Origin: an uncultured Bacteroidota bacterium
GTDB taxonomy: Bacteria > Bacteroidota > Bacteroidia > Flavobacteriales > Flavobacteriaceae
NCBI GenBank assembly: GCA_902613595.1
Contig: CACMHY010000001.1
Coordinates: 744,001-808,000 of the forward strand
Direction of reading: 5' to 3'
DNA: 64,000 nucleotides
Made by a program: the position numbers and the translations under genes. Below the pieces are notes generated by a model, which saw only the letters and a list, made by a program, of their open reading frames with translations, was not told the origin of the DNA and did not search any database. Of the stretch, positions 1 to 64,000 are shown piece by piece; the stretch's first letter is position 1; the number at the start of each line of letters is the position of its first letter.

Positions 1-1529
1 TCATAAAATTGAGCTTGATCATCAAAATGTTTTTTTGCTGAGCTTAAATATTTTTTTGTTAGTTGTTCAGCCCGTCTTTGTTTCTGTTTGGTGACATCTT
101 CATTCCTCCCATAAAAAATACGTTTTAACAAAAAAGATATTGACAAAATAAAAACTGGAAAAATAACTAAAGTCCAAAAAAGTTGGCTCCTCCAAAATGA
201 TTTCTTGTCAATTGACTCAAATTTAGTCTCCAATTTTATATATCGAAAGGCATTATCTACGGCTGGAATAGAAGTTTTAGGGGCTATTGATTTTAAATTC
301 CGATTTGTGTTTACTGCTGCTGGCCCTTCAAAAACATCAACTATTAGATCTTGAGATTTTAATATTTTATATGATTTAGATTTTGGGTCAAAATATGAAA
401 ATTGAATTGATGGTATGGGATATTTGCCTTGAAATTGAGGAACAATTGTATAATTATCTTCAATTGTTCCCTGCATCCCAGAAATTGTAATTTTAACTTT
501 TTCATCATGCTCTGGTTCATAAACTTCAAGAGTATTTGGAACATTAATGGCAGGAAGATTGAAAAGCTTTAAATTACCTTTCCCCTTAACTTTTATTTTT
601 GCCTGAAATGATTCTGAAGCTTTCAACAAATCTTTATTTAATATCACATCAAAATCAAATTGCCCTACTGCCCCAGAAAAATTTTTAGGTTTATTATTTT
701 GTGGTAAGTCTTTTACTACTATAACTTTTTCTCCGGTTGTAATTGTTTTTTGAGTCTGGGTCATAATGCGTCTTCCAAATAGATCTCGCCTATTACTGGG
801 TATGCTCAAACTAAGATTTAAAGTTAGCGGCTCAAGAACTAACTTTCCTATTTTTTGCGGATACAAAACCGCTTTTCTCCAAACCACCTCATTATAAGAT
901 TCCCCCTTATATGAGCCGCGCATGTTGATTTCTGCTCTTCCAATTTTAATTAAATGACTCCAAAAGTCTCCGTATGAGGGTGACTCTAATTCTGAAACAT
1001 CTGAAACCGAAATAGGATTTCTAAAATAGAGTTTATAAATTACTGTTATTCCCTCATTTAGATAAGGAGTTGATTTGGAAACTTCTGCCACAAGATGAAT
1101 GTTCCCTTCTACAATGTTGTCAACATTATTTGGATCATTTGGCTTTTTGACTGAGTTGGTTACTTCAATTTCAACTGGAGTAGTTTTGTATATCTCGCCC
1201 CCAATAGTGACAATAGCCTGTCCTATGGTCACTTTGCCCTTCATTTTTGGAGTTAAAAAGTAAGTGTATGTTTTTGAAAAACTTTGAACACCATTAACCC
1301 AAGAACGACTTACAGCTTGCTGTGGACCACTTACTACCTGAAAATTTGAAAAAGAAGGTGGATTGAAATTATCTCCATTTTCATTCATTTCAAAATCAAC
1401 TCTTAACCTTTCATTAAGACCCAATCTCCTCTTACTAACTTTAGCTTCAAAAGTTACTTGTGCCTCCATTAGGAAATTAAACCCCAATAGAAAGCACAAC
1501 AAATATCGGACTGAGAACTTCAACGACAT
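1..1529 (-). CDS. batD: BatD family protein (oxygen tolerance), 3' end outside window
   Basis: Open frame from ATG at 1529 down to the left edge (509 codons visible, no stop reached). It begins with a signal peptide (about residues 1-23, ending LMEAQ), followed by tandem immunoglobulin-like beta domains typical of BatD and a membrane segment near residues 463-483, then a basic cytoplasmic start of the tail. BatD proteins are periplasmic, membrane-anchored partners of the VWA proteins BatA and BatB in the Bacteroides aerotolerance system; the biochemical role is not settled. The start lies 2 bp beyond the batC stop, so translation is probably coupled. batE would be expected next, beyond the window edge. 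Family assignment rests on domain layout and synteny; confidence is high. Confidence 0.88.
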   Translation of the reverse strand, partial: MSLKFSVRYLLCFLLGFNFLMEAQVTFEAKVSKRRLGLNERLRVDFEMNENGDNFNPPSFSNFQVVSGPQQAVSRSWVNGVQSFSKTYTYFLTPKMKGKVTIGQAIVTIGGEIYKTTPVEIEVTNSVKKPNDPNNVDNIVEGNIHLVAEVSKSTPYLNEGITVIYKLYFRNPISVSDVSELESPSYGDFWSHLIKIGRAEINMRGSYKGESYNEVVWRKAVLYPQKIGKLVLEPLTLNLSLSIPSNRRDLFGRRIMTQTQKTITTGEKVIVVKDLPQNNKPKNFSGAVGQFDFDVILNKDLLKASESFQAKIKVKGKGNLKLFNLPAINVPNTLEVYEPEHDEKVKITISGMQGTIEDNYTIVPQFQGKYPIPSIQFSYFDPKSKSYKILKSQDLIVDVFEGPAAVNTNRNLKSIAPKTSIPAVDNAFRYIKLETKFESIDKKSFWRSQLFWTLVIFPVFILSISFLLKRIFYGRNEDVTKQKQRRAEQLTKKYLSSAKKHFDDQAQFY

Positions 1530-1531
1530 AT

Positions 1532-2347
1532 TTACCAATCTTTTTCCCCTTTTATGGGAACTCCTTTTAATTTTTTTGCGTTTATTTTATCCTGAACTTT
1601 TTCCTCTTGGTTATTCATTGCATCTAACAAGCTCTGTACCTGTTGAGGAGAAAGTTGTCCTTGTCTTGGCATCTGTTTTTTGTCCTCAGGTTTTTCCTGT
1701 TTTTGATCCTTGTTTTTATCTTTTTTTTGATCTCCTTCATTTTTAGGTTCATTTTCTTTATTAGATTCTTCCCCATCATCTCCATCATTTTTTTGGTCCT
1801 CGTTCTTCTGATCTTGATTCCCCTTGTCTTCTTCTTTTTCATTTTGATCCTCTTTTTTTTCTTGATCTTTTTTATCTTGATCTTGCTCTTGTTCTTCTGG
1901 AGGTTTATCTTTCTCTAGAAGCTCCTTGGCAAGAGCGTAATTATACCTTGTTTCTTCATCCGAGGGATCATTTCTCAATGCATTTTTATATGCTTCAACT
2001 GCATTTTGATATTCTTTTTTTTGCATATACACATTCCCCATATTATGGAACGCACGATGCTTTGATTCTTTAGTTTTTGCAAACTTCTGAGACTGGAAAA
2101 ATCGTTGTGAAGCTTCATCATATTTTTCATCTAAAAAATGTGTATTCCCAAGATTATATAAAGCTTCAGGTTTTTCTGGTGCTAAGGAAATTGCTTTCCT
2201 ATAGGATTTCTCAGCCTCAACATAGGCTTCTGTTTTCGCTTTTTTATTTCCTTCATAAATGTGGTTAGTAACTTCTCCCGTTTGAGAGATTCCAAATTTG
2301 AATGTTATCAATACAAAAAGGTAAAATAAGTTAATTTTCATTTTCAT
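1532..2347 (-). CDS. batC: BatC-type TPR protein with a highly charged C-terminus
   Basis: A 271-residue exported protein: signal peptide (residues 1-21), then three or so TPR units (about 25-130; motifs such as PEALYNLGNTHF and HRAFHNMGNVYM). A long Asp/Glu/Lys/Gln/Asn-rich low-complexity tail follows (about 135-235), then a short polar end. This is the classic BatC layout. TPRs probably scaffold the BatA/BatB VWA proteins. The start overlaps the 3' end of batB by 17 bp (an alternative ATG two codons later gives 11 bp), so the genes are co-translated. The tail is encoded by purine-rich near-repeats that leave artefactual frames on both strands and may vary in length between strains. Confidence 0.88.
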   Translation of the reverse strand: MKMKINLFYLFVLITFKFGISQTGEVTNHIYEGNKKAKTEAYVEAEKSYRKAISLAPEKPEALYNLGNTHFLDEKYDEASQRFFQSQKFAKTKESKHRAFHNMGNVYMQKKEYQNAVEAYKNALRNDPSDEETRYNYALAKELLEKDKPPEEQEQDQDKKDQEKKEDQNEKEEDKGNQDQKNEDQKNDGDDGEESNKENEPKNEGDQKKDKNKDQKQEKPEDKKQMPRQGQLSPQQVQSLLDAMNNQEEKVQDKINAKKLKGVPIKGEKDW

Positions 2348-3371
2348 TAAATAAGTTCAGTTTTTGAACCCACTTTGTTTTAGTTTCAAACAAAAATAGG
2401 TCGATTAAAAGAAAAATTAAAGCAGCTAATAAAAAAGCTTGAAAACGATCTTTAAAGCTTACAAATTTTTTAGCCTCAAACTCTTTTTTGTCCATCGCTT
2501 TTAATTGCTCTAAAACAAAATCTAAAACATTTTGTGTATTATTACCATCTTGGTATGCCCCCCCTGTGCTCGAAGCAATATTCTGCAAAATATTTTGATT
2601 TAATTTTGTTATTACAACTTCTCCATCAGAATCTTTCTTATACGACTCTATAATGCCATTTCTTTTTAATGGAATGGGAGCTCCGCTTTCTGTTCCTACA
2701 CCAAAGGTGAAAATTTTGATCCCTAATTTGGCAGCTCTTGATGCAGCATTTGATGCCTCTTCAGAATGGTCCTCTCCATCAGATATTAAAAAGATTACTC
2801 GATTGGTTTGATCTTCATCATCAAAAAAAGTTCCCGCAAGATCAATTGCACTGTCTAGAGCGGTTCCCTGTGAGGAGAGCATATCTGTATTTAAGGCCTG
2901 TAAAAACATTTTTGCAGCAGCATAATCCGTTGTAATAGGTAATTGAGGTACAGCTTGAGCAGCATAAGCAATAATTCCAACTCTGTCGCTAGCCAATTGA
3001 TTTATAATAGCCGACACTAAACGCTTTGACTTTTCAATTCGATTCGGTGCAATATCCTCAGCTAACATGCTTCTAGATACATCCATCGCAAAAACTATAT
3101 CAACTCCTTCCCTTTTAACAGTCTCAAGTTGTGTCCCTATTTTAGGGTTCATTAATCCAAATATTAATGAAATAATTGAGAGGCTTAAAAGAATAATTTT
3201 AAAAGTTGGTTTAAATTTAGAACGATTTGGACTTAACAGTTCCAATAATTCTGGTCTTGCAAAACTATTCTGAGTTTTTCTTTTCCAGCGAACTAATAAA
3301 GTGTAAGTTACCCATAACAATGGCACGATAAACAGAAGATAAATATATTGGAATACGTCTATTTGATACAT
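2331..3371 (-). CDS. batB: BatB, VWA-domain membrane protein
   Basis: A 346-residue protein with two N-terminal membrane segments (about 9-27 and 58-73), a von Willebrand A domain (about 90-290) and a C-terminal membrane helix near 315-330. The MIDAS metal site is visible: DVSRS at 97-101, a Thr in QGTALDSA, and an Asp in ISDGEDHS. It is paired with BatA in the aerotolerance operon; both probably present a metal-dependent VWA face to the periplasm. The start codon shares one base with the batA stop (TAATG-type junction), so the two are coupled. It differs from BatA by the DVSRS (not DVSSS) motif and a more polar tail. Confidence 0.9.
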   Translation of the reverse strand: MYQIDVFQYIYLLFIVPLLWVTYTLLVRWKRKTQNSFARPELLELLSPNRSKFKPTFKIILLSLSIISLIFGLMNPKIGTQLETVKREGVDIVFAMDVSRSMLAEDIAPNRIEKSKRLVSAIINQLASDRVGIIAYAAQAVPQLPITTDYAAAKMFLQALNTDMLSSQGTALDSAIDLAGTFFDDEDQTNRVIFLISDGEDHSEEASNAASRAAKLGIKIFTFGVGTESGAPIPLKRNGIIESYKKDSDGEVVITKLNQNILQNIASSTGGAYQDGNNTQNVLDFVLEQLKAMDKKEFEAKKFVSFKDRFQAFLLAALIFLLIDLFLFETKTKWVQKLNLFNENEN

Positions 3372-4375
3372 TAAATAAAACTTTTAAAAACAGTACTTCT
3401 AAGTATCCACTCAAAAACAATTAAAGCTAGAGCTAATACTATAAGAGAGCGATACTTTTCTTCGTAATTATAATATTTAAATTCTTCAATCTCTGTTTTC
3501 TCTAACTTATTGATTTCATCATAAATTTCTTCAAGTTTTTGATTATCAGTTGCTCTAAAATATATACCTCCTGTCTTTTGTGAAATTTCTTTTAATAAAA
3601 CTTCATCTATCTCTACTTTGGTAAGTCCGTATTTGAATTTTCCGTTTGGAAGAATTCCAACTGGTGCTAACGCTGTACCATTACTTCCAAGACCAATCGT
3701 ATAAGTTTTAATACCAAACTCTACTGCCAACTCTGTAGCAATTTTAGGATCAATAAATCCTGAGTTATTTACACCGTCCGTCAGTAAAATAATGATTTTA
3801 CTTTTGGCTTTGCTATCTTTTAATCGATTAACTGAGGTCGCTAGACCCATTCCAATTGCCGTTCCGTCTTCTATAAGACCTTGGAAATTTATTTCGCCTA
3901 GAGATGATTTTACTATACTCTTATCACTTGTAATTGGAGTTTTTGTATAACTTTCACCAGCATATACAACAAGTCCTATTCTATCAGACCTTCGGTCTTC
4001 AATGAATTCTCCAGCAACTCTTTTCAAAGCAACTAACCGATTTGGTTTCAAATCTTGTGCTAGCATACTTGATGAAACATCTATAGCCATAACAATATCA
4101 ATTCCTTTATTAGTTTTTGTCCTTGTTGAAACATCAACTGTTTGAGGTCTAGCAATTGACAAAATAATTAAACCAATTGCCAATAAACGAAATACATAAA
4201 GCAATGGAAAGAGTTTTGTCAAAAAGGAAGAACCCATCTTAAAATTTACAAGACTGGGCATTTTTAATATTGGTTGTTTTTTTTTCCATGTTAATATATT
4301 CCATACAACCATAATAGGGATAATTAAAAGTAGCCATAGATAAGTGGGGTTTGCAAAATAAATTCCTTCAATCAT
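3371..4375 (-). CDS. batA: BatA, VWA-domain membrane protein
   Basis: A 334-residue protein: N-terminal membrane helices (about 10-27 and 57-74), a VWA domain with a complete MIDAS (DVSSS at 99-103, EDGTAIG, LLTDGVNN), and a C-terminal membrane helix (about 310-325). In Bacteroidota the moxR-DUF58-batA-batB operon is linked to aerotolerance and envelope stress, and MoxR ATPases are thought to act as chaperones for VWA proteins. It starts 2 bp after the stop of the upstream BatD-like gene and overlaps batB by one base. No residue expected for metal binding is missing. Confidence 0.9.
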   Translation of the reverse strand: MIEGIYFANPTYLWLLLIIPIMVVWNILTWKKKQPILKMPSLVNFKMGSSFLTKLFPLLYVFRLLAIGLIILSIARPQTVDVSTRTKTNKGIDIVMAIDVSSSMLAQDLKPNRLVALKRVAGEFIEDRRSDRIGLVVYAGESYTKTPITSDKSIVKSSLGEINFQGLIEDGTAIGMGLATSVNRLKDSKAKSKIIILLTDGVNNSGFIDPKIATELAVEFGIKTYTIGLGSNGTALAPVGILPNGKFKYGLTKVEIDEVLLKEISQKTGGIYFRATDNQKLEEIYDEINKLEKTEIEEFKYYNYEEKYRSLIVLALALIVFEWILRSTVFKSFI

Positions 4376-4377
4376 TC

Positions 4378-6000
4378 TTATAACTCTTTTATCAATTCAA
4401 TACTATTAATAATACGCTGTTCTATCCTTGGAGCATAACGATCTTCTTTTTCATACATCATTGTAAGGATAATTGTGCCCTCCTCAAAAGTAAATAGTAA
4501 CGCATTAAATGAACATCTAATCCGATCTGATAATCCTTTTTTGGGATAATCTAAAGTTCCAAAAACTTTGGCTACCGATAGACCAGAAGGGAGTTCAACT
4601 GCATCATTTTTTATTAGAATATTTACAGCCCCTTTGGATTCAAAACTTGATATTATTGAATTTACCAAAGCTTGTCCTTTTTCAAGGTCGGCTTGCTTAG
4701 GATCTGAATTAGTAGACTGAGGTTTTTGAGGATTTCTAGATTGGAAATCAAATAGCAAATCGATATAGAATGGACTGTCAAAAGTTCCTAATCCGAATTG
4801 TTCAATATTTTTTTCTTCTCTTAAAAAACGCTCTAGAACCTCTGGTGTCTCAATTTTCAGCGGAGGAGTACCATATTGACTTGAAATCCATTGACCACTA
4901 TAAAGTCCTTTAGTTGGATATAACAAAATAGTATCTCGGACAGGATAATAGCCGTAAACAAGCATGCTTAAAACAAGTATAAACGATGCTAGAATACCAA
5001 CCCCAGAAAAACTCCAAATCCACTGTTCTTTTCTGCGTTTTTTTGCTAAATATTCTTTATAGGCTGCTTTTTCTTTAAGTTCTTCTTCAGTAGGTTCTGG
5101 TAAAGCTTCTTTAGTCTCAATTACTACAGTCTCAACTACTTTTCTGTCCTCATTTGCTATACGATATTCCGGCATAGATTTAGCAAATTTTACCAAATCA
5201 GCATTTTGTAAAACTTCTCGTAGACTCAAAAGTGTTTTTCTATCCAAATCAAGAGTTCCGGCATCTTTTCGAATTTCCAGTTTTGCTAAAAGTTCATCTG
5301 AAGTACTTTCAAGCGCGTCTATTTTTGCATCTTCTTGAAGATATACTCTTACAACCTCAATTAATCTTGAATAATATCTTTTATACTCTTCTTGTTTATT
5401 TAAATTCTCATTTTCAAGAGCTCTAAGTTGCTCGATAGCTCTTTCAAAAGGTGGAAGCTCCATTTCTTTTAACTCTTTTCGCCTTTTTTTAAATAAGTAT
5501 GTGTAAAATATTCCTAATAGAAAAATTATGAATACAATTCCCCAAAGAATTTGGGCAATCAATTCTTCATAATTCTTTTGTACCTCCTCTAAGGGTTTTA
5601 TATCATAAAGTTTTTGCTTTAGAGTGTCCACTTTTATGGTATTCACTCTAACTGGAATTAATTCGGAAATTTTTGAGAACCCATTAATTAATACTTGTTG
5701 TTGTGGAATATAAAAATCTCCAGAATCAAATTGAATTAGTGAATATTTTTTAGTGTATAAATAGTGATCAGAAGTTTTAAAAGTATCTACAGGGCTTGAC
5801 TCTAATAGTTCAAAAGGTGCAAACGAGGATTGTTCAGGAAAAACAACTTGAGCGCTAGTATCTGCTTTTACTTGAAGAAAATAATTTATTTGTTCGCCTA
5901 TTCTTACAACTGTAGAATCTACTGATACAGTTAAATTTTCACTTTTTTGAGCAATACAAACAAAAGATATTCCAAAAAAAACAATTGTTTTTTTAAACAT
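4378..6000 (-). CDS. BatD-like/DUF4381-like two-domain membrane protein of the bat operon
   Basis: A 540-residue protein between the DUF58 gene and batA. It has a signal peptide (1-18) and a short BatD-like beta domain (about 20-125). A membrane helix (about 148-170) is followed by a helical cytoplasmic stretch resembling DUF4381 (about 180-330, rich in Glu and Lys). A second membrane helix lies at about 332-352, and a C-terminal globular part of about 190 residues may be extracytoplasmic. This gene is a regular member of flavobacterial moxR-bat operons but has no established name or activity. It abuts DUF58 with no spacer and batA with 2 bp, so it is surely in the operon. I infer that it helps assemble the VWA complex; the C-terminal domain is not one I recognise. 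Confidence 0.75.
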   Translation of the reverse strand: MFKKTIVFFGISFVCIAQKSENLTVSVDSTVVRIGEQINYFLQVKADTSAQVVFPEQSSFAPFELLESSPVDTFKTSDHYLYTKKYSLIQFDSGDFYIPQQQVLINGFSKISELIPVRVNTIKVDTLKQKLYDIKPLEEVQKNYEELIAQILWGIVFIIFLLGIFYTYLFKKRRKELKEMELPPFERAIEQLRALENENLNKQEEYKRYYSRLIEVVRVYLQEDAKIDALESTSDELLAKLEIRKDAGTLDLDRKTLLSLREVLQNADLVKFAKSMPEYRIANEDRKVVETVVIETKEALPEPTEEELKEKAAYKEYLAKKRRKEQWIWSFSGVGILASFILVLSMLVYGYYPVRDTILLYPTKGLYSGQWISSQYGTPPLKIETPEVLERFLREEKNIEQFGLGTFDSPFYIDLLFDFQSRNPQKPQSTNSDPKQADLEKGQALVNSIISSFESKGAVNILIKNDAVELPSGLSVAKVFGTLDYPKKGLSDRIRCSFNALLFTFEEGTIILTMMYEKEDRYAPRIEQRIINSIELIKEL

Positions 6001-6867
6001 TTAAATACGTGTTTTAAAATACCCCAATAACTTCTTTACATAACTTTCTTCAACACTACAACTTAGTTGTCCCGCACCGTTTTTACTAAATAGTTCCTCA
6101 TATTTTTTTACTTTTTCTCGATATTCATCTGCATATATTTTTCGTGTTGATTTAGAAAATGTGTTTATCCATCGTACAGTTTTTGTTTCAGCATCTTGCA
6201 TTGGAACTATTCCTAAATTTGGTAAGACTGCTTCGATGGGATCAAAAACTCTAATTCCAGTTAAATCATGTTTTTTTGCCACAATGCGCAAGTTCTTTTC
6301 ATAACCTTCATCCATAAAATCTGAAAGAACAAATACAATTGCTTTTTTCTTTAAAACGCCTGAAAGGTATTCAAAAGTTGTCGCTATGTCTGTTTTAGTG
6401 CTTTGTGGTTGAAACTCTAATAATTCCCTAATAATCCTTAAGATATGTGATTTACCCTTTTTTGGTGGAATAAAAAGTTCCACATTATCAGAAAATAACA
6501 GTAACCCTACTTTATCATTATTTTGAAGTGCGGAGAAAGCAAGGGTTGCAGCAATCTCAGTTAGAATTTCTCTTTTAAATTGAGTCTTTGTACCAAAAGA
6601 TTCCGAGCCGCTAACGTCTACAACCAGCATCATAGTTAGTTCTCGTTCTTCTTCAAAAACTTTTATAAAAGGCTCATTGTAACGTGCTGTCACGTTCCAA
6701 TCGATTGCTCTTACATCATCTCCATATTGATACTGCCTAACTTCACTGAAAGTCATTCCACGTCCTTTAAAAGTTGATTGATATTCCCCTCCAAAAATAT
6801 TATCACTTAATCGGCGGGTTTTGATTTCAATTTTACGAACTTTTTTCAATAGGGCTTTTGTATCCAT
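6001..6867 (-). CDS. DUF58 family protein (VWA-like)
   Basis: A 288-residue soluble protein. The DUF58 signature is clear: the FKGRGMTFSEVRQYQYGDD block near residues 35-53, AIDWNVTARY, then a VWA-like fold with DVSGSESFG and LSDFMDEGY. DUF58 proteins almost always sit beside MoxR AAA+ ATPases and are thought to be VWA-type adaptors. I chose the ATG at 6867 rather than the GTG one codon upstream. It follows moxR by 36 bp and directly precedes the BatD-like gene. Function in the cell is inferred from operon context only. Confidence 0.88.
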   Translation of the reverse strand: MDTKALLKKVRKIEIKTRRLSDNIFGGEYQSTFKGRGMTFSEVRQYQYGDDVRAIDWNVTARYNEPFIKVFEEERELTMMLVVDVSGSESFGTKTQFKREILTEIAATLAFSALQNNDKVGLLLFSDNVELFIPPKKGKSHILRIIRELLEFQPQSTKTDIATTFEYLSGVLKKKAIVFVLSDFMDEGYEKNLRIVAKKHDLTGIRVFDPIEAVLPNLGIVPMQDAETKTVRWINTFSKSTRKIYADEYREKVKKYEELFSKNGAGQLSCSVEESYVKKLLGYFKTRI

Positions 6868-6903
6868 CACCTGCTGTATCAGTTAAAATCAAGTCAATAT
6901 TTC

Positions 6904-7911
6904 TTATGGAACCTCTACCTCATTAATAATTTGCGTTATTATTTCTTCTGAAGTAATGTTTTCTGCTTCCGCCTCATAGGTTAGTCCTATTCGGTGTCTA
7001 AGTACATCGTAAATGACCGCCCTTACATCTTCAGGAATAACGTAACCTCTATGCTTTAGAAAAGCGTAACATTTTGATGCAGTCGCAAGATTTATACTCC
7101 CTCTGGGAGAGGCACCAAAACTAATCATAGGCTTTAGTGATTCTAGTTTATAGTTTTCCGGATAGCGCGTAGCAAATATTAAGTTAAGAATATAATTTTC
7201 AATTTTTTCATCCATATAAACTTCATGAACAGTTTCTTGGGCAGATATAATTTGCTTAGTGGTAATTACAGGTTTTATTTTATTAGTGGAACTATTAAGA
7301 TTAGTTCGCATAATAAGCTGCTCCTCGTTAAGCTTAGGGTAGTCAATTACAGCTTTAAGCATGAATCGATCAACTTGTGCTTCTGGGAGAGGATAGGTAC
7401 CTTCCTGTTCTACGGGATTTTGAGTAGCCATAACCAAAAAAGGAGCTTGCAGCTTGAAACTTGTATCTCCAATTGTTACCTGTTTTTCTTGCATTGCTTC
7501 AAGTAAAGCAGATTGAACTTTAGCTGGGGCTCTATTTATCTCATCTGCAAGAACAAAGTTGGCAAAAATGGGACCTTTTTTAATAGAAAAATCATTTTCT
7601 TTGATATTGTAAATCATTGTTCCAATTACATCAGCAGGAAGTAAATCCGGTGTAAACTGAATTCTGCTAAAACTTCCTTTCACCGCTTGACTTAAAGTGT
7701 TTATCGCAAGAGTTTTAGCGAGACCTGGAACTCCTTCAAGTAATATGTGTCCTTTTCCTAAAAGCCCAATTAAAAGACTTTCAACCATACGCTTTTGGCC
7801 AACAATTATTTTATTTATTTCTAAAGTAAGAAGATCAATAAAAGAACTTTCTTTTTCAATTTTCTCATTGATTGACTTTATGTCAATATTTAAATCATTA
7901 GTTTCTTTCAT
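6904..7911 (-). CDS. moxR: MoxR family AAA+ ATPase
   Basis: A 335-residue MoxR ATPase. Walker A is GVPGLAKT (60-67), Walker B is FVLADE (119-124), and the MATQNP sensor-1 region and the arginine finger of the lid follow, as in the family. MoxR proteins are chaperone-like ATPases that mature VWA-domain partners, here encoded in the same operon. The frame extends upstream to a TTG at 7941, but I place the start at the ATG at 7911: a good promoter (7946-7976) would start transcription near 7940, leaving a leader of about 25-30 nt. First gene of the bat operon. Confidence 0.92.
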   Translation of the reverse strand: MKETNDLNIDIKSINEKIEKESSFIDLLTLEINKIIVGQKRMVESLLIGLLGKGHILLEGVPGLAKTLAINTLSQAVKGSFSRIQFTPDLLPADVIGTMIYNIKENDFSIKKGPIFANFVLADEINRAPAKVQSALLEAMQEKQVTIGDTSFKLQAPFLVMATQNPVEQEGTYPLPEAQVDRFMLKAVIDYPKLNEEQLIMRTNLNSSTNKIKPVITTKQIISAQETVHEVYMDEKIENYILNLIFATRYPENYKLESLKPMISFGASPRGSINLATASKCYAFLKHRGYVIPEDVRAVIYDVLRHRIGLTYEAEAENITSEEIITQIINEVEVP

Positions 7912-7945
7912 AGATTTTGTATAATATTTTTTGGACAACAAAATT

Positions 7946-7976
7946 CAAAAATAAATTACCACTTAGTTGTTAACAA
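7946..7976 (-). promoter_or_regulatory. Bacteroidota-type promoter of the moxR-bat operon
   Basis: On the minus strand the -7 box is TATTTTTG (7946-7953), matching TAnnTTTG exactly. A TTG (7974-7976) lies 20 bp upstream as the -33 element. Predicted transcription start is near 7940, so the ATG at 7911 is preferred over the TTG at 7941. Confidence 0.65.
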
Positions 7977-8061
7977 TTGGTTAAAAATTGAGTAGACATC
8001 ATCAAGCTTAGATCTATATTGTTGCTAATTTAGGTGTTAAAATTAATCAATTGATATTCTC

Positions 8062-8928
8062 ATGAAACCCTTTTCAAGAATAATTAGTGGAACCATGAGT
8101 TGGGGAGATTGGGGTAAGAAACTTTCAATACCCCAGATGCAAGAATTAATTGAAAAAGCAGTTGATATCGGAATTCATACATTTGACCACGCTGACATCT
8201 ATGGGGGATATACGACAGAGAAAAGTTTTGGAGAAGCTTTTAAAAAGAGTTCTTTGCCTAGAGAAAAAGTCCAGTTTATTACTAAATGTGGTATACAAAT
8301 TCCATGTGAAGCCCGGCCAGTTCAAGTTAAACACTATGATTACACTACTTCTCACATTCAAGCTAGTGTTGATAACTCCCTAAAAAATCTAAATACAGAA
8401 TACCTTGACCTTCTTTTGCTTCATAGGCCAAGCCCATTGATTGATGAAAAGATTATTAATGATATAATTAAAAAACTACAGAGAGAAGGTAAAGTAAAAG
8501 AGTTTGGTGTTTCAAATTTTACTTCACCTCAAATGGATTTAATTCAACAAAATATGCCATTGGCTTGGAATCAGATAGAGTGTTCACTAACTCATGAAGA
8601 GTCCATGTTTAATGGTACTTTAGACCGTATGAAAATTCGTGGCATTGGAGCAATGGCTTGGAGTCCCCTAGGTACATATTTTAAAGACAATTCTTTTAAA
8701 AAAAAGAGAATAAAAAAAGTTTTATTGCCTTTATGCCAAAAATATGAATCCAGCGAAGATCAGATATTATTGGCCTGGCTTTTATACCACCCTTCAAAAA
8801 TTTATCCTGTAGTGGGAACCACTTCCTTAACAAGGTTAAAAAGAGCTTTTGAAGCCATAAAAATTAAATTAGAAATTAGTGACTGGTTTTTACTGTTAGA
8901 AGCTAGTATGGGAAAACCTGTACCTTGA
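8062..8928 (+). CDS. Aldo/keto reductase
   Basis: A 288-residue NAD(P)H-dependent oxidoreductase of the aldo/keto reductase fold. The catalytic tetrad is visible: Asp and Tyr in FDHADIYGG (about 42-49), Lys in ITKCG (about 76), and His in LLLLHRPSP (about 119). The C-terminal NADPH-binding part contains VVGTTSLTRLKRA. It most resembles the YdhF-like subgroup. The substrate cannot be read from sequence. A short-chain dehydrogenase follows after 3 bp, so the pair is co-transcribed. It is divergent from moxR across a 150 bp spacer. Confidence 0.88.
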   Translation: MKPFSRIISGTMSWGDWGKKLSIPQMQELIEKAVDIGIHTFDHADIYGGYTTEKSFGEAFKKSSLPREKVQFITKCGIQIPCEARPVQVKHYDYTTSHIQASVDNSLKNLNTEYLDLLLLHRPSPLIDEKIINDIIKKLQREGKVKEFGVSNFTSPQMDLIQQNMPLAWNQIECSLTHEESMFNGTLDRMKIRGIGAMAWSPLGTYFKDNSFKKKRIKKVLLPLCQKYESSEDQILLAWLLYHPSKIYPVVGTTSLTRLKRAFEAIKIKLEISDWFLLLEASMGKPVP

Positions 8929-8931
8929 ATT

Positions 8932-9690
8932 ATGAAAAATAAAATTGTTTTAATCACTGGAGCAACAAGTGGGATAGGATGGGCTACAGCTCAAGAATTT
9001 AAAAAAGCTGGGGCAAAATTAATTTTGTGTGGCAGAAGAAAGGAAAAGCTGGAACTTCTTGACAATAAATTGGGGGGAGAACAAAAATTATTGAATTTTG
9101 ATGTTCGTGACAAAAATGAAGTATTTAAATCATTTGAAAGCCTCCCAGAAAATTGGAAAGATATTGACCTTTTAATCAATAATGCTGGAAATGCGCATGG
9201 CTTAGATCCAGTGCAATCTGCAAGCCTTGAAGATTGGGATTCCATGATTGACGGAAATGTGAAAGGTTTAATGTATGTGACAAAAGCTGTTCTTCCTAGC
9301 ATGATTAAGCGTAAAAAAGGCCATATAATAAACTTAGGTTCGATTGCGGGTAAAGAGGTATACCCAAACGGTAGTGTCTATTGCAGCAGCAAAGCAGCAG
9401 TTGACTTTTTTACACGTGGATTAAGAATTGATCTTAATCCGCTTGGTATTAGAGTTGGAGCAATTCATCCTGGTTTAGTTGAAACTGAATTTTCCGATGT
9501 TAGATTTAAGGGCGATAAAAAAAGGGCATCAGCGGTTTATGAGGGAATGGAAGCTCTTACAGCAAAAGAAGTTGCCAGCTCAATACTTTATATGGCTAAT
9601 GTTCCTGAGAAAGTTACAATTGCTGATATGATTATTCTTCCAACCCGCCAGGCCAATTCTTATATTAATAATCGTAAAAATTCTCTTTAA
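8932..9690 (+). CDS. Short-chain dehydrogenase/reductase (YdfG-like)
   Basis: A 252-residue classical SDR. The cofactor motif TGATSGIG is at about 9-16, NNAG at about 83-86, and the catalytic Ser and YxxxK follow (GSIAG, YCSSK). The CGRRKEK segment after beta-2 suggests NADP preference. Overall it resembles YdfG, which oxidises serine and 3-hydroxy acids, but substrate assignment is a guess. It overlaps the convergent hflX gene by 4 bp, so there is no room for a terminator between them. Confidence 0.88.
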   Translation: MKNKIVLITGATSGIGWATAQEFKKAGAKLILCGRRKEKLELLDNKLGGEQKLLNFDVRDKNEVFKSFESLPENWKDIDLLINNAGNAHGLDPVQSASLEDWDSMIDGNVKGLMYVTKAVLPSMIKRKKGHIINLGSIAGKEVYPNGSVYCSSKAAVDFFTRGLRIDLNPLGIRVGAIHPGLVETEFSDVRFKGDKKRASAVYEGMEALTAKEVASSILYMANVPEKVTIADMIILPTRQANSYINNRKNSL

Positions 9691-10892
9691 TTTATTTTTT
9701 CAGGATACAAAAAATGATTGTAAGGAAAACGTGTTACATGGATTTTACGAACATTTTGATAAATTATACTTTGTAATTCTATTACATTTTTCTTTTTTAA
9801 TGCTGAAATAAATACTGATTGTTCATTTTTTTTACTAATCCAAGTTTTTTTCCATTCTTCTAATGTGTAATTTTTTTTATTACGTTTTTGGATTAATTCA
9901 TTTTCGTCCCAAGGGATCTCTTTATACATATCTATTTTATTAAAAACCATTATTGTTGGTTTACCTATACAATTGATTTCTTTAAGAATTTGATTAACAG
10001 AATCAATATGCTCTTCAAAATTTGGATGTGATATATCGGCTATGTGAAGTAAAATATCAGCCTCTTTTACCTCGTCCAACGTGCTTTTAAATGACTCTAT
10101 CAACTGTGTTGGCAACTTTCTAATAAATCCAACTGTATCGCTTAATAAAAAAGGTAGATTTTCAACAACTACTTTTCTCACCGTTGTATCCAATGTGGCA
10201 AAAAGTTTATCTTCTGAAAAAACTTTGCTCTTAGAAATGACATTCATCAAAGTAGATTTCCCAACATTTGTATAACCAACTAAAGAGACCCTCACTAGTG
10301 AGCCTCTATTTCCACGTTGAGTTGCCATTTGTTTATCAATGGTTCCCAACTTATTTTTGAGCAGTGAAATTTTATTTCTTACAATCCTTCGGTCAGTTTC
10401 AATTTCAGTTTCACCGGGACCACGCATGCCTATTCCTCCTCTTTGACGTTCTAAGTGCGTCCATAATCCCTTAAGCCGTGGGAGCAGATATTGATATTGC
10501 GCGAGTTCAACTTGGGTTCTTGCATAGCTGGTTTGAGCCCTTTGAGCAAAAATATCAAGGATTAGCCCTGTACGATCAAGAATTTTAACCTTTAGTAATT
10601 TTTCAATATTGCTTTGCTGAGTTGGGGTTAATTCATCATCAAAAATTACTGAAGAGACTTTTTTTTGCTTAACAAATTTTAATAATGCATTTATTTTCCC
10701 TGAACCTATAAAAGTTTTTGGATTTGGAAAATCTAATTTTTGAGTAAAAGATTTGATGACTTCCCCTCCAGCAGTATATGTCAAAAATTTCAACTCTGCC
10801 AAATATTCTTTTGATTTTTCTTCATTTTGATTAGAATTTATGATTCCGACCAAAACTGTTTTTTCAAGTTCAATTGATCTGCCTTCAATCAT
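9687..10892 (-). CDS. hflX: GTPase HflX
   Basis: A 401-residue HflX-type GTPase. It has the N-terminal HflX domain and the glycine-rich segment GGIGMRGPGETEIETD. The GTPase domain shows G1 GYTNVGKST, G2 with the DTTVRK Thr, G3 DTVGF and G4 NKID. HflX binds the 50S subunit and splits stalled or hibernating ribosomes, especially after heat stress. The short C-terminal extension (about residues 330-401, Lys-rich) is typical of Bacteroidota. It is last in a minus-strand run with lpxH (6 bp upstream) and the PLP enzyme. Confidence 0.93.
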   Translation of the reverse strand: MIEGRSIELEKTVLVGIINSNQNEEKSKEYLAELKFLTYTAGGEVIKSFTQKLDFPNPKTFIGSGKINALLKFVKQKKVSSVIFDDELTPTQQSNIEKLLKVKILDRTGLILDIFAQRAQTSYARTQVELAQYQYLLPRLKGLWTHLERQRGGIGMRGPGETEIETDRRIVRNKISLLKNKLGTIDKQMATQRGNRGSLVRVSLVGYTNVGKSTLMNVISKSKVFSEDKLFATLDTTVRKVVVENLPFLLSDTVGFIRKLPTQLIESFKSTLDEVKEADILLHIADISHPNFEEHIDSVNQILKEINCIGKPTIMVFNKIDMYKEIPWDENELIQKRNKKNYTLEEWKKTWISKKNEQSVFISALKKKNVIELQSIIYQNVRKIHVTRFPYNHFLYPEKIN

Positions 10893-10898
10893 TTTCTC

Positions 10899-11654
10899 CT
10901 ACTCCCATTTTTTAAGTTCTAATTTTTTTCCATCAAAAACACCATAAGTAAAATGCGTAATCCAATCTCCTAAGTTGATGTAGGTTGAATTTTTATCTAA
11001 CTTAACATTCAAGGGAAGATGGCGGTGACCAAAAACAAAATAATCTCGATTCCTTTGTTTTAGCATACTTTTTGAATATTGGATTAATAGTTCTTTATCT
11101 TCTCCTAAATATTTCATAACGTTATCCCCTGATATCGATTTATTTTTAAGAGATAAAAATTGGCCCAATTTGATTCCTATATCAGGATGTAATATTTGAA
11201 AAAGTCTTCTAGCCAAGGGATTTGTAAAAATTTTCTTTATCAGCTTATAAGGAATATCTTTTGGGCCAAGACCATCACCATGACCAATAAAAAAGGAAAC
11301 ATTATTATATATAAAATCTTTTGGCTCGAAATACGTTTTTATGTTTAATTCTTTTTCAAAATAATCTTTTATCCAAAGGTCGTGGTTTCCAACAAAATAA
11401 TGAATTGGAATTCCAGAATCTGTTATAGCTGCCAATTTTCCCAAGACCCTTATAAAACCTTTGGGAACTACCTTTTTATATTCGAACCAAAAGTCAAATA
11501 GGTCTCCCAATAAAAAAAGTTCAGAGCCTTGTTTTTCTACCATATCAAGCCAATTGATAAAATGCCTTTCTCTTTCTACACTAACTTTTTTGTTTGGAGC
11601 ACCAAAATGCTGATCTGAAGCAAAATAAATTTTTTTGATTTTAGTTGCTGCCAT
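10899..11654 (-). CDS. lpxH: UDP-2,3-diacylglucosamine pyrophosphatase LpxH
   Basis: A 251-residue calcineurin-like metallophosphoesterase. Metal ligands are readable: D14 and H16 in ASDQHFG, D51 and D54 in GDLFDFW, N88-H89-D90 in GNHDLW, then GHGDG and the terminal GHRHLP. The GDLFDFW plus GNHDLW combination is characteristic of LpxH, which hydrolyses UDP-2,3-diacylglucosamine to lipid X in lipid A synthesis at the inner membrane. No other lpx gene is nearby. It sits between hflX and the cystathionine-type enzyme with 6-9 bp gaps, forming one transcription unit. Confidence 0.87.
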   Translation of the reverse strand: MAATKIKKIYFASDQHFGAPNKKVSVERERHFINWLDMVEKQGSELFLLGDLFDFWFEYKKVVPKGFIRVLGKLAAITDSGIPIHYFVGNHDLWIKDYFEKELNIKTYFEPKDFIYNNVSFFIGHGDGLGPKDIPYKLIKKIFTNPLARRLFQILHPDIGIKLGQFLSLKNKSISGDNVMKYLGEDKELLIQYSKSMLKQRNRDYFVFGHRHLPLNVKLDKNSTYINLGDWITHFTYGVFDGKKLELKKWE

Positions 11655-11663
11655 TAATTGAAA

Positions 11664-12815
11664 CTAACCAATTGCTTGCTTTAAATCAGCGATGAGATCA
11701 TCAATATATTCTATTCCAACACTCAATCGAATTAAAGCATCAACAACGCCACTTTTTTCTCTAATTTGCTTAGGTATTGAAGCATGTGTCATACTCGCAG
11801 GATGACCGGCCAAGCTTTCAACACCTCCTAAGGATTCAGCGAGAGTAAATATTTTCAATTTCTCAACAATCTTTATCGCTGATTTATAATCTGCTCCTTT
11901 AGTAATAAAAGAAAGCATCCCCCCAAAATCTTTCATTTGATTTTTTGCTATTTTATGGTTAGGATGAAATTTAAATCCAGGCCAATATACTTTTTCGATT
12001 TTTGGGCTTTCGTTCAGAAAATTTGCAATTTGAGCAGTATTTTCACAATGACGTTGCATTCTAACATGTAAAGTTTTGATTCCCCGAAGCGTTAAAAAAC
12101 TGTCCATTGGTCCACAAACAGCACCACTAGCATTTTGGATAAATCTAAGACGTTCTGCTAAGTTATTGTCATTTACTATCAAAGCACCCAATATAACATC
12201 TGAATGTCCAGCAAGATATTTAGTCGCTGAATGCATTACAATATCTACCCCCATTTTAAGTGGTTGTTGAATATAAGAAGAAGCAAAAGTATTATCTACT
12301 GCTACTAAAATGTCTCTGCCTTTAACTAAATCAACAACTGATTTAATATCTATTATATTCATCATAGGGTTGGTTGGGGTTTCAATCCAAATTAACCTAG
12401 TTTTGTCATTTAAAACATTAGAAATGTTTTTAGTGTCATACATTGATACGAATTGAAACTTTAACCCAAAATCCTTGAATATTTTCGTAAATAATCGGTA
12501 GGACCCTCCATAAAGATCATCAGTTGAAACAATTTCATCGCCAGGTTTAAGTGTTTTCAAAACTGCATCCATTGCAGCAAGTCCTGATCCAAAAGCGAAA
12601 GCAAAATTACCAGATTCAATACTAGCTAGAGATTTTTCTAATGCTTCTCTAGTAGGGTTATGAGTTCGACTATATTCAAATCCTTTATGCTTTCCTGGGC
12701 TTCTCTGAGCGTACGTTGAGGTTTGGTAAATTGGTGGCATTACTGCTCCGTAAGCTTTATCTGGAGACTGACCTCCATGAATAGTAGCTGTATTAAAATG
12801 AAGTTTTTCTTTCAT
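11664..12815 (-). CDS. Cys/Met-metabolism PLP enzyme (cystathionine gamma-synthase/lyase type)
   Basis: A 383-residue fold-type I PLP enzyme. The Schiff-base lysine is K199 in SATKYLAGHSD. Phosphate and substrate residues appear in FEYSRTHNPT (Y48, R50) and GSGLAAMDAV. Length and motifs fit cystathionine gamma-synthase, gamma-lyase or methionine gamma-lyase; sequence alone does not separate them, although flavobacterial homologues are usually called MetB-like. Likely role: trans-sulfuration or methionine synthesis in the cytoplasm. First gene of the run with lpxH and hflX. Confidence 0.87.
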   Translation of the reverse strand: MKEKLHFNTATIHGGQSPDKAYGAVMPPIYQTSTYAQRSPGKHKGFEYSRTHNPTREALEKSLASIESGNFAFAFGSGLAAMDAVLKTLKPGDEIVSTDDLYGGSYRLFTKIFKDFGLKFQFVSMYDTKNISNVLNDKTRLIWIETPTNPMMNIIDIKSVVDLVKGRDILVAVDNTFASSYIQQPLKMGVDIVMHSATKYLAGHSDVILGALIVNDNNLAERLRFIQNASGAVCGPMDSFLTLRGIKTLHVRMQRHCENTAQIANFLNESPKIEKVYWPGFKFHPNHKIAKNQMKDFGGMLSFITKGADYKSAIKIVEKLKIFTLAESLGGVESLAGHPASMTHASIPKQIREKSGVVDALIRLSVGIEYIDDLIADLKQAIG

Positions 12816-12883
12816 TACTATAATTTAATGCCAGGTAAAGTTATTTGATTTTACAAAAAATATACTCTTTATGGTAAAATGAT

Positions 12884-12901
12884 TTTTCTTTGCAAAGAAA
12901 A
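12884..12901. promoter_or_regulatory. 18-bp perfect palindrome upstream of the ArsC-like gene
   Basis: TTTTCTTTG followed directly by CAAAGAAAA, an uninterrupted perfect palindrome ending 7 bp before the ATG at 12909. With no loop it is more likely a dimeric repressor site than an RNA hairpin. No regulator gene adjoins it. Confidence 0.4.
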
Positions 12902-12908
12902 TTTTAAT

Positions 12909-13265
12909 ATGCGGATATTTTATTATTTAAGTACATGTCAAACATGTAAACGTATTATCAAGGATCTTGATTTGAATGATTCCATTCAAAGAATAGATAT
13001 CAAAAAAACACCTATTAATAAGGATCAATTAAACTATTTGTATAAAATTGAAGGATCCTATGAAAATTTAATTAATAAAAGAGCAAAGCTTTTTAAGACT
13101 CCTGGCTTAAGAAATAAAGCTTTAGAAGAAAATGATTACAAGAAGTTACTTTTGGAACATTACACTTTTCTTAAAAGACCTGTGCTTGCTTATGACAACA
13201 ATCTTTTTATCGGAAATTCTTCTAAAGTGATTATTAAAATGAAAAAGTTTTTAAGTGAACAGTAG
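12909..13265 (+). CDS. ArsC/Spx-like thioredoxin-fold protein
   Basis: A 118-residue protein of the ArsC/Spx/YffB family. It opens with a beta strand and a CxxC redox pair (C10 and C13 in STCQTCK), as expected for a thioredoxin-fold reductase. The frame extends 10 codons upstream, but the ATG at 12909 fits the family N-terminus, MRIFYY. The conserved arginine region of ArsC is partly kept (KRPVLAY, the usual place of the RP motif). It could be an arsenate reductase-like or glutathione/thiol-dependent reductase; no ars operon is nearby. It overlaps the next gene by 11 bp. An 18-bp palindrome precedes it. Confidence 0.75.
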   Translation: MRIFYYLSTCQTCKRIIKDLDLNDSIQRIDIKKTPINKDQLNYLYKIEGSYENLINKRAKLFKTPGLRNKALEENDYKKLLLEHYTFLKRPVLAYDNNLFIGNSSKVIIKMKKFLSEQ

Positions 13266-14160
13266 AATATTAGCTTTTTTTGCAGCTCTAGGTGCAACAA
13301 CCATTTATGGTTTAAATCATACGATAGCAAAAGTAGTAATGCCGCATTATATTGGTCCTTTTGGATTTATAATGTTAAGGGTGTTTGGTGCTGGGTTTTT
13401 GTTTTGGCTTGTAAGTTTATTTATAAAAAATGAAAAAATTCATCGTGAAGACTACTTCAGAATTGCCTCAGCTGCGCTATTGGGAATGTGCATAAACATG
13501 TTAATGTTTTTTAAAGGACTTCAATTATCTACACCCATTAATAGTGGTGTAATTGTAACTTTAACACCAATTATTATTTTAATTCTTTCAGCATTCTTTT
13601 TGAAAGAAAGACTCACCACACATAAGGTCATAGGTGTTTTTTTAGGTTTTATAGGTGCTATAATGCTTATTATTTATGGGAGCAATACAAAAGTTATAAA
13701 TGCACCTAATATTTCATTTGGTAATATACTTCTTTTGATTAATGCAATTAGTTTTGGAGCGTATCTTGTCTTGGTTAAACCAATCACAAAAAAATACAAT
13801 ACAATTACACTAATGAAATGGATGTTTTTCCTTGGAATGATCTATACCTTCCCATTCACATACCCTGAATTTAGTAAGGTATCATGGAGTACACTACCAT
13901 TTGAGGCAATTTGGCGAATGAGTTTTGTAGTAATTGGAACAACTTTTTTAACTTATATGCTTAATGTTTATGCTTTAAAAAAATTACCCCCTACTGTAAT
14001 TGGTAGCTTGACTTACTTACAGCCACTTATAACCATAATTTATGCGGTGATTACTGGGAATGACATTTTAGACAGTGTAAAGTTTTTTGCTTGTATTCTC
14101 GTTTTTATTGGAGTTTATCTGGTTTCAAAGAAAAGTTCGAAAGTTAGTCTTGAGGAATAA
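13255..14160 (+). CDS. EamA/DMT-family permease
   Basis: A 301-residue integral membrane protein with ten predicted helices arranged as two EamA repeats (about 5-140 and 155-292). The Pro- and Gly-rich helix ends are typical (for example TLTPIIILILSAFFLKERLT and LTYLQPLITIIYAV). Drug/metabolite transporters of this family export small metabolites such as amino acids; the substrate is unknown. The start is a GTG at 13255 inside the end of the ArsC-like gene; later ATGs would remove the first helix. The two genes are therefore translationally coupled. Confidence 0.83.
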   Translation: MNSRILAFFAALGATTIYGLNHTIAKVVMPHYIGPFGFIMLRVFGAGFLFWLVSLFIKNEKIHREDYFRIASAALLGMCINMLMFFKGLQLSTPINSGVIVTLTPIIILILSAFFLKERLTTHKVIGVFLGFIGAIMLIIYGSNTKVINAPNISFGNILLLINAISFGAYLVLVKPITKKYNTITLMKWMFFLGMIYTFPFTYPEFSKVSWSTLPFEAIWRMSFVVIGTTFLTYMLNVYALKKLPPTVIGSLTYLQPLITIIYAVITGNDILDSVKFFACILVFIGVYLVSKKSSKVSLEE

Positions 14161-14176
14161 ATATTTTTGAAATTTA

Positions 14177-14653
14177 TCAATCTAAATCTCTAGGTTCTCT
14201 ATTCCATCTTCTTGTATCCTTAGATGAAATTTCTTTAAATGAACTTGTCTTATTACTTGTCTGAAATTTTTTCAAGATATCATTCGGTAAAGAAGTAAGT
14301 TTTCGTGATTTAATATTTATCCACCCACCCGACATTTCACATCGTGCTAAATTTTCACCCTTCTCATTATAATAATTGTGCTCAAATTCAAAAAAGGTAC
14401 CATCTTTACTTAAGGCAGCTAGTTCAAATGAGACTCTAATTTTTTCATCTGGAAGTATCTCTTTGAAATAGAAAAGGTGTTCGTTGAAAACAACTGGTCC
14501 AATAGACAGTTGCATCAGCTTTGAATGTGATAAACCTATATTTTTTAAAAATTTCATTCTTGTATCGCTTGCGAAACTTAAAAATGAAATATTTGCTAGA
14601 TGCCTATTTGCATCTAGATCATTCCATCTTATTTCAAATTCCTTTAAAAACAT
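14177..14653 (-). CDS. Hotdog-fold acyl-CoA thioesterase family protein
   Basis: A 158-residue protein with the 4HBT-like N-terminus EIRWNDLDANRHLANISFL, in which the Asp and the N/H pair match the YbgC-type thioesterase pattern. A hotdog sheet follows (PDEKIRVSFEL, GTFFEFEHNYYNEKGE). It likely hydrolyses acyl-CoA or acyl-ACP in the cytoplasm; the acyl chain is unknown. The end is polar and non-conserved. It is divergent from azurin with only 49 bp between the starts. Confidence 0.75.
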   Translation of the reverse strand: MFLKEFEIRWNDLDANRHLANISFLSFASDTRMKFLKNIGLSHSKLMQLSIGPVVFNEHLFYFKEILPDEKIRVSFELAALSKDGTFFEFEHNYYNEKGENLARCEMSGGWINIKSRKLTSLPNDILKKFQTSNKTSSFKEISSKDTRRWNREPRDLD

Positions 14654-14683
14654 AAAATCTTTTTTATAAATCTATTCTTTTTC

Positions 14684-14691
14684 TATTTTTG
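14684..14691 (+). promoter_or_regulatory. TAnnTTTG -7 box of the azurin gene
   Basis: TATTTTTG matches the Bacteroidota -7 consensus and ends 11 bp before the azurin ATG, giving a very short leader. No clear TTG -33 element is seen, only T-rich DNA. Confidence 0.4.
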
Positions 14692-14702
14692 AAAAAAAAA
14701 AA

Positions 14703-15188
14703 ATGAAAAAGATTATTTACTTTTTATTAATAGTATTAGTAATAAGTGCTTGCGGAAATTCAAAGGCTTCAGAAAAAGAAAAAACTAATAAAACAGAACA
14801 AAAATCTGAAGACGAATTAAGCACAAATATTATCATTAACTCAAATGATACAATGAAGTTTGATAAGAAAATCTTACTAGTCCCGGCTGGAAAGAAAATT
14901 ACATTAACTCTAAATCATACTGGTAAGTTTCCTAAAGTTGGAATGGGTCATAATTTTGTGCTCTTAAAAGCTGATACCAACGTGAGTGAATTTGCTGAGA
15001 AAGCAGCTATGGCAAGGAAAACAGATTATATCCCTGAGGGTGACCAAACTATTGCTTATACAAAGCTTCTGGGGGGAGGAGAAAGTGATACCATAATCTT
15101 TGAGGCGCCAAAAAAAGGGTATTATACTTTTTTATGTACATTCCCGGGTCACTGGCAATTAATGAGAGGTAAGTTAATAGTAAAATAA
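14703..15188 (+). CDS. Azurin-type blue copper lipoprotein
   Basis: A 161-residue lipoprotein: a signal peptide with lipobox ending at C17 (VISAC), a charged Lys/Glu linker to about residue 40, then a cupredoxin domain. The type-1 copper ligands are present: H83 in GMGHNF, C145, H150 and M154. The C-x4-H-x3-M spacing is identical to that of Pseudomonas azurin. It is a periplasm-facing one-electron carrier. Its end lies 4 bp from the end of the GMC small-subunit gene on the other strand, so neighbourhood (not co-transcription) hints it could receive electrons from that flavoprotein. Confidence 0.9.
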   Translation: MKKIIYFLLIVLVISACGNSKASEKEKTNKTEQKSEDELSTNIIINSNDTMKFDKKILLVPAGKKITLTLNHTGKFPKVGMGHNFVLLKADTNVSEFAEKAAMARKTDYIPEGDQTIAYTKLLGGGESDTIIFEAPKKGYYTFLCTFPGHWQLMRGKLIVK

Positions 15189-15192
15189 AATT

Positions 15193-15807
15193 CTAAAGTG
15201 CCCAAACTTTTCCTCCGGTTGCTTCTTTAAGGTCAATACAGCCATAATATTTCCCCGGCACAGGTAAATATTCCATTTCATTCTTTGCTATGAACTCATT
15301 TATCCTGAAGGACATAACCGTAAAATCTCTTAGTTTTTTTATAAATGTATATTCCAAAATATTTTCATTTAATACTGAATTTCTACCATTTTTTAAATCA
15401 TCTTCAAAATCTGAAATCATATCATCATATTTGTCTACAAGGTTGTCATCTATTTTAAGATATTTATCTAGTAGTCCTTTAAGACTTTTTTCATCAACTA
15501 TTTGAATATTTTTTTTGCATATGTCTAGACCTTTTAAAAAATTTTCTTTTTCCTTTTTATATAAAACCTCTTCAATGTAGACATCAATAAACTTATTTAA
15601 ATTCAAATCGATTGCTCCAGGGGTATCGGTTCTAGGAATAATAATATCAATGATACTTGATATAAATTCAAATTGTTCATTGTTAAATGATAATAATTTG
15701 TTTGAATTATTTTTTTGACAACTTTCAAAAATACTTAGGATAGTTGGAGGCAATGTTGTGATTCCAATTGTTGCTCCCAAGTTTTTCAATGCTTTTCTTC
15801 TATTCAT
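15193..15807 (-). CDS. Gluconate 2-dehydrogenase subunit 3-like protein (GMC small subunit)
   Basis: A 204-residue protein with an N-terminal twin-arginine-type signal (NRRKALKNLG plus a hydrophobic stretch, residues 2-30). The body matches the gluconate 2-dehydrogenase subunit 3 family (FISSIIDIIIPRTDTPGA, then a helical region). These small subunits accompany membrane or periplasmic GMC flavoprotein dehydrogenases and carry the Tat signal used to export the complex. It lies 24 bp downstream of the GMC gene, in the expected order for a sugar or glucoside dehydrogenase. No cytochrome c subunit gene follows, since azurin is convergent next door. Confidence 0.85.
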   Translation of the reverse strand: MNRRKALKNLGATIGITTLPPTILSIFESCQKNNSNKLLSFNNEQFEFISSIIDIIIPRTDTPGAIDLNLNKFIDVYIEEVLYKKEKENFLKGLDICKKNIQIVDEKSLKGLLDKYLKIDDNLVDKYDDMISDFEDDLKNGRNSVLNENILEYTFIKKLRDFTVMSFRINEFIAKNEMEYLPVPGKYYGCIDLKEATGGKVWAL

Positions 15808-15831
15808 ACTTATTTCAGTAATAATTTGTTT

Positions 15832-17517
15832 CTATAAATTCATTTTTTTTAATTCTTCTACAGCATAATTTGCTGCTCTTGCAGTCAATGCCATGTAAGT
15901 TAGCGAGGGATTTACATTACTTGCAGATGTCATTGCAGATCCATCGGTGACAAAAACATTTGGAACATCATGGATCTGATTGTGTCTATTTAAAACAGAT
16001 GTTTTAGGGTCTTTTCCCATCCTGGCAGTGCCCATCTCATGAATTCCTAAACCAATAGCATAATCTCTGTCATAACCTTCAACATCTTTAAATCCAGCAG
16101 CATCTAACATTTCTAATGCCTGTTGCTGCATATCTTTTCTCATATTGAGTTCGTTTTCTTTTATAGTTGCATCAAATGTCACGGTTGGTAATCCCCATTT
16201 ATCGAGTTTGCTGTAATCCAAAGTCATTCTGTTTTGTTCGTAAGGTAATACTTCACCGAAGCCTCCCAAACTAATTTTCCACTCCCCCGGTTTTAAAATT
16301 TCTTCTTTAAATACAGCCCCATATTCGGCAATATTTGATGTCCATCCATTTCTAGAGCCTCCTCCTTGGTAACCATATCCTCGCAGAAAATCCTTTCTAT
16401 TTGTTTTTCCACCTATATTTCTAAAACGTGGAATATAAATTCCATTATTCCTTTTACCCAAATAGTATCTATCATTAAATTCTTCGGTGGAAGCTGATGC
16501 ACCGACGCCTAGGTGGTGATCCATAATGTTCCTTCCAAGCTGATCAGATCTGTTACCCATACCATTTGGGAAAGAATCAGATTTTGATTGCATCAAAATT
16601 GAGGTTGATGGAATAGAAGAAGCACATAAAAAAATTATTTTCGCATTAAAATTGTAGACTTCTTTAGTTTCTGAATCAATCACTTCGACTCCTGTTGCTC
16701 TTCTTTTCTCTTTATCATAAACAATTTTGTGAACTATAGAATTAGTTTTTAAAGTCAAGTTTCCTGTGCTTTCGGCTGCAGGTAGAGTTGAGGAGTTACT
16801 ACTAAAATAAGAAGCATATGGGCATCCCCTTCTACACCGGCCTCTATATTGGCAAGCAACTCTCCCAAGGCCTGGTTTGGTCCCTTCGGTTATTATAGCT
16901 GTCCTACCTATCGTAAGTATTCGATCGTTATAGTTTTTAGCTAATGAGGACTGTAATTGTTTTTCTACACAATTTAGTTCCATTGGTTTTAAATAATTTC
17001 CGTCAGGAAATTGGGGTAGCCCAACATTTTCTCCACTTACTCCAATATACCCTTCAACATAATCATACCAAGGTGCAATATCTTTATATCTAATTGGCCA
17101 ATCAACAGCAACTCCTTCCTTCACATTTGCCTCAAAATCATAATCTGTCAAGCGGTAAGACTGTCTACCCCATGTAAGGGATCTCCCTCCAACGTGGTAG
17201 CCTCTCATCCAATCAAATCTATTTGTTTCATTGTATGGATGCTCTATATCATTGACAAAAAAATGCTTGCTCGACTCGATTGTTGTATAGCCTGTTCTGC
17301 TCTGTTTGCCTTGAACTCTCCTTGTTTCTTTTGTAATAATATCTCCTGTTTTGTAGTCCCATGGATCGTCATACATTGTGGGATAATCCTCTATGTGCCT
17401 GACCATGTGTCCTCTTTCTAAAACTAAAGTTTTTAAACCTTTTTCACAGAGCTCTTTAGCTGCCCAACCACCGCTTATTCCTGTCCCTACGACAATTGCA
17501 TCAAATTTGGTTTCCAT
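15832..17517 (-). CDS. GMC-family FAD-dependent sugar/glucoside dehydrogenase, large subunit
   Basis: A 561-residue glucose-methanol-choline oxidoreductase. The FAD-binding GTGISGG is at 11-17, GMC signature 1 is around HVGGRSLTWGR (108-118), and the C-terminal catalytic region includes HEMGTARMG and SNVNPSLT. A cysteine cluster C222-x5-C228-x3-C232-P resembles the iron-sulfur region reported for FAD-dependent hexose dehydrogenases. It has no signal peptide, so it probably rides through Tat with the small subunit encoded directly downstream. Related two- or three-subunit enzymes oxidise C1 of glucose or C3 of glucosides; the neighbouring DUF1080 and TIM-barrel genes favour C3 oxidation. That substrate call is inference. 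Confidence 0.88.
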   Translation of the reverse strand: METKFDAIVVGTGISGGWAAKELCEKGLKTLVLERGHMVRHIEDYPTMYDDPWDYKTGDIITKETRRVQGKQSRTGYTTIESSKHFFVNDIEHPYNETNRFDWMRGYHVGGRSLTWGRQSYRLTDYDFEANVKEGVAVDWPIRYKDIAPWYDYVEGYIGVSGENVGLPQFPDGNYLKPMELNCVEKQLQSSLAKNYNDRILTIGRTAIITEGTKPGLGRVACQYRGRCRRGCPYASYFSSNSSTLPAAESTGNLTLKTNSIVHKIVYDKEKRRATGVEVIDSETKEVYNFNAKIIFLCASSIPSTSILMQSKSDSFPNGMGNRSDQLGRNIMDHHLGVGASASTEEFNDRYYLGKRNNGIYIPRFRNIGGKTNRKDFLRGYGYQGGGSRNGWTSNIAEYGAVFKEEILKPGEWKISLGGFGEVLPYEQNRMTLDYSKLDKWGLPTVTFDATIKENELNMRKDMQQQALEMLDAAGFKDVEGYDRDYAIGLGIHEMGTARMGKDPKTSVLNRHNQIHDVPNVFVTDGSAMTSASNVNPSLTYMALTARAANYAVEELKKMNL

Positions 17518-17543
17518 AAATTGAAAGTACTTATTCTTTGTAA

Positions 17544-17576
17544 GTGATCAAATATATATAATTTCTTCCGTGATCA
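17544..17576. promoter_or_regulatory. GMC promoter bracketed by two GTGATCA sites
   Basis: Two identical GTGATCA words (17544-17550 and 17570-17576) lie 26 bp apart in the 106 bp divergent spacer. On the minus strand the -7 box TATATTTG (17549-17556) overlaps the first. The second falls where the -33 element should be. This looks like a regulated promoter for the GMC gene and possibly the divergent carbohydrate operon. Confidence 0.45.
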
Positions 17577-17623
17577 TTATATTTTATATAAATTTAAGTC
17601 AATAAATAAAACAAATAAAACGA

Positions 17624-18583
17624 ATGAATTTAAATAATTTAACTAAAACTACTTTATTGATTTTTTGTTTTTTGAGTCAATTCTCGTGTAAAAATGAAAT
17701 TAAAGCTCAGACCTCAAACCAGGAAACATTTTTTAAGACTTCTTTAGCCCAATGGTCTATACATAAATCTATATGGGAAGGTAAAGTGTCTCCGTATGAC
17801 TTTGCAAAAATTGCACATGATTTAGGTTTTGAAGGATTAGAATATGTAAACGCTTTATATTCAGATGTAACAGGAAGTCAAGACAAAGCATCTGCAATAG
17901 AAGAGTTTATTACAAGAAACAATGAGCTCGCTGCTAAGTATAATTTGAAAAATGTTCTTATTATGATTGACGGTGAAGGTAATTTAGCAAGTTCCAGTAT
18001 AGAAGAAAGAAAGTTGGCTGTGGAAAACCACAAAACTTGGATTGAGGCTGCTAGTAAAATGAATTGTTCAGCGATAAGAGTAAATCTTAAAGGAGAAAAA
18101 GAAATAGAAAATTGGATTAAATATTCAGTAGAAAGTCTTAAAGCGCTGGCAAAATACGCTAAACCTATGAACATAAATGTAATTGTTGAAAATCATGGAG
18201 GATTATCATCCAATGCAAGTTTAGTAATGAAAGTTATAAATCAGGTGAATTTAGAAAATTGTGGAACTTTACCAGATTTTGGGAACTTTTGTATGAGTGA
18301 GGGTTATGGAGCTTTAAGGGACAGAAATTGTAGGGATTTATACGACCCTTATTTAGGGATTTCAGAAATGTTGCCCAGAGCATTTGGTCTGAGTGCAAAA
18401 TCATATGAATTTGATTCTAATGGAGATGAAACTGTCTTAGACTACTATAAGCTATTATCAATTGCGAAAGATGCCGGATATACCGGATATATTGGTGTAG
18501 AATATGAAGGAAACAAGCTCTCAGAAATAGACGGTATAATTGCAACAAAAAAATTATTGGAAAAAGCAGCTTCTAAAATTTAA
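17624..18583 (+). CDS. TIM-barrel sugar isomerase/epimerase-like lipoprotein
   Basis: A 319-residue xylose isomerase-like TIM barrel (AP endonuclease family 2 fold). The N-terminus is a lipoprotein signal (cysteine in QFSCK at about 22), so the protein is probably anchored in the periplasm or outer membrane, unlike the cytoplasmic second copy downstream. Likely metal ligands are in VIVENHGG, LPDFGNF and the terminal GVEYEG. Proteins of this family next to DUF1080 and Gfo/Idh genes act on oxidised (3-keto) sugars as epimerases or eliminases. First gene of the plus-strand operon, 3 bp before the permease. Confidence 0.8.
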   Translation: MNLNNLTKTTLLIFCFLSQFSCKNEIKAQTSNQETFFKTSLAQWSIHKSIWEGKVSPYDFAKIAHDLGFEGLEYVNALYSDVTGSQDKASAIEEFITRNNELAAKYNLKNVLIMIDGEGNLASSSIEERKLAVENHKTWIEAASKMNCSAIRVNLKGEKEIENWIKYSVESLKALAKYAKPMNINVIVENHGGLSSNASLVMKVINQVNLENCGTLPDFGNFCMSEGYGALRDRNCRDLYDPYLGISEMLPRAFGLSAKSYEFDSNGDETVLDYYKLLSIAKDAGYTGYIGVEYEGNKLSEIDGIIATKKLLEKAASKI

Positions 18584-18585
18584 AG

Positions 18586-19797
18586 ATGGCCCTGCTTAAG
18601 CGTATCCAACTTTCATTACTTTTTTTCCTTGAATTTTTTATTTGGGGAGGTTGGTTTGTCACAATGGGTACATTTCTTTCTCAAGAATTTCAGGCATCCG
18701 GTGGGCAACTTGCACTAGCCTATGAAACGCAATCTATAGGTGCCATAATTGCTCCTTTTGTTATTGGATTAATTGCAGATCGCTATTTTGAAGCTCAGAA
18801 AATTTTAGGTATTCTTCACATTATGGGTGCATTATTATTGTATGTTGCCAGCAACTCTAGCGATTTTTCAAATTTTTATCCTTACATTTTTATCTATATG
18901 CTTTTGTATATGCCCACATTAGCCTTATCGAATTCCGTGGCATTTCACCAAATGGAAGACCCGTCAAAACAATTTGCGTCAATCAGAGTTTTAGGAAGCG
19001 TAGGTTGGATAGTAGCTGGATTAGTAATTGGTTTCTTTGCATGGGAAGGAAACCAAACATTAAAATATTCTTTTTACATGTCCTCAGCTGCGTCTGCCCT
19101 ACTAGGGCTTTATTGTTTTACTCTCCCTAATACGCCTCCAAAATTAGCTGCTAACAAAAGAATGTCTTATCGTGAAATTTTGGGTATTGATGCTTTGTCT
19201 ATGCTAAAAGACAGAGGGTTTTTGTTCTTCTTTATTGCATCAATTCTTATTTGTATCCCCTTAGCATTTTATTATCAACATGCTAATCAGTTTTTAAATG
19301 AAATAGGGATGAAAGCGGCTGCCTCGAAAATGGTTTTTGGACAAATTTCAGAAGTACTGTTCTTACTTCTACTTCCTGTTTTTATTAAAAGATATGGAAT
19401 TAAAAATGCATTGATTGTGGGTATTTTAGCTTGGGGTTTACGCTATATTTTGTTTGCATATGGAAATGTGGGAAGCCAAGCATGGATGTTAATTTTTGGA
19501 ATCATTCTTCACGGTGTATGCTATGATTTCTTTTTTGTTTCAGGCCAAATATATACTGACTTCAAAGCTGGTGAAAAATATAAAAGTACTGCCCAAGGAC
19601 TAATTACTCTGGCTACTTATGGACTTGGTATGCTTATAGGATTTCGATTTGCAGGATGGTTAACAGACCAATATGTAACTGATTCAGGGCATCTATGGAA
19701 GAATATATGGGTTCAACCTGCTATTTTTTCGTTTGTTGTCTTAACTTTATTTTTATTCTTATTTAAAAAAGAAACAATTAAAATTAAAACAGTATGA
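18586..19797 (+). CDS. MFS permease, NupG/nucleoside:H+ symporter-like
   Basis: A 403-residue major facilitator with twelve predicted helices. The N-terminal signature of the NupG/XapB group is clear (FFLEFFIWGGWFVTMGTF), as are the loop GLIADRYF and the late helix motif FFVSGQIYTD. Bacterial homologues outside enterobacteria frequently sit in sugar clusters with Gfo/Idh and DUF1080 genes. Import of the oxidised sugar or glycoside is therefore as plausible as nucleoside uptake. The stop overlaps the start of the next gene by 4 bp (ATGA). Confidence 0.83.
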   Translation: MALLKRIQLSLLFFLEFFIWGGWFVTMGTFLSQEFQASGGQLALAYETQSIGAIIAPFVIGLIADRYFEAQKILGILHIMGALLLYVASNSSDFSNFYPYIFIYMLLYMPTLALSNSVAFHQMEDPSKQFASIRVLGSVGWIVAGLVIGFFAWEGNQTLKYSFYMSSAASALLGLYCFTLPNTPPKLAANKRMSYREILGIDALSMLKDRGFLFFFIASILICIPLAFYYQHANQFLNEIGMKAAASKMVFGQISEVLFLLLLPVFIKRYGIKNALIVGILAWGLRYILFAYGNVGSQAWMLIFGIILHGVCYDFFFVSGQIYTDFKAGEKYKSTAQGLITLATYGLGMLIGFRFAGWLTDQYVTDSGHLWKNIWVQPAIFSFVVLTLFLFLFKKETIKIKTV

Positions 19798-20933
19798 GTA
19801 AAATTAAGCTAGGAATATTAGGTGGGGGTGGAGACTCTTTAATTGGTGTATTACATCGTGTTGCTTCAAATATGTATGATCGCTATCAAATAGTTGGAGG
19901 CGTGTTTAATCCCAATTATGAAGAAAATATAAAATTTGCCAAAAAGATTGGTTTAGATACTAAAAGGGTTTACATTGACTTTGACACTTTTGTGGAGGAA
20001 GAAATAAAAAAACCTATTGAAGAACGTATTGAAGTAGTTTCTGTTCTTACTCCAAATTTTTTGCATTTCCCAATGGCAAAGAAGTTGCTAGAAAATGGTT
20101 TTAACGTTATCTGTGAAAAACCTTTAACTACTTCATATGATGAGGCCGTTGAGCTAGAGACACTTCAAAAGAGGAACAAATTAATATTTGCTGTAACTTA
20201 TACCTACACGGGCTACCCCATGGTTAGGCATATGAAACATATGATAGCCTCAGGTGCAATAGGTGAGATCCAAAAAATAGATGTTCAATACTATCAAGGA
20301 TGGATCAATCCCGTTATTCATGATCCTGAGATAAGAAAAAATGTTTGGCGTCTGGATCCAAAAAAAGCAGGAATTAGTTCATGTATTGGTGATATTGGAA
20401 CCCACGCATTTCAGATGACTGAGTATTTAACAGGTATGGAAGTAAAATACATACTTTCAGATCTAAATATGCTATATGATGACAATGAATTAGATTTAGA
20501 CGGCACAGTTCTTATTCGTTTTTCTGAAAAAGTAAAAGGAGTAATTCGTGCCAGCCAAATTGCTACAGGAGAAGAAAATGGATTAACGGTAGCAGTTTAT
20601 GGTAAAAAAGGAGCTTTCAAGTGGGAGCAAGAAAATCCAAATATACTGTATCACATCACTGATGATCAGCCAAAAAGAATAATTAAACCTGGTCATGCTT
20701 ACGTCTCTGAAGTTGCAGCAGACGGAACAAAACTTCCTGGCGGGCATCCCGAGGGAATCTTTGACGCTATGGGTAATATCTATAAAGGTGTTGCTAAGGC
20801 TCTCAGAAATGAGACTGCATTTGACGGAGAGTATCCCACAATGAATGATGGTGTCAGGGGCATGTTATTTATAGAAAAAGTTGTTGAATCGCATAAAAAT
20901 GGAAATATATGGCTAAGCTTGGAAAGAACATGA
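19794..20933 (+). CDS. Gfo/Idh/MocA family oxidoreductase
   Basis: A 379-residue NAD(P)-dependent dehydrogenase. It has an N-terminal Rossmann fold (GILGGGGDSLIGVLHRV), the EKP motif (ICEKPLTTS, about 108-116), and a C-terminal alpha/beta domain with the conserved histidine region GDIGTHAFQM. Such enzymes interconvert hydroxyl and keto groups on sugars. In a 3-keto-sugar route it would reduce or oxidise C3 in the cytoplasm. It is coupled to both neighbours by 4-bp ATGA overlaps, so permease, dehydrogenase and TIM-barrel protein are made together. Confidence 0.87.
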   Translation: MSKIKLGILGGGGDSLIGVLHRVASNMYDRYQIVGGVFNPNYEENIKFAKKIGLDTKRVYIDFDTFVEEEIKKPIEERIEVVSVLTPNFLHFPMAKKLLENGFNVICEKPLTTSYDEAVELETLQKRNKLIFAVTYTYTGYPMVRHMKHMIASGAIGEIQKIDVQYYQGWINPVIHDPEIRKNVWRLDPKKAGISSCIGDIGTHAFQMTEYLTGMEVKYILSDLNMLYDDNELDLDGTVLIRFSEKVKGVIRASQIATGEENGLTVAVYGKKGAFKWEQENPNILYHITDDQPKRIIKPGHAYVSEVAADGTKLPGGHPEGIFDAMGNIYKGVAKALRNETAFDGEYPTMNDGVRGMLFIEKVVESHKNGNIWLSLERT

Positions 20934-21982
20934 AAACAGTTAAGGGGCCTGGAATTTTTCTTGCCCAATTTGTCGATAGTAAAGCCCCTTTTAACTCTCT
21001 AGAAGGGATGTGTAAATGGGCCTCTGATCTGGGGTACAAAGGAATTCAAATCCCTACATGGGAATCATTTCTTATTGATTTAGATAAAGCAGCTGAAAGC
21101 AAAACATACTGTGACGAACTTAAAGGAAATATAAATTCTTTTGGATTAGAAATCACGGAACTTTCAACTCATCTACAAGGTCAACTAGTTGCTGTTCATC
21201 CAGCTTACGATTTAATGTTTGACAATTTCGCACCAGACACTGTGAAAAATAATCCCAAGGCTAGGACAGCTTGGGCAGTAGAGACTATGAAAAAAGCAGC
21301 AAAAGCAAGCAAGAACCTCGGATTAAAAACTCATGCGACTTTCTCAGGTGCCTTACTCTGGCATACTTGGCATCCATGGCCTCAAAGGCCTGAAGGACTT
21401 GTGGAACTTGGATTCGCTGAGTTAGCAAAAAGATGGATCCCTATTTTAGATATATATGATGAAAATGGGGTCGACGTTTGTTACGAAATTCATCCTGGTG
21501 AGGACCTTCATGATGGTGTTACATTTGAACGTTTTCTTGAAGCAACAAATAAACACAAGAGAGTAAATATTTTATATGATCCAAGTCATTTTGTTTTACA
21601 ACAGCTTGATTATATTGAGTATATTGATCACTACCATGAGTTTATTAAATCATTTCATGTAAAAGATTCTGAGTTTAAACCAACAGGCAAAAAAGGTGCC
21701 TTCGGAGGTTATGGTGATTGGATTGACCGTGCAGGACGTTATCGTTCCCCAGGAGACGGCCAAATTGACTTCAAATCTATATTTACTAAACTTACTGAAT
21801 ATGGTTGCGACGTATGGGCTGTAATGGAATGGGAATGTTGTATCAAAAGTCCTGATCAAGGAGCTAGAGAAGGTGCTCCCTTTATTAAAAATCATATAAT
21901 TGAGGCTACTCAAAAGACTTTCGATGATTTTGCAGGAGGTAAAATCGATGAACAGCTATTAAAAAATATTTTACACTTATAA
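20930..21982 (+). CDS. Cytoplasmic TIM-barrel sugar isomerase/epimerase-like protein
   Basis: A 350-residue xylose isomerase-like TIM barrel with no signal peptide. Putative metal ligands are Glu in CYEIHPGED, Asp/His in LYDPSHFV, the HVKDSE segment and the C-terminal Glu in VMEWEC, the usual E-D/H-H-E arrangement. The frame opens at 20909, but I take the ATG at 20930 because it forms an ATGA overlap with the stop of the Gfo/Idh gene. It differs from the lipoprotein TIM barrel at 17624 in being longer and cytoplasmic. The role is probably isomerisation or elimination on a keto-sugar intermediate; the exact reaction is unknown. Confidence 0.85.
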   Translation: MKTVKGPGIFLAQFVDSKAPFNSLEGMCKWASDLGYKGIQIPTWESFLIDLDKAAESKTYCDELKGNINSFGLEITELSTHLQGQLVAVHPAYDLMFDNFAPDTVKNNPKARTAWAVETMKKAAKASKNLGLKTHATFSGALLWHTWHPWPQRPEGLVELGFAELAKRWIPILDIYDENGVDVCYEIHPGEDLHDGVTFERFLEATNKHKRVNILYDPSHFVLQQLDYIEYIDHYHEFIKSFHVKDSEFKPTGKKGAFGGYGDWIDRAGRYRSPGDGQIDFKSIFTKLTEYGCDVWAVMEWECCIKSPDQGAREGAPFIKNHIIEATQKTFDDFAGGKIDEQLLKNILHL

Positions 21983-21986
21983 ATCC

Positions 21987-22715
21987 ATGAAAAATATTGT
22001 TGCCTTTTTACTAATAATGTTTTTGTTTTTAAGTAATGAAAATAATAATGAATACTTTATTCATGAAAATACCAACAATTGGGAATCTCTTTTTGATGGT
22101 AAAACTTTAAAAGGTTGGCATCGCTATAATCGCAAAGGCGTTAAGCCTGTATGGACTGTAAAAAAAGGAGTTCTTACCTTTGACCCTAATTTGGTCCCTG
22201 AAGGAGACTATGTCCACGCACTTGTAACAGATAAAATTTTCAAAAGTTTTCAACTTTCGATAGAATGGAATATTTCAGAAGGTGGAAACAGTGGAATTTT
22301 TTGGGGGGTTCAAGAAGATGAAAATCTTAGCAAACCTTATCTTACAGCCCCAGAGATACAAATTATTGACAACGAAAGGCATCCCGATGCTAAAGATAAA
22401 CCAAAATTCCATCAAGCGGGTGCAGTTTATGATCTTGTCGAGCCTAATATAGAGGTTTGTAAGCCTGCTGGTCAATGGAACCATTTTTTATTGACTATAG
22501 ATCACGGTATCAACAAGGGAAGCGTGAAACTTAACGGAACCCAAATTCTGGAATTCCCATTAAGTGGTGATAAATGGGAATCAATAATTGCAAATTCGAA
22601 ATTTCGTGACGAATGTGAGTACAAAAAATTTGCTAAACTAAAATCAGGAAAAATAGGTTTACAGGATCATGGAAATAAAGTATCATTCAGAAACATAAGG
22701 ATTAGGAGACTATAA
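21987..22715 (+). CDS. DUF1080 (3-keto-disaccharide hydrolase family) protein
   Basis: A 242-residue exported protein: hydrophobic signal (1-16), then a concanavalin-like beta sandwich with DUF1080 hallmarks (WESLFDGKTLKGWHRY, NSGIFWGVQED, PEIQIIDNERHPD, GKIGLQDHGN). DUF1080 members have been associated with hydrolysis or eliminative cleavage of 3-keto-glycosides and with hydration of glycal intermediates. It follows the TIM-barrel gene by 4 bp and closes the carbohydrate cluster. No lipobox cysteine is seen, so it is probably soluble in the periplasm. Confidence 0.85.
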   Translation: MKNIVAFLLIMFLFLSNENNNEYFIHENTNNWESLFDGKTLKGWHRYNRKGVKPVWTVKKGVLTFDPNLVPEGDYVHALVTDKIFKSFQLSIEWNISEGGNSGIFWGVQEDENLSKPYLTAPEIQIIDNERHPDAKDKPKFHQAGAVYDLVEPNIEVCKPAGQWNHFLLTIDHGINKGSVKLNGTQILEFPLSGDKWESIIANSKFRDECEYKKFAKLKSGKIGLQDHGNKVSFRNIRIRRL

Positions 22716-22725
22716 TTGAATTAAT

Positions 22726-23583
22726 ATGATACTATCCATGACAGGTTTTGGGAAAAAGGAATTCCAATACAAGGACAAGTGTATTAATATTGAAATACGG
22801 TCTTTAAATAGTAAGAATACTGATATTACAATCAGAACCCCTAATTACTACAGACCTATAGACCCTGAGATTAGAAAAAAACTAGTAAATAAGATGCAAA
22901 GGGGTAAAATTGATTTAAATATACATATTGAATATACTGGAGATTCAGCGCCTACATCGATTAACAACAAAATAGTAAAAGCTTACATGAAACAATTAGA
23001 GGAAATTGGATCGTCAACTGAAAGTGAGCGAATATCGATGGCAATGCGTTTACCTGACGCCTTCTCTTCGGAAAAAGAAGAATTGAATGAGGAAGAAAAA
23101 AAAATTCTTCTATCTAATCTAGATATGGCTATCAATGATATAAAAGGTTTTCAGAAAAATGAGGGTCTTGAAATGGGAAAAGACATCGAATTAAGATTAA
23201 ATTTAATTGATTCACATCTGAAAAATGTTGTTGAATTAGAGACTACACGGACTGAAAAAATGAGAAAAAAGCTTTTGACCTCAATACAAAGTCTCAAGAT
23301 TGAAATTGATGCCAATCGATTTGAGCAAGAGATGATATTCTACCTTGAGAAATTTGATATAACAGAGGAAAAAGTCCGCTTAATAAATCATATCAAATAT
23401 TTTCGGGAGGTTAAAAATGAAGATTCCCCTAATGGAAAAAAACTTGGCTTTATTGTTCAAGAGATGGGAAGAGAGATAAATACAATAGGTTCAAAAGCTA
23501 ATGATGCCCATCTCCAAAAAATTGTTGTTCAAATGAAAGACGAATTAGAGAAAATTAAAGAGCAACTCCTTAACATTTTATAG
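22726..23583 (+). CDS. yicC: YicC family endoribonuclease-like protein
   Basis: A 285-residue YicC/YloC protein. The N-terminal YicC motif SMTGFGK with the following EIRSLNSK is diagnostic, and the C-terminal DUF1732 part contains the metal-site region EMGREINTIGSKAND. Members of this family have been reported as divalent-metal-dependent endoribonucleases. It lies 10 bp after the DUF1080 gene and 1 bp before gmk; yicC-gmk linkage is conserved widely in bacteria. Confidence 0.92.
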   Translation: MILSMTGFGKKEFQYKDKCINIEIRSLNSKNTDITIRTPNYYRPIDPEIRKKLVNKMQRGKIDLNIHIEYTGDSAPTSINNKIVKAYMKQLEEIGSSTESERISMAMRLPDAFSSEKEELNEEEKKILLSNLDMAINDIKGFQKNEGLEMGKDIELRLNLIDSHLKNVVELETTRTEKMRKKLLTSIQSLKIEIDANRFEQEMIFYLEKFDITEEKVRLINHIKYFREVKNEDSPNGKKLGFIVQEMGREINTIGSKANDAHLQKIVVQMKDELEKIKEQLLNIL

Positions 23584-23584
23584 A

Positions 23585-24154
23585 TTGGATTCAGGAAAAC
23601 TTGTTGTCTTATCGGCTCCGTCAGGAAGTGGTAAAACATCACTCGTTAAAGAGCTATTAAAGGAAAAACTCAATCTTGGTTTTTCAGTTTCTGCAACCTC
23701 TAGAGCTCCGAGAAGAAAAGAAAAGAATAATTTAGATTATTACTTTTTGAGTCATGATGAGTTTGTTGAAAAAATCAATGGAAACGCTTTTTTAGAGTAT
23801 GAAGAAGTTTACAAAGGAACCTTTTATGGAACATTAAAAAGTGAGATTAAAAGAATTTGGGAATCCAGAAAACATGTGCTTTTCGATATTGATGTCTATG
23901 GTGGTATAAAAATAAAAAACCAATATCCCAAAAATACATTATCCATTTTTGTTATGCCTCCCTCAATTAAGGAGTTGGAAATAAGACTCAGAAAAAGGGG
24001 TACTGAAAGTGAAGAAAAAATTAAACATCGTCTTAATAAATCAGTGGAAGAATTATCCTTATCAAAAAAATTTGATGTGGTAATTATAAATGATGATTTT
24101 ATAGTAACGAAAAATAGGTTAATAGAAATAGTAAATGAATTCATAAAATCTTGA
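23585..24154 (+). CDS. gmk: Guanylate kinase
   Basis: A 189-residue guanylate kinase: P-loop APSGSGKT at 11-18, GMP-binding region SRAPRRKEKNNLDYYF, and the lid with RLRKRGTES. It converts GMP to GDP with ATP. The start is a TTG at 23585, one base after the yicC stop; no in-frame ATG lies upstream within the spacer and the family N-terminus fits this position. Expression is therefore likely coupled to yicC. nadD follows after 20 bp. Confidence 0.93.
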   Translation: MDSGKLVVLSAPSGSGKTSLVKELLKEKLNLGFSVSATSRAPRRKEKNNLDYYFLSHDEFVEKINGNAFLEYEEVYKGTFYGTLKSEIKRIWESRKHVLFDIDVYGGIKIKNQYPKNTLSIFVMPPSIKELEIRLRKRGTESEEKIKHRLNKSVEELSLSKKFDVVIINDDFIVTKNRLIEIVNEFIKS

Positions 24155-24174
24155 TCGTAATAATAAATTTTTGA

Positions 24175-24759
24175 ATGGAAAAAATTGGTTTATTTTTTGG
24201 AACTTTTAATCCTATACATAATGGTCATATAAAGCTAGCTTCTTTTTTTCAAAAAAACTCTGAACTTGATTTTATTTGGTTTATAATTACAGCTCATAAT
24301 CCGTGGAAAAAAACAACTGATCTGTTAAATGAAACTGAACGTCTTAAAATTGTATCTCAGGCGCTAGTATCTCATCCAAAATTTAAAGTGAATACGATTG
24401 AATTTAAACTGCCTAAGCCAAATTATACTTATTCAACTCTCATAAAATTAAAAAAACAATATCCTGATAAAGTATTTAAGCTCATCTTGGGAGCTGATAA
24501 TCTTATTTCTTTTGATAAGTGGAAAAATTATGATAAGATTTTAAATGAATTTGAATTATTGATTTATCCAAGGAAAATAGATAAACCAATTCCAAAAAAG
24601 TTTTTAAAACATTCAAAAATTCTTTGGCCCAAAGCTCCAAATTTAATAATTAGCTCCTCTGAAATAAGAAAAAAAATTCAGGAAGGCACAGATGTGAGTA
24701 CTCAAATACCAATTAAAAGTTGGGAGTATATAAAAGAAAATAATTTTTATTCTGCTTAA
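24175..24759 (+). CDS. nadD: Nicotinate-nucleotide adenylyltransferase
   Basis: A 194-residue NadD. The nucleotidyltransferase motif GTFNPIHNGH is at 9-18 and the second ATP motif ISSSEIRKKI is near the C-terminus, with the LGADNL block between them. It adenylates nicotinate mononucleotide on the way to NAD in the cytoplasm. The length is normal. It ends immediately beside the convergent glycosyltransferase gene with no spacer. Confidence 0.93.
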   Translation: MEKIGLFFGTFNPIHNGHIKLASFFQKNSELDFIWFIITAHNPWKKTTDLLNETERLKIVSQALVSHPKFKVNTIEFKLPKPNYTYSTLIKLKKQYPDKVFKLILGADNLISFDKWKNYDKILNEFELLIYPRKIDKPIPKKFLKHSKILWPKAPNLIISSSEIRKKIQEGTDVSTQIPIKSWEYIKENNFYSA

Positions 24760-26067
24760 TTAACTTTCAAGTAAAACTTCTTTGATTAAGCGTTTTGTAA
24801 TTTCCTCTCGGCTCCAATTCTCTATATTTGGAGACTTATTTTTAGGTTTTTCTTCAAAATCAAGTAAGTTTTTTATGTAATCTTCAATAATATTTTTTTC
24901 ATGATCTTTAGCTATACAAACATTAGTGGCTTCTAATAAAAATTTCGATGTATCAGTATCTGGACTTCCGATACATAATACTGGGATTTCTGTTGCAAGA
25001 TATTCTAATAATTTCCCAGATATCATTTGATTTTCAGCTTCATTAAAAATGAAATTGCACAAAAGATCCGCACTTTTCATAAGAGCAACTGCTTTTGAAT
25101 GAGGTAAATAACCTAAGTACTCAAAATCTGCTTTAGGTATTTTAGATCTAATTTCATTAATAATATTAAAGTTTATATTTCCCGCTATCGTAAAGCAAAT
25201 TCTATAATAATTTGAAAGCTTTTTTAAAACCTCTAAAAGAACTGTATAATTTTGATTTTCTGTAAGTAATCCTGTATAAACAATGTGAAATCCATTTTTC
25301 TTGGGTAAAGATTTGGTTATTTTCATGAGCCTAGAATCATATCCATTTGGCAGAGTAATGAACTTTTGGTTTGGAGCCTTCAATTTAAGCTTATCAATTA
25401 AAACTCCACCAGCAGTAGTTATGACTCCATCTGCATTTTGAATTACTTGTTTCTCAAGTTTTTCATCTTTAGAAATAGCTTTTTTAGAACGATATAATGA
25501 AGTGTTGTAAAAAATATCTGTCCAAGGATCCCTTAGATCAACCCACCAGTTAAAATCATAATATTTCTTAAGCCTTAGACCTACTAAATGAGTTGAATGA
25601 GGAGGTCCTGTGGTTATTATTTTTTTAATTTTTTCTTCTTTAATTAAATTAAACGCGGCTCGATATGCAAAATTGGTCCAACCTTTTCTTGCATCAGGCA
25701 CAAAAAAGTTTCCCCTAATATATGCAGCAAGTTTCATGAATAAATTATTTGTTTTTACTTCACCTTGCGGTATCCCAATTTTTTGGTCTCCAGTAATTAT
25801 CCTTGAATACCATTTTAATGGTTCGAAAGTTCGTGTTTTAATTACTCTTAAGTCTTTTATTTCCTCATTTAAAGAGAGGTCTAGAACAGGATATGATGCT
25901 CTAGATTCATCAACTGTTATTACAAATGGTAAATATCCTAGTTTCTTTAAATATTTAGCAAAATACATCCACCGCTGAACGCCCGATCCACCAGAAGGAG
26001 GCCAATAATAGGTAATGATTAAAATTTTGGATTTAAACCCGTTCAATTCTGTTTTTTTGCTTTCCAT
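24760..26067 (-). CDS. Glycosyltransferase, GT4-like
   Basis: A 435-residue GT-B type glycosyltransferase. The N-terminus shows the donor/acceptor motif YYWPPSGGSGVQRW, and the C-terminal domain contains TGLLTENQNY, YLGYLPHSKAVALMKSADLL and the EYLATEIPVL region. The frame could extend another 36 codons upstream, but that part only overlaps DUF2480 and lacks family features, so I start at the ATG at 26067, leaving a 25 bp overlap. It probably acts in envelope polysaccharide or lipid glycosylation. It sits last in the transcription direction of the SUF operon; a functional link is doubtful. Confidence 0.82.
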   Translation of the reverse strand: MESKKTELNGFKSKILIITYYWPPSGGSGVQRWMYFAKYLKKLGYLPFVITVDESRASYPVLDLSLNEEIKDLRVIKTRTFEPLKWYSRIITGDQKIGIPQGEVKTNNLFMKLAAYIRGNFFVPDARKGWTNFAYRAAFNLIKEEKIKKIITTGPPHSTHLVGLRLKKYYDFNWWVDLRDPWTDIFYNTSLYRSKKAISKDEKLEKQVIQNADGVITTAGGVLIDKLKLKAPNQKFITLPNGYDSRLMKITKSLPKKNGFHIVYTGLLTENQNYTVLLEVLKKLSNYYRICFTIAGNINFNIINEIRSKIPKADFEYLGYLPHSKAVALMKSADLLCNFIFNEAENQMISGKLLEYLATEIPVLCIGSPDTDTSKFLLEATNVCIAKDHEKNIIEDYIKNLLDFEEKPKNKSPNIENWSREEITKRLIKEVLLES

Positions 26068-26555
26068 AGAGGTACAGACGAGCATGCTTCTCCATAGAAT
26101 ATACTTTTTGCCACTTTTTGTAATCTTTGTATTAAATTTATATAGGATGCCTCTGGTATGGAATAATCCGAACAACCTTTTATAATAAGTGGTTTCCCTT
26201 TAAATCTTTCTAGATCTAATTGATCAATTGTTTTAGAAAATAGATGCTTTTCAAGGTCATTTAAACTCCCTAATATGACAGTTTTTGCATGAGGTGACAA
26301 ATAAGTAGTTATTAAAAGTGTGGCCCATGCAGGTAGAATTACATCTGCTGAGCAGTCAAGAGCAACTAAGTGATCTTTATATTGGGACCAATTATGTTCT
26401 TTTAGTGACTGTCTAAATGACTTTTCTCTAAGCAAGCCATCCTCTAACCATTGAGTAATGTCTACTAAGTTTCTTACCCCATTTGGCTTGTAATCTTGAA
26501 GATCTACAACTACGAGGGAGCTATTAGAAACTTTATTTACAATTGTGTTCTCCAT
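26043..26555 (-). CDS. DUF2480 family protein
   Basis: A 170-residue soluble protein matching the Bacteroidota-specific DUF2480 family (LVVVDLQDYKPNGVRNLVDITQWL, ALDCSADVILPAWATLL, SVPLWK at the end). No enzymatic motif is recognised. The family is regularly found at the tail of flavobacterial suf operons, as here, 12 bp after the DUF59 gene. Involvement in Fe-S protein maturation is inferred from position only. Two cysteines (in LDCSAD and KGCSDY) are candidates for conserved residues. Confidence 0.8.
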   Translation of the reverse strand: MENTIVNKVSNSSLVVVDLQDYKPNGVRNLVDITQWLEDGLLREKSFRQSLKEHNWSQYKDHLVALDCSADVILPAWATLLITTYLSPHAKTVILGSLNDLEKHLFSKTIDQLDLERFKGKPLIIKGCSDYSIPEASYINLIQRLQKVAKSIFYGEACSSVPLWKAKKQN

Positions 26556-26567
26556 AAACCTAGCACC

Positions 26568-26891
26568 TTAGAGCATTCCTAACTCAAGTTTAGCTTCTTC
26601 ACTCATTAAATCTTTCGTCCAAGGTGGGTCAAATGTTATCTCAACTTCAGCAGACTTGACCTCATCAAGGGATTTAACTTTTTCCTCAACTTCCTTGGGT
26701 AAAGTTTCCGCTACAGGACAATTAGGTGTGGTTAAGGTCATCAAAATTTTTACTTCAAAATCTTCATTGACTAAAACGTCATAAATCAATCCCAATTCGT
26801 AAATATCTACAGGAATTTCAGGATCAAAAATGGTTTTCAACGTACCAACAATTTTTTCTCCCAAAATACTAGTATCCATTTCTTCTGACAT
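26568..26891 (-). CDS. sufT: SUF-associated DUF59/MIP18 family protein (SufT-like)
   Basis: A 107-residue DUF59 protein: the IFDPEIPVDIYELGLIYD block, the LTTPNCPVAE cysteine motif (a single Cys near 71) and the closing DPPWTKDLMSEEA. This family (PaaD, MIP18, SufT) assists Fe-S cluster assembly or carriage. It sits 5 bp after sufE in the operon. The function as an auxiliary carrier follows from family and context; the symbol is moderately certain. Confidence 0.85.
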   Translation of the reverse strand: MSEEMDTSILGEKIVGTLKTIFDPEIPVDIYELGLIYDVLVNEDFEVKILMTLTTPNCPVAETLPKEVEEKVKSLDEVKSAEVEITFDPPWTKDLMSEEAKLELGML

Positions 26892-26896
26892 AATTT

Positions 26897-27322
26897 TTAA
26901 TTTAATTGCGTTTGAAAAGCTACAGCATACATTTTTATTTGTTTAACCATAGAAAGGAGGCCATTTGCTCGTGTTGGAGACAAATGTTCTTTAAGTCCAA
27001 TGTTATCAATAAAATCAATATTAGATTTAATAATTGAGCTTGGGTGCTGGTTTGAAAATACTCTTATCAAAATTGCTATAATCCCTTTAGTTATAATAGC
27101 ATCGCTGTCTGCCGTAAATTTCACCTTATCTCCATCTAAGTTAGCGTGAATCCAGACTTTACTTTGACAACCCTTAATTATATTTTCCTCAGTTCTATGT
27201 CTTTTATCTATTAAAGGTAGAGCCTTCCCCAATTCTATCATATATTCATAACGTTGAGTCCAATCTTCAAAAAATGAAAACTCTTCAATAATTTGTTTTT
27301 GTATAGACTCAATCTCATTCAT
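26897..27322 (-). CDS. sufE: SufE family sulfur acceptor
   Basis: A 141-residue SufE. The persulfide-accepting cysteine is C52 in KGCQSKVW, followed by ADSDAIITKGIIA. SufE takes sulfane sulfur from SufS and passes it to SufBCD. The frame runs 25 codons further upstream into the sufS tail, but the ATG at 27322 fits the family start (MNEIESIQ). The 16 bp gap to sufS keeps it in the operon. Confidence 0.92.
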   Translation of the reverse strand: MNEIESIQKQIIEEFSFFEDWTQRYEYMIELGKALPLIDKRHRTEENIIKGCQSKVWIHANLDGDKVKFTADSDAIITKGIIAILIRVFSNQHPSSIIKSNIDFIDNIGLKEHLSPTRANGLLSMVKQIKMYAVAFQTQLN

Positions 27323-27338
27323 TTTTAAAATTATTAAA

Positions 27339-28553
27339 TTATTGTAACATTTTAACTGCTTTTTGAACTCCTTTAACCATAGTATCAATTTCGTCAAAAG
27401 TATTATAAAAAGAAAAAGATGCTCTTACAGTACCTGGAATTTCAAAATAATCCATGATAGGTTGCGCACAATGATGACCGGTTCTCACAGCAATACCCAT
27501 TTGATCAAGAATACTACCTATATCGTATGGGTGAATATTTTTAATATTGAATGAAATAACTGCAGTTTTTTTCTCCAAGTCACCATAAATTTTAATCCCA
27601 TCAATTTTTTTTATTTCTTCGGTAGCATATTTTAATAGATCATTCTCGTATTTTATTATATTTTCAAATCCTATGCTGTTCATATAATCCAAGGCTGCTC
27701 CAAAAGCGATGCCTCCAGCTATATTTGGAGTGCCCGCTTCAAATTTGTGTGGAAGGTCTGCATAGGTTGTTTTTTCAAATGTAACACTGGAAATCATTTC
27801 ACCTCCACCTTGATAAGGAGGTAGTTTCTTCAGAAGATCTGTTTTCCCATAAAGCATACCGACTCCTGTTGGACCGCACAACTTGTGAGCTGAAGTCACA
27901 TAAAAATCAACATCCATTTTCTGCAAATTAGGTTTTATGTGAGCACACGCTTGGGCACCATCAATTAGAACATAAGCTCCTTTTTCATGCGCCATTTCAA
28001 TTATTTTCTCAACAGGGTTTAGAGTGCCTAAGGCATTTGAAACATGATTTACAAAAACTAATTTTGTTTTTTCATTAAGAATTTTTTTGTAAGTCTCAAT
28101 ATTTAAGGTCCCTTCTTGAGTCATAGGTATGACTTTAAGTTTAGCCCCTGTTTTTTCACATAACATTTGCCAAGGAACAATATTAGAATGGTGTTCTAAA
28201 GCTGAAATAACTAATTCATCTCCTGGATGCAATAATTTGCTAAATCCAGATGCAACTAAATTAATACTTTCTGTTGTTCCGGAGGTGAAAATGATTTCAT
28301 AGGGTTTAGCAACATTAAAATGCTTTTGTATTTTTATTCTTGCTTTTTCATATGCGTCCGTTGCCTCTTGACTTAGTTTGTGAACGCCTCTATGAATATT
28401 TGAATTTAAATATGTATAATAATAGACAATCACATCAATTACTTGCTGGGGAGTTTGAGATGTTGCAGCATTGTCAAAGTAAATAAGTTTTTGCCCGTTT
28501 ACTTTTCTGCTTAGTATCGGAAAGTCTTCACGGATTTTAGAAATATCTATCAT
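27339..28553 (-). CDS. sufS: Cysteine desulfurase SufS
   Basis: A 404-residue group II cysteine desulfurase. The PLP lysine is K224 in TSAHKLCGPTG and the active-site cysteine is C362 in RTGHHCAQP, the RxGHHCA signature of SufS rather than IscS. It delivers sulfur from cysteine to SufE. The ATG shares one base with the sufD stop, so translation is coupled. Length and motifs are complete. Confidence 0.95.
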   Translation of the reverse strand: MIDISKIREDFPILSRKVNGQKLIYFDNAATSQTPQQVIDVIVYYYTYLNSNIHRGVHKLSQEATDAYEKARIKIQKHFNVAKPYEIIFTSGTTESINLVASGFSKLLHPGDELVISALEHHSNIVPWQMLCEKTGAKLKVIPMTQEGTLNIETYKKILNEKTKLVFVNHVSNALGTLNPVEKIIEMAHEKGAYVLIDGAQACAHIKPNLQKMDVDFYVTSAHKLCGPTGVGMLYGKTDLLKKLPPYQGGGEMISSVTFEKTTYADLPHKFEAGTPNIAGGIAFGAALDYMNSIGFENIIKYENDLLKYATEEIKKIDGIKIYGDLEKKTAVISFNIKNIHPYDIGSILDQMGIAVRTGHHCAQPIMDYFEIPGTVRASFSFYNTFDEIDTMVKGVQKAVKMLQ

Positions 28554-29869
28554 TACAATTCAAATCCTAGATTCACACCAAGCTTTCTTGCAATTTGTCC
28601 GTTAATTCTCTTTTTTAAAGAAGGAAGCTGCACACTTTCAAGTACGTTATTTGCAAATGCATAAGTCATTAAAGCCTTAGCTTCTTTCTTAGGAATACCT
28701 CTTGACCGGAGATAAAATAATGCCTCTTCATCCATCTGGCCAATTGTACAACCATGTGAGCATTTAACGTCATCTGCGTATATTTCTAGTTGAGGTTTAC
28801 TATTTACGGTTGCTTTATCATCTAATAGGACATTATTATTTTGTTGAAAAGCATTAGTTTTCTGTGCGATCTTCTCTACGAGTATTTGCCCATTAAAGAC
28901 CCCTTCAGAACGCTCTGAGAAAATACCCTTGTAATCTTGATGGCTCTCACAATTTGGATGAGAATGATGAACCATTGTGGAATGGTCAACGTGCTGTTTC
29001 CCTTCTAAAATTGTAACCCCTTTAAGAGTTGATAATATACGTTGGCCAGTATGATAGTATCTCAGGTTATTTCTTACTAGCTTACCACCCAAAGAAAATG
29101 TGTGAACACTTGCATGACTATTTTTTGCTTGTTGTATGTAAGTATTATCAATTAAGGAAGCCGATGTTAAATCATTTTGCAATTTATAATAATCTACAAA
29201 TGCTTCCTCATGAACATAAACTTCTGTAACACTATTGGTAACTACCGGGTGTTCTTTTAAACTTTGGTGCCTTTCAATAATTTGAACCTGAGAGTTTTTA
29301 TCAACCACAATTAAATTTCTAGGCTGAAGCCAGAGAGAATGTTCTTCCCCAGATGCAAAATGAATAATCTCAATAGGTTTTTCCGCAACTGTTTTTTTAG
29401 GTATATAAACAAAAGCTCCTTCTTTGCTGTAAGAAGTATTAAGAGCTGTGAGACTTTCTTCTAAACTTGCAATTTTATTAAAATATGTATTTATTAAATT
29501 TCTGTATTTTGGTTTGGTAAGAGCCGCAGACATTAAACAAACATCTAAACCATCATGAGTAGTATTTGATAAAAAAGGGCTATATACGCCATCAATAAAA
29601 ATTACTTTGTAAGTATCAGTATCATATAGAAAGTATTTTTTTACATCCTTTAATTCAATACTTGCTTCAGATCTAGGGAAAAGTGCATAATCGGCATTAA
29701 TTAGTGCATTCAAAGATGTATACTTCCAAGATTCATCTTTTTTTGTTGGAAATCCTTTTTTTTCAAATACTTTTAATGCTTTTGCTCGAGTTTGATGTAC
29801 ACTGTCTAATAAATCTAAATCTTCCTCAAAAGCTAAATAGGATGAAATTAATTTCTCTTTAAATTCCAT
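28553..29869 (-). CDS. sufD: Fe-S assembly scaffold protein SufD
   Basis: A 438-residue SufD. The central beta-helix core is typical, with VDHSTMVHHSHPNCESHQDYK and the C-terminal DDVKCSHGCTIGQMDEEALFYLRSRG. SufD partners SufB and SufC in the scaffold complex that builds the cluster. It starts immediately after the sufC stop. Nothing is missing compared with the family. Confidence 0.95.
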   Translation of the reverse strand: MEFKEKLISSYLAFEEDLDLLDSVHQTRAKALKVFEKKGFPTKKDESWKYTSLNALINADYALFPRSEASIELKDVKKYFLYDTDTYKVIFIDGVYSPFLSNTTHDGLDVCLMSAALTKPKYRNLINTYFNKIASLEESLTALNTSYSKEGAFVYIPKKTVAEKPIEIIHFASGEEHSLWLQPRNLIVVDKNSQVQIIERHQSLKEHPVVTNSVTEVYVHEEAFVDYYKLQNDLTSASLIDNTYIQQAKNSHASVHTFSLGGKLVRNNLRYYHTGQRILSTLKGVTILEGKQHVDHSTMVHHSHPNCESHQDYKGIFSERSEGVFNGQILVEKIAQKTNAFQQNNNVLLDDKATVNSKPQLEIYADDVKCSHGCTIGQMDEEALFYLRSRGIPKKEAKALMTYAFANNVLESVQLPSLKKRINGQIARKLGVNLGFEL

Positions 29870-30616
29870 TTATGCTAATTCTTTTATCCAATCGTACCCT
29901 TTTGCCTCCAATTCATGTGCCAACTCTTTAGTGCCAGATTTTACAATCTTCCCACCAAAAAGCACATGTACAAAATCTGGTACTATATATTCTAAAAGAC
30001 GTTGATAGTGTGTTATTACAACTACTGCATTTTCTTTAGCTTTAAACTTATTCACTCCATTTGCGACTATTTTCAATGCATCAATATCTAATCCTGAATC
30101 TGTTTCATCTAGTATTGCCAAAGTTGGCTCTAACATAGCCATCTGAAAAATTTCATTTCGTTTTTTTTCACCTCCAGAAAATCCTTCATTTAAGGATCGG
30201 GATAAAAATTTTGAATCAATGTCCAATAGAGTAGACTTTTCTCGTATTTTTTTTAATAATTCACTTGCTCCCAAATCACTTAACCCTTGAGCCTTCCTAT
30301 TTGCATTGATTGCTGTTTTTATAAAGTTTGTAACAGTTACCCCTGGTATTTCAACAGGATATTGAAAGGATAAAAAGATTCCCAAATGTGCTCTTTCTTC
30401 TGGATCAAGCCCAGATAAATCTTTCCCTTTGAGTAAAATTTTACCTTGTGTGACATCATAATCTTCATTCCCAGCAATAACAGAGGACAAAGTGCTTTTA
30501 CCTGATCCATTAGGCCCCATAATTGCGTGTACTTCACCAGCTTTTACATTAAGATCAATTCCATTTAAAATTGTTCTCCCTTCAACTTCAGCATGTAAAT
30601 TTTCGATTGTTAACAT
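29870..30616 (-). CDS. sufC: Fe-S assembly ATPase SufC
   Basis: A 248-residue ABC-type ATPase: Walker A GPNGSGKST (near 35-43), the Q-loop region FLSFQYPVEIPG, signature FSGGEKKR and Walker B LAILDETDSGLD. The DETDSGLD and FQYP motifs mark SufC. It powers structural change of SufBD during cluster assembly in the cytoplasm. A 37 bp gap separates it from sufB. Confidence 0.96.
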   Translation of the reverse strand: MLTIENLHAEVEGRTILNGIDLNVKAGEVHAIMGPNGSGKSTLSSVIAGNEDYDVTQGKILLKGKDLSGLDPEERAHLGIFLSFQYPVEIPGVTVTNFIKTAINANRKAQGLSDLGASELLKKIREKSTLLDIDSKFLSRSLNEGFSGGEKKRNEIFQMAMLEPTLAILDETDSGLDIDALKIVANGVNKFKAKENAVVVITHYQRLLEYIVPDFVHVLFGGKIVKSGTKELAHELEAKGYDWIKELA

Positions 30617-30653
30617 TACTTTGCTATTTGTTTTAATTTATGTCTATAAAGTA

Positions 30654-32099
30654 TTAGCCAACACTTCCTTCTAAACTAATTTCAAGAAGTTTTTGAGCTT
30701 CAACTGCAAACTCCATTGGAAGTTTATTTAGAACTTCTTTACTGAACCCGTTAACTATAAGAGCAATAGCTTTTTCTGTATCAATACCTCTTTGATTGCA
30801 GTAAAAAATTTGATCTTCACCAATTTTACTTGTAGTTGCCTCATGCTCAACTTGAGCTGAATTATTTTTAGCTTCGATATAAGGAAATGTGTGCGCCCCA
30901 CAATTATTTCCCATTAACAACGAATCACATTGTGAAAAATTTCTCGCATTTTTTGCTCTAGAACCCACTTTCACGAGGCCACGATAACTATTTTGTGATT
31001 TCCCTGCAGAAATTCCTTTAGAAATAATAGTACTACGAGTATTATTACCCAAATGGACCATTTTTGTTCCGGTATCCGCTTGTTGAAAGTTATTAGTCAC
31101 AGCTATGGAGTAAAATTCACCAATCGAATTGTCTCCTTTTAAAACACATGAGGGATATTTCCAAGTAACAGCAGATCCAGTTTCTACTTGAGTCCAAGAA
31201 ATTTTTGATCGATTGTGACAAAGTCCCCTCTTAGTGACAAAATTGAAAACACCCCCTTTTCCATTTTTATCTCCAGGAAACCAATTTTGTACTGTGGAAT
31301 ATTTTATTTCGGCATCATCAAGAGCTATTAATTCAACAACAGCCGCATGGAGTTGATTTTCGTCTCTAGAAGGAGCTGTACATCCTTCCAAATAACTGAC
31401 ATAACTTTGCTTATCTGCAATAACAAGTGTTCTTTCAAATTGGCCAGTCCCAGCTTGATTAATTCTAAAATAAGTAGACAATTCCATTGGACAACGCACT
31501 CCTTTTGGAATGTAACAGAAAGAGCCGTCTGTGAATACAGCACTATTTAATGCTGAATAATAGTTGTCCCTTGGAGGTATAACGGTACCAATATATTTTT
31601 TTACTAATTCAGGATGTTTTTGAATGGCCTCTGATATAGAACAAAAAATTATCCCCTTTTTTGCCAAAGTTTCTCTAAAAGTGGTTGCTACTGAAACTGA
31701 ATCCATAACAATATCTACAGCAACACCCGATAGCTTTTTCTGTTCATCAATTGAAATGCCAAGCTTATCAAATGTTTTTAGTAGCTCAGGATCAACTTCC
31801 TCAAGACTGTTATACTTTGGTTTTTGTTTAGGAGCAGAATAGTACGAAATTTTTTGTAAATCTGGCTTTTTGTACTTTACATTTGACCAATCAGGTTCAA
31901 CCATTTTTTTGAAACTTGAAAAAGCTTCCAATCGCCATTCAGTCATCCATTCTGGCTCACCTTTTTTTTCTGATATTTTTCTAATTATGTCCTCATTTAA
32001 ACCCACAGGAAATGTATCCGATTCTATGTCGGTGTAGAAACCATACTCATATTCTTTAGTTTCTAATTCTTTTTTTAACTCTTCTTCTGTGTATGCCAT
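30654..32099 (-). CDS. sufB: Fe-S assembly scaffold protein SufB
   Basis: A 481-residue SufB. Recognisable blocks include [16 protein letters not shown]-like text near the middle ([19 protein letters not shown]), YLEGCTAP, the beta-helix core [15 protein letters not shown], and the C-terminal [22 protein letters not shown] with the cluster-ligand Glu and Cys region. SufB is the main scaffold on which the cluster forms. It follows sufA by 6 bp. Confidence 0.96.
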
Positions 32100-32105
32100 A
32101 ATTTA

Positions 32106-32435
32106 TTAAAGTGAAAAACTCTCCCCACAGCCACAAGTCCTTTGAGCGTTAGGATTATTAAATACAAAGCCTTTACCATTTAGTCCGCCTGAATATTCTA
32201 AGATAGTACCCGCCAGATAAAGTATACTTTTTTTGTCAACTATAATTTTAACTTGATTATCTTCATAAATCTTATCCTCTTTTTTTATTTCAGAATCAAA
32301 TTTTAATTCATATGAAAGGCCCGAACAGCCACCACTTTTGACACCAACACGAACATAATCTCTTGACGGATCAAAACCTTCCTCTTTCATCAAAGTCGAA
32401 ACTTTTTGTTTAGCTGTTTCGTGAACTTTTATCAT
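32106..32435 (-). CDS. sufA: SufA/IscA/ErpA-type iron-sulfur carrier
   Basis: A 109-residue A-type carrier with the three conserved cysteines: C37 in KSGGCSGLSY and C101/C103 in TCGCGESF. It transfers assembled clusters to target proteins. As first gene of the suf operon it is preceded by a TAnnTTTG promoter. SufA is the natural label, although A-type carriers are hard to tell apart by sequence. Confidence 0.92.
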   Translation of the reverse strand: MIKVHETAKQKVSTLMKEEGFDPSRDYVRVGVKSGGCSGLSYELKFDSEIKKEDKIYEDNQVKIIVDKKSILYLAGTILEYSGGLNGKGFVFNNPNAQRTCGCGESFSL

Positions 32436-32464
32436 AATTAGATAACATTATATTTAACAGTATG

Positions 32465-32472
32465 CAAATATA
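32465..32472 (-). promoter_or_regulatory. TAnnTTTG -7 box of the suf operon
   Basis: TATATTTG on the minus strand, 29 bp upstream of the sufA ATG, within a 99 bp spacer that otherwise looks unstructured. No convincing TTG -33 element is present at the right distance. Transcription would start near 32458. Confidence 0.45.
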
Positions 32473-32534
32473 CGTTATTTCTATTGATTTTATTGGTAAA
32501 GCGATTGATTTACACTATTGGTAGATTGCATAAC

Positions 32535-33875
32535 TTAATACCAAATTGCAAGAAAAATATCTTTTGAACCTTTTGAATTTTGAAAAGGTTTTAAAACACT
32601 TTCTGAACTGCCAATAACTATAACTTTGTTTTGTTGACTCAAAATAACATCGTTGGCCTGATTAAAACCATAATCTCCTAGAGTATTTGTTTTAATTATA
32701 CTTCCATTCTCAAGCGTGTAGTATAATGCAATATCGTTGCCTACGCTTTCCGTATTTAAAAATCCGTTTTGATTACTCCTTTGGCCAACAATAATAAGCG
32801 TTCCATCTTTACGCCTTAAAAATGAGTTTGCCTTTTCAAAGCTAGATGTTCCAATATTTCTCAAATCTTTTAGTTTACCGTCTGATGATAATCTTGCAAC
32901 TACAATGTCTGATGATCCATACGCCGATTTTATATCACCATCTAAACTATATGTCTGCCCCAAAATAAGAAAGTCCCCATTTGGAGCTTCAATTATAGCC
33001 TTTCCGCTGTCATATTCGCTACCACCGATAGATTTTTCCCAAATTAATTGTCCTTTGCCATTAATCTTTACGACCCAAATATCATAACTGCCTTTTGGAT
33101 TAGTTATATCGATATCATCACTTTCTGATGAACCCATAATTACAAATTCACCTTGAGAGGTTTCGATCGCATCATATGATCGGTCATTATTTGAACCCCC
33201 AAAATAATTTCGCCATTGCAGATTGCCATTCATATCAATTTTGTGAACCCAAAATTCCCCAACACCATGCCTTGACAAGTTGTTAGATTTGATCTTGTTT
33301 CTTCCCAAGCCTTGGGATGCAGATACATCCAAAAATCCATTAAAAAAAAGGCCTCCATTTGAAGTTGCAATTATATTGTATGCATGATCGTGGCCCGAAA
33401 AACCAAAGCTTTTCTCCCATATTATTAAACCACTAGAGTCTGTTCTAATTAACCAATTATCATGTTGGCCCTTATTCTCACTAGAATCACCATCACTACT
33501 TTTACTATAACCAACTAACACAAACCCGTCATCAGACAATTGAACTAAGTCTTGACCTCTATCATCCTCTGAACCGCCATAAGTTTTTGTCCATTGTAGT
33601 TTTAAATTTGAATCAAATTTCATTAAGAAAATATCACTCCCATTTCTTTTTTTATTTGAAAAATGACCATCAACACTTTTTGTATTTCCTATTAATGCGA
33701 ATCCGCCATCATTTGTATTAATAATTGAATTGGCAATATCCTCTTCACTACCACCATAAGTTTTAACCTCTTGCCATCGATTCTTTGTAGGTGGCAAAAA
33801 AGACCAATTTGTTTCACTAATAGAATTACATCCTAAGAAAATTAATATAATGGGTATAATTATGCAATTATTCAT
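32535..33875 (-). CDS. Seven-repeat beta-propeller-like lipoprotein
   Basis: A 446-residue lipoprotein (signal peptide with cysteine in IFLGCNS). The body is built of seven tandem units of about 45-60 residues, each with a pattern like W-x-K-x-(Y/F/I)-G-G-S-x2-D followed by a DGGF-type turn and an LxG strand. Examples are WQEVKTYGGSEED, LQWTKTYGGSEDD, IIWEKSFGFSGHD, LQWRNYFGGSNND and LIWEKSIGGSEYD; the last two units are degenerate. Seven units suggest a closed seven-bladed propeller at the cell surface. The true start is the ATG at 33875; it overlaps the upstream gene by 8 bp. The function is unknown. Confidence 0.72.
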   Translation of the reverse strand: MNNCIIIPIILIFLGCNSISETNWSFLPPTKNRWQEVKTYGGSEEDIANSIINTNDGGFALIGNTKSVDGHFSNKKRNGSDIFLMKFDSNLKLQWTKTYGGSEDDRGQDLVQLSDDGFVLVGYSKSSDGDSSENKGQHDNWLIRTDSSGLIIWEKSFGFSGHDHAYNIIATSNGGLFFNGFLDVSASQGLGRNKIKSNNLSRHGVGEFWVHKIDMNGNLQWRNYFGGSNNDRSYDAIETSQGEFVIMGSSESDDIDITNPKGSYDIWVVKINGKGQLIWEKSIGGSEYDSGKAIIEAPNGDFLILGQTYSLDGDIKSAYGSSDIVVARLSSDGKLKDLRNIGTSSFEKANSFLRRKDGTLIIVGQRSNQNGFLNTESVGNDIALYYTLENGSIIKTNTLGDYGFNQANDVILSQQNKVIVIGSSESVLKPFQNSKGSKDIFLAIWY

Positions 33876-35124
33876 CAATAGCTGATGCCTTTACTAAAAA
33901 TAATCCTGAATCTATATCACTTATAGCAATAACTCCACTTTCAAAAAATGGGTATATGCTCCATACGCCATTAAATTTGGGATTATTATCTGATGGATAG
34001 GTATCAAAAAAACCTTTTTCAAATATTGTTTTATTTTGTACATCACTAATATCAATTACTCGTAGACCCGCAGTGTAATTAGCTAAAAAAAAATGTTCTC
34101 CTACTATGTAACCATTGTGATCTATTGCATCGAAATTTGAAAAATATTTAGAATGTAAATTAGGCTCTTTTAAGCTAGAAAAATCAAATATTCGGGTTTG
34201 AGTTTTTAATCCAAATTTCAATTCATCCAACTCATCACCAAGAAAAAAGTATCTATGATCATCTGTTAAAAATCCTTGGTGGGTATATCCTGGACCAGAA
34301 TAATCCACTGTACTTATTTTTGAAGGATTCAATTTATCAGTAACATCTAAAATAACAATCCTATTATTTTCTCCTCCATCACTATTACTACCAAAAAAAA
34401 TTTCTTTTCCTTGAAATTCTGGGTCTGGACCTTTATAATTTACAACGTGTGCGTCATGAGTGTATCTCTCCCTAGAATAACCTCCTAAAATTTTAGGATT
34501 TTTAGGATCACTAATATCTATAAAAACTGGACCCCCTGCATATAAATTTGATCCCAAAACATAAGCAAATGAAGATGCTTCATTAATCCAAATATTGTGT
34601 GCATTACCGAAGTCTTCTAGAATCGCACTTGCATCAAAAATTTCAAAATTTTTAACACTTCTAAGCTTTGTCAGATCAAAAACTTGCAAACCGTGATTTT
34701 GTGCCTCACTTACGATAAAAGCATGGTCTTTAAATACTTTGATGTCTCTCCATGGGCTAGTTGTTGAAGCTGTTGGTAATTTCCCCAAAAAAAAAGGATT
34801 TTCTGGATCACTTATATCTATAAAAGCTGTACCGTCGTCTAGCCCTAAAAGCACATATTCTTTTTCAGTTTCTGGATCCTTCCATCCCCAATTATCATTT
34901 GCTGAATTGCTCCCGAATTCTCTTAGAGATATTTGAGCCAATAGATCATACCCCAAACAGGGATAATTACCTGCAAAACCTTCTAAACAGGGTTTCTTGA
35001 AATTTTTATCATTAATAACTACACCTGTATCAAAGACTTCATCACCTAAAACCAATTCTCCAGGTATTTCATTTTTATTACAACTCAGGGCAAATAACAA
35101 AATATACAATGAACACTTTTTCAT
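33868..35124 (-). CDS. LVIVD-repeat, choice-of-anchor-B-type lipoprotein
   Basis: A 418-residue exported protein starting at the ATG at 35124 (MKKCSLYILLFALSC). The signal ends in a lipoprotein cysteine, giving the mature start CNKNE. LVIVD-type repeats recur through the chain (AFIDISDPENPFFLG, PVFIDISDPKNPKILG, IVILDVTDKLNPSKI, LRVIDISDV), predicting a propeller. It fits the choice-of-anchor B family common in marine Bacteroidota. It has four extra cysteines near the N-terminus (PCLEGF, PCLGYD), possibly disulfides. It is co-transcribed with the other repeat lipoprotein; both probably decorate the outer membrane. The ligand is unknown. Confidence 0.78.
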   Translation of the reverse strand: MKKCSLYILLFALSCNKNEIPGELVLGDEVFDTGVVINDKNFKKPCLEGFAGNYPCLGYDLLAQISLREFGSNSANDNWGWKDPETEKEYVLLGLDDGTAFIDISDPENPFFLGKLPTASTTSPWRDIKVFKDHAFIVSEAQNHGLQVFDLTKLRSVKNFEIFDASAILEDFGNAHNIWINEASSFAYVLGSNLYAGGPVFIDISDPKNPKILGGYSRERYTHDAHVVNYKGPDPEFQGKEIFFGSNSDGGENNRIVILDVTDKLNPSKISTVDYSGPGYTHQGFLTDDHRYFFLGDELDELKFGLKTQTRIFDFSSLKEPNLHSKYFSNFDAIDHNGYIVGEHFFLANYTAGLRVIDISDVQNKTIFEKGFFDTYPSDNNPKFNGVWSIYPFFESGVIAISDIDSGLFLVKASAIDE

Positions 35125-35183
35125 AATTCTAAAATTAAAAAAAACAGGGATAGAATTCATATTTTAGAATTATATAAGATGCT

Positions 35184-35191
35184 TACATTTG
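35184..35191 (+). promoter_or_regulatory. TAnnTTTG -7 box immediately before thiL
   Basis: TACATTTG ends 4 bp before the GTG start of thiL. If used, transcription would begin at or within a few bases of the start codon, implying a leaderless or nearly leaderless mRNA. Confidence 0.4.
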
Positions 35192-35195
35192 TAAT

Positions 35196-36245
35196 GTGTT
35201 AGAAAACAAAAAATCCCCCAATACTCCCTTAAGTAATCTAGGAGAGTTTGCTCTAATCGAACATCTAACAAAAAAATTTAATCTCAAAAATAAGTCTAGC
35301 CTTCTTGGAATAGGTGATGACGCGGCTATTATTAATGATAAAGGTAAATTAACTCTGATTACCACAGATTTGTTAATTGAAGGTGTACATTTTGATCTTG
35401 GCTATGTCCCATTAAAACATTTGGGTTATAAATCAGTTATGGTCAATCTTTCTGACCTTTATGCTATGAATATATATCCGAGTCAAATCACAACATCAAT
35501 TGCAGTATCCAATCGTTTTTCTTTGGAGGCCCTTGAGGAAATTTATGAAGGAATTCAGCTGGCATGTAAAAATTATAATGTAGACCTTATAGGAGGCGAT
35601 ACTACAAGCAGTAAAACTGGTTTGATTATATCAATAACCGCAGCTGGATTTGGCGATAAAAATAGAATTGTTAATAGGAAAGGTGCGAAAGAAAACGATT
35701 TGCTGGTTGTAAGCGGGGACTTAGGTGGTGCTTATGTGGGATTACAAGTGCTAGAACGCGAAAAAGCAGTTTTTAAAGTCAATCCAAATACCCAGCCAGA
35801 TTTAAGCAAATATTCTTATTGTATTGAAAAACAATTGAAACCAGAGGCAAGAAAAGATGTTATTAAACTTTTAGATGAATTAAAAGTTATACCAACTTCT
35901 ATGATTGACATAAGTGATGGGTTGTCTTCAGAAATCTTACATCTTTCAAAATCTTCTAATGTAGGCTTTCATCTTTTTGAAGAAAAAATCCCAATAGATC
36001 CTCATGTAAGTTTAATTTGTGAAGAATTTAAATTTAATTCTACAATAGCTGCTTTGAATGGAGGGGAGGATTATGAATTACTTTTTACAATAAGTCAAAA
36101 TGATTTTGATAAAATTAAAAATCATCCTTACCTAACAGTTATAGGTCACGCTTGTGATAAAAAAACAGGTTGCCAAATGATTACGGGTCTAGGACAACAA
36201 ATAGAATTAACAGCTCAAGGATGGCAATCCTTCTCCAAAATCTAA
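35196..36245 (+). CDS. thiL: Thiamine-monophosphate kinase
   Basis: A 349-residue ThiL (AIR synthase-like fold). Markers are LGEFALIEHL, GIGDDAAI, TTDLLIEGVHFD, GGDTTSSKTG and SMIDISDGLSSE, with ATP- and metal-binding aspartates present. It phosphorylates thiamine monophosphate to thiamine diphosphate. The start is GTG at 35196; the family N-terminus allows no later start. A TPP riboswitch module for thiamine-type uptake lies 25 kb away in the same window, so the cell appears to make TPP through TMP. It ends directly beside the convergent ZIP transporter. Confidence 0.93.
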   Translation: MLENKKSPNTPLSNLGEFALIEHLTKKFNLKNKSSLLGIGDDAAIINDKGKLTLITTDLLIEGVHFDLGYVPLKHLGYKSVMVNLSDLYAMNIYPSQITTSIAVSNRFSLEALEEIYEGIQLACKNYNVDLIGGDTTSSKTGLIISITAAGFGDKNRIVNRKGAKENDLLVVSGDLGGAYVGLQVLEREKAVFKVNPNTQPDLSKYSYCIEKQLKPEARKDVIKLLDELKVIPTSMIDISDGLSSEILHLSKSSNVGFHLFEEKIPIDPHVSLICEEFKFNSTIAALNGGEDYELLFTISQNDFDKIKNHPYLTVIGHACDKKTGCQMITGLGQQIELTAQGWQSFSKI

Positions 36246-37064
36246 TTAGCCTAAGGATACATCTAAAGTCATCATAACAATAAAGCCTAATATAAACCCT
36301 AATGTAGCTATATCAGTATAATTGTCTTGTTGAGTTTCAGGAATTACCTCCTCGACAACAACAAAAATCATAGCGCCTGCGGCGAATGCCATAGCATATG
36401 GAAGCAAGGGTGTAAAAAAAGTTACAGCCAGAGCACCAACTACAGCTGCTATAGGCTCAACTATAGCAGAAAGCTGTCCATACCAAAAGCTTTTAAGTTT
36501 TGAAACTCCTTGTCTTCTCATCGGCATTGATACAGCTATTCCTTCTGGAAAATTTTGAATTCCGATTCCTAAAGCTAAAGCAACTGCACCAGTTATTGAA
36601 GCTTCTGGTATTCCTGCAGCTACCCCTCCAAATAATACTCCTACTGCAAGTCCTTCGGGAATATTATGTAATGTTATTGCTAAAACTAAAAGTGTAGTCC
36701 GATGCCAAGGCGTTTTGATTCCTTCAGATTCTTTAAAATTTATATGCAAATGCGGTAGTATCTTATCCATCCCAAAAATAAATAATGCGCCTAATCCAAA
36801 ACCAACAGCCGCAGGTAAAACTTTTATAAAACCCTCACCAGGACTCATATCAATTCCAGGAGATAATAAACTCCAAAAGCTTGCAGCAACCATTACTCCA
36901 CCTGTAAAACCAAGCATCCCATCAAGTAAAGCTCTGTTCATACCCCTCACAAAAAAAACAAGAGAAGCTCCAAGCGCTGTTACGCCCCAGGTAAATAGAG
37001 TAGCATAAAATGCTCCGTAAATAGGATTTGTGCTCTCAAAAAATTCAATTATTGCTTCCACCAA
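36246..37064 (-). CDS. ZIP family metal transporter (ZupT-like)
   Basis: A 272-residue ZIP permease with eight predicted helices. The metal-binding helix motifs are HNIPEGLAVG (helix IV) and NFPEGIAVSMP (helix V). It would import Zn(II) or another divalent metal across the inner membrane. The second motif has Asn in place of the first His of many ZupT proteins (QNFPEG), a common variation. No ATG is available at the N-terminus: the first codon is TTG (37064) and the next is GTG (37061), either of which may be used. Confidence 0.88.
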   Translation of the reverse strand: MVEAIIEFFESTNPIYGAFYATLFTWGVTALGASLVFFVRGMNRALLDGMLGFTGGVMVAASFWSLLSPGIDMSPGEGFIKVLPAAVGFGLGALFIFGMDKILPHLHINFKESEGIKTPWHRTTLLVLAITLHNIPEGLAVGVLFGGVAAGIPEASITGAVALALGIGIQNFPEGIAVSMPMRRQGVSKLKSFWYGQLSAIVEPIAAVVGALAVTFFTPLLPYAMAFAAGAMIFVVVEEVIPETQQDNYTDIATLGFILGFIVMMTLDVSLG

Positions 37065-37145
37065 TTTAAAATTTAGACGAAAATAGAGAGTTTGTATGAA
37101 TATTTTAACATGTATAAGTGTTTTAGTTACTTTTATACTTCAACT

Positions 37146-38300
37146 ATGAACGATAAATATTTTGATTATATAATTTGTGGCAGTGGTGCCTCTGGAATAC
37201 TTCTTTTAAAAGCCTTACGCCAAGACGATTTTTTTAAAGATCAAACAATTTTAATTGTAGACAAAGAATTGAAAAAGGGTAATGATCGAACATGGTGCTA
37301 TTGGGAAAAGCCAGTTGGGGAATTTGATTCAATTCTTTCTCAAAAATGGGATCGAGCACAATTTAGTTCAGACAAACATACAAGTGAGTTTGATCTGAAT
37401 CCATTCCAATATAAAATGTTAAGATCTGGAATAATTTATGACAAATTTCATAAGCAAATTAAAAATTTTAAAAAAACAAAATTTCTTTTAACAGAAATTA
37501 AAGATATTATTTCAAAAGATACCCACACAGAAGTAATCACAAGTTCAGGAAGCTTTAAATCAAAACGTGTTTTTAGTAGTCTTTTTGATTTAAAGCCTTT
37601 AATCAACCAAAATAAATACCCATTATTAAAACAACATTTTTTGGGATGGTTTGTTAAAACAAAAAAACCTGTTTTCGATCCTAAAAAAATTATTTTTATG
37701 GATTTTAATATCCCACAAGAAAATGAAACTCGTTTTATTTATTTACTTCCAAAAAATAGCCATGAAGCTCTCGTTGAATATACACTTTTCTCAAAAAATC
37801 TTTTGAGAACAGAAGAATACGAAAATGGTATAAAATCATATCTTAAATCCAAAGGAATAGTTGACTTCATAATTGAGGAAAAAGAACAAGGAAGTATTCC
37901 TATGACCTGTTTCCCTTTTTATAAACTAAATACTCCTAGTCTTTTACATATCGGCACTGCAGGCGGTTGGACTAAACCCAGTACTGGATTTACATTTATG
38001 AATACTCGCCGAAAAATTGAAAGTTTACTCTCTTTTTTAAAAACAAAAAAACCTCTTGATGTATTTAGTTTTAAAAACCGCTTTTCATTTTATGATTTAT
38101 TATTTATTGATGTTTTAACAAAATATAATGACCAGGGGAGTAGCTTATTTGCTCGAATGTTTCAAAAAAATCATCCTGTAGATGTTTTGCGTTTTATTGA
38201 CGAAAAATCTAATTTCTTAAAAGAACTTAAGATTTTTATCTCATTTTCATTTAAGCAACAAGTTTGGTTTCTTGACGCAATTCGGCGAAGAATTTTTTAA
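37146..38300 (+). CDS. crtY: Lycopene beta-cyclase
   Basis: A 384-residue CrtY-type cyclase. It has an N-terminal FAD/NAD motif (CGSGASG at 11-17), the DRTWCYWE segment diagnostic of the family, and the conserved GTAGGWTKPSTGFTF block near the C-terminal third. It cyclises both ends of lycopene to beta-carotene. The ATG at 37146 is chosen over an upstream start because FAD-binding begins at once. It overlaps the convergent prenyl diphosphate synthase by 4 bp. Other carotenoid genes are not in the window. The product may feed zeaxanthin pigments or retinal. Confidence 0.92.
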   Translation: MNDKYFDYIICGSGASGILLLKALRQDDFFKDQTILIVDKELKKGNDRTWCYWEKPVGEFDSILSQKWDRAQFSSDKHTSEFDLNPFQYKMLRSGIIYDKFHKQIKNFKKTKFLLTEIKDIISKDTHTEVITSSGSFKSKRVFSSLFDLKPLINQNKYPLLKQHFLGWFVKTKKPVFDPKKIIFMDFNIPQENETRFIYLLPKNSHEALVEYTLFSKNLLRTEEYENGIKSYLKSKGIVDFIIEEKEQGSIPMTCFPFYKLNTPSLLHIGTAGGWTKPSTGFTFMNTRRKIESLLSFLKTKKPLDVFSFKNRFSFYDLLFIDVLTKYNDQGSSLFARMFQKNHPVDVLRFIDEKSNFLKELKIFISFSFKQQVWFLDAIRRRIF

Positions 38301-39277
38301 AATTCTCTTTTCATTAAATTGTTCCCAAAGTTTTTAAATAGAGTTTTTGCCTCCTGACTGATTCCAAGATGAGATAGTTTATTAAATGCCTTTATTGTGT
38401 AATCATTTACCAATTTCATACAAGCCTCTCTAGCATTTGTTTTGTCAAAAATAGACTTAACTACATCTATTTTTTTATTGCCTATTTCATTAACTGTTCT
38501 TTTGCCATACCATTTTAATAATTCTTTTTTTTCATTTATTGAACCATTAGACATTGCATGATGGTATAATATCGTCTTTTTGTTTTCAATTATATCACCT
38601 CCAATTTTTTTTCCAAAAGAAATTGAATCACCATATACATCAAGATAGTCATCTTGAATCTGAAAGGCAATTCCCAGTAATTCTCCAAATTCATAAATAG
38701 CTTCTAAATCATCCTCTGATGCATCTGCTATCAAAGCACCCATTTTTAAAGCACAACCTATTAAAACCGCTGTTTTTAATCTTATCATTTCTAGATAATT
38801 ATTTTGATTAATGTCTTCTTTCTCTTCAAAATCTATGTCATATTGTTGTCCCTCACATACCTCTAGGGCAGTCTTATTCAATAGTTTTGTAAGTTTTGAA
38901 AAAAGTGGATTTTTGTACTCTTCTAATGCCTGATAGGCTTTTATAAGCATAACATCTCCAGAAATAATACCCGTATTAATGTTCCATTTATTATGTACTG
39001 TTGCAGAACCTCTTCTTAATTCTGCACTATCCATAATATCATCATGAACTAGAGTGAAATTGTGAAAAATTTCTATTGCTAAAGCAGCACTTACTGCTTC
39101 TTTATATTTGTTCCCAAATAAATCAGCTGACATTAGTACCAATAATGAACGTATTCGTTTGCCTCCTAGGTTAAGAATATATTGAATAGGTTCGTAAAGA
39201 TTTTCAGGTGATTTTTTCTCCAAATAATTTTTTAAGCCTGTCTCGAAGGCGTACATATATTTTTTTTCATTTTCCAT
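38297..39277 (-). CDS. Short-chain polyprenyl diphosphate synthase (likely GGPP-type)
   Basis: A 326-residue trans-prenyltransferase. The first Asp-rich motif is DDIMD (after LVH) and the second is QDDYLDVYG; the GGKRIRSLL substrate block is present. The residue five before the first Asp motif is Phe and there is no two-residue insertion in the motif. By the usual chain-length rules this points to C20 (geranylgeranyl) product rather than bacterial FPP synthase. That fits its neighbour lycopene cyclase. The product length is inference. Confidence 0.85.
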   Translation of the reverse strand: MENEKKYMYAFETGLKNYLEKKSPENLYEPIQYILNLGGKRIRSLLVLMSADLFGNKYKEAVSAALAIEIFHNFTLVHDDIMDSAELRRGSATVHNKWNINTGIISGDVMLIKAYQALEEYKNPLFSKLTKLLNKTALEVCEGQQYDIDFEEKEDINQNNYLEMIRLKTAVLIGCALKMGALIADASEDDLEAIYEFGELLGIAFQIQDDYLDVYGDSISFGKKIGGDIIENKKTILYHHAMSNGSINEKKELLKWYGKRTVNEIGNKKIDVVKSIFDKTNAREACMKLVNDYTIKAFNKLSHLGISQEAKTLFKNFGNNLMKREF

Positions 39278-39312
39278 AGAAGCATAAAATTAATATTTTT
39301 AATAAGAAACTT

Positions 39313-39353
39313 AGGAAACTTTTTTTGTATTTACGTTTCCTTTTATATATTTG
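39313..39353 (+). promoter_or_regulatory. Promoter and inverted-repeat operator of the TetR-RND operon
   Basis: An inverted repeat AGGAAAC (39313-39319) / GTTTCCT (39335-39341) with a 15 bp spacer surrounds the -33 TTTG (39324-39327). The -7 box TATATTTG (39346-39353) follows at an 18 bp spacing. The palindrome would let the TetR protein encoded next door block the promoter. Transcription would start about 39359, almost at the ATG at 39361. Confidence 0.6.
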
Positions 39354-39360
39354 CGAAAAA

Positions 39361-39966
39361 ATGAAAGAAAAAATCATAGATGTTGCTATATCAGAGTTTT
39401 CGAATTTTGGTTTCAAAAGTGTCACTGTAGACGATATTGCTTTGAAAATGGGTGTTTCAAAAAAAACAATCTATACTCACTTCTCAAAAAAAGAAACTCT
39501 GGTCGAAACTAGTGTCATGAAACATTTTGACATTGTTATAGAAAAAATTCTTTTTATCTCTAAACATTCTAAAGATCCAATTATAGAATTATACCAAATG
39601 AATAAAGAGGCTTTGAAACATCTATCAAACGAAAAAAACTCACCCATTTATCAACTGCAAAAATATTACAAAAACATCTATCTTAAACTGCAAATAAAGG
39701 AATTTACCGTTTTGGGAGAGATGTTTTCTAAAAGTCTTTTAAGAGGAATTGAAACTGGTCTTTTTCGTTCAGAAATTAATATAGATTTTGTTACCAGGAT
39801 TTTTTTTAATGGAATCAGGGGTATACAAGATCTAGAACTTTTCCCAATTGAAAAATATAAAAACGAACAATTACTGATTCACTTTACAGAGTATCATTTA
39901 AGAGCAATCTGTACACAAAACGGAATTGAAAAATTAAATCAGTATAAAAAAGAGTTAAACGTATGA
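39361..39966 (+). CDS. TetR/AcrR family transcriptional regulator
   Basis: A 201-residue TetR regulator. The N-terminal helix-turn-helix shows the pattern FGFKSVTVDDIALKMGVSKKTIYTHF (residues about 15-40, described here as the usual TetR DNA-binding block). The C-terminal half is the ligand-binding helical domain. ATG at 39361 is preferred to an upstream in-frame codon at 39325, which lies within the operator/promoter. It heads an operon with TolC, membrane fusion and RND genes (4 bp overlap with the next), so it most likely represses the pump and itself. Confidence 0.9.
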   Translation: MKEKIIDVAISEFSNFGFKSVTVDDIALKMGVSKKTIYTHFSKKETLVETSVMKHFDIVIEKILFISKHSKDPIIELYQMNKEALKHLSNEKNSPIYQLQKYYKNIYLKLQIKEFTVLGEMFSKSLLRGIETGLFRSEINIDFVTRIFFNGIRGIQDLELFPIEKYKNEQLLIHFTEYHLRAICTQNGIEKLNQYKKELNV

Positions 39967-41306
39967 TTTCAAAATATTATTGCATTTCATTTCTTATATG
40001 TAGCTTAAATTTTATGTTTGCCCAACAACTACCTGAGGAGGTAACTCTAGAACAAGCCGTAGCTTTTGGTGAAAAAAATAATCGTAATATTCAGAAAGCT
40101 AACCTTGAAATTAGAAAAGCTTACAAGGATCAATGGAGCACAATTGCTATTGGTTTGCCACAAATAAGTGCAAATGCAAACTATCAAAATTTTTTAGAAT
40201 TACCAACATCCCTTATTCCAGCCCAATTCTTCGGAGGAAACGAAGGTGATTTTGCAGAAGTACAGTTTGGAACCCCACAGACAATGACAGCTGGGGTTAC
40301 AATTCAACAACTAATTTTTGATGGCTCATATATAGTTGGTTTAGAGGCATCAAAAATTTTTCTTAAAATATCAGAAAATATTTTTGAAAAGACCGTTCTA
40401 GAGGTTAGAAATAATATTGTTAATGCATATTCATCAGTCCTTTTAGCTAGAGAAAATATTAGGTTACTCGTAAAAAATAGGGATAATTTAACCAGTACAC
40501 TAATCGAACTAAACCAATTGTTCCTCAATGGATTTGAAGAAGAAGAAAGTGTAGAACAAATCCGACTAACATTATCCGGTATTGATTCACAAGTTAGATA
40601 CGCTAGAAACATTGAGCGAATAACTTTAAATATGCTTAAATTTCTTATGGGTTTCCCTACAAATTCTCCATTAATTTTATCTGACACACTAGATAAAATG
40701 ACTAACGAAAGTCTGTTTAGATTCAAGATCCCTGAAGACATTGACCTAAATAATAACATCGATATAAAAATTGCTGAAAATAATTTACTTTCAGAGACTT
40801 TGTTGTACCGATACGAAAAATCAAAGGGGCTGCCAAAACTAACCGCATTTTTAAATGGAAACTATACAGGAAATAGCGAAAGCTTTTCTTTTACACAAAC
40901 AGATCAAAAGTGGTTTGGAGCCGCACTATTTGGAGTGAATCTTCAAATCCCTGTATTCAGTTCATTGCGAAGGAGTGCTCTTTCTCAAAAAGCGAAAATT
41001 TCTGTATCCCAAGCTGAAAATGATTTAAATGAAACTAAAGAAAGAATTTTAATCGAGGTTAAAGCTGCCGACAATGAATACCAACTAGCAATAGAAAATT
41101 ACTTTACTAATAAGAAAAATCTTGAGTTAGCTAATCGAATCGAACAGAAAAATACAGTTAAATATTTTGAGGGAGTAGCCAGTTCTTTTGAATTAAGAGA
41201 GGCACAGCTACAACTTTATAGTGCTCAAAATAAATATGTTAAATCCATTCAAGATGTCATTCAAAAAAAATTATTTCTAGAAACTCTTATAAACACACCT
41301 CAATAA
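39963..41306 (+). CDS. TolC-family outer membrane efflux protein
   Basis: A 447-residue outer membrane factor: signal peptide (1-20, ending MFAQQ) and two OEP repeats rich in coiled coil (about 25-220 and 240-440). Motifs such as EEVTLEQAVAFGEKNNRNIQKA at the start and IEVKAADNEYQLAIENY are typical of TolC. It forms the outer-membrane exit duct of the tripartite pump encoded with the next two genes. It overlaps the tetR stop by 4 bp. Confidence 0.9.
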   Translation: MISKYYCISFLICSLNFMFAQQLPEEVTLEQAVAFGEKNNRNIQKANLEIRKAYKDQWSTIAIGLPQISANANYQNFLELPTSLIPAQFFGGNEGDFAEVQFGTPQTMTAGVTIQQLIFDGSYIVGLEASKIFLKISENIFEKTVLEVRNNIVNAYSSVLLARENIRLLVKNRDNLTSTLIELNQLFLNGFEEEESVEQIRLTLSGIDSQVRYARNIERITLNMLKFLMGFPTNSPLILSDTLDKMTNESLFRFKIPEDIDLNNNIDIKIAENNLLSETLLYRYEKSKGLPKLTAFLNGNYTGNSESFSFTQTDQKWFGAALFGVNLQIPVFSSLRRSALSQKAKISVSQAENDLNETKERILIEVKAADNEYQLAIENYFTNKKNLELANRIEQKNTVKYFEGVASSFELREAQLQLYSAQNKYVKSIQDVIQKKLFLETLINTPQ

Positions 41307-41315
41307 CAAATAAAA

Positions 41316-42488
41316 ATGAAAAAAATCATCTGTCTCACTTGCACATTTATAATCTTAATAAGTTGCAACCAGGGAAAATCAGAAATTAAAACTAAAGATT
41401 CTCAAGCAAATTATAGTATTTCAGATCTAAATGCAAAAAAAGCTGAGTACTCCAAAAAGATTAATCAATTAAATCTTGAATTAGATAAAATAAATGAAGC
41501 TATAAAATCCCTGGGCGGAGATGAGAAACGTTCATTAATAACCGCTTTTGAAGTAAAAAAACAACCTTTTGAACATGAAATTGAAGTTCAGGCAAATATA
41601 AGGACTCGCCAAAATGTTTTAATATTTCCAGAATTTTCCGGAAGATTAATCGAAATAAAAGTTACAGAAGGTCAAAAGGTAAGAAAAGGAAAACTTCTAG
41701 CCGTTATTGATGATGCAGGTTTGAAAAGTCAATTGGATCAAATGAAATTAGAATTATCACTTGCTAAAACTTCTTATGATAGGACGAAAAGACTATGGGA
41801 GCAAAAAATTGGTTCGGAGATGATGTACTTAGAATCAAGAACTCGTTATAAAGGAGCACAAAAACAAGTTGCACAAATGAGAAAACAATTAGCAAGGACA
41901 AAGATCTATGCTCCTTTTGATGGTATTATTGATGAAATATCAGCAAGATTAGGAAGTAATCTTGTCCCCGGGGTAACCCCTGTACTCAGAATTGTTAATC
42001 TTGATAATATGTTCGCTGAATCGGATGTTCCAGAAAACTATATCCCAAATATAAGAGTTGGAAGTAAAGCAACTGTAATTATACCTGCTTTAAATCAGTC
42101 TCAAAAAACAGAAATCCAAAAGACAGGAAATTTTGTTACGGCAAGCAATAGAACATTTCGTGTTGAAGCACCGCTTAAAAATCCTAATGGATTTATTAAG
42201 CCAAATCTCAATGCTAAGCTTAATATTGTAGATTATTTCAACCCAGATGCTATAACAATACCGTTAAGAGTAATAAGAGAAGATTCAAATGGACAAGTTT
42301 ATGTTTTTGTACTAATTCAACCTGATGAAAAGGATGGCTATACAACAGAAAAAAGAAGTGTCAAATTAGGTAAGAGTAAAAATGAAATCGTTGAGATTCT
42401 AAAAGGGGTGACTGTAGGTGAATTAATAGTAGATGATGGAGTAAATCTCTTGATAGATAATCAGAAAGTTAAAAGAATTATTGAATAA
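41316..42488 (+). CDS. RND efflux periplasmic adaptor (membrane fusion) lipoprotein
   Basis: A 390-residue HlyD-type adaptor. A lipoprotein signal (cysteine in ILISCNQG) is followed by a coiled-coil stretch of about 35 residues (43-80). The biotinyl-lipoyl-like domain (GRLIEIKVTEGQKVRKGKLLAVID), the alpha-hairpin (about 130-180), the beta-barrel (YAPFDGIIDEISARLGS) and the membrane-proximal domain come next. It bridges the RND pump and TolC. The N-terminal coiled coil before the lipoyl domain is longer than in AcrA. It shares one base with the pump start. Confidence 0.9.
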   Translation: MKKIICLTCTFIILISCNQGKSEIKTKDSQANYSISDLNAKKAEYSKKINQLNLELDKINEAIKSLGGDEKRSLITAFEVKKQPFEHEIEVQANIRTRQNVLIFPEFSGRLIEIKVTEGQKVRKGKLLAVIDDAGLKSQLDQMKLELSLAKTSYDRTKRLWEQKIGSEMMYLESRTRYKGAQKQVAQMRKQLARTKIYAPFDGIIDEISARLGSNLVPGVTPVLRIVNLDNMFAESDVPENYIPNIRVGSKATVIIPALNQSQKTEIQKTGNFVTASNRTFRVEAPLKNPNGFIKPNLNAKLNIVDYFNPDAITIPLRVIREDSNGQVYVFVLIQPDEKDGYTTEKRSVKLGKSKNEIVEILKGVTVGELIVDDGVNLLIDNQKVKRIIE

Positions 42489-45400
42489 TGACCACACCAA
42501 AAAAAATTATAAAATTTAAAGAATTTTTACTCTCTTCTTGGGCAATAGAACATCGAACAGTCATTTATGTGATTATGACCATTTTCTTTATCCTGGGAAT
42601 TTCAGCGTATTTCTCAATGCCAAGGGAGGCATTTCCTGAAATAAATGATACCAAAGTTTTTGTAAGTACTATTTATCCAGGAAATACTGCTGAAGACATA
42701 GAACGTATTGTAACAGATCCACTAGAGGAAGCATTAAAAGGCGTTTCGAACTTAGTTGAAATTAAATCTAATTCATCTGAAGATTTCTCCGTTATAGATA
42801 TAGAGTTCGACGAAAATATAAGTGTCGCCGATGCCAAGCAAAAAGTAAAAGACTTAGTTGATGGAATTACTTCAGGTCCTGATTGGCCAGTTTTTAATAA
42901 TGCAAAAGTTGAACCAAATGTTTTTGAATTAGACTTTTCAGAATTTCAACCCATTCTTAGTATTAGTTTAATAGGAGACTATCCTATTGAGCAACTAAAA
43001 ACTTATGCAGAAAACATAGAAAATCAAATTGAACAATTGACCCAGGTAAAGGAAGTAAAAATCCGTGGGATTCAAACTTTTGAAGTAGAAGTTGCTGTAG
43101 ATATTTATAAAATGACTGCTTCAAGAGTGTCATTTAATGATATTTTAGGTGCTATTTCAAATGAGAACTCCACTATCTCAAGTGGAAATATAGTTAGGGG
43201 GGGGCAACGGCGTAACGTACGTTTAACAGGTGAGATCGAAAGACCTGAAGAACTTGAAAATATTGTAGTAAAAACCGACGGAGGTCCAGTTTATCTTGGC
43301 GAGATCGCTAAAATAGGTTTTAAAGAAAAGGAGGCAACATCATATGCGCGTTCTTTTGGTGAGAAAGCAATTTTGCTAAATGTAATAAAAAGAGGAGGTA
43401 AAAATCTTATTAAAGCTTCTAGCGAAATAAGAAAAATAGTATCAGATCTAAAAAAAACTGGTTTCCCCTCAGATATAAAGGTTACCATTTCAAATGATCT
43501 GTCCAATGTAACACTCAATCAAGTAAATGAGCTTGTAAATAGTGTCATCTTTGGAATTTTACTCGTGGTAACAGTACTAATGTTTTTCTTAGGATTTAGA
43601 AATGCCTTATTTGTAGGATTTGCTATACCAATGTCAATGTTTATGTCATTTATGATACTTTCCACACTTGGATATACAATGAATACTATGGTTCTATTTG
43701 GCCTTGTAATGGGATTAGGTATGCTGGTAGATAATGGAATTGTTGTTGTAGAAAATGTGTATCGTTTAATGGAAAAAGAAGGTATGTCAAGAATATCTGC
43801 TGCGAAAGCAGGAATAGGTGAGATTGCATTTCCAATTATTGTTTCAACTGCAACTACCATTGCAGCTTTCGTACCTCTTGGAGCATGGCCAGGTTTAATG
43901 GGAGAATTCATGATTTACTTTCCAATTACCCTTTCTGTGGTTTTAGGCTCTTCATTAATAGTTGCAATTTTTTTCAATTCAATGTTAGTATCTCAATTTA
44001 TGGAGATTAAAGATCGTGAAATCACAAGTAAGTCACTATGGCGTTTAACTGCCATTTTGGGTAGTTTAGGAATTATTCTGTTATTTGGGAATCAAAATTT
44101 CCGGCTTTTTGGAAACTTAATGTTGCTGACACCAATATTATTTTGGATGTATAAACTTTTTATTAAAGATTTAGCAAATACCTTTCAAAATACTTTTTTA
44201 ATTAAACTTGAAAATGGATATCGTAAGTTTTTGACGTTTGCTTTAGATGGTTATAAGCCTGTCTTTTTTCTCGGCGGAACATTTTTTTTATTGTTTACTT
44301 CCTTCTTTTTAATGGGAATTTTTCCACCACGTGTTGAATTTTTTCCTGAAAACGAGCCTCAACAAATACTTATTTTAATAGAGTATCCTGAGGGAACAGC
44401 CATTGAAAAAACTAACCGAATTACAAAAAAAATAGAATCTCAGGTTTTTGAAGTGATGGATCGTCCTAAATACAACAAAAGTAAATTTAACCTACTAGTG
44501 GAATCAGGAGTAGCTCAAGTTGGTGAAGGAGCGGGAAATCCCTTTATTGATGGTGGAAATACCAACGAACTCCCTCATAAGGGGAAAATTTCACTTACAA
44601 TGCGGGAATTCAAATTGCGTGAAGGTGTATCAAGTGAAGAATTAAGAAAAGATATTCAACAACAGTTAGATGGAAAGTTCCCAGGAGTTGCAATTTCAGT
44701 CGAAAAAGATGCAAATGGTCCTCCAGCAGGGTATCCAATAACAATAGAAATTACTGGAAATGAATATATAGAATTAGTTGAAACAGCAAAATCTATGAAA
44801 GATTACCTAAATCAAATTAATATTGCTGGTGTTGAAGAACTTAAGATTGATGTAAGTAAAAATAAACCTGGAGTAAAAATCAATATTGATCGTAAAAAAG
44901 CTGGAGAATTAGGAGTAACAACATCTCAAGTGGGACAACTTTTAAGAAGCTCACTTTTTGGGACCAAAGCTGGGATATTTAAAAAAGATGGCGATGATTA
45001 TGAAATTAACGTTCGTTTTAACAAATCTAATCGTTACGACAATAATGCTTTATTTAATCAGAATATTATTTTTAGAGATCCAGCAAATGGTCAAATAAAA
45101 GAAATTCCAGTTACTTCATTAATTGAAAGAAAAAATATAACAAGCTTTAATGCTATTAAGCACCGACAACTTAATCGTGTAGTTACCCTATATTCTGACG
45201 TTTTAGCGGGCTTTAATGCAAATGCTGTTGTCGATGATATAAAAAAAGCACTGTTGAATTATAATCTAGCAGATAATATTCAATTCAAATTTTCTGGTGA
45301 AATCGAAGAACAAGAAAAAAATATGTCCTTTCTGTCAAATGCCCTTCTAGCTGCTTTAGGATTAATATTATTACTGCTCGTGTTTCAATTTAATTCAATC

Positions 45401-45934
45401 TCAAAACCTATCATTATCTTACTATCCATCTTTCTAAGTTTTACAGGTGTATTCTTAGGGTTGATTGCTTTTCAAATGCCGTTTGTTATTTTAATGACCA
45501 TGATGGGTATCATTTCATTAGCAGGAATTGTTGTGAATAATGGAGTAGTTCTATTGGATTATACACAGTTATTGATTGATAGAAAAACTATTGAGCTCAA
45601 GCTTCCCGAAGGTCATATTTTAGAAAAAAAAGAAGCAATAAAAGCAATGATAGAAGGGGGTACCGCTAGACTAAGGCCTGTTATACTTACAGCAATAACA
45701 ACTGTTCTAGGTTTAATACCTCTTGCAATTGGCCTTAACATTGATTTTTTCTCTTTACTCTCAGATCTAGATCCAAAAATATATATTGGAGGTGATAACG
45801 TAATTTTTTGGGGTCCTTTAGCATGGACTGTCATATTTGGCTTAACTTTTGCTACATTTTTGACCCTTGTAATTGTGCCTGCAACTTTTTCAATTGTATA
45901 TTCAATTAAAATTTGGTTTAAGAAAAAACTATAA
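42488..45934 (+). CDS. RND family efflux permease
   Basis: An 1148-residue RND pump with twelve predicted helices in two halves, each followed by a large porter loop (about 45-340 and 610-900). The TM4 proton-relay segment reads GMLVDNGIVVVEN, so the first Asp (D415) is kept and the second, corresponding to AcrB D408, is Asn (N416). That variant is widespread in Bacteroidota RND pumps. An extra cytoplasmic/helical segment around residues 505-560 lengthens it beyond AcrB. Substrates probably include amphiphilic toxins or lipids; nothing in the sequence picks one. Confidence 0.92.
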   Translation: MTTPKKIIKFKEFLLSSWAIEHRTVIYVIMTIFFILGISAYFSMPREAFPEINDTKVFVSTIYPGNTAEDIERIVTDPLEEALKGVSNLVEIKSNSSEDFSVIDIEFDENISVADAKQKVKDLVDGITSGPDWPVFNNAKVEPNVFELDFSEFQPILSISLIGDYPIEQLKTYAENIENQIEQLTQVKEVKIRGIQTFEVEVAVDIYKMTASRVSFNDILGAISNENSTISSGNIVRGGQRRNVRLTGEIERPEELENIVVKTDGGPVYLGEIAKIGFKEKEATSYARSFGEKAILLNVIKRGGKNLIKASSEIRKIVSDLKKTGFPSDIKVTISNDLSNVTLNQVNELVNSVIFGILLVVTVLMFFLGFRNALFVGFAIPMSMFMSFMILSTLGYTMNTMVLFGLVMGLGMLVDNGIVVVENVYRLMEKEGMSRISAAKAGIGEIAFPIIVSTATTIAAFVPLGAWPGLMGEFMIYFPITLSVVLGSSLIVAIFFNSMLVSQFMEIKDREITSKSLWRLTAILGSLGIILLFGNQNFRLFGNLMLLTPILFWMYKLFIKDLANTFQNTFLIKLENGYRKFLTFALDGYKPVFFLGGTFFLLFTSFFLMGIFPPRVEFFPENEPQQILILIEYPEGTAIEKTNRITKKIESQVFEVMDRPKYNKSKFNLLVESGVAQVGEGAGNPFIDGGNTNELPHKGKISLTMREFKLREGVSSEELRKDIQQQLDGKFPGVAISVEKDANGPPAGYPITIEITGNEYIELVETAKSMKDYLNQINIAGVEELKIDVSKNKPGVKINIDRKKAGELGVTTSQVGQLLRSSLFGTKAGIFKKDGDDYEINVRFNKSNRYDNNALFNQNIIFRDPANGQIKEIPVTSLIERKNITSFNAIKHRQLNRVVTLYSDVLAGFNANAVVDDIKKALLNYNLADNIQFKFSGEIEEQEKNMSFLSNALLAALGLILLLLVFQFNSISKPIIILLSIFLSFTGVFLGLIAFQMPFVILMTMMGIISLAGIVVNNGVVLLDYTQLLIDRKTIELKLPEGHILEKKEAIKAMIEGGTARLRPVILTAITTVLGLIPLAIGLNIDFFSLLSDLDPKIYIGGDNVIFWGPLAWTVIFGLTFATFLTLVIVPATFSIVYSIKIWFKKKL

Positions 45935-45997
45935 ACAATATAAAATCATACCTCAAACGTATTAGGATTTTTTATTTTTACTTCAACTAGAAATATT

Positions 45998-47758
45998 ATG
46001 TATAGATCGCATAACTGTGGCGCATTAACAATCAAAGATTTAAATAAAAATATAACCTTGTCTGGATGGGTTCATAGAATAAGGGATAAAGGTTTTATTA
46101 TATGGGTTGATATTAGAGATCGTTATGGTGTTACTCAATTGATTTTTGATGAAAAACGAAGCCCTGATGAAATTTTCAAGAAAGCAAGAAAACTAGGAAG
46201 AGAATTTATAATTAAAGTAAAAGGTGATGTGATTGAACGGGAAGCAAAAAATCCTAACATTAAAACCGGGGCTGTAGAGATATTAGTGAAAGATTTGTCT
46301 ATTTTAAATGAAGCTCTTGTTCCTCCCTTTACAATTGAAGACCACACTGATGGAGGTGAAGAACTTAGAATGCAGTTTCGATATCTAGATATACGAAGAA
46401 ATCCAGTTAAAGAAAAATTAATATTTCGTTCGAAAGTAACTATGTTAATTCGTGAATATTTGATAAATGCTGGTTTTGTTGATGTTGAAACCCCTTATTT
46501 AATAAAATCAACACCTGAAGGAGCACGTGACTTCGTAGTCCCTTCAAGATCAAGTCCAGGACAATTTTATGCTTTGCCCCAGTCTCCACAAACCTTCAAG
46601 CAATTATTAATGGTCGGCGGAATTGATAAGTACTTCCAAATTGTAAAATGTTTTAGAGATGAAGACTTAAGAGCAGATAGACAACCTGAGTTTACTCAAA
46701 TTGATTGTGAGATGTCTTTTGTGCAGCAAGACGATATTTTAGCTGTATTTGAAAATCTAGTAAAATATTTACTTAAAGAAATTAAAGGTATAGAGATTAC
46801 TAAAATCCCTAGAATGACTTACAATGAAGCAATGGAAATATATGGAACTGATAAACCTGACGTTCGTTTTGAAATGACCCTTACTGAGTTGAATAGCGTT
46901 ACACAAGGCAAGGGTTTTGAGATATTTGATAAAAGTGATCTTGTTGTTGGAATTGTTGTCCCTGGTGCTGCAACTTTTTCTAGGAAAGATATTGATGAGT
47001 ATATAAATTGGGTTAAGCGGCCGCAGATTGGTGCAAAAGGTATGATTTGGTTAAAATTTAATCCTGACCAGAGTTTTAAATCATCTGTAGATAAATTTTA
47101 TACTGAAGCCGACTTAAAACTATGGGCAGAAAGATGTAAAGCTAAACCTGGAGACTTAATTTTTGTGCTCGCGGGTGAAACAAATGCTACGCGGTTCCAA
47201 ATAAGTTCTATTCGTATGGAATTAGCAGAACGTTTGGAAATGAGAAATCCTGAAATTTTTGCTCCAGTTTGGGTTACTGATTTTCCACTTTTTAAATGGG
47301 ATAAGGAAACTAAGCGTTATCAAGCCATTCACCATCCTTTTACTGCTCCAAAACCTGAACATCTTGATTTACTTGAAAAAGATCCTTCCTCAGTCAAAGC
47401 AAGTGCCTATGACTTAATAATTAACGGAAATGAAATTGGAGGTGGCTCAATACGTATACACGATCAAGATCTTCAATCTAAAATTTTTGATTTACTTGGA
47501 TTTTCAAAAAAAGATGCTTCAGAACAATTCGGTTTTCTTATGGAAGCTTTTCGTTATGGAGCCCCTCCTCACGGCGGGATTGCCTTTGGTCTAGATCGCC
47601 TAATCGCTATTCTTGCAGGAGAAGAAATTATTCGTGATTTCATTGCCTTCCCAAAAAATAACAGTGGAAGAGATGTTATGATAAATGCGCCTTCCCATAT
47701 TGACCCTGTTCAAATAAAAGAGCTCTCTCTTAAAATTGCTAATACCAAAGGTGAATGA
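45998..47758 (+). CDS. aspS: Aspartyl-tRNA synthetase
   Basis: A 586-residue class IIb synthetase of the bacterial type. It has an N-terminal OB anticodon-binding domain ([21 protein letters not shown] region), class II motif 2 ([16 protein letters not shown]), the GAD-like insertion (about 280-420), and motif 3 (GIAFGLDRL). It charges tRNA-Asp in the cytoplasm. The length is normal. A 77-residue membrane protein gene overlaps its stop by 4 bp. Confidence 0.95.
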
Positions 47759-47988
47759 AAGTTTTTCTTCGAATCCTGTTTTCCTTAATTACAATTAGCT
47801 TAAGTTATGGTCTTTATCATAAAAACTTTATTGATTTTACTTTTGGCGAAAGAGTCGTTGGTTTTACTGTAATTTTTGCCGCATTTATTTACTTACCTAT
47901 TTTCCTCTATCATCGTTGGAAAGGGAAAAAACTTAGGGATTACGTGCTTAGTGAAAAGAATTTGAAAAAAATTAGAGATAGAAAATAA
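47755..47988 (+). CDS. Small membrane protein of unknown function, coupled to aspS
   Basis: A 77-residue basic protein with two predicted membrane helices (about 4-21 and 33-52) and a Lys/Arg-rich cytoplasmic tail (ending LKKIRDRK). The ATGA overlap with aspS indicates it is translated. I do not recognise a named family. Basic tail and size are typical of the small membrane proteins that follow housekeeping genes in Flavobacteriaceae. Confidence 0.7.
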
Positions 47989-48075
47989 AATACGCTCAAG
48001 ACTTTTTACGATTAGGACAAAATTTGATACCAAAAATAAAATGGTAAAAAAAGAGCTCTCCATAAATAATAAAGT

Positions 48076-48083
48076 TACCTTTG
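48076..48083 (+). promoter_or_regulatory. TAnnTTTG -7 box of the cold-shock gene
   Basis: TACCTTTG lies 20 bp before the csp ATG in a 115 bp spacer. A GAGCTC word and a small TACCA/TGGTA repeat further upstream look incidental. Only a short leader of about 14 nt is predicted, so a long cspA-type RNA thermometer is not evident. Confidence 0.45.
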
Positions 48084-48103
48084 GATAAACTATAAAAATA
48101 AAT

Positions 48104-48298
48104 ATGACAGGTACAGTTAAATTTTTTAATGAAGCAAAAGGATATGGCTTTATTACCAATGATGAGTCTGGGGAAGACGTTTTCGTCCACGTATCATCAC
48201 TTAACGGAATTTCTTTAAAAGAAGGTTCTAAAGTTGAATATGTTGAAGAGGAAGGCAAAAAAGGTAAGCAAGCCACCAACATAACTCTTGTGGAATAA
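48104..48298 (+). CDS. Cold-shock domain protein (Csp family)
   Basis: A 64-residue single cold-shock domain. RNP1 is KGYGFI (12-17) and RNP2 is VFVHV (26-30), with the aromatic residues for nucleic-acid stacking present. Such proteins act as RNA chaperones. It has its own promoter and a hairpin after the stop, so it is probably a monocistronic unit between the aspS pair and the convergent tadA. Confidence 0.93.
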
Positions 48299-48311
48299 AC
48301 GTTTTGATTTT

Positions 48312-48340
48312 AGGAGACAAAAGGTCTATTTTCTCCTTTT
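48312..48340 (+). terminator. Candidate intrinsic terminator after the cold-shock gene
   Basis: AGGAG(A) at 48312-48317 pairs with (T)CTCCT at 48332-48337, and inner AAA/TTT pairs extend it to about nine base pairs with one bulged C and the loop AGGTCTA. Three Ts follow. The T-tract is short, so this is a weak call. The hairpin also overlaps the last codon of tadA on the other strand. Confidence 0.35.
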
Positions 48341-48763
48341 AGAAAAAAAACTGTCAATTAAAATTCTTGATTCTTTAGCTAAGACCCCTCCACTGTGAAT
48401 TGTTTTAGGATGCAACTTTATTCCAGCTTGGCTGAATCCTCTTTTGGAATCTGATGCACCATAAACAACCCTGTCTATTTGACTCCAAGCTAATGCTCCA
48501 GCACACATTATACAGGGTTCCAGAGTTACAAAAAGAGTACAGCCAACTAAATACTTTCCATTTAAATAGTTTGCTGCAGAAGTAATAGCCTGCATTTCGG
48601 CATGAGCAGTCACATCATTGAGTCTTTGAGTAAGATTATGAGCACGTGCTATAATTTTTTTATTATTTACAATAACTGCACCTACTGGTATCTCACCAAT
48701 TGAAGCGGCTTTTTCTGCTTCTTTAAGTGCAATTTTCATAAAATATGAATCATCAAATTCCAT
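48326..48763 (-). CDS. tadA: tRNA-adenosine(34) deaminase TadA
   Basis: A 145-residue zinc-dependent deaminase: HAE at 54-56 (TAHAEMQA) and PCIMC at 83-87 (zinc ligands H54, C84, C87; proton shuttle E56). It converts A34 to inosine in tRNA-Arg(ACG). Length and N-terminus are typical. It is divergent from polA across 149 bp of AT-rich DNA in which I see only a short GGAATATTCC palindrome (48800-48809). Confidence 0.92.
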   Translation of the reverse strand: MEFDDSYFMKIALKEAEKAASIGEIPVGAVIVNNKKIIARAHNLTQRLNDVTAHAEMQAITSAANYLNGKYLVGCTLFVTLEPCIMCAGALAWSQIDRVVYGASDSKRGFSQAGIKLHPKTIHSGGVLAKESRILIDSFFSKRRK

Positions 48764-48912
48764 AGATTAAAAATAATTATTTATACACTTTTAATTTATG
48801 GAATATTCCTTATTAAACTTAAATATGTAAGCGGATGAAAAGTTTTAAGAGTTATTATGGAGTTTTCAATTTTTACTTTGATAAAGTTTATTAATTTAAC
48901 AGAAAGTATTAC

Positions 48913-51714
48913 ATGTCTACTAAAAAACGTCTTTTTTTACTTGACGCCTACGCTCTAATTTTTAGAGGTTATTATGCATTTATAAAAAATCCTCGGATTA
49001 ATTCTAAGGGAATGGATACATCAGCAATTATGGGCTTTACAAATTCGTTGTTGGACCTAATTAATCGTGAACGTCCTGATCATTTAGCTGTTTGTTTCGA
49101 TAGGGGAGGTTCGAAAAGTAGAACAGAACTTTTTTCAGATTATAAGGCTAATCGAGAAGAAACCCCAGAGCCTATAACTGTTGCAATACCGTACATTGAA
49201 AGGCTGCTTAATGCAATGCATATACCAACAGTAGTAAAAGAAGGATTCGAAGCAGACGACATAATTGGTACCCTTGCAAAACAAGCTGAAAAAGAAGGGT
49301 ATCAGGTTTTTATGGTCACTCCTGATAAGGACTTTGCACAATTGGTCTCAAAAAATATTTTCATGTATCGCCCTTCAAGAATGGGAAATGGAATTGAAAT
49401 TTGGGGAATCCCAGAGGTCCAGAAAAAATTTGAAGTAGAACGCCCCGAACAAGTGATAGACTATTTAGGAATGATGGGCGATGCAGTAGATAATATCCCA
49501 GGTTTACCTGGTGTTGGAGATAAGACAGCAAAAAAACTCATCAAAACTTATGGAAATATTGAGACTGTTTTAAAAAATTCAAATGAAATAAAAGGAAAAC
49601 TTGGAGAAAAAATTGGAGCAAATAAAGCTCAAGGGCTTTTATCCAAAAAATTAGCTGCCATAATGTTAGATGTACCTGTAAAATTCGAAGCTACAGAATA
49701 TAAATTAGATAGTCCTAACCACTCCAAAGTCAATGAAATTTTTGATGAACTAGAATTTCGAAGAATCAAAGAAACATTTAAAAGGATTTTTGAAAATGAA
49801 AATTCAAATACATTAGATAATTCAAAAGTGGAAGGCAAACAGTTTGATCTTTTCTCATCTCCTAGAAACGCAGAAAGTAATGAAGAGCCAAAACCAGAGA
49901 TGAAAAATCTTTCAAATACAGATCATTTATATCAGCTCGTGAACACTGAAATGTCAAGAACACTTCTCTTAGAAAGTCTAGTAAAGGAAAGTGAGGTTTG
50001 TTTTGATACAGAAACTACATCTTTAAATGCATTAGAGTCAGAATTAGTAGGGATTGCATTTTCTTGGGAAGTAGGAAAAGGGTATTATCTTCCTGTTCCT
50101 GAAGAAAATGAGAAAGCAATTGAAGTTCTAGAGCCCTTGAAAGCATTTTTTGAAAATGAAGAAATAAAAAAAATTGGTCATAATTTAAAATATGATCTCA
50201 AAGTACTTAGAAACTACGATATTTCTGTAAAAGGTCAATTATTTGATACTATGATCGCACATTATCTTATAAATCCAGATATGCGACACAATATGGATAT
50301 TTTGGCTGAAAGCTACCTAAAATATAGTCCTAAGTCAATAACTGAACTAATAGGTAAAAAAGGAATAAATCAAAGGAGTATGAGAGAGGTTTCCATTGAA
50401 GATCAAACCGAATATGCAGTAGAAGACGCAGATGTAACATTTCAACTAAAATCTCATTTTGAGAAAGAAATGATAAAAACAAAAACATTAGAATTATTTA
50501 GTGATGTGGAAATTCCATTAGTTGAAGTTTTAACAGATATGGAATGTGAAGGTGTCAATCTTGATAGAAAATTTTTAAAGGAATTATCAAAGGTTCTTTT
50601 AGAAGATATTAAAAGCTTGGAAAATTTAATTCATAATGAGGCAGGAGTAGATTTTAATTTAGCCTCGCCAAAACAACTGGGTTCAGTTCTTTTTGATGAA
50701 TTGAAGTTAGTGGAAAAGCCAAAGAAAACAAAAACAGGTCAGTATTCTACTTCTGAAGATGTTCTTTCAAGCTTAGCAAAAGAGCATAAGATTATATCTA
50801 ATATCTTGGATTGGAGATCATTACAAAAACTTCAAAATACTTATGTTGACGCCTTACCTAATGAAATCAACTTAAAGTCTGGGAGAATACATACTATTTA
50901 CAACCAAGCTGTTGCTGCTACTGGGCGATTAAGCAGTAACAACCCAAATCTACAAAATATACCTGTAAGAACAGAAAGAGGTCAACAAGTCAGAAAGGCT
51001 TTTATAGCCAGGGATGAAAATCATTTGCTTCTAGCGGCTGATTATTCACAAATTGAGCTAAGGATTATTGCTGCCCTAAGTAAGGATGAAGGCATGCTAG
51101 GTGCTTTCAAAAATCATGAGGATATTCATGCTGCAACAGCTGCAAAAGTATTTAATGTTAATCTTGACAAGGTTAGTCGAGAACAAAGGAGCAATGCTAA
51201 AACTATAAATTTTGGAATAATCTATGGAGTTTCTGCATTTGGTTTAAGTCAGCAAACCAATTTAAGCCGAACCGAATCAAAAGAGCTTATAGAGGCATAT
51301 TATTCAACCTACCCAATGTTGCGATCTTATATCCAAAAACAAATTGATTTTGCAAGAGATAACGGTTATGTAAGTACTATTTTAGGCAGAAGACGCTATT
51401 TAAAGGATATTAATTCACAAAATGCAATTTTAAGAGGCTCTGCAGAACGCAATGCTGTAAATGCACCTATACAAGGCAGTGCAGCTGATATTATTAAATT
51501 GGCTATGATTGCTATACAAAAAAGGGTAAAAAGTGAAAACAAAAATTCTAAAATGATTTTACAAGTACACGACGAATTGGTTTTTGATGTTCCTAAATAT
51601 GAAATTGATGAAATTAAAATTTTGATCAAAGAAGAGATGGAAAATGCTTTTAAACTTGACGTTCCACTAGTTGTAGACATAGGGATAGGAAGTAATTGGT
51701 TAGAGGCACATTAA
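48913..51714 (+). CDS. polA: DNA polymerase I
   Basis: A 933-residue PolA with all three activities. The 5'-3' exonuclease domain spans about 1-290 (FEADDIIGT at 112-120, GVGDKTAKKL). The 3'-5' proofreading domain starts near 340 with intact DxE (D365, E367 in CFDTETTSL), NLKYDLKVL and the later Asp motif (YAVEDADVT). The polymerase domain carries ADYSQIELR, RSNAKTINFGIIYG and QVHDELVF. Proofreading is therefore predicted active, unlike Taq. It functions in repair and Okazaki fragment processing. Phe in the NFG motif predicts normal discrimination against dideoxynucleotides. Confidence 0.96.
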   Translation: MSTKKRLFLLDAYALIFRGYYAFIKNPRINSKGMDTSAIMGFTNSLLDLINRERPDHLAVCFDRGGSKSRTELFSDYKANREETPEPITVAIPYIERLLNAMHIPTVVKEGFEADDIIGTLAKQAEKEGYQVFMVTPDKDFAQLVSKNIFMYRPSRMGNGIEIWGIPEVQKKFEVERPEQVIDYLGMMGDAVDNIPGLPGVGDKTAKKLIKTYGNIETVLKNSNEIKGKLGEKIGANKAQGLLSKKLAAIMLDVPVKFEATEYKLDSPNHSKVNEIFDELEFRRIKETFKRIFENENSNTLDNSKVEGKQFDLFSSPRNAESNEEPKPEMKNLSNTDHLYQLVNTEMSRTLLLESLVKESEVCFDTETTSLNALESELVGIAFSWEVGKGYYLPVPEENEKAIEVLEPLKAFFENEEIKKIGHNLKYDLKVLRNYDISVKGQLFDTMIAHYLINPDMRHNMDILAESYLKYSPKSITELIGKKGINQRSMREVSIEDQTEYAVEDADVTFQLKSHFEKEMIKTKTLELFSDVEIPLVEVLTDMECEGVNLDRKFLKELSKVLLEDIKSLENLIHNEAGVDFNLASPKQLGSVLFDELKLVEKPKKTKTGQYSTSEDVLSSLAKEHKIISNILDWRSLQKLQNTYVDALPNEINLKSGRIHTIYNQAVAATGRLSSNNPNLQNIPVRTERGQQVRKAFIARDENHLLLAADYSQIELRIIAALSKDEGMLGAFKNHEDIHAATAAKVFNVNLDKVSREQRSNAKTINFGIIYGVSAFGLSQQTNLSRTESKELIEAYYSTYPMLRSYIQKQIDFARDNGYVSTILGRRRYLKDINSQNAILRGSAERNAVNAPIQGSAADIIKLAMIAIQKRVKSENKNSKMILQVHDELVFDVPKYEIDEIKILIKEEMENAFKLDVPLVVDIGIGSNWLEAH

Positions 51715-51781
51715 ATCAATTTCATAGTCTAATGAACCTTAAAATAATTAAAAAAAAATTTCCCAAAGCAATTTATAATTG

Positions 51782-51789
51782 TACATTTG
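51782..51789 (+). promoter_or_regulatory. TAnnTTTG -7 box of the rplM-rpsI operon
   Basis: TACATTTG sits 35 bp upstream of the TTG at 51825, with a T-rich TTTC about 20 bp upstream in the -33 position. The predicted transcription start near 51796 lies inside the long open frame, which excludes the more upstream start codons for L13. Confidence 0.5.
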
Positions 51790-51824
51790 CACGCTATTGG
51801 ATCGATTTCCAAAAAAATTTTTAT

Positions 51825-52280
51825 TTGAATTCTTTAGTATATAAAACAATTTCTGCAAATGCAGCCACAGTTAACAAACTATGGGTTGTTATTGATGTAA
51901 AAGATATTCCACTCGGAAGAGCTTGTTCTATAATAGCAAATTTTTTAAGAGGTAAGTACAAAACTAATTATACCCCTCACGTTGATTGTGGAGATAATGT
52001 TATTGTATTAAATGCTGCAAAAATTAAATTAACTGGTAACAAATGGGAGCAAAAAAAATACATCCGCCATACAGGCTATCCTGGAGGCCAACGTGTATTA
52101 AATCCTATTCAAATACATAACAAAAATAGCACCCGTCTTGTGGAAAAATCAGTGCGTGGAATGCTCCCAAAAAACAAACTAGGTGCATCCTTATTTAGAA
52201 ACTTGAGAGTTTATGGAGACGAAAATCACAAGCAAGATTCGCAAAATCCTGAAATAATTAATGTAAAAGACTACCTATAA
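51825..52280 (+). CDS. rplM: 50S ribosomal protein L13
   Basis: A 151-residue L13. The core HVDCGDNVIVLNA, HTGYPGGQR and MLPKNKLGA blocks are typical. The open frame starts far upstream within polA (51696), but Bacteroidota L13 proteins begin around SLVYKTISANAATV. The only fitting start is the TTG at 51825, and a promoter at 51782-51789 supports it. The stop shares one base with the rpsI ATG. L13 and S9 are co-transcribed in most bacteria. Confidence 0.93.
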   Translation: MNSLVYKTISANAATVNKLWVVIDVKDIPLGRACSIIANFLRGKYKTNYTPHVDCGDNVIVLNAAKIKLTGNKWEQKKYIRHTGYPGGQRVLNPIQIHNKNSTRLVEKSVRGMLPKNKLGASLFRNLRVYGDENHKQDSQNPEIINVKDYL

Positions 52281-52666
52281 TGGATATTATACACACAATT
52301 GGTCGCCGTAAAACATCTGTCGCTCGCGTTTATACAAGTAAAGGGAAGGGAGAGATTACAGTTAATAAAAAAAAGCATTCTGAGTATTTCACAACACCAA
52401 GCCTTCAGTACAAAATAATGCAACCTTTTATTTTAACAAATACTGAGGGTAATTTTGACCTAAAGATTACTGTGAAAGGCGGGGGAAGTAATGGTCAGGC
52501 TGATGCAGTTCGCCTTGCTATTTCAAGAGCTTTGTGTAAAGTTAACATTGAGCACAGAGCAGAATTAAAGTCTGAGGGACTCTTAACAAGAGACCCTAGG
52601 ATGGTTGAACGAAAGAAGTTTGGCCAAAAGAAGGCAAGAAAAAAATTCCAATTTTCAAAACGTTAA
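52280..52666 (+). CDS. rpsI: 30S ribosomal protein S9
   Basis: A 128-residue S9: IGRRKTSVARVY at the start, VKGGGSNGQADAVRLAISRAL in the core and the basic C-terminal tail ending QFSKR that reaches the P-site tRNA. Translation is coupled to L13 through a TAATG junction. The gene is followed by a 143 bp structured spacer before rpsB. Confidence 0.96.
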   Translation: MDIIHTIGRRKTSVARVYTSKGKGEITVNKKKHSEYFTTPSLQYKIMQPFILTNTEGNFDLKITVKGGGSNGQADAVRLAISRALCKVNIEHRAELKSEGLLTRDPRMVERKKFGQKKARKKFQFSKR

Positions 52667-52673
52667 TTGGATC

Positions 52674-52785
52674 TGTTTTGTTTAACAAAACAATGTTCAT
52701 AAAAATAATTAATAATCAAAGTTGCTTAGGCTGCTACGGCAGAAGTTAGTTTAGCATCTAAACAAGACTAAGTTCTTGTTGCTAA
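52674..52785 (+). ncRNA. Structured leader between rpsI and rpsB (candidate r-protein autoregulatory element)
   Basis: The spacer holds several foldable parts. TGTTTTG/CAAAACA forms a 7-bp hairpin (52674-52692). CTGC-TACG-GCAG is a hairpin with a UACG tetraloop (52731-52742). AACAAG/CTTGTT (52761-52766 with 52775-52780), extended by TTAGC/GCTAA (52751-52755 with 52781-52785), makes a long arm. GTTTAG-CAT-CTAAAC (52749-52763) competes with the long arm. The arm's loop CTAAG (52768-52772) could pair with CTTAG (52725-52729). No terminator-like T-tract is seen. Confidence 0.45.
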
Positions 52786-52809
52786 TCAAAGGAACGTAAA
52801 CTAAATAAA

Positions 52810-53664
52810 ATGGCAAAACCAGAAATAATAGACCTGTTAAATGCAGGTGTCCACTTTGGACATTTAACACGCAAGTGGAACCCCAATATGGCTCCATATA
52901 TCTATATGGAACGCAATGGAATCCATATAATTAACTTATATAAGACTTTTGTAAAGATTCAAGAAACCAACGCGGCGCTAAAAAAAATTGCTGCCACAGG
53001 ACGCAAAATTCTTTTTGTAGCTACAAAAAAGCAAGCAAAAGATATTGTTGCAGAAAAAGCAAAATCAGTTAACATGCCATATATAACTGAAAGGTGGCCA
53101 GGAGGAATGTTGACCAATTTTATTACAATTAGAAAAGCCGTTAAAAAAATGGCCTCAATTGATAGAATGAAAAAGGATGGCACCTTTGAAACACTTTCAA
53201 AAAAAGAACGCCTCCAAGTAGACAGACTTCGTTCAAAACTTGAGAAAAATTTAGGTTCTATTTCAGACATGACCCGTTTACCAGGAGCAGTCTTCATCGT
53301 AGACACTACCCGAGAACATATCGCTGTTAAGGAAGCTAAGAAATTAAAAATTCCAATTTTTGCAATGGTTGATACTAATTGTGACCCAAGGGACATTGAT
53401 TATGTTATTCCTTCTAATGACGATGCATCAAAATCTATCAGTAAAATTTTAGATTTAGTTTCCTCAGCCGTATCGGACGGATTAAGCCAGCGTAAAATTG
53501 AAAAAGAAGCAGCAGACGAAAAAGATGCTGTTAAAATGGAACAAGTGGCTAAAGTTGAAGAATCTAAAGTTGATGACCAGAAACAAAAAGTTGATGAAAA
53601 AACCTCAATGGAGGCCAATCTCAAAAATGATGAAACCACATCTGTGGGAAACAAAAAAAAATAA
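52810..53664 (+). CDS. rpsB: 30S ribosomal protein S2
   Basis: A 284-residue S2. The typical blocks GVHFGHLTRKWNP, FVATKKQAKDI, RWPGGMLTNF and MVDTNCDPRDIDYVIPSNDDA are present. The C-terminal tail (about 235-284) is a charged Lys/Glu/Asp-rich extension longer than in E. coli, common in flavobacteria. It is co-transcribed with tsf 21 bp downstream. The upstream leader is rich in stem-loops and may mediate S2 feedback, as in other bacteria by analogy. Confidence 0.96.
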   Translation: MAKPEIIDLLNAGVHFGHLTRKWNPNMAPYIYMERNGIHIINLYKTFVKIQETNAALKKIAATGRKILFVATKKQAKDIVAEKAKSVNMPYITERWPGGMLTNFITIRKAVKKMASIDRMKKDGTFETLSKKERLQVDRLRSKLEKNLGSISDMTRLPGAVFIVDTTREHIAVKEAKKLKIPIFAMVDTNCDPRDIDYVIPSNDDASKSISKILDLVSSAVSDGLSQRKIEKEAADEKDAVKMEQVAKVEESKVDDQKQKVDEKTSMEANLKNDETTSVGNKKK

Positions 53665-53685
53665 ATTTTTAAAAAATTAAAACTT

Positions 53686-54504
53686 GTGAAAATTACTGCA
53701 TCTGATGTAAATAAACTCCGAAAAACCACTGGAGCCGGTATGATGGATTGTAAAAACGCTCTTGTTGAGGCACAAGGAGACTTTGACAAAGCTGTAGAAA
53801 ACCTCAGAAAGAAAGGTCAAAAAATCGCTGCCAATCGTGCCGAGAGAGAATCCTCTGAAGGAGTGGTTATCGCTAAAGTAAATTCGGAAAAAACCATTGG
53901 CGTTATTGTTTCACTAAATTGTGAAACCGATTTTGTAGCAAAAAATGAAAAATATATTCATCTTGCTAACGAAATAGCAACCCTTGCACTCAAGTGTGAT
54001 GACGTAAACAATTTATTAGAGGCTGACTTTAGGGGAATAAGTGTTTCTGAAAAACTGATTGAGCAAACAGGTGTGATTGGGGAGAAAATTGAAATTGGGA
54101 ATTTTAAAATTTTAAAGGCTCCATTTGTAGGATTCTACATTCACGCTGGTAACAAAATATCTACATTGGTTGGTCTTTCAAACAAATTTGAAAAATCTGA
54201 AGAAGTTGCGAAAAATATTGCAATGCAAGCTGCTGCTATGAATCCTATCGCATTAAATGAAAATGAAGTGGATGCAACAATCATTGAAAAGGAAATTGAA
54301 ATAGCAAAAGAGCAATTAAGACAAGAAGGTAAACCTGAGGAAATGCTAGATAACATTGCTAAAGGAAAAATTAAACGTTTTTTCAAGGATAACACACTCG
54401 TAAACCAAGCCTACATTAAAGACAATAAAATTTCGGTCGCCGATTATATAAAATCGAATGGTGAAATTCAAATCACAGGTTTTGAAAGAGTTTCACTAGT
54501 TTAA
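53686..54504 (+). CDS. tsf: Elongation factor Ts
   Basis: A 272-residue EF-Ts. The N-terminal UBA-like part (VNKLRKTTGAGMMDCKNALVEAQGD) and core (VIVSLNCETDFVAKNEKY) are diagnostic; the C-terminal segment VNQAYIKDNKISVADYI is also typical. It recycles EF-Tu-GDP to EF-Tu-GTP. The start is a GTG at 53686; no ATG is positioned suitably and the family begins exactly here. rpsB-tsf is the standard pair. Confidence 0.95.
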   Translation: MKITASDVNKLRKTTGAGMMDCKNALVEAQGDFDKAVENLRKKGQKIAANRAERESSEGVVIAKVNSEKTIGVIVSLNCETDFVAKNEKYIHLANEIATLALKCDDVNNLLEADFRGISVSEKLIEQTGVIGEKIEIGNFKILKAPFVGFYIHAGNKISTLVGLSNKFEKSEEVAKNIAMQAAAMNPIALNENEVDATIIEKEIEIAKEQLRQEGKPEEMLDNIAKGKIKRFFKDNTLVNQAYIKDNKISVADYIKSNGEIQITGFERVSLV

Positions 54505-54556
54505 GCATTTATAATAAAATTAGATCCCTTTTTAGAACTCTTCCACTTTTAGAACT

Positions 54557-55132
54557 ATGGGAAAAAAAAGGTGTGGTTGGTGCGAAGGTAATGCACTTTA
54601 CACAAAATATCATGATCACGAATGGGGTGTACCCACTTTTAGTGACAAAATATTATTTGAATTTTTAATATTAGAAACTTTTCAAGTTGGCCTAAGTTGG
54701 ATAACTATTTTGAAAAAACGAAATAATTTCAAAAAGTCTTTTGATTATTTTGACTACAATAAGATTTCAAAATATGATTTGAATAAAGAAGAAAAATTAC
54801 TAAATGACACAAGTATAATTCGTAATCAATCCAAAATAAAAGCTTCAATTAATAACTCAAAGTCATTTATTAAAATTAAAGAATCCATGGGAAGCTTTTC
54901 AAATTACATTTGGGATTTTATTTCAGGGGAACCTATCATAAATAGTTTTCAAAAATTAAATGAAATCCCTGCTTACACAGTTTTGTCAGAAAAAATAAGT
55001 AAAGATCTAAAGCAAAAAGGATTTAAGTTTATTGGACCAACTGTCGTTTACTCCTATATGCAAGCCATAGGTATGGTAAATGATCATTTAGAAAGTTGTT
55101 TCCGACACTCGGAAGTAATTCTAAAAAGGTAA
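54557..55132 (+). CDS. tag: DNA-3-methyladenine glycosylase I
   Basis: A 191-residue Tag glycosylase. The zinc site is readable from C6 and H19 at the N-terminus and H177 and C181 at the C-terminus, with the same spacing as the E. coli enzyme; CGWCEG and DHEWGVP are family hallmarks. It excises 3-methyladenine from alkylated DNA. The ATG is directly preceded by the second copy of a TTTTAGAACT direct repeat (54530-54539 and 54547-54556). It overlaps the convergent DUF3127 gene by 12 bp. Confidence 0.93.
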   Translation: MGKKRCGWCEGNALYTKYHDHEWGVPTFSDKILFEFLILETFQVGLSWITILKKRNNFKKSFDYFDYNKISKYDLNKEEKLLNDTSIIRNQSKIKASINNSKSFIKIKESMGSFSNYIWDFISGEPIINSFQKLNEIPAYTVLSEKISKDLKQKGFKFIGPTVVYSYMQAIGMVNDHLESCFRHSEVILKR

Positions 55133-55495
55133 ATCATCTTCAACCTCTTTCTTATCATCGTCTGCAGCTTCGAAAGTTGAGTTAGGAGGAACTGGTGGCA
55201 TTTCTGATGAGGTCTCAATTTGAAGAGTTTCAATTCTCCAGCCTTGAATAGAATTGAAATATTTAGTTTCACCCTCAGGATTTACCCATTCTCTTCCTCT
55301 TAGATTGATACCAATTTTAACATCTTGACCAACTTGATATGAATTCAGCAAGTCGCATTTATCTTGAATAAATTCTATAAGAATATTCTGTGGATATTGC
55401 TCTTCAGTTGTAACTACTAATTCCCTTTTCCTAAAACCATTATTACCATAAGTCTTGGTCTCATCAATCCACTTTATTTTACCTAGTACCTCCAT
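55121..55495 (-). CDS. DUF3127 family protein with an SSB-like acidic tip
   Basis: A 124-residue protein of the Bacteroidota DUF3127 family, an OB-like beta barrel of about 95 residues (VLGKIKWIDETKTYGNNGF, KRELVVTTEEQYPQ, NLRGREWVNPEGETKYFNSIQGW). The linker is Pro/Ser-rich and the protein ends DDLPF, an acidic-hydrophobic tip like that of single-stranded DNA-binding protein (DDDIPF). That suggests it can dock to SSB-binding repair proteins; the neighbouring tag gene makes a DNA-repair role attractive but unproven. The spacer to the next gene is 97 bp. Confidence 0.8.
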   Translation of the reverse strand: MEVLGKIKWIDETKTYGNNGFRKRELVVTTEEQYPQNILIEFIQDKCDLLNSYQVGQDVKIGINLRGREWVNPEGETKYFNSIQGWRIETLQIETSSEMPPVPPNSTFEAADDDKKEVEDDLPF

Positions 55496-55592
55496 AATTT
55501 AATTTATATATAAAAATAAAAAAAGTTTTGAGGCTAAAAGCAGGCTTTTGCACTATTTTGCTATATTAATCAAGTAGTTTAAGAACTTCATT

Positions 55593-56750
55593 ATGAAGCT
55601 ATCAAATAATTTCAATTTTAAAGCCAAGAATACTTGGTTAATTTTTGCTTTTATCCTTGTTATTTTGATTTTATGGAACACAAATGCTCTTTTCGATAGC
55701 TTAAGCCTGCAAGAAAGAAGTAAAATGGAATTGTGGGCAATGGCTCAAAAGGAATACATAAAAAACCCTTCTCCAAGCAATCTTGCATTTGAAGTACTTC
55801 AGCGCTCTGGAACCAATCCAATAATTCAAGTAGATGAATTTGATAAAATTATAGAATTTAGAAATATTGATTGGGATAATAAAAAAGAAGACTCAATAAA
55901 ACTTTACAAAATATTATCTCAGATAAAAAAAGAAAATGATCCTATAACTATTCAATACGAAAATGAAAAAGGTGAGTTAATAATTAATCAAAAATTATAT
56001 TATGGAAACTCCTCGATTCTTAAAAAACTTCAATATTACCCTCTTGCTTTATTATTGATAATTTTTCTTTTTGGAACAGTACTTTATTTTGTTTTAAAAA
56101 CTTCTCGAGTCGCCGAACAAAACAGACTTTGGGCAGCTATGGCAAAAGAAACGGCTCATCAATTAGGCACTCCATTAAGTTCAATGATGGGCTGGATATC
56201 ATTATTAAAAGAAAAAGAATCTCTACCAATTAAGGAAATAGAAAAAGATATTAAACGGCTTAATTTAATAAGTGACCGATTTTCAAAAGTAGGATCTATT
56301 CCTAGTCTCGAGTCTCAAGAAATTAATTGTGTAATAGAACAAACCACTTCATATCTTAAAAAAAGAAGTTCTGAGCATATTTTATTTGAAATTAAACTAC
56401 CAAAAAAGGAAGTTATATTGCCTTTCAATTCTCAATTAATAAGCTGGACACTTGAAAATTTAATAAAAAATGGAATTGATGCAATGAAAGGGAAGGGTAC
56501 ATTGAGCGTTCAAATGATTGAACAAAAAAGTAAAGTTGAAATAAATATTTGTGATTCAGGTATTGGAATAAAAGATGAACTTCTTCCGAGTATTTTTAAT
56601 CCAGGTTTTACTACAAAAGAACGTGGTTGGGGACTTGGTCTTTCTTTAGTAAAGAGAATTGTTGAGGATTTTCATAATGGGAAAATTACAGTAAATAAAA
56701 ACAGACAATCGCAAGGAACGTGTTTCCAAATTATTTTAAACAAATCGTAA
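55593..56750 (+). CDS. Sensor histidine kinase (orphan)
   Basis: A 385-residue membrane kinase: helix 1 at about 14-29, a small extracytoplasmic sensor domain (30-145), helix 2 at about 148-168, then the HisKA-type H-box ETAHQLGTPLSSMMG (His near 191). The N-box is LENLIKNGIDAM, G1 is CDSGIGIKDE and G2 is GWGLGLSLVK. All catalytic elements are present. There is no HAMP domain and no response-regulator gene in the window, so the partner is encoded elsewhere. The stimulus is unknown. Confidence 0.88.
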   Translation: MKLSNNFNFKAKNTWLIFAFILVILILWNTNALFDSLSLQERSKMELWAMAQKEYIKNPSPSNLAFEVLQRSGTNPIIQVDEFDKIIEFRNIDWDNKKEDSIKLYKILSQIKKENDPITIQYENEKGELIINQKLYYGNSSILKKLQYYPLALLLIIFLFGTVLYFVLKTSRVAEQNRLWAAMAKETAHQLGTPLSSMMGWISLLKEKESLPIKEIEKDIKRLNLISDRFSKVGSIPSLESQEINCVIEQTTSYLKKRSSEHILFEIKLPKKEVILPFNSQLISWTLENLIKNGIDAMKGKGTLSVQMIEQKSKVEINICDSGIGIKDELLPSIFNPGFTTKERGWGLGLSLVKRIVEDFHNGKITVNKNRQSQGTCFQIILNKS

Positions 56751-56754
56751 ATAA

Positions 56755-57150
56755 CTAAGGTTTGAAGTTTTGTGCTATTGAGTTTGCAATCTTTTGCATT
56801 TCACTATCACCAATTTTTACTTTTTTTTGGAAGCGCACATCATCCATCGTATTAATAGGGATCAAATGAATATGTGCATGTGGAACTTCTAGACCGACAA
56901 CTGACAATGCTATTCGCTTACATGGAATAACTTGTCTCATGGCTAAAGCCACTTTCCTTGAAAAAGAAAATAATCTATTATACTCTTCATTTGGCAAATC
57001 AAAGAGTTTATCTATAGGAAGTCTAGGAATACATAAAACATGCCCTTTTGAATTTGGATTAATATCAAGAAAAGCATAACAGTGACTGTCTTCTGCAACT
57101 TTATAACTAGGTATTTCTCCTGATATTATTTTACTAAATATTGACTCCAT
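56755..57150 (-). CDS. HIT family nucleotide-binding protein
   Basis: A 131-residue histidine-triad protein. The triad is H91, H93, H95 in VPHAHIHLIP, and the N-terminal part SIFSKIISGEIPSYKV is typical of the HINT/Hnt-like branch. It probably hydrolyses nucleoside phosphoramidates or acyl-adenylates. It follows greA by 2 bp, a conserved pairing in Bacteroidota, and ends 4 bp from the histidine kinase gene on the other strand. Confidence 0.92.
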   Translation of the reverse strand: MESIFSKIISGEIPSYKVAEDSHCYAFLDINPNSKGHVLCIPRLPIDKLFDLPNEEYNRLFSFSRKVALAMRQVIPCKRIALSVVGLEVPHAHIHLIPINTMDDVRFQKKVKIGDSEMQKIANSIAQNFKP

Positions 57151-57152
57151 AC

Positions 57153-57629
57153 TTAGTTTCGAGCTATTGAGACTATTTCAAGTTCGATACTTCCGTTCGG
57201 AACAGTAATAATTGCAATATCACCAATCTTCTTCCCTAATAAGCCTTTACCTATAGGTGAATCAACTGAAATTTTGCCTGACTTTAAGTCTGCTTCACTT
57301 TGTGCTACAAGTGTATATTTCATTTGTGCACCGTTGGCTTTATTTTTTACCTCAACAGTTGAAAGAACAAGTACTTTTGAAGTGTCTAATTCAGACTCAT
57401 TTATAATTCTTGCATTTGCTAAAGTGTTTTCAAGTTTGGCAATTTGCATTTCTAACATCCCTTGGGCTTCTTTAGCAGCGTCATATTCGGCGTTTTCACT
57501 TAAATCCCCTTTATCTCTTGCTTCAGCTATAGCCTGAGAAGCTTTAGGACGCTCAATATCCCTAAGCTTATCTAACTCTGCACGCAGTTTTTTTAGGCCT
57601 TCTTCTGTGTAGTAAGATACTTTACTCAT
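57153..57629 (-). CDS. greA: Transcription elongation factor GreA
   Basis: A 158-residue GreA: the N-terminal coiled coil (about 8-75, with ARDKGDLSENAEYDAAKEAQ carrying the acidic tip residues) and the C-terminal globular domain (ISVDSPIGKGLLGKKIGD). It rescues backtracked RNA polymerase by stimulating transcript cleavage. A TAnnTTTG promoter lies upstream, and its leader contains a strong 10-bp hairpin followed by Ts, which may attenuate it. Confidence 0.95.
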   Translation of the reverse strand: MSKVSYYTEEGLKKLRAELDKLRDIERPKASQAIAEARDKGDLSENAEYDAAKEAQGMLEMQIAKLENTLANARIINESELDTSKVLVLSTVEVKNKANGAQMKYTLVAQSEADLKSGKISVDSPIGKGLLGKKIGDIAIITVPNGSIELEIVSIARN

Positions 57630-57648
57630 GATTCATTCGTTATAAAAC

Positions 57649-57674
57649 AAAAATCCATCTTTAAATGGATTTTT
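57649..57674 (-). terminator. Attenuator-like hairpin in the greA leader
   Basis: The perfect 10-bp inverted repeat AAAAATCCAT / ATGGATTTTT with a 6-nt loop lies between the greA promoter (57678-57685) and ATG. Read on the minus strand it is followed by TTTTTGTTTT (stem-end plus tail), which resembles an intrinsic terminator. It may limit greA read-through or produce a short leader RNA, or it may simply protect the 5' end. Confidence 0.45.
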
Positions 57675-57677
57675 AAT

Positions 57678-57685
57678 CAAATATA
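57678..57685 (-). promoter_or_regulatory. TAnnTTTG -7 box of greA
   Basis: TATATTTG on the minus strand, 49 bp upstream of the greA ATG. Predicted transcription start is near 57672, so the leader begins with the hairpin. No clear -33 TTG is found at the ideal distance. Confidence 0.45.
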
Positions 57686-57690
57686 CACAA

Positions 57691-58146
57691 TTGAAACAAG
57701 TGACTAAAAAATTTGATTTTATCCAAAATGCAATTCTATTTCTCATCTTAATATTGGGCTGTAGTAAAGATCCCATTCAAAGAAATCCTTATTTAGCAGA
57801 TATTCGGTTCCAAAGAGATTTAAATCTATCTCTACCTCTGTATAATCAGCTAAATTTTGTTGGTGGGAGTATATTTATCCCAGAAATCGGGATTAAAGGA
57901 GTTATAGTTTTTAATCTAAGTGGAAGCACTTTTTTAGCTTGGGAAGCAACTTGTCCAAATCATGTTCCCGAATCCTGCTCAAAACTGGCTATTTCTGGAG
58001 TTTTAGCAGAATGTAGTTGTGAGAATTTTCAATACAGCCTTGCAACCGGTCAACTTTTAAATCCTAGTGAAAAACTGAATCCACCCAGAGATTTATTATT
58101 TTATCAAATTCAAAATTTTAATGGTATTTTAAGAATATCAAACTAA
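57691..58146 (+). CDS. Rieske-like lipoprotein with non-canonical cluster ligands
   Basis: A 151-residue lipoprotein (lipobox cysteine C24 in LILGCSKD). The body has the beta layout of a Rieske domain with ATCPNH near residue 87 and a CSCENFQYSLATGQLL block near 108-123. Canonical Rieske ligands are C-x-H and C-x2-H. Here the first pair reads C88-x2-H91 and the second C108-x-C110 with Glu/Asn where His should be, plus an extra C96. It is probably not a normal 2Fe-2S Rieske protein. The start is TTG at 57691 or GTG at 57700; neither is ATG. An outer-membrane-type gene follows after 11 bp. Confidence 0.65.
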   Translation: MKQVTKKFDFIQNAILFLILILGCSKDPIQRNPYLADIRFQRDLNLSLPLYNQLNFVGGSIFIPEIGIKGVIVFNLSGSTFLAWEATCPNHVPESCSKLAISGVLAECSCENFQYSLATGQLLNPSEKLNPPRDLLFYQIQNFNGILRISN

Positions 58147-58157
58147 GTCATTTATAG

Positions 58158-58931
58158 ATGTTTTTTAGTAAAAATTCAATATCAACAACTTTAAATATTT
58201 TTCTTTTTTTCATTTTTATATCTTGGAATTGTTTTGGCCAAATGCTGGAATTAGATTACTCGAAACAAAAACGAGAAGAAAGTAGTTTTAAAGTCCATTT
58301 AATTAGAACTGGAATAGTGGGAATAAGTAGTTTAAAACATTTGGATTTTACAGTAGAGGCTTTAAAACTTCGCTTTGATGCAAAAAAAGGTAGCCATATT
58401 GACTTCACCTTATATGGAACTCAAACCATATGGAATGGAAATCGTGAAAATTTGCTAAATACTTTTGATTTTTTAATGAATCCTATTGGCGGAGACATTA
58501 ATTCAAACATTTTCTTTACTTATCCTCTTTCAAATAAGGATCTTAAAAATTCTAAAATTGGTTTAAGTATCGGTAAAAAATGGATTCAAGGACAACCGCT
58601 ACCGAACTTCCAGAATAATTCATTTTTTGATAATTATGGGCGTTTTGGATTTATATATCAAAGTACAATAGCCGAAGATCCTATTAATAATAGTAGCCTA
58701 TATTTTTGGACGTTCCCGTCTCTAATAATGCATCAAGGAACAGCAGAAAGTAGACGTCAATTTCTTAACAACAATCTAGATACATTCGCATATGGGTATG
58801 CGATTGAACTGGGATTAGAATATAATACTCAATTAAAAGTCACTCTTCTAGGTCAGCAAATTCTCAATGCCGAACCTGGAGGGGGTTTTGATCAGTTTGT
58901 TGCTCGTTTAATCTTAGGTTATCGTTTTTAA
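58158..58931 (+). CDS. Predicted outer-membrane beta-barrel protein of unknown function
   Basis: A 257-residue protein with a signal peptide (about 1-28, ending CFGQM). Alternating hydrophobic beta strands follow with aromatic girdle residues, and the C-terminus is YRF, the usual final Phe for Bam-dependent barrels. I do not recognise the family. It is co-transcribed with the Rieske-like lipoprotein, 11 bp upstream, so the two may act together at the outer membrane. It overlaps the convergent TonB receptor by 4 bp. Confidence 0.68.
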   Translation: MFFSKNSISTTLNIFLFFIFISWNCFGQMLELDYSKQKREESSFKVHLIRTGIVGISSLKHLDFTVEALKLRFDAKKGSHIDFTLYGTQTIWNGNRENLLNTFDFLMNPIGGDINSNIFFTYPLSNKDLKNSKIGLSIGKKWIQGQPLPNFQNNSFFDNYGRFGFIYQSTIAEDPINNSSLYFWTFPSLIMHQGTAESRRQFLNNNLDTFAYGYAIELGLEYNTQLKVTLLGQQILNAEPGGGFDQFVARLILGYRF

Positions 58932-61153
58932 AACTTGATCATAAGTCCCGTGAGGAAGTTTATTCCTGCTTGGGGATAAAATCCTGCACCTTCAATAGTT
59001 GTAATTTTACCTGGTGCTGACCATGTATCATTATATGTGTAGAAATATCCATTTGACTCATACTGCTTATTTAAGAGGTTATTTATAAGGAATGAGAACT
59101 GAATTTCTTTTAGTAACTTATTTGGCCTCCACACATATGAAATGTTTAGATCATTTATAAAATAAGAGGGAAGAATCGAGTTTTCAGAATCTATATTCCC
59201 CATATATTGCTTTCCAACAAATTTTGACAATAATGTAATTTGAAAATTTGTTGAAGCTGCATAAGTTAGTGAGCTTCCTGAAATCAAGTTTGGTGAATAA
59301 GCTAACTGCGTTTTACCTAAATCAACCAACTGCCCATCCCTTTCAAAAATAAAATCTAAATTTTGATTACTACTTAAAGCTAGGTTTGGTTGCCACACCC
59401 AATTCGGAAGAAGCTTCATTTTAAACTCTAATTCTAACCCAACACGTCTGCTTTTACCGACATTTTGTCGAATTGGAGCACCTACTTCATCAATTGCACC
59501 CGTCAAAACTAATTGATCTTTATATTCCATCCAGTATAAGTTTGCCTGTGCTTGCATCTTTGTAGTTTTTATTCTCCATCCCAACTCAAAGTCGTCCAAC
59601 TTTTCAGGTTTAGGGTTTCCATTTTCATAATCAGTTCTGTTTGGCTCCCGATGAGCTTTTGCATAAGATGCATAAAGCTTTTGCCTATTAGATATTGTAT
59701 ATGTTAAACCTGCTTTCGGGTTAAAAAATAAAAAATTGTCATTAACTGAAAAAGAACTAGGACCTGCAATTTCTCCTGACACTTCATAGTTAATGGAGCG
59801 AAGTTGAAAATCAATAAATCCAGACAAAGGCCCAATTACAACTTGATTTACTTTTGCAAATAAACTCCCTTCCGTTTTAATTCCTTGATTCTCATAAAAT
59901 CGATGGTTGGGAAGCGCTTCTCCCAAGCTTTGCCCCCATATAAGATTTCCAAAATGGTCACCAACATACCTGCTGGCTAAACTACCAAGGTTAAACTCAG
60001 AATTTTCCTTTTTATAATTTAAAGCGAAAGTCAAAACATAATAATCATTATCTAACCATTTCTGGCTTATATTTTCTGATGAGCTGACAATCTTTTCTCC
60101 AACTTGAAAAGGTGAAAGTTGAAGATAATTGAAACTAGTATCACCACCAAAACTTATGTTTTCGTTGTACCAAAGATCATTATACTCTTCATAAAATCCG
60201 CTTCCGTGAGTATAATTTAACCCTAAAGCAAAGTCCCAATACTGACTTAAGCTCTGGTTCCAATGGAACTGGTAATGTTCCTGAGAGTAGTTGTCTACTT
60301 GATTATCATAAAATGAAAAACGATTACCATTTCCATCATAAATTTCCCCTGCAGGATTATAGGTTCTGTTTAATTCTAATGTAGAGGGATCAACTCCATA
60401 CCAAGACTGGTAGGTTATCTCTTTACCTCCAAAGAATAGTGCTTTTAAAAGTGTATTTTCGTCTCTAAATACCCCCTGGAAAAAATATGCATCCAAATCT
60501 GAAGAAGCTCTATCAATATATCCATCAGAATTAATCTGAGATAATCTTCCTGAAAAAGTAAAACTATTGTTAAGCTCCCCTGAAGAAAATTGCAGTGTAT
60601 TTTTTAAAGTATTAAAACTTCCTACACTAGAAGCAAGTGATGCAAAAGCTTCTTTTTTTACAGAATCTGTTTGCAAATTTAAACTCGCTCCAAATGCAGA
60701 AGATCCATTTGTTGAAGTCCCCACTCCTCTTTGTAGTTGAATTGATTCTACTGAAGAAGCAAAATCAGGCAAATTTACCCAGAAAGTTCCTTGAGATTCT
60801 GAATCATTATATGGTATACCATTAATTGTAACATTGACTCTTGTTGCATCACTCCCTCGGACACGAATGCCAGTATATCCTATTCCTGCTCCCGCATCAC
60901 TTGTTGTAACAACTCCAGGTAAATAATTAAGTAATATTGGGATGTCTTGTCCTAAATTTCTAGGTGCTAAGTCTTGCCTACTTACATTAGTAAAAGTGAC
61001 TGGAATGTCATCTTTTGCCCGAATTCCAGTTAGTAAAACCTCTTCCAAACTAATTGTTGTAAGAGAATCTTTAATTGACTCTGAGCTTGGCTGTTGAGCT
61101 AAAAGCACAGATGCATTAAAAATTAAAAAAAAACTTAATCGTATAGTTTTCAT
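58928..61153 (-). CDS. TonB-dependent outer membrane receptor under TPP riboswitch control
   Basis: A 741-residue TonB-dependent receptor. It has a signal peptide (1-19), a plug domain (about 40-165; IRVRGSDATRVNVTINGIPYND is typical) and a 22-strand barrel ending in a C-terminal Phe (LMIKF). The upstream TPP aptamer indicates that it takes up thiamine, a phosphate ester or a precursor moiety, not iron. Together with the PnuC-like, kinase and DUF4301 genes upstream it forms a candidate vitamin-uptake module. Energy comes from TonB-ExbBD. No carboxypeptidase-like N-terminal extension is present. Confidence 0.88.
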   Translation of the reverse strand: MKTIRLSFFLIFNASVLLAQQPSSESIKDSLTTISLEEVLLTGIRAKDDIPVTFTNVSRQDLAPRNLGQDIPILLNYLPGVVTTSDAGAGIGYTGIRVRGSDATRVNVTINGIPYNDSESQGTFWVNLPDFASSVESIQLQRGVGTSTNGSSAFGASLNLQTDSVKKEAFASLASSVGSFNTLKNTLQFSSGELNNSFTFSGRLSQINSDGYIDRASSDLDAYFFQGVFRDENTLLKALFFGGKEITYQSWYGVDPSTLELNRTYNPAGEIYDGNGNRFSFYDNQVDNYSQEHYQFHWNQSLSQYWDFALGLNYTHGSGFYEEYNDLWYNENISFGGDTSFNYLQLSPFQVGEKIVSSSENISQKWLDNDYYVLTFALNYKKENSEFNLGSLASRYVGDHFGNLIWGQSLGEALPNHRFYENQGIKTEGSLFAKVNQVVIGPLSGFIDFQLRSINYEVSGEIAGPSSFSVNDNFLFFNPKAGLTYTISNRQKLYASYAKAHREPNRTDYENGNPKPEKLDDFELGWRIKTTKMQAQANLYWMEYKDQLVLTGAIDEVGAPIRQNVGKSRRVGLELEFKMKLLPNWVWQPNLALSSNQNLDFIFERDGQLVDLGKTQLAYSPNLISGSSLTYAASTNFQITLLSKFVGKQYMGNIDSENSILPSYFINDLNISYVWRPNKLLKEIQFSFLINNLLNKQYESNGYFYTYNDTWSAPGKITTIEGAGFYPQAGINFLTGLMIKF

Positions 61154-61173
61154 TTGAATAAATTAATTCAAAT
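61152..61173 (-). promoter_or_regulatory. Start-codon hairpin behind the TPP aptamer
   Basis: ATTTGAAT (61173-61166) and ATTCAAAT (61159-61152) form a perfect 8-bp inverted repeat with loop TAATTT. The second arm contains the first two bases of the receptor start codon (61153-61151), so the fold would hide it. Adjacent CCCCTTTT (61181-61174) can pair with AAAGGGG of the aptamer (61280-61274). Together they form a plausible translational expression platform. Confidence 0.5.
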
Positions 61174-61211
61174 AAAAGGGGCGATTATTTGGTGTTAAAA
61201 ATTAAATTTTA

Positions 61212-61287
61212 TTAATCCCTTGGCAGCATTACCCGCCCAGGTTCAATGGGTATGATCTCAGCCATTAACGGCACCCCTTTGAGATTG
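61212..61287 (-). promoter_or_regulatory. TPP (THI-box) riboswitch aptamer
   Basis: On the minus strand the conserved thi-box words appear in order: GGGGTGCC, GGCTGAGAT, ATACCC, TGAACCTGGGCGGGTAATG, CTGCCAAGGGA. P2 (GGGGT with ATACCC), P4 and P5, and the CTGAGA pyrimidine-sensing loop are intact, and the outer P1 is AATC/GATT. It lies between DUF4301 and the TonB receptor, about 60 bases before the receptor ATG. A weak promoter-like TAATTTTA is at 61292-61299. Confidence 0.93.
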
Positions 61288-61310
61288 TCTATAAAATTAA
61301 TTAAAAATTT

Positions 61311-62816
61311 CTATCTAATTAAATCTATTACCGATTTAACTGGATTAAATGTTTTAGAAGGAAGTTGAATAAAAATTGTATTCCACTCTGCCATTCCTCC
61401 ATTCCATAAACCCGGCCATTCAAGAATTTTGATTGGTTTATTTTTAAATATTTTTTTGCTTATCATGGCCCTTTTTTCGTCTCTAAAATCCAAAAGAGAA
61501 TATTTATCTCCTTTATGATCAGTTATTCCACAAACCATAATTACTGGGTTAAAATGAGTGCTAGAGTGTATTGCATTTTTATGTTCTTCAATACTTTGGT
61601 CAAATTCAACTCCTTCAATTATTTGAAGGCTTTGACCTCTTAAATCATTTTTCCAGAACGGCCCACCACCAGTAGCACCTTTGTTTGGTATCATACCACA
61701 AATACGAATAGGGCGATGTAAATAGTCGTAAAGCACTTCATACAATGGCTTGCTTTCTACCTTATAATTATATTCTGGATCAAAATTTTCTCTAATAAAT
61801 TTAATTATAGGGTTAGGATCTAGCTCTTTTTTTAATTGTTCTAAATTATTTAGATGCTCAAAAAGATCTTTTTGAATCATCAGGAGTTTTCCCGCTAAAA
61901 TCCTCATCCATTCTTCTCCAATTTTATTTGATTTGCCAAGGAGAATATTATCTATATTTTTTATCCAGATGCAATCTGCATCTAAAAGATTTATATTTTC
62001 TAACAAAGAGCCGTGTCCTCCTTTTCTAAATTCAATATTGCCTTGCTCATTGCGTACTAAAAAATTCTTTCGATCTATAAATGGTGTATCTGTAAGACGG
62101 TTCTGGTGGGAGTATTGAACATCAAAAGAAACCTGATGCGTACTATTTAATTTTTTCTTAAAAGAATCTAAAGATTTGTCAAATAGTTCCCTATGATTTT
62201 TATCAATTGTTAAATGAAGAGGAATTAAATTTTTCTGATCACTTAGGTTTATCACCTCAATTAATTGGGCTTCAAATGGTGTCCATTCTTGAGCATTTTT
62301 ATCAATAAAAAAGGGAATTAAGGCCTTTGGAAAGGTTTCATATTTAGATAAAATCTCATTAATAAATTTTTTTAAAAATAAGTTTGAATACATCATTTCT
62401 TCATCAATTTGTCCTGAGAGTGATGAAAAAATAGATTCAAAAAATGGTAGCTTTTTAAATTGTTTTTTGAGCCTTTGAATAACTGAGCCTTCTTCCGATT
62501 CAAAATATTTTAATAAGTCGAAATTCGGTTGCTCAATTGCTTCAATATAATTTTGGAGTGATGAAAACATTCGACTTGCTACACCAGAGGCAGGTACAAA
62601 TTTAATCCATCTTTTTTTGTCTGAATTAGTGTTAAAATATTTTAAGGCGTTATTTTTTTCTTTAGTATCCATTTCTAATATTCCATCCCCAATTATTGCA
62701 GGGCGGATACCAGAAATTTTAATTTTTCCCCCCACCAAATGCTCATATTGCCTTTTTATGAGCTCTAATGATCTGCCATCTGCTTTTATGCTATCAAAAT
62801 CTTTTTCAGTAATCAT
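61311..62816 (-). CDS. DUF4301 family protein
   Basis: A 501-residue soluble protein of the Bacteroidota DUF4301 family. Recognisable conserved stretches are KFVPASGVASRMF near residues 70-85, LRKGGHGSLLENINLLDADCIWIKN in the middle, and RICGMIPNKGATGGGPFW. The text near GHGSLLENI and IKNIDN resembles a sugar-nucleotidyltransferase fold with an Asp pair, but I cannot assign the substrate. It overlaps the kinase gene by 4 bp and is followed at 20 bp by the TPP riboswitch. A role in handling the imported nucleoside-like ligand is inference. Confidence 0.75.
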   Translation of the reverse strand: MITEKDFDSIKADGRSLELIKRQYEHLVGGKIKISGIRPAIIGDGILEMDTKEKNNALKYFNTNSDKKRWIKFVPASGVASRMFSSLQNYIEAIEQPNFDLLKYFESEEGSVIQRLKKQFKKLPFFESIFSSLSGQIDEEMMYSNLFLKKFINEILSKYETFPKALIPFFIDKNAQEWTPFEAQLIEVINLSDQKNLIPLHLTIDKNHRELFDKSLDSFKKKLNSTHQVSFDVQYSHQNRLTDTPFIDRKNFLVRNEQGNIEFRKGGHGSLLENINLLDADCIWIKNIDNILLGKSNKIGEEWMRILAGKLLMIQKDLFEHLNNLEQLKKELDPNPIIKFIRENFDPEYNYKVESKPLYEVLYDYLHRPIRICGMIPNKGATGGGPFWKNDLRGQSLQIIEGVEFDQSIEEHKNAIHSSTHFNPVIMVCGITDHKGDKYSLLDFRDEKRAMISKKIFKNKPIKILEWPGLWNGGMAEWNTIFIQLPSKTFNPVKSVIDLIR

Positions 62817-63379
62817 TTATTCGATCTTAGTTCATTCAAAACTTTTTTTGCCTTGTTTATTCTTTCTTTAACTGTCCCTTTTAATATAGTATAGGGTAAT
62901 CTTTTAATTTCTAACAATTTTTTGAAAGACTCAAACATTTCTTCTCTGTTGTTTGGTCTGTCTCTTAAATCATCTCCTTGCCAGGGGATATCAATTGCAG
63001 TTAAAAAATAATAATCATATTGAAAAATCTTAGAATATTTTTCAATTTCAGGTGGACAATACCCGTCAAAATGTGTTTCTGCCCAAATTTTTGTAACTAA
63101 AATGTTAGTATCGCAGAAAACAAATTTATTAGCACTTCTTATTGCCTCATTCTCCAACTTAATCTGACCTCTTACTATTAGAGATAAATCATTTAGGTTG
63201 CAAACCTCTTTTTTTTTATCCCATTTTTCTTGAAGATAATTTCTTGCATATTCTGATACCCAAGAAGTATTGTATATAGCTGCTAGAGTTTTTGCTAAAG
63301 TAGTTTTACCAGAAGACTCAGGGCCATAAAGAACAATTTTTAAACAATCTGTTTTTTTTTGTAGTATATCTTTAACCAT
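62813..63379 (-). CDS. NadR-like AAA-type small-molecule kinase
   Basis: A 188-residue P-loop protein. Walker A is GPESSGKTT (19-27), the Walker B-like strand is FVFCDTNIL, and the lid contains DDLRDRPNNREEM. This is the NadR ribosylnicotinamide-kinase-domain family without the N-terminal adenylyltransferase. It overlaps the PnuC gene by 40 bp and DUF4301 by 4 bp. The obvious roles are phosphorylating nicotinamide riboside imported by PnuC or, given the TPP switch downstream, thiamine to TMP for ThiL. The first is the better-known chemistry; the second is inference. Confidence 0.8.
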   Translation of the reverse strand: MVKDILQKKTDCLKIVLYGPESSGKTTLAKTLAAIYNTSWVSEYARNYLQEKWDKKKEVCNLNDLSLIVRGQIKLENEAIRSANKFVFCDTNILVTKIWAETHFDGYCPPEIEKYSKIFQYDYYFLTAIDIPWQGDDLRDRPNNREEMFESFKKLLEIKRLPYTILKGTVKERINKAKKVLNELRSNK

Positions 63380-63972
63380 TGGATGTATCCAAATATAGCA
63401 ATTAGCGTGAAAACAAAGTATTGAATACTTGTAATTGCTAAGCCTTTATATAAATATAATGGGATAGAAATAAGATCCCCAATTATCCATAAAACCCAAT
63501 GCTCCAATTTTCTATTAGCCATAAACCACATTGCAACAAAAAAGGTTGCCGTCGTAAAGGTATCAATGGGAGCAGTCCATTCAGTCCACTTGCCAAATAA
63601 ATAGTAAATGAGAGAAACAAAAATAATTGAACATGTAAAAAGTAATATTCCTAATTTAATTTCCATTCTGTTAATTTTTAAAATAGGATTTAAAATTTGT
63701 CCATCTTTTTTCTTACTCCAAAAATACCATCCATAAATACTCACAATGAAAAAATAAGCATTAATAAGCATGTCGCCTAAAAGCCCTGCTTTAAATAATA
63801 AATACACAAAAATTGAAGTAGAAAGCATTCCTGTCGGGTATACAAGAACCTTATCTTTTTTGGCAAACCAAACACTAGTTAAACCCAAAGTCACAGCAAA
63901 GATTTCTAGAATGACTTCCAAGATGTCCAAATCTTGATAAGGGCTAATTAAATATTCAAAAATCTGGTTCAT
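63340..63972 (-). CDS. PnuC-family vitamin transporter (PnuC or PnuT)
   Basis: A 210-residue membrane protein with about seven predicted helices. PnuC-family features are the aromatic SIYGWYFWSKK block and the helix ending VFTLIAIFGYIQWLK. PnuC carries nicotinamide riboside; PnuT homologues carry thiamine and are often TPP-regulated in Bacteroidota. Uptake is facilitated and trapped by a kinase, here encoded next door. The frame can start at a GTG (63987), but I take the ATG at 63972. Ligand choice cannot be settled from sequence. No aptamer is visible in the 28 bases upstream before the window ends. Confidence 0.85.
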   Translation of the reverse strand: MNQIFEYLISPYQDLDILEVILEIFAVTLGLTSVWFAKKDKVLVYPTGMLSTSIFVYLLFKAGLLGDMLINAYFFIVSIYGWYFWSKKKDGQILNPILKINRMEIKLGILLFTCSIIFVSLIYYLFGKWTEWTAPIDTFTTATFFVAMWFMANRKLEHWVLWIIGDLISIPLYLYKGLAITSIQYFVFTLIAIFGYIQWLKIYYKKKQIV

Positions 63973-64000
63973 ATTGGCTCCGATCACCTTTCATCATTTT

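Follow-up and report, generated by a model that had tools for sequence, protein, structure and literature searches.

Seven genes lie together in the window (the whole 64,000-nucleotide stretch of DNA analysed), in two groups that diverge from an intergenic gap of 106 bp. On the minus strand are a Gluconate_2-dh3 small subunit with a Tat-type leader (15193..15807; PF13618, E 5.6e-16) and a GMC flavoprotein dehydrogenase (15832..17517; PF05199 and PF00732). On the plus strand the order is a lipoprotein TIM barrel of the AP_endonuc_2 family, termed lipoTIM here (17624..18583; PF01261, E 5e-21), a NupG-type MFS permease (18586..19797; PF03825, E 8.2e-109), a Gfo/Idh/MocA oxidoreductase (19794..20933; PF01408, PF22725 and PF02894), a cytoplasmic TIM barrel also of AP_endonuc_2, termed HYD (20930..21982), and a DUF1080 (3keto-disac_hyd) protein (21987..22715; PF06439, E 7.8e-44, 150.4 bits against a cut-off of 26.8). 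With all seven ORFs intact, and each protein above the curated Pfam cut-off for its family, the divergent arrangement described in an earlier note on this DNA, a GMC pair facing an operon of TIM barrel, permease, Gfo, TIM barrel and DUF1080, is confirmed. The ORF caller's start for HYD is 20909, but since MKT.KGP is where its solved match, 8ro4, and the majority of homologues start, the true start is probably 20930, which gives a 4-bp overlap with the Gfo gene. Convergent with the Gluconate_2-dh3 gene is one for an azurin-like cupredoxin lipoprotein (14703..15188, plus strand; NCBIfam TIGR02695, 109.5 bits, cut-off 105.1).

Compartments were assigned by inspection of leaders (N-terminal extension, Cys, RR), because a hydrophobicity score alone is unfit as an export test: it also flagged 31/60 hydratases, 9/62 Gfo proteins and 58/61 GMC proteins, which we attribute to the first beta strand being hydrophobic. 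LipoTIM has a hydrophobic leader ending in SC. The Gluconate_2-dh3 N-terminus carries the twin-arginine stretch MNRRKALKNLG, and 58/59 homologues have RR somewhere in their first 42 residues (the one exception is a broken ORF); this partner is proposed to carry the GMC subunit, which has no N-terminal extension, out of the cytoplasm. Neither the Gfo protein nor HYD has a leader, the match of HYD to 8ro4 beginning at MKT. Exported-type leaders recur among relatives.

Chance grouping can be dismissed, since the other genes recur at loci picked by lipoTIM only. At 80 loci so collected, some of them cut by contig ends, Gfo is near lipoTIM in 62, GMC in 61, the hydratase in 60, Gluconate_2-dh3 in 59, NupG in 58 and DUF1080 in 55, the last count rising to 61 with a profile search. 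As a control, eight BLAST queries gave no match in nine twenty-kilobase stretches of the window's own genome chosen regardless of these families, and the DUF1080 profile also gave none there. In eleven further stretches, selected because they carry DUF1080 or TIM genes, matches were scattered (6/11 by BLAST), and two divergent DUF1080 genes among them were missed by BLAST and found by profile.

Among 149 genomes of the family, lipoTIM is present in 72 and the hydratase in 71; both occur in 68, neither in 74 and one only in seven (4 and 3), and where both occur they are within 15 kb of each other in 64 of the 68. The phi coefficient is 0.91 for lipoTIM with HYD and 0.88 for lipoTIM with GMC, and DUF1080 is found in 71/71 HYD genomes and 76/77 GMC genomes. 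Three of the 149 have the hydratase, GMC and DUF1080 with no lipoTIM match, so that lipoTIM is not needed in every case. Loci L077 and L078, from one lineage, keep lipoTIM, Gfo and HYD, with DUF1080 absent from the locus and present elsewhere in the genome; L042, L049 and L062 keep lipoTIM and DUF1080, and HYD is not found in the genome. Both patterns fit lipoTIM as a lyase with two alternative hydratases. All five genomes tested in which the locus lacks a BLAST DUF1080 match have DUF1080 somewhere, and a divergent copy lies inside locus L067 (13931-14809, minus strand), by profile and Pfam. In Pseudoalteromonas and Hymenobacter, GMC, Gluconate_2-dh3, HYD and DUF1080 stay together. Among cultivable relatives, Maribacter spongiicola (L054) is one that has the cluster.

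For the cytoplasmic half the pertinent match is that of HYD to 8ro4, '2-hydroxy-3-keto-glucal hydratase' (E 6.9e-162, residues 8-354 of the longer ORF), which is of orthologue grade at the level of sequence. HYD is also 64% identical to a protein of Agrobacterium T29 and 68% to one of Pseudoalteromonas; its match to IolE is distant (E 9.6e-10). Inside the cell it would convert imported glucal to 3-keto-glucose by hydration. The Gfo protein shares 37% identity (384 columns) with the Gfo adjoining the hydratase in Agrobacterium sp. T29, matches 3v5n with E 4.8e-87, and scores 96.5 bits against NCBIfam LevoglcsnDh, with its cut-off of 650. A BT2158-type identity for it is rejected (NCBIfam BT_2158_fam, 29.7 bits versus a cut-off of 750). 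It is proposed to be a cytoplasmic 3-keto-glucose reductase, which would yield glucose, as has been proposed for the Gfo of A. tumefaciens (PMC10628242). The permease, which scores 365 bits with TIGR00889, below the cut-off of 446, is proposed to import 3-keto-glucose and/or 2-hydroxy-3-keto-glucal.

The DUF1080 protein has 8rr2, '3-keto-glycoside eliminase/hydratase', at Foldseek rank 1, and its nearest solved relatives include, by title, 8rr2 and 9fbe, with that name, and 8tda and 8v31 (3-keto-2-hydroxy-glucal-hydratase). To judge by these matches it is a member of the exported 3-keto-glycoside eliminase/hydratase family (8RR2, 9FBE, 8TDA). The structures 8tcd, 8tcr, 8tcs and 8tct we take to be 3-keto-glucoside lyases; a 2024 Angewandte paper reportedly deals with A. 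tumefaciens and B. theta lyases, and a 2024 Nature paper is said to deal with B. theta. In the QDHG motif Q226, D227 and H228 are invariant in 30/30. The B. theta enzyme bearing H275N is presumably BT2157. H275 is the His needed for hydration (PMC13273386), and H228 is equated with it on no more than a count of 15 residues back from the C-terminus (4hxc, the homologue from B. uniformis; BT2157, 290 aa).

Attention is drawn to lipoTIM, for whose AlphaFold2 model (pLDDT 91.5) Foldseek gives 4ovx at the top and C-glycoside deglycosidases at all of ranks 2-16. By profile search the five best after 4ovx are also C-glycoside deglycosidases (E 7e-14 to 3e-9), followed by a mixture (Art22 3e-8, three deglycosidases 1e-7 to 6e-6, IolI 4e-6); a point against the comparison is that in most deglycosidases the best-scoring stretch is in the C-terminal part. 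By both approaches the nearest characterised relatives are deglycosidase alpha subunits (PuCGD/DgpC, AgCGD2), whose metal ligands are Glu147, Asp179, His269, Lys271 and Glu305 (Mori et al. 2021, PMC8563793). In 81 lipoTIM sequences E189, H191, D218, S257, K259 and E293 are invariant (81/81) and E295 is present in 80/81. Six of the seven deglycosidase active-site residues are present: the base His and its partner Glu (AgCGD2 H149 and E307) are matched by H191 and E295, H191 aligning with PuCGE His143 in the profile alignment, and E189, D218, K259 and E293 stand at metal-ligand positions. The ligand set is incomplete, however, with Ser257 in all 81 sequences at the position of His269, and with that substitution deglycosidase chemistry is possibly not performed. 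Further differences from the deglycosidases are that lipoTIM is exported and that no beta-subunit gene is identified beside it, general Pfam models placing every other operon gene in another family. LipoTIM is an uncharacterised exported enzyme with an unusual active site, and from its sequence relatives we infer that it is most likely a lyase, a 3-keto-glycoside beta-eliminase. An AtOGE identity is rejected, its profile not reaching 8bvk at E <= 1; 8ro4 is not reached at that limit either. The exported TIM barrel of the Pseudoalteromonas cluster is of AtOGE type, that of a proven lyase (8bvk, E 1.1e-12), and has a Sec-type leader; the same kind of cluster in Hymenobacter includes TIMs of AtOGE type whose leaders are of Tat type.

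In the earlier note HYD was called a soluble paralogue of lipoTIM, the two perhaps performing the same step on either side of the membrane, which in present terms would be hydration of 2-hydroxy-3-keto-glucal by both. They do belong to one Pfam family, and the signature E-x-H, D, K, E-x-E is found, complete with the His, in HYD too; being common to both, it cannot separate lyase from hydratase. The genomes with lipoTIM and DUF1080 and no detectable HYD (G002, G003, G005) also accord with such duplication. However, close paralogy is rejected, since BLASTP between the two finds no similarity (best E 2.5) and hhalign a remote alignment only (probability 1.3, E 0.039, 247 columns), and their nearest solved relatives differ. 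The near-constant co-inheritance across the 149 genomes is more readily explained by two successive steps than by redundant enzymes, an exported hydratase family is already there in DUF1080, and the exported slot in Pseudoalteromonas and Hymenobacter is held by an AtOGE-type TIM, a lyase type. Hydration by lipoTIM and HYD alike is consequently unlikely. The step apparently encoded twice seems to be hydration, with DUF1080 outside and HYD inside, and lipoTIM would be the eliminase.

A different type of possibility is that lipoTIM is a periplasmic 3-keto-sugar epimerase or isomerase, YcjR-like, that lets the pathway accept more substrates, in which case DUF1080 would be the lyase. Its Foldseek neighbours also include UlaE, Art22, D-tagatose 3-epimerase and, at rank 50, YcjR (3-keto-D-glucoside 4-epimerase), and two genes of the Caulobacter cluster were named 'sugar epimerases' (Price et al. 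2022, PMC9007349). With VIA-align, which is too flat among TIM barrels for function assignment, the Art22 isomerase (Z 29.8) and the D-tagatose 3-epimerase-like 3wqo (27.5) are over the deglycosidases (24.8-26.8), and epimerases and xylose isomerases, at about 25, are hardly under them. (Neither 8bvk nor 8ro4 is among the 50 VIA-align matches listed, which carries no weight.) What makes the epimerase reading doubtful is that deglycosidases come first after 4ovx by both sequence profile and Foldseek, and that L077 and L078 keep lipoTIM with Gfo and HYD where DUF1080 is not in the locus, though it is elsewhere in the genome. Beta-elimination by lipoTIM remains the favored assignment.

For the GMC protein a role as glycoside 3-dehydrogenase is suggested, with the C3 regiochemistry coming from gene context. 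Its best solved matches, at only E 4e-35, are fructose and glucose dehydrogenases, which act on free sugars, and among the solved GMC matches none is named as 3-specific. That the pair instead oxidises free sugars or polyols (at C1, C2 or C5) and the operon serves another keto-sugar or cyclitol, as those matches and the distant similarity of HYD to IolE would allow, is very improbable in the face of the far better match of HYD to 8ro4, the presence of DUF1080 in all HYD genomes and all but one of the GMC genomes, and the four genes kept together in Pseudoalteromonas and Hymenobacter. In L042 a BT2158-like oxidoreductase is in place of GMC. As electron acceptor for the GMC dehydrogenase, the azurin-like cupredoxin is a possible candidate. 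A homologue is near Gluconate_2-dh3 in 32 of the 80 loci (within 500 bp in 28 of these) and divergent from lipoTIM in 4 further loci; 27 loci that do have Gluconate_2-dh3 give no azurin match. The LacABC of Caulobacter crescentus, likened here by its published description, has three components, the third being a c-type cytochrome, and the Hymenobacter cluster has a c-type cytochrome, whereas no open frame of at least 80 aa in the 64-kb window contains a CxxCH motif, the azurin-like gene adjoining instead.

The pathway type is already known and is not new as a whole (PMC9007349, PMC10628242). A four-step glycoside pathway was described by Bitter et al. 2023 (PMC10628242), and Price et al. 2022 reported periplasmic LacABC and DUF1080 alongside a transporter, a pair of 'epimerases' and a reductase; similar clusters occur in Bacteroidetes, and lactose users such as Indibacter and Algoriphagus are reported to have related ones (PMC9007349). 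The A. tumefaciens locus (GlycDH with a TAT protein, AtOGE, AtHYD and Gfo; PMC10628242) has a common plan with the window: GMC with a Tat-signal partner, TIM lyase (in the window a candidate), TIM hydratase of AtHYD type and a Gfo homologue, the presumed reductase. The window differs in adding an exported DUF1080 and in that lipoTIM is of a subfamily other than the AtOGE-type lyase and is an exported lipoprotein. In a related Agrobacterium locus (L106) the OGE-type protein lacks a leader and adjoins an ABC importer, where the window has a NupG-like one. B. thetaiotaomicron BT2156-BT2160 also has a DUF1080 homologue, BT2157 (solved as 3osd), and an exported oxidation step, BT2158 being called a periplasmic glycoside 3-dehydrogenase (PMC11300592); oxidation in the window is assigned to GMC and not to a BT2158-type Gfo. 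The levoglucosan pathway of Bacillus smithii (LgdA/B1/B2/C) has oxidation, elimination, hydration and reduction by four enzymes (PMC7676230), and at the pathway level the step order is common to both, the substrate there being an anhydrosugar.

Taken as a whole mechanism, the locus is read as a non-hydrolytic glycoside deglycosylation pathway divided by the inner membrane, to which we give a probability of roughly 0.57. The corresponding proposal of the earlier note, 3-keto-glycoside oxidation, elimination and hydration split across the membrane, is supported by the HYD orthologue, the DUF1080 family match, the leaders in relatives and co-occurrence in the 149 genomes. The Tat-exported GMC flavoprotein and Gluconate_2-dh3 pair would oxidise the C3 hydroxyl of a glycoside outside, the electrons being taken up by a carrier in the periplasm, perhaps the neighboring azurin. 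LipoTIM would then remove the aglycone by beta-elimination across C1 and C2, leaving 2-hydroxy-3-keto-glucal, which exported DUF1080, perhaps itself also able to cleave 3-keto-glycosides, would hydrate. The permease would bring in 3-keto-glucose and/or the glucal for HYD and the Gfo reductase, the sugar being presumably glucose. A bolder version is put forward tentatively, and could well be wrong: that lipoTIM founds a family of exported 3-keto-glycoside beta-eliminases in which the base His is kept and a metal-ligand His has become an invariant Ser, with electron exit by a cupredoxin and with unrelated enzymes hydrating the reactive glucal on the two sides, DUF1080 outside and HYD inside. If the two-sided hydration is true, the cell would recover product whichever side of the membrane it was released on.

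The seven-gene set is common in marine flavobacteria, and most likely these cut sugar bonds by prior oxidation outside the inner membrane and finish the job in the cell. Roughly one in two of the family's sampled genomes has the key genes, which points to a mainstream mode of glycoside cleavage, one concealed by annotations such as 'sugar phosphate isomerase' and 'nucleoside permease'. Were the exported lyase, its altered metal site and the electron carrier identified, the periplasmic half would become testable with seven genes.

All seven open reading frames claimed by the earlier note are present where it placed them, each family assignment being confirmed by Pfam. The minus-strand pair of Gluconate_2-dh3 small subunit (15193-15807) and GMC dehydrogenase (15832-17517) diverges, across a gap of 106 bp, from five plus-strand genes that overlap or have less than 5 bp between neighbours: the lipoprotein TIM barrel, here lipoTIM (17624-18583), NupG (18586-19797), Gfo (19794-20933), the cytoplasmic TIM barrel, here the hydratase (20930-21982), and DUF1080 (21987-22715). 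The assembly of the host genome, whose close kin are uncultured marine Bacteroidetes/Flavobacteriaceae, is 1.90 Mb in 24 contigs and 85.3% complete; among relatives fetched with lipoTIM, the nearest locus (L009) has a 96% identical copy. This genome has eight DUF1080 matches, three GMC genes at E <= 1e-120 and fourteen AP_endonuc_2 matches, 13 of them above cut-off, and some relatives' genomes have 15-20 DUF1080 matches each. The type of pathway, with C3 oxidation, elimination, hydration and reduction of glycosides, is already published, given the Caulobacter cluster of LacABC and periplasmic DUF1080 described by Price et al. 2022 (PMC9007349), where a transporter, two epimerases and a reductase are important on lactose; the same source places similar clusters in Bacteroidetes. 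A second own-genome locus (L112 4006-10134, at about 202-208 kb of contig C1) has GMC, Gluconate_2-dh3, DUF1080 and a Gfo with a GFO_IDH_MocA_C2 domain, and its adjoining PfkB kinase and KDPG aldolase suggest a variant of the pathway for uronates or sugar acids.

In the best 80 of 135 relatives' loci fetched with lipoTIM as query, a set biased toward its near relatives, partners were sought up to 9 kb to each side at E <= 1e-8. Gfo was found in 62, GMC in 61, the hydratase in 60, Gluconate_2-dh3 in 59, NupG in 58, DUF1080 in 55 (61 with the DUF1080 profile) and an azurin-like gene in 36, all lower bounds because contig ends interrupt several loci. Neither BLAST nor the DUF1080 profile had a match in nine 20-kb own-genome stretches picked blind to these families; among 11 picked for DUF1080 or TIM genes, six gave scattered BLAST matches, the profile adding DUF1080 in two others. 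Across 149 family genomes, nearly one per genus (GMC at E <= 1e-120, DUF1080 at E <= 1e-15, one weak hydratase match excluded), lipoTIM is present in 72, the hydratase in 71, GMC in 77 and DUF1080 in 88. LipoTIM and hydratase occur together in 68, lipoTIM alone in four, hydratase alone in three and neither in 74 (phi 0.91), and are at most 15 kb apart in 64 of the 68; lipoTIM and GMC are together in 70 (phi 0.88), with Fisher p-values overstating independence since the genomes are related. DUF1080 is somewhere in every genome bearing lipoTIM or hydratase. The three hydratase genomes without a lipoTIM match have both GMC and DUF1080, so lipoTIM can be dispensed with in some genomes.

On the exported side, twin arginines are within the first 42 residues of 58 of 59 Gluconate_2-dh3 homologues. 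The closest solved relatives of the window GMC are fructose and glucose dehydrogenases, and its proposed role as C3 oxidase of glycosides is drawn from gene context. No CxxCH motif occurs in open frames of at least 80 aa in the 64-kb window, and a candidate electron acceptor in place of cytochrome c is an azurin-like lipoprotein (14703-15188), convergent with and adjoining the small-subunit gene. Azurin is beside that gene in 32 of the 80 loci (28 within 500 bp, four at 2.6-2.8 kb); in four more (L069, L072, L074, L076) it diverges from lipoTIM, hydratase and DUF1080, no GMC match being found in the locus. It is not universal, as no azurin match was found in 27 loci that have Gluconate_2-dh3. 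DUF1080 has a strongly hydrophobic leader in 52 of 55 BLAST-found homologues, the others being truncated or ambiguous. Its model best matches 8rr2, closely followed by 9fbe (both titled 3-keto-glycoside eliminase/hydratase), with 8tda and 8v31 (3-keto-2-hydroxy-glucal-hydratase) also near, amid entries titled putative glycosyl or sugar hydrolase. For the B. theta enzyme, Kastner et al. 2026 (PMC13273386) report an H275N variant, H275 being needed for hydration; the invariant His228 (QDHG) of the window protein is probably its counterpart, counting from the C-terminus.

In the cytoplasm, the hydratase matches 8ro4, named 2-hydroxy-3-keto-glucal hydratase, over nearly its full length (E 6.9e-162) from MKT; as 8ro4 and most homologues begin at that Met, its start is probably 20930, the ORF caller's 20909 being 21 bases too early. 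Gfo is 37% identical to the Gfo that Agrobacterium sp. T29 encodes beside its homologous hydratase. According to preliminary evidence in Bitter et al. 2023 (PMC10628242), HYD of A. tumefaciens turns 2-hydroxy-3-keto-glucal by hydration into 3-keto-glucose, which Gfo of that operon would reduce to glucose.

There remains lipoTIM. The N-terminus of each of the 80 homologues is extended and includes a hydrophobic stretch whose 9-residue mean is 1.2 or more (1.8 or more in 55); there is a Cys at positions 12-42 in 64, RR in 23 and a loose Tat pattern in 46. From these leader features the family seems to be exported, through Sec in the clade of the window and through Tat in many other clades. Foldseek of its AlphaFold2 model (pLDDT 91.5) ranks first 4ovx (43% identity, no assigned function), then C-glycoside deglycosidases at ranks 2-16. 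The profile search gives, after 4ovx, five deglycosidases (E 7e-14 to 3e-9), Art22 (3e-8), then deglycosidases (1e-7, 5e-7, 6e-6) interspersed with IolI (4e-6), mostly best aligned in the C-terminal part; 8ro4 and 8bvk are both absent at E <= 1. VIA-align is less clear on kinship, scoring Art22 (29.8) and 3wqo (27.5) above deglycosidases (24.8-26.8), with epimerases, the activity that one rival reading would give lipoTIM, at about 25. A search of open-access literature by pathway terms found no function for the 4ovx/lipoTIM family, a weak negative. In AgCGD2, according to Mori et al. 2021 (PMC8563793), the metal residues are E147, D179, H269, K271 and E305, the base is H149 and its partner is E307; the lipoTIM equivalents are E189, D218, S257, K259, E293, H191 and E295. 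Unlike AgCGD2, lipoTIM thus has Ser at the position of metal residue His269; all 81 sequences carry it, as do both own-genome paralogues and 4ovx. The hydratase keeps the whole signature, H-x-K included, in 18 of 18 sequences, so the signature alone cannot tell a lyase from the rival reading of lipoTIM as a hydratase.

We infer, by analogy and from locus content, that lipoTIM would be the lyase of the pathway. In Pseudoalteromonas sp. CF6-2, a run of Gfo, hydratase, MFS, DUF1080, GMC, Gluconate_2-dh3 and TIM fills the same functional slots as the window, its exported TIM, with a Sec-type leader, being of the type of Agrobacterium tumefaciens AtOGE (8bvk, E 1.1e-12), a proven 3-keto-glucoside eliminase. 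Hymenobacter volaticus has consecutive GMC, Gluconate_2-dh3, nucleoside permease, Gfo, hydratase, c-type cytochrome, two AtOGE-type TIMs with Tat-type leaders, and DUF1080. Two Sporocytophaga assemblies of one lineage (L077, L078) have lipoTIM, Gfo and hydratase in a locus where DUF1080 was not found, each genome having one elsewhere; L042, L049 and L062 keep lipoTIM and DUF1080, no hydratase being found in their genomes. Both patterns make sense if lipoTIM is the lyase and hydration can fall to either DUF1080 or the TIM hydratase, and the near-constant joint inheritance of lipoTIM and hydratase suits consecutive steps. Other arrangements include that of Flavobacterium zepuense (L067, 6461-14809), with a GH1 glycosidase and glycosyltransferase ahead of lipoTIM-NupG-Gfo-hydratase, a convergent DUF1080 of divergent sequence downstream and no GMC match found in the locus; that of Lutimonas (L042 8872-14584), where a BT2158-like oxidoreductase and two DUF1080 genes accompany lipoTIM and Gfo, again with GMC not found; and six loci (L053, L054, L056, L058, L065, L075) with a second GMC, about 61-63% identical to the window's, between Gfo and hydratase on the opposite strand. 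On this reading, the idea in the earlier note that two TIM-barrel paralogues carry out the same step on both sides of the inner membrane would hold for hydration and fail in its choice of actors: with lipoTIM as lyase, hydration would be by DUF1080 outside and by the TIM barrel inside, two unrelated folds.
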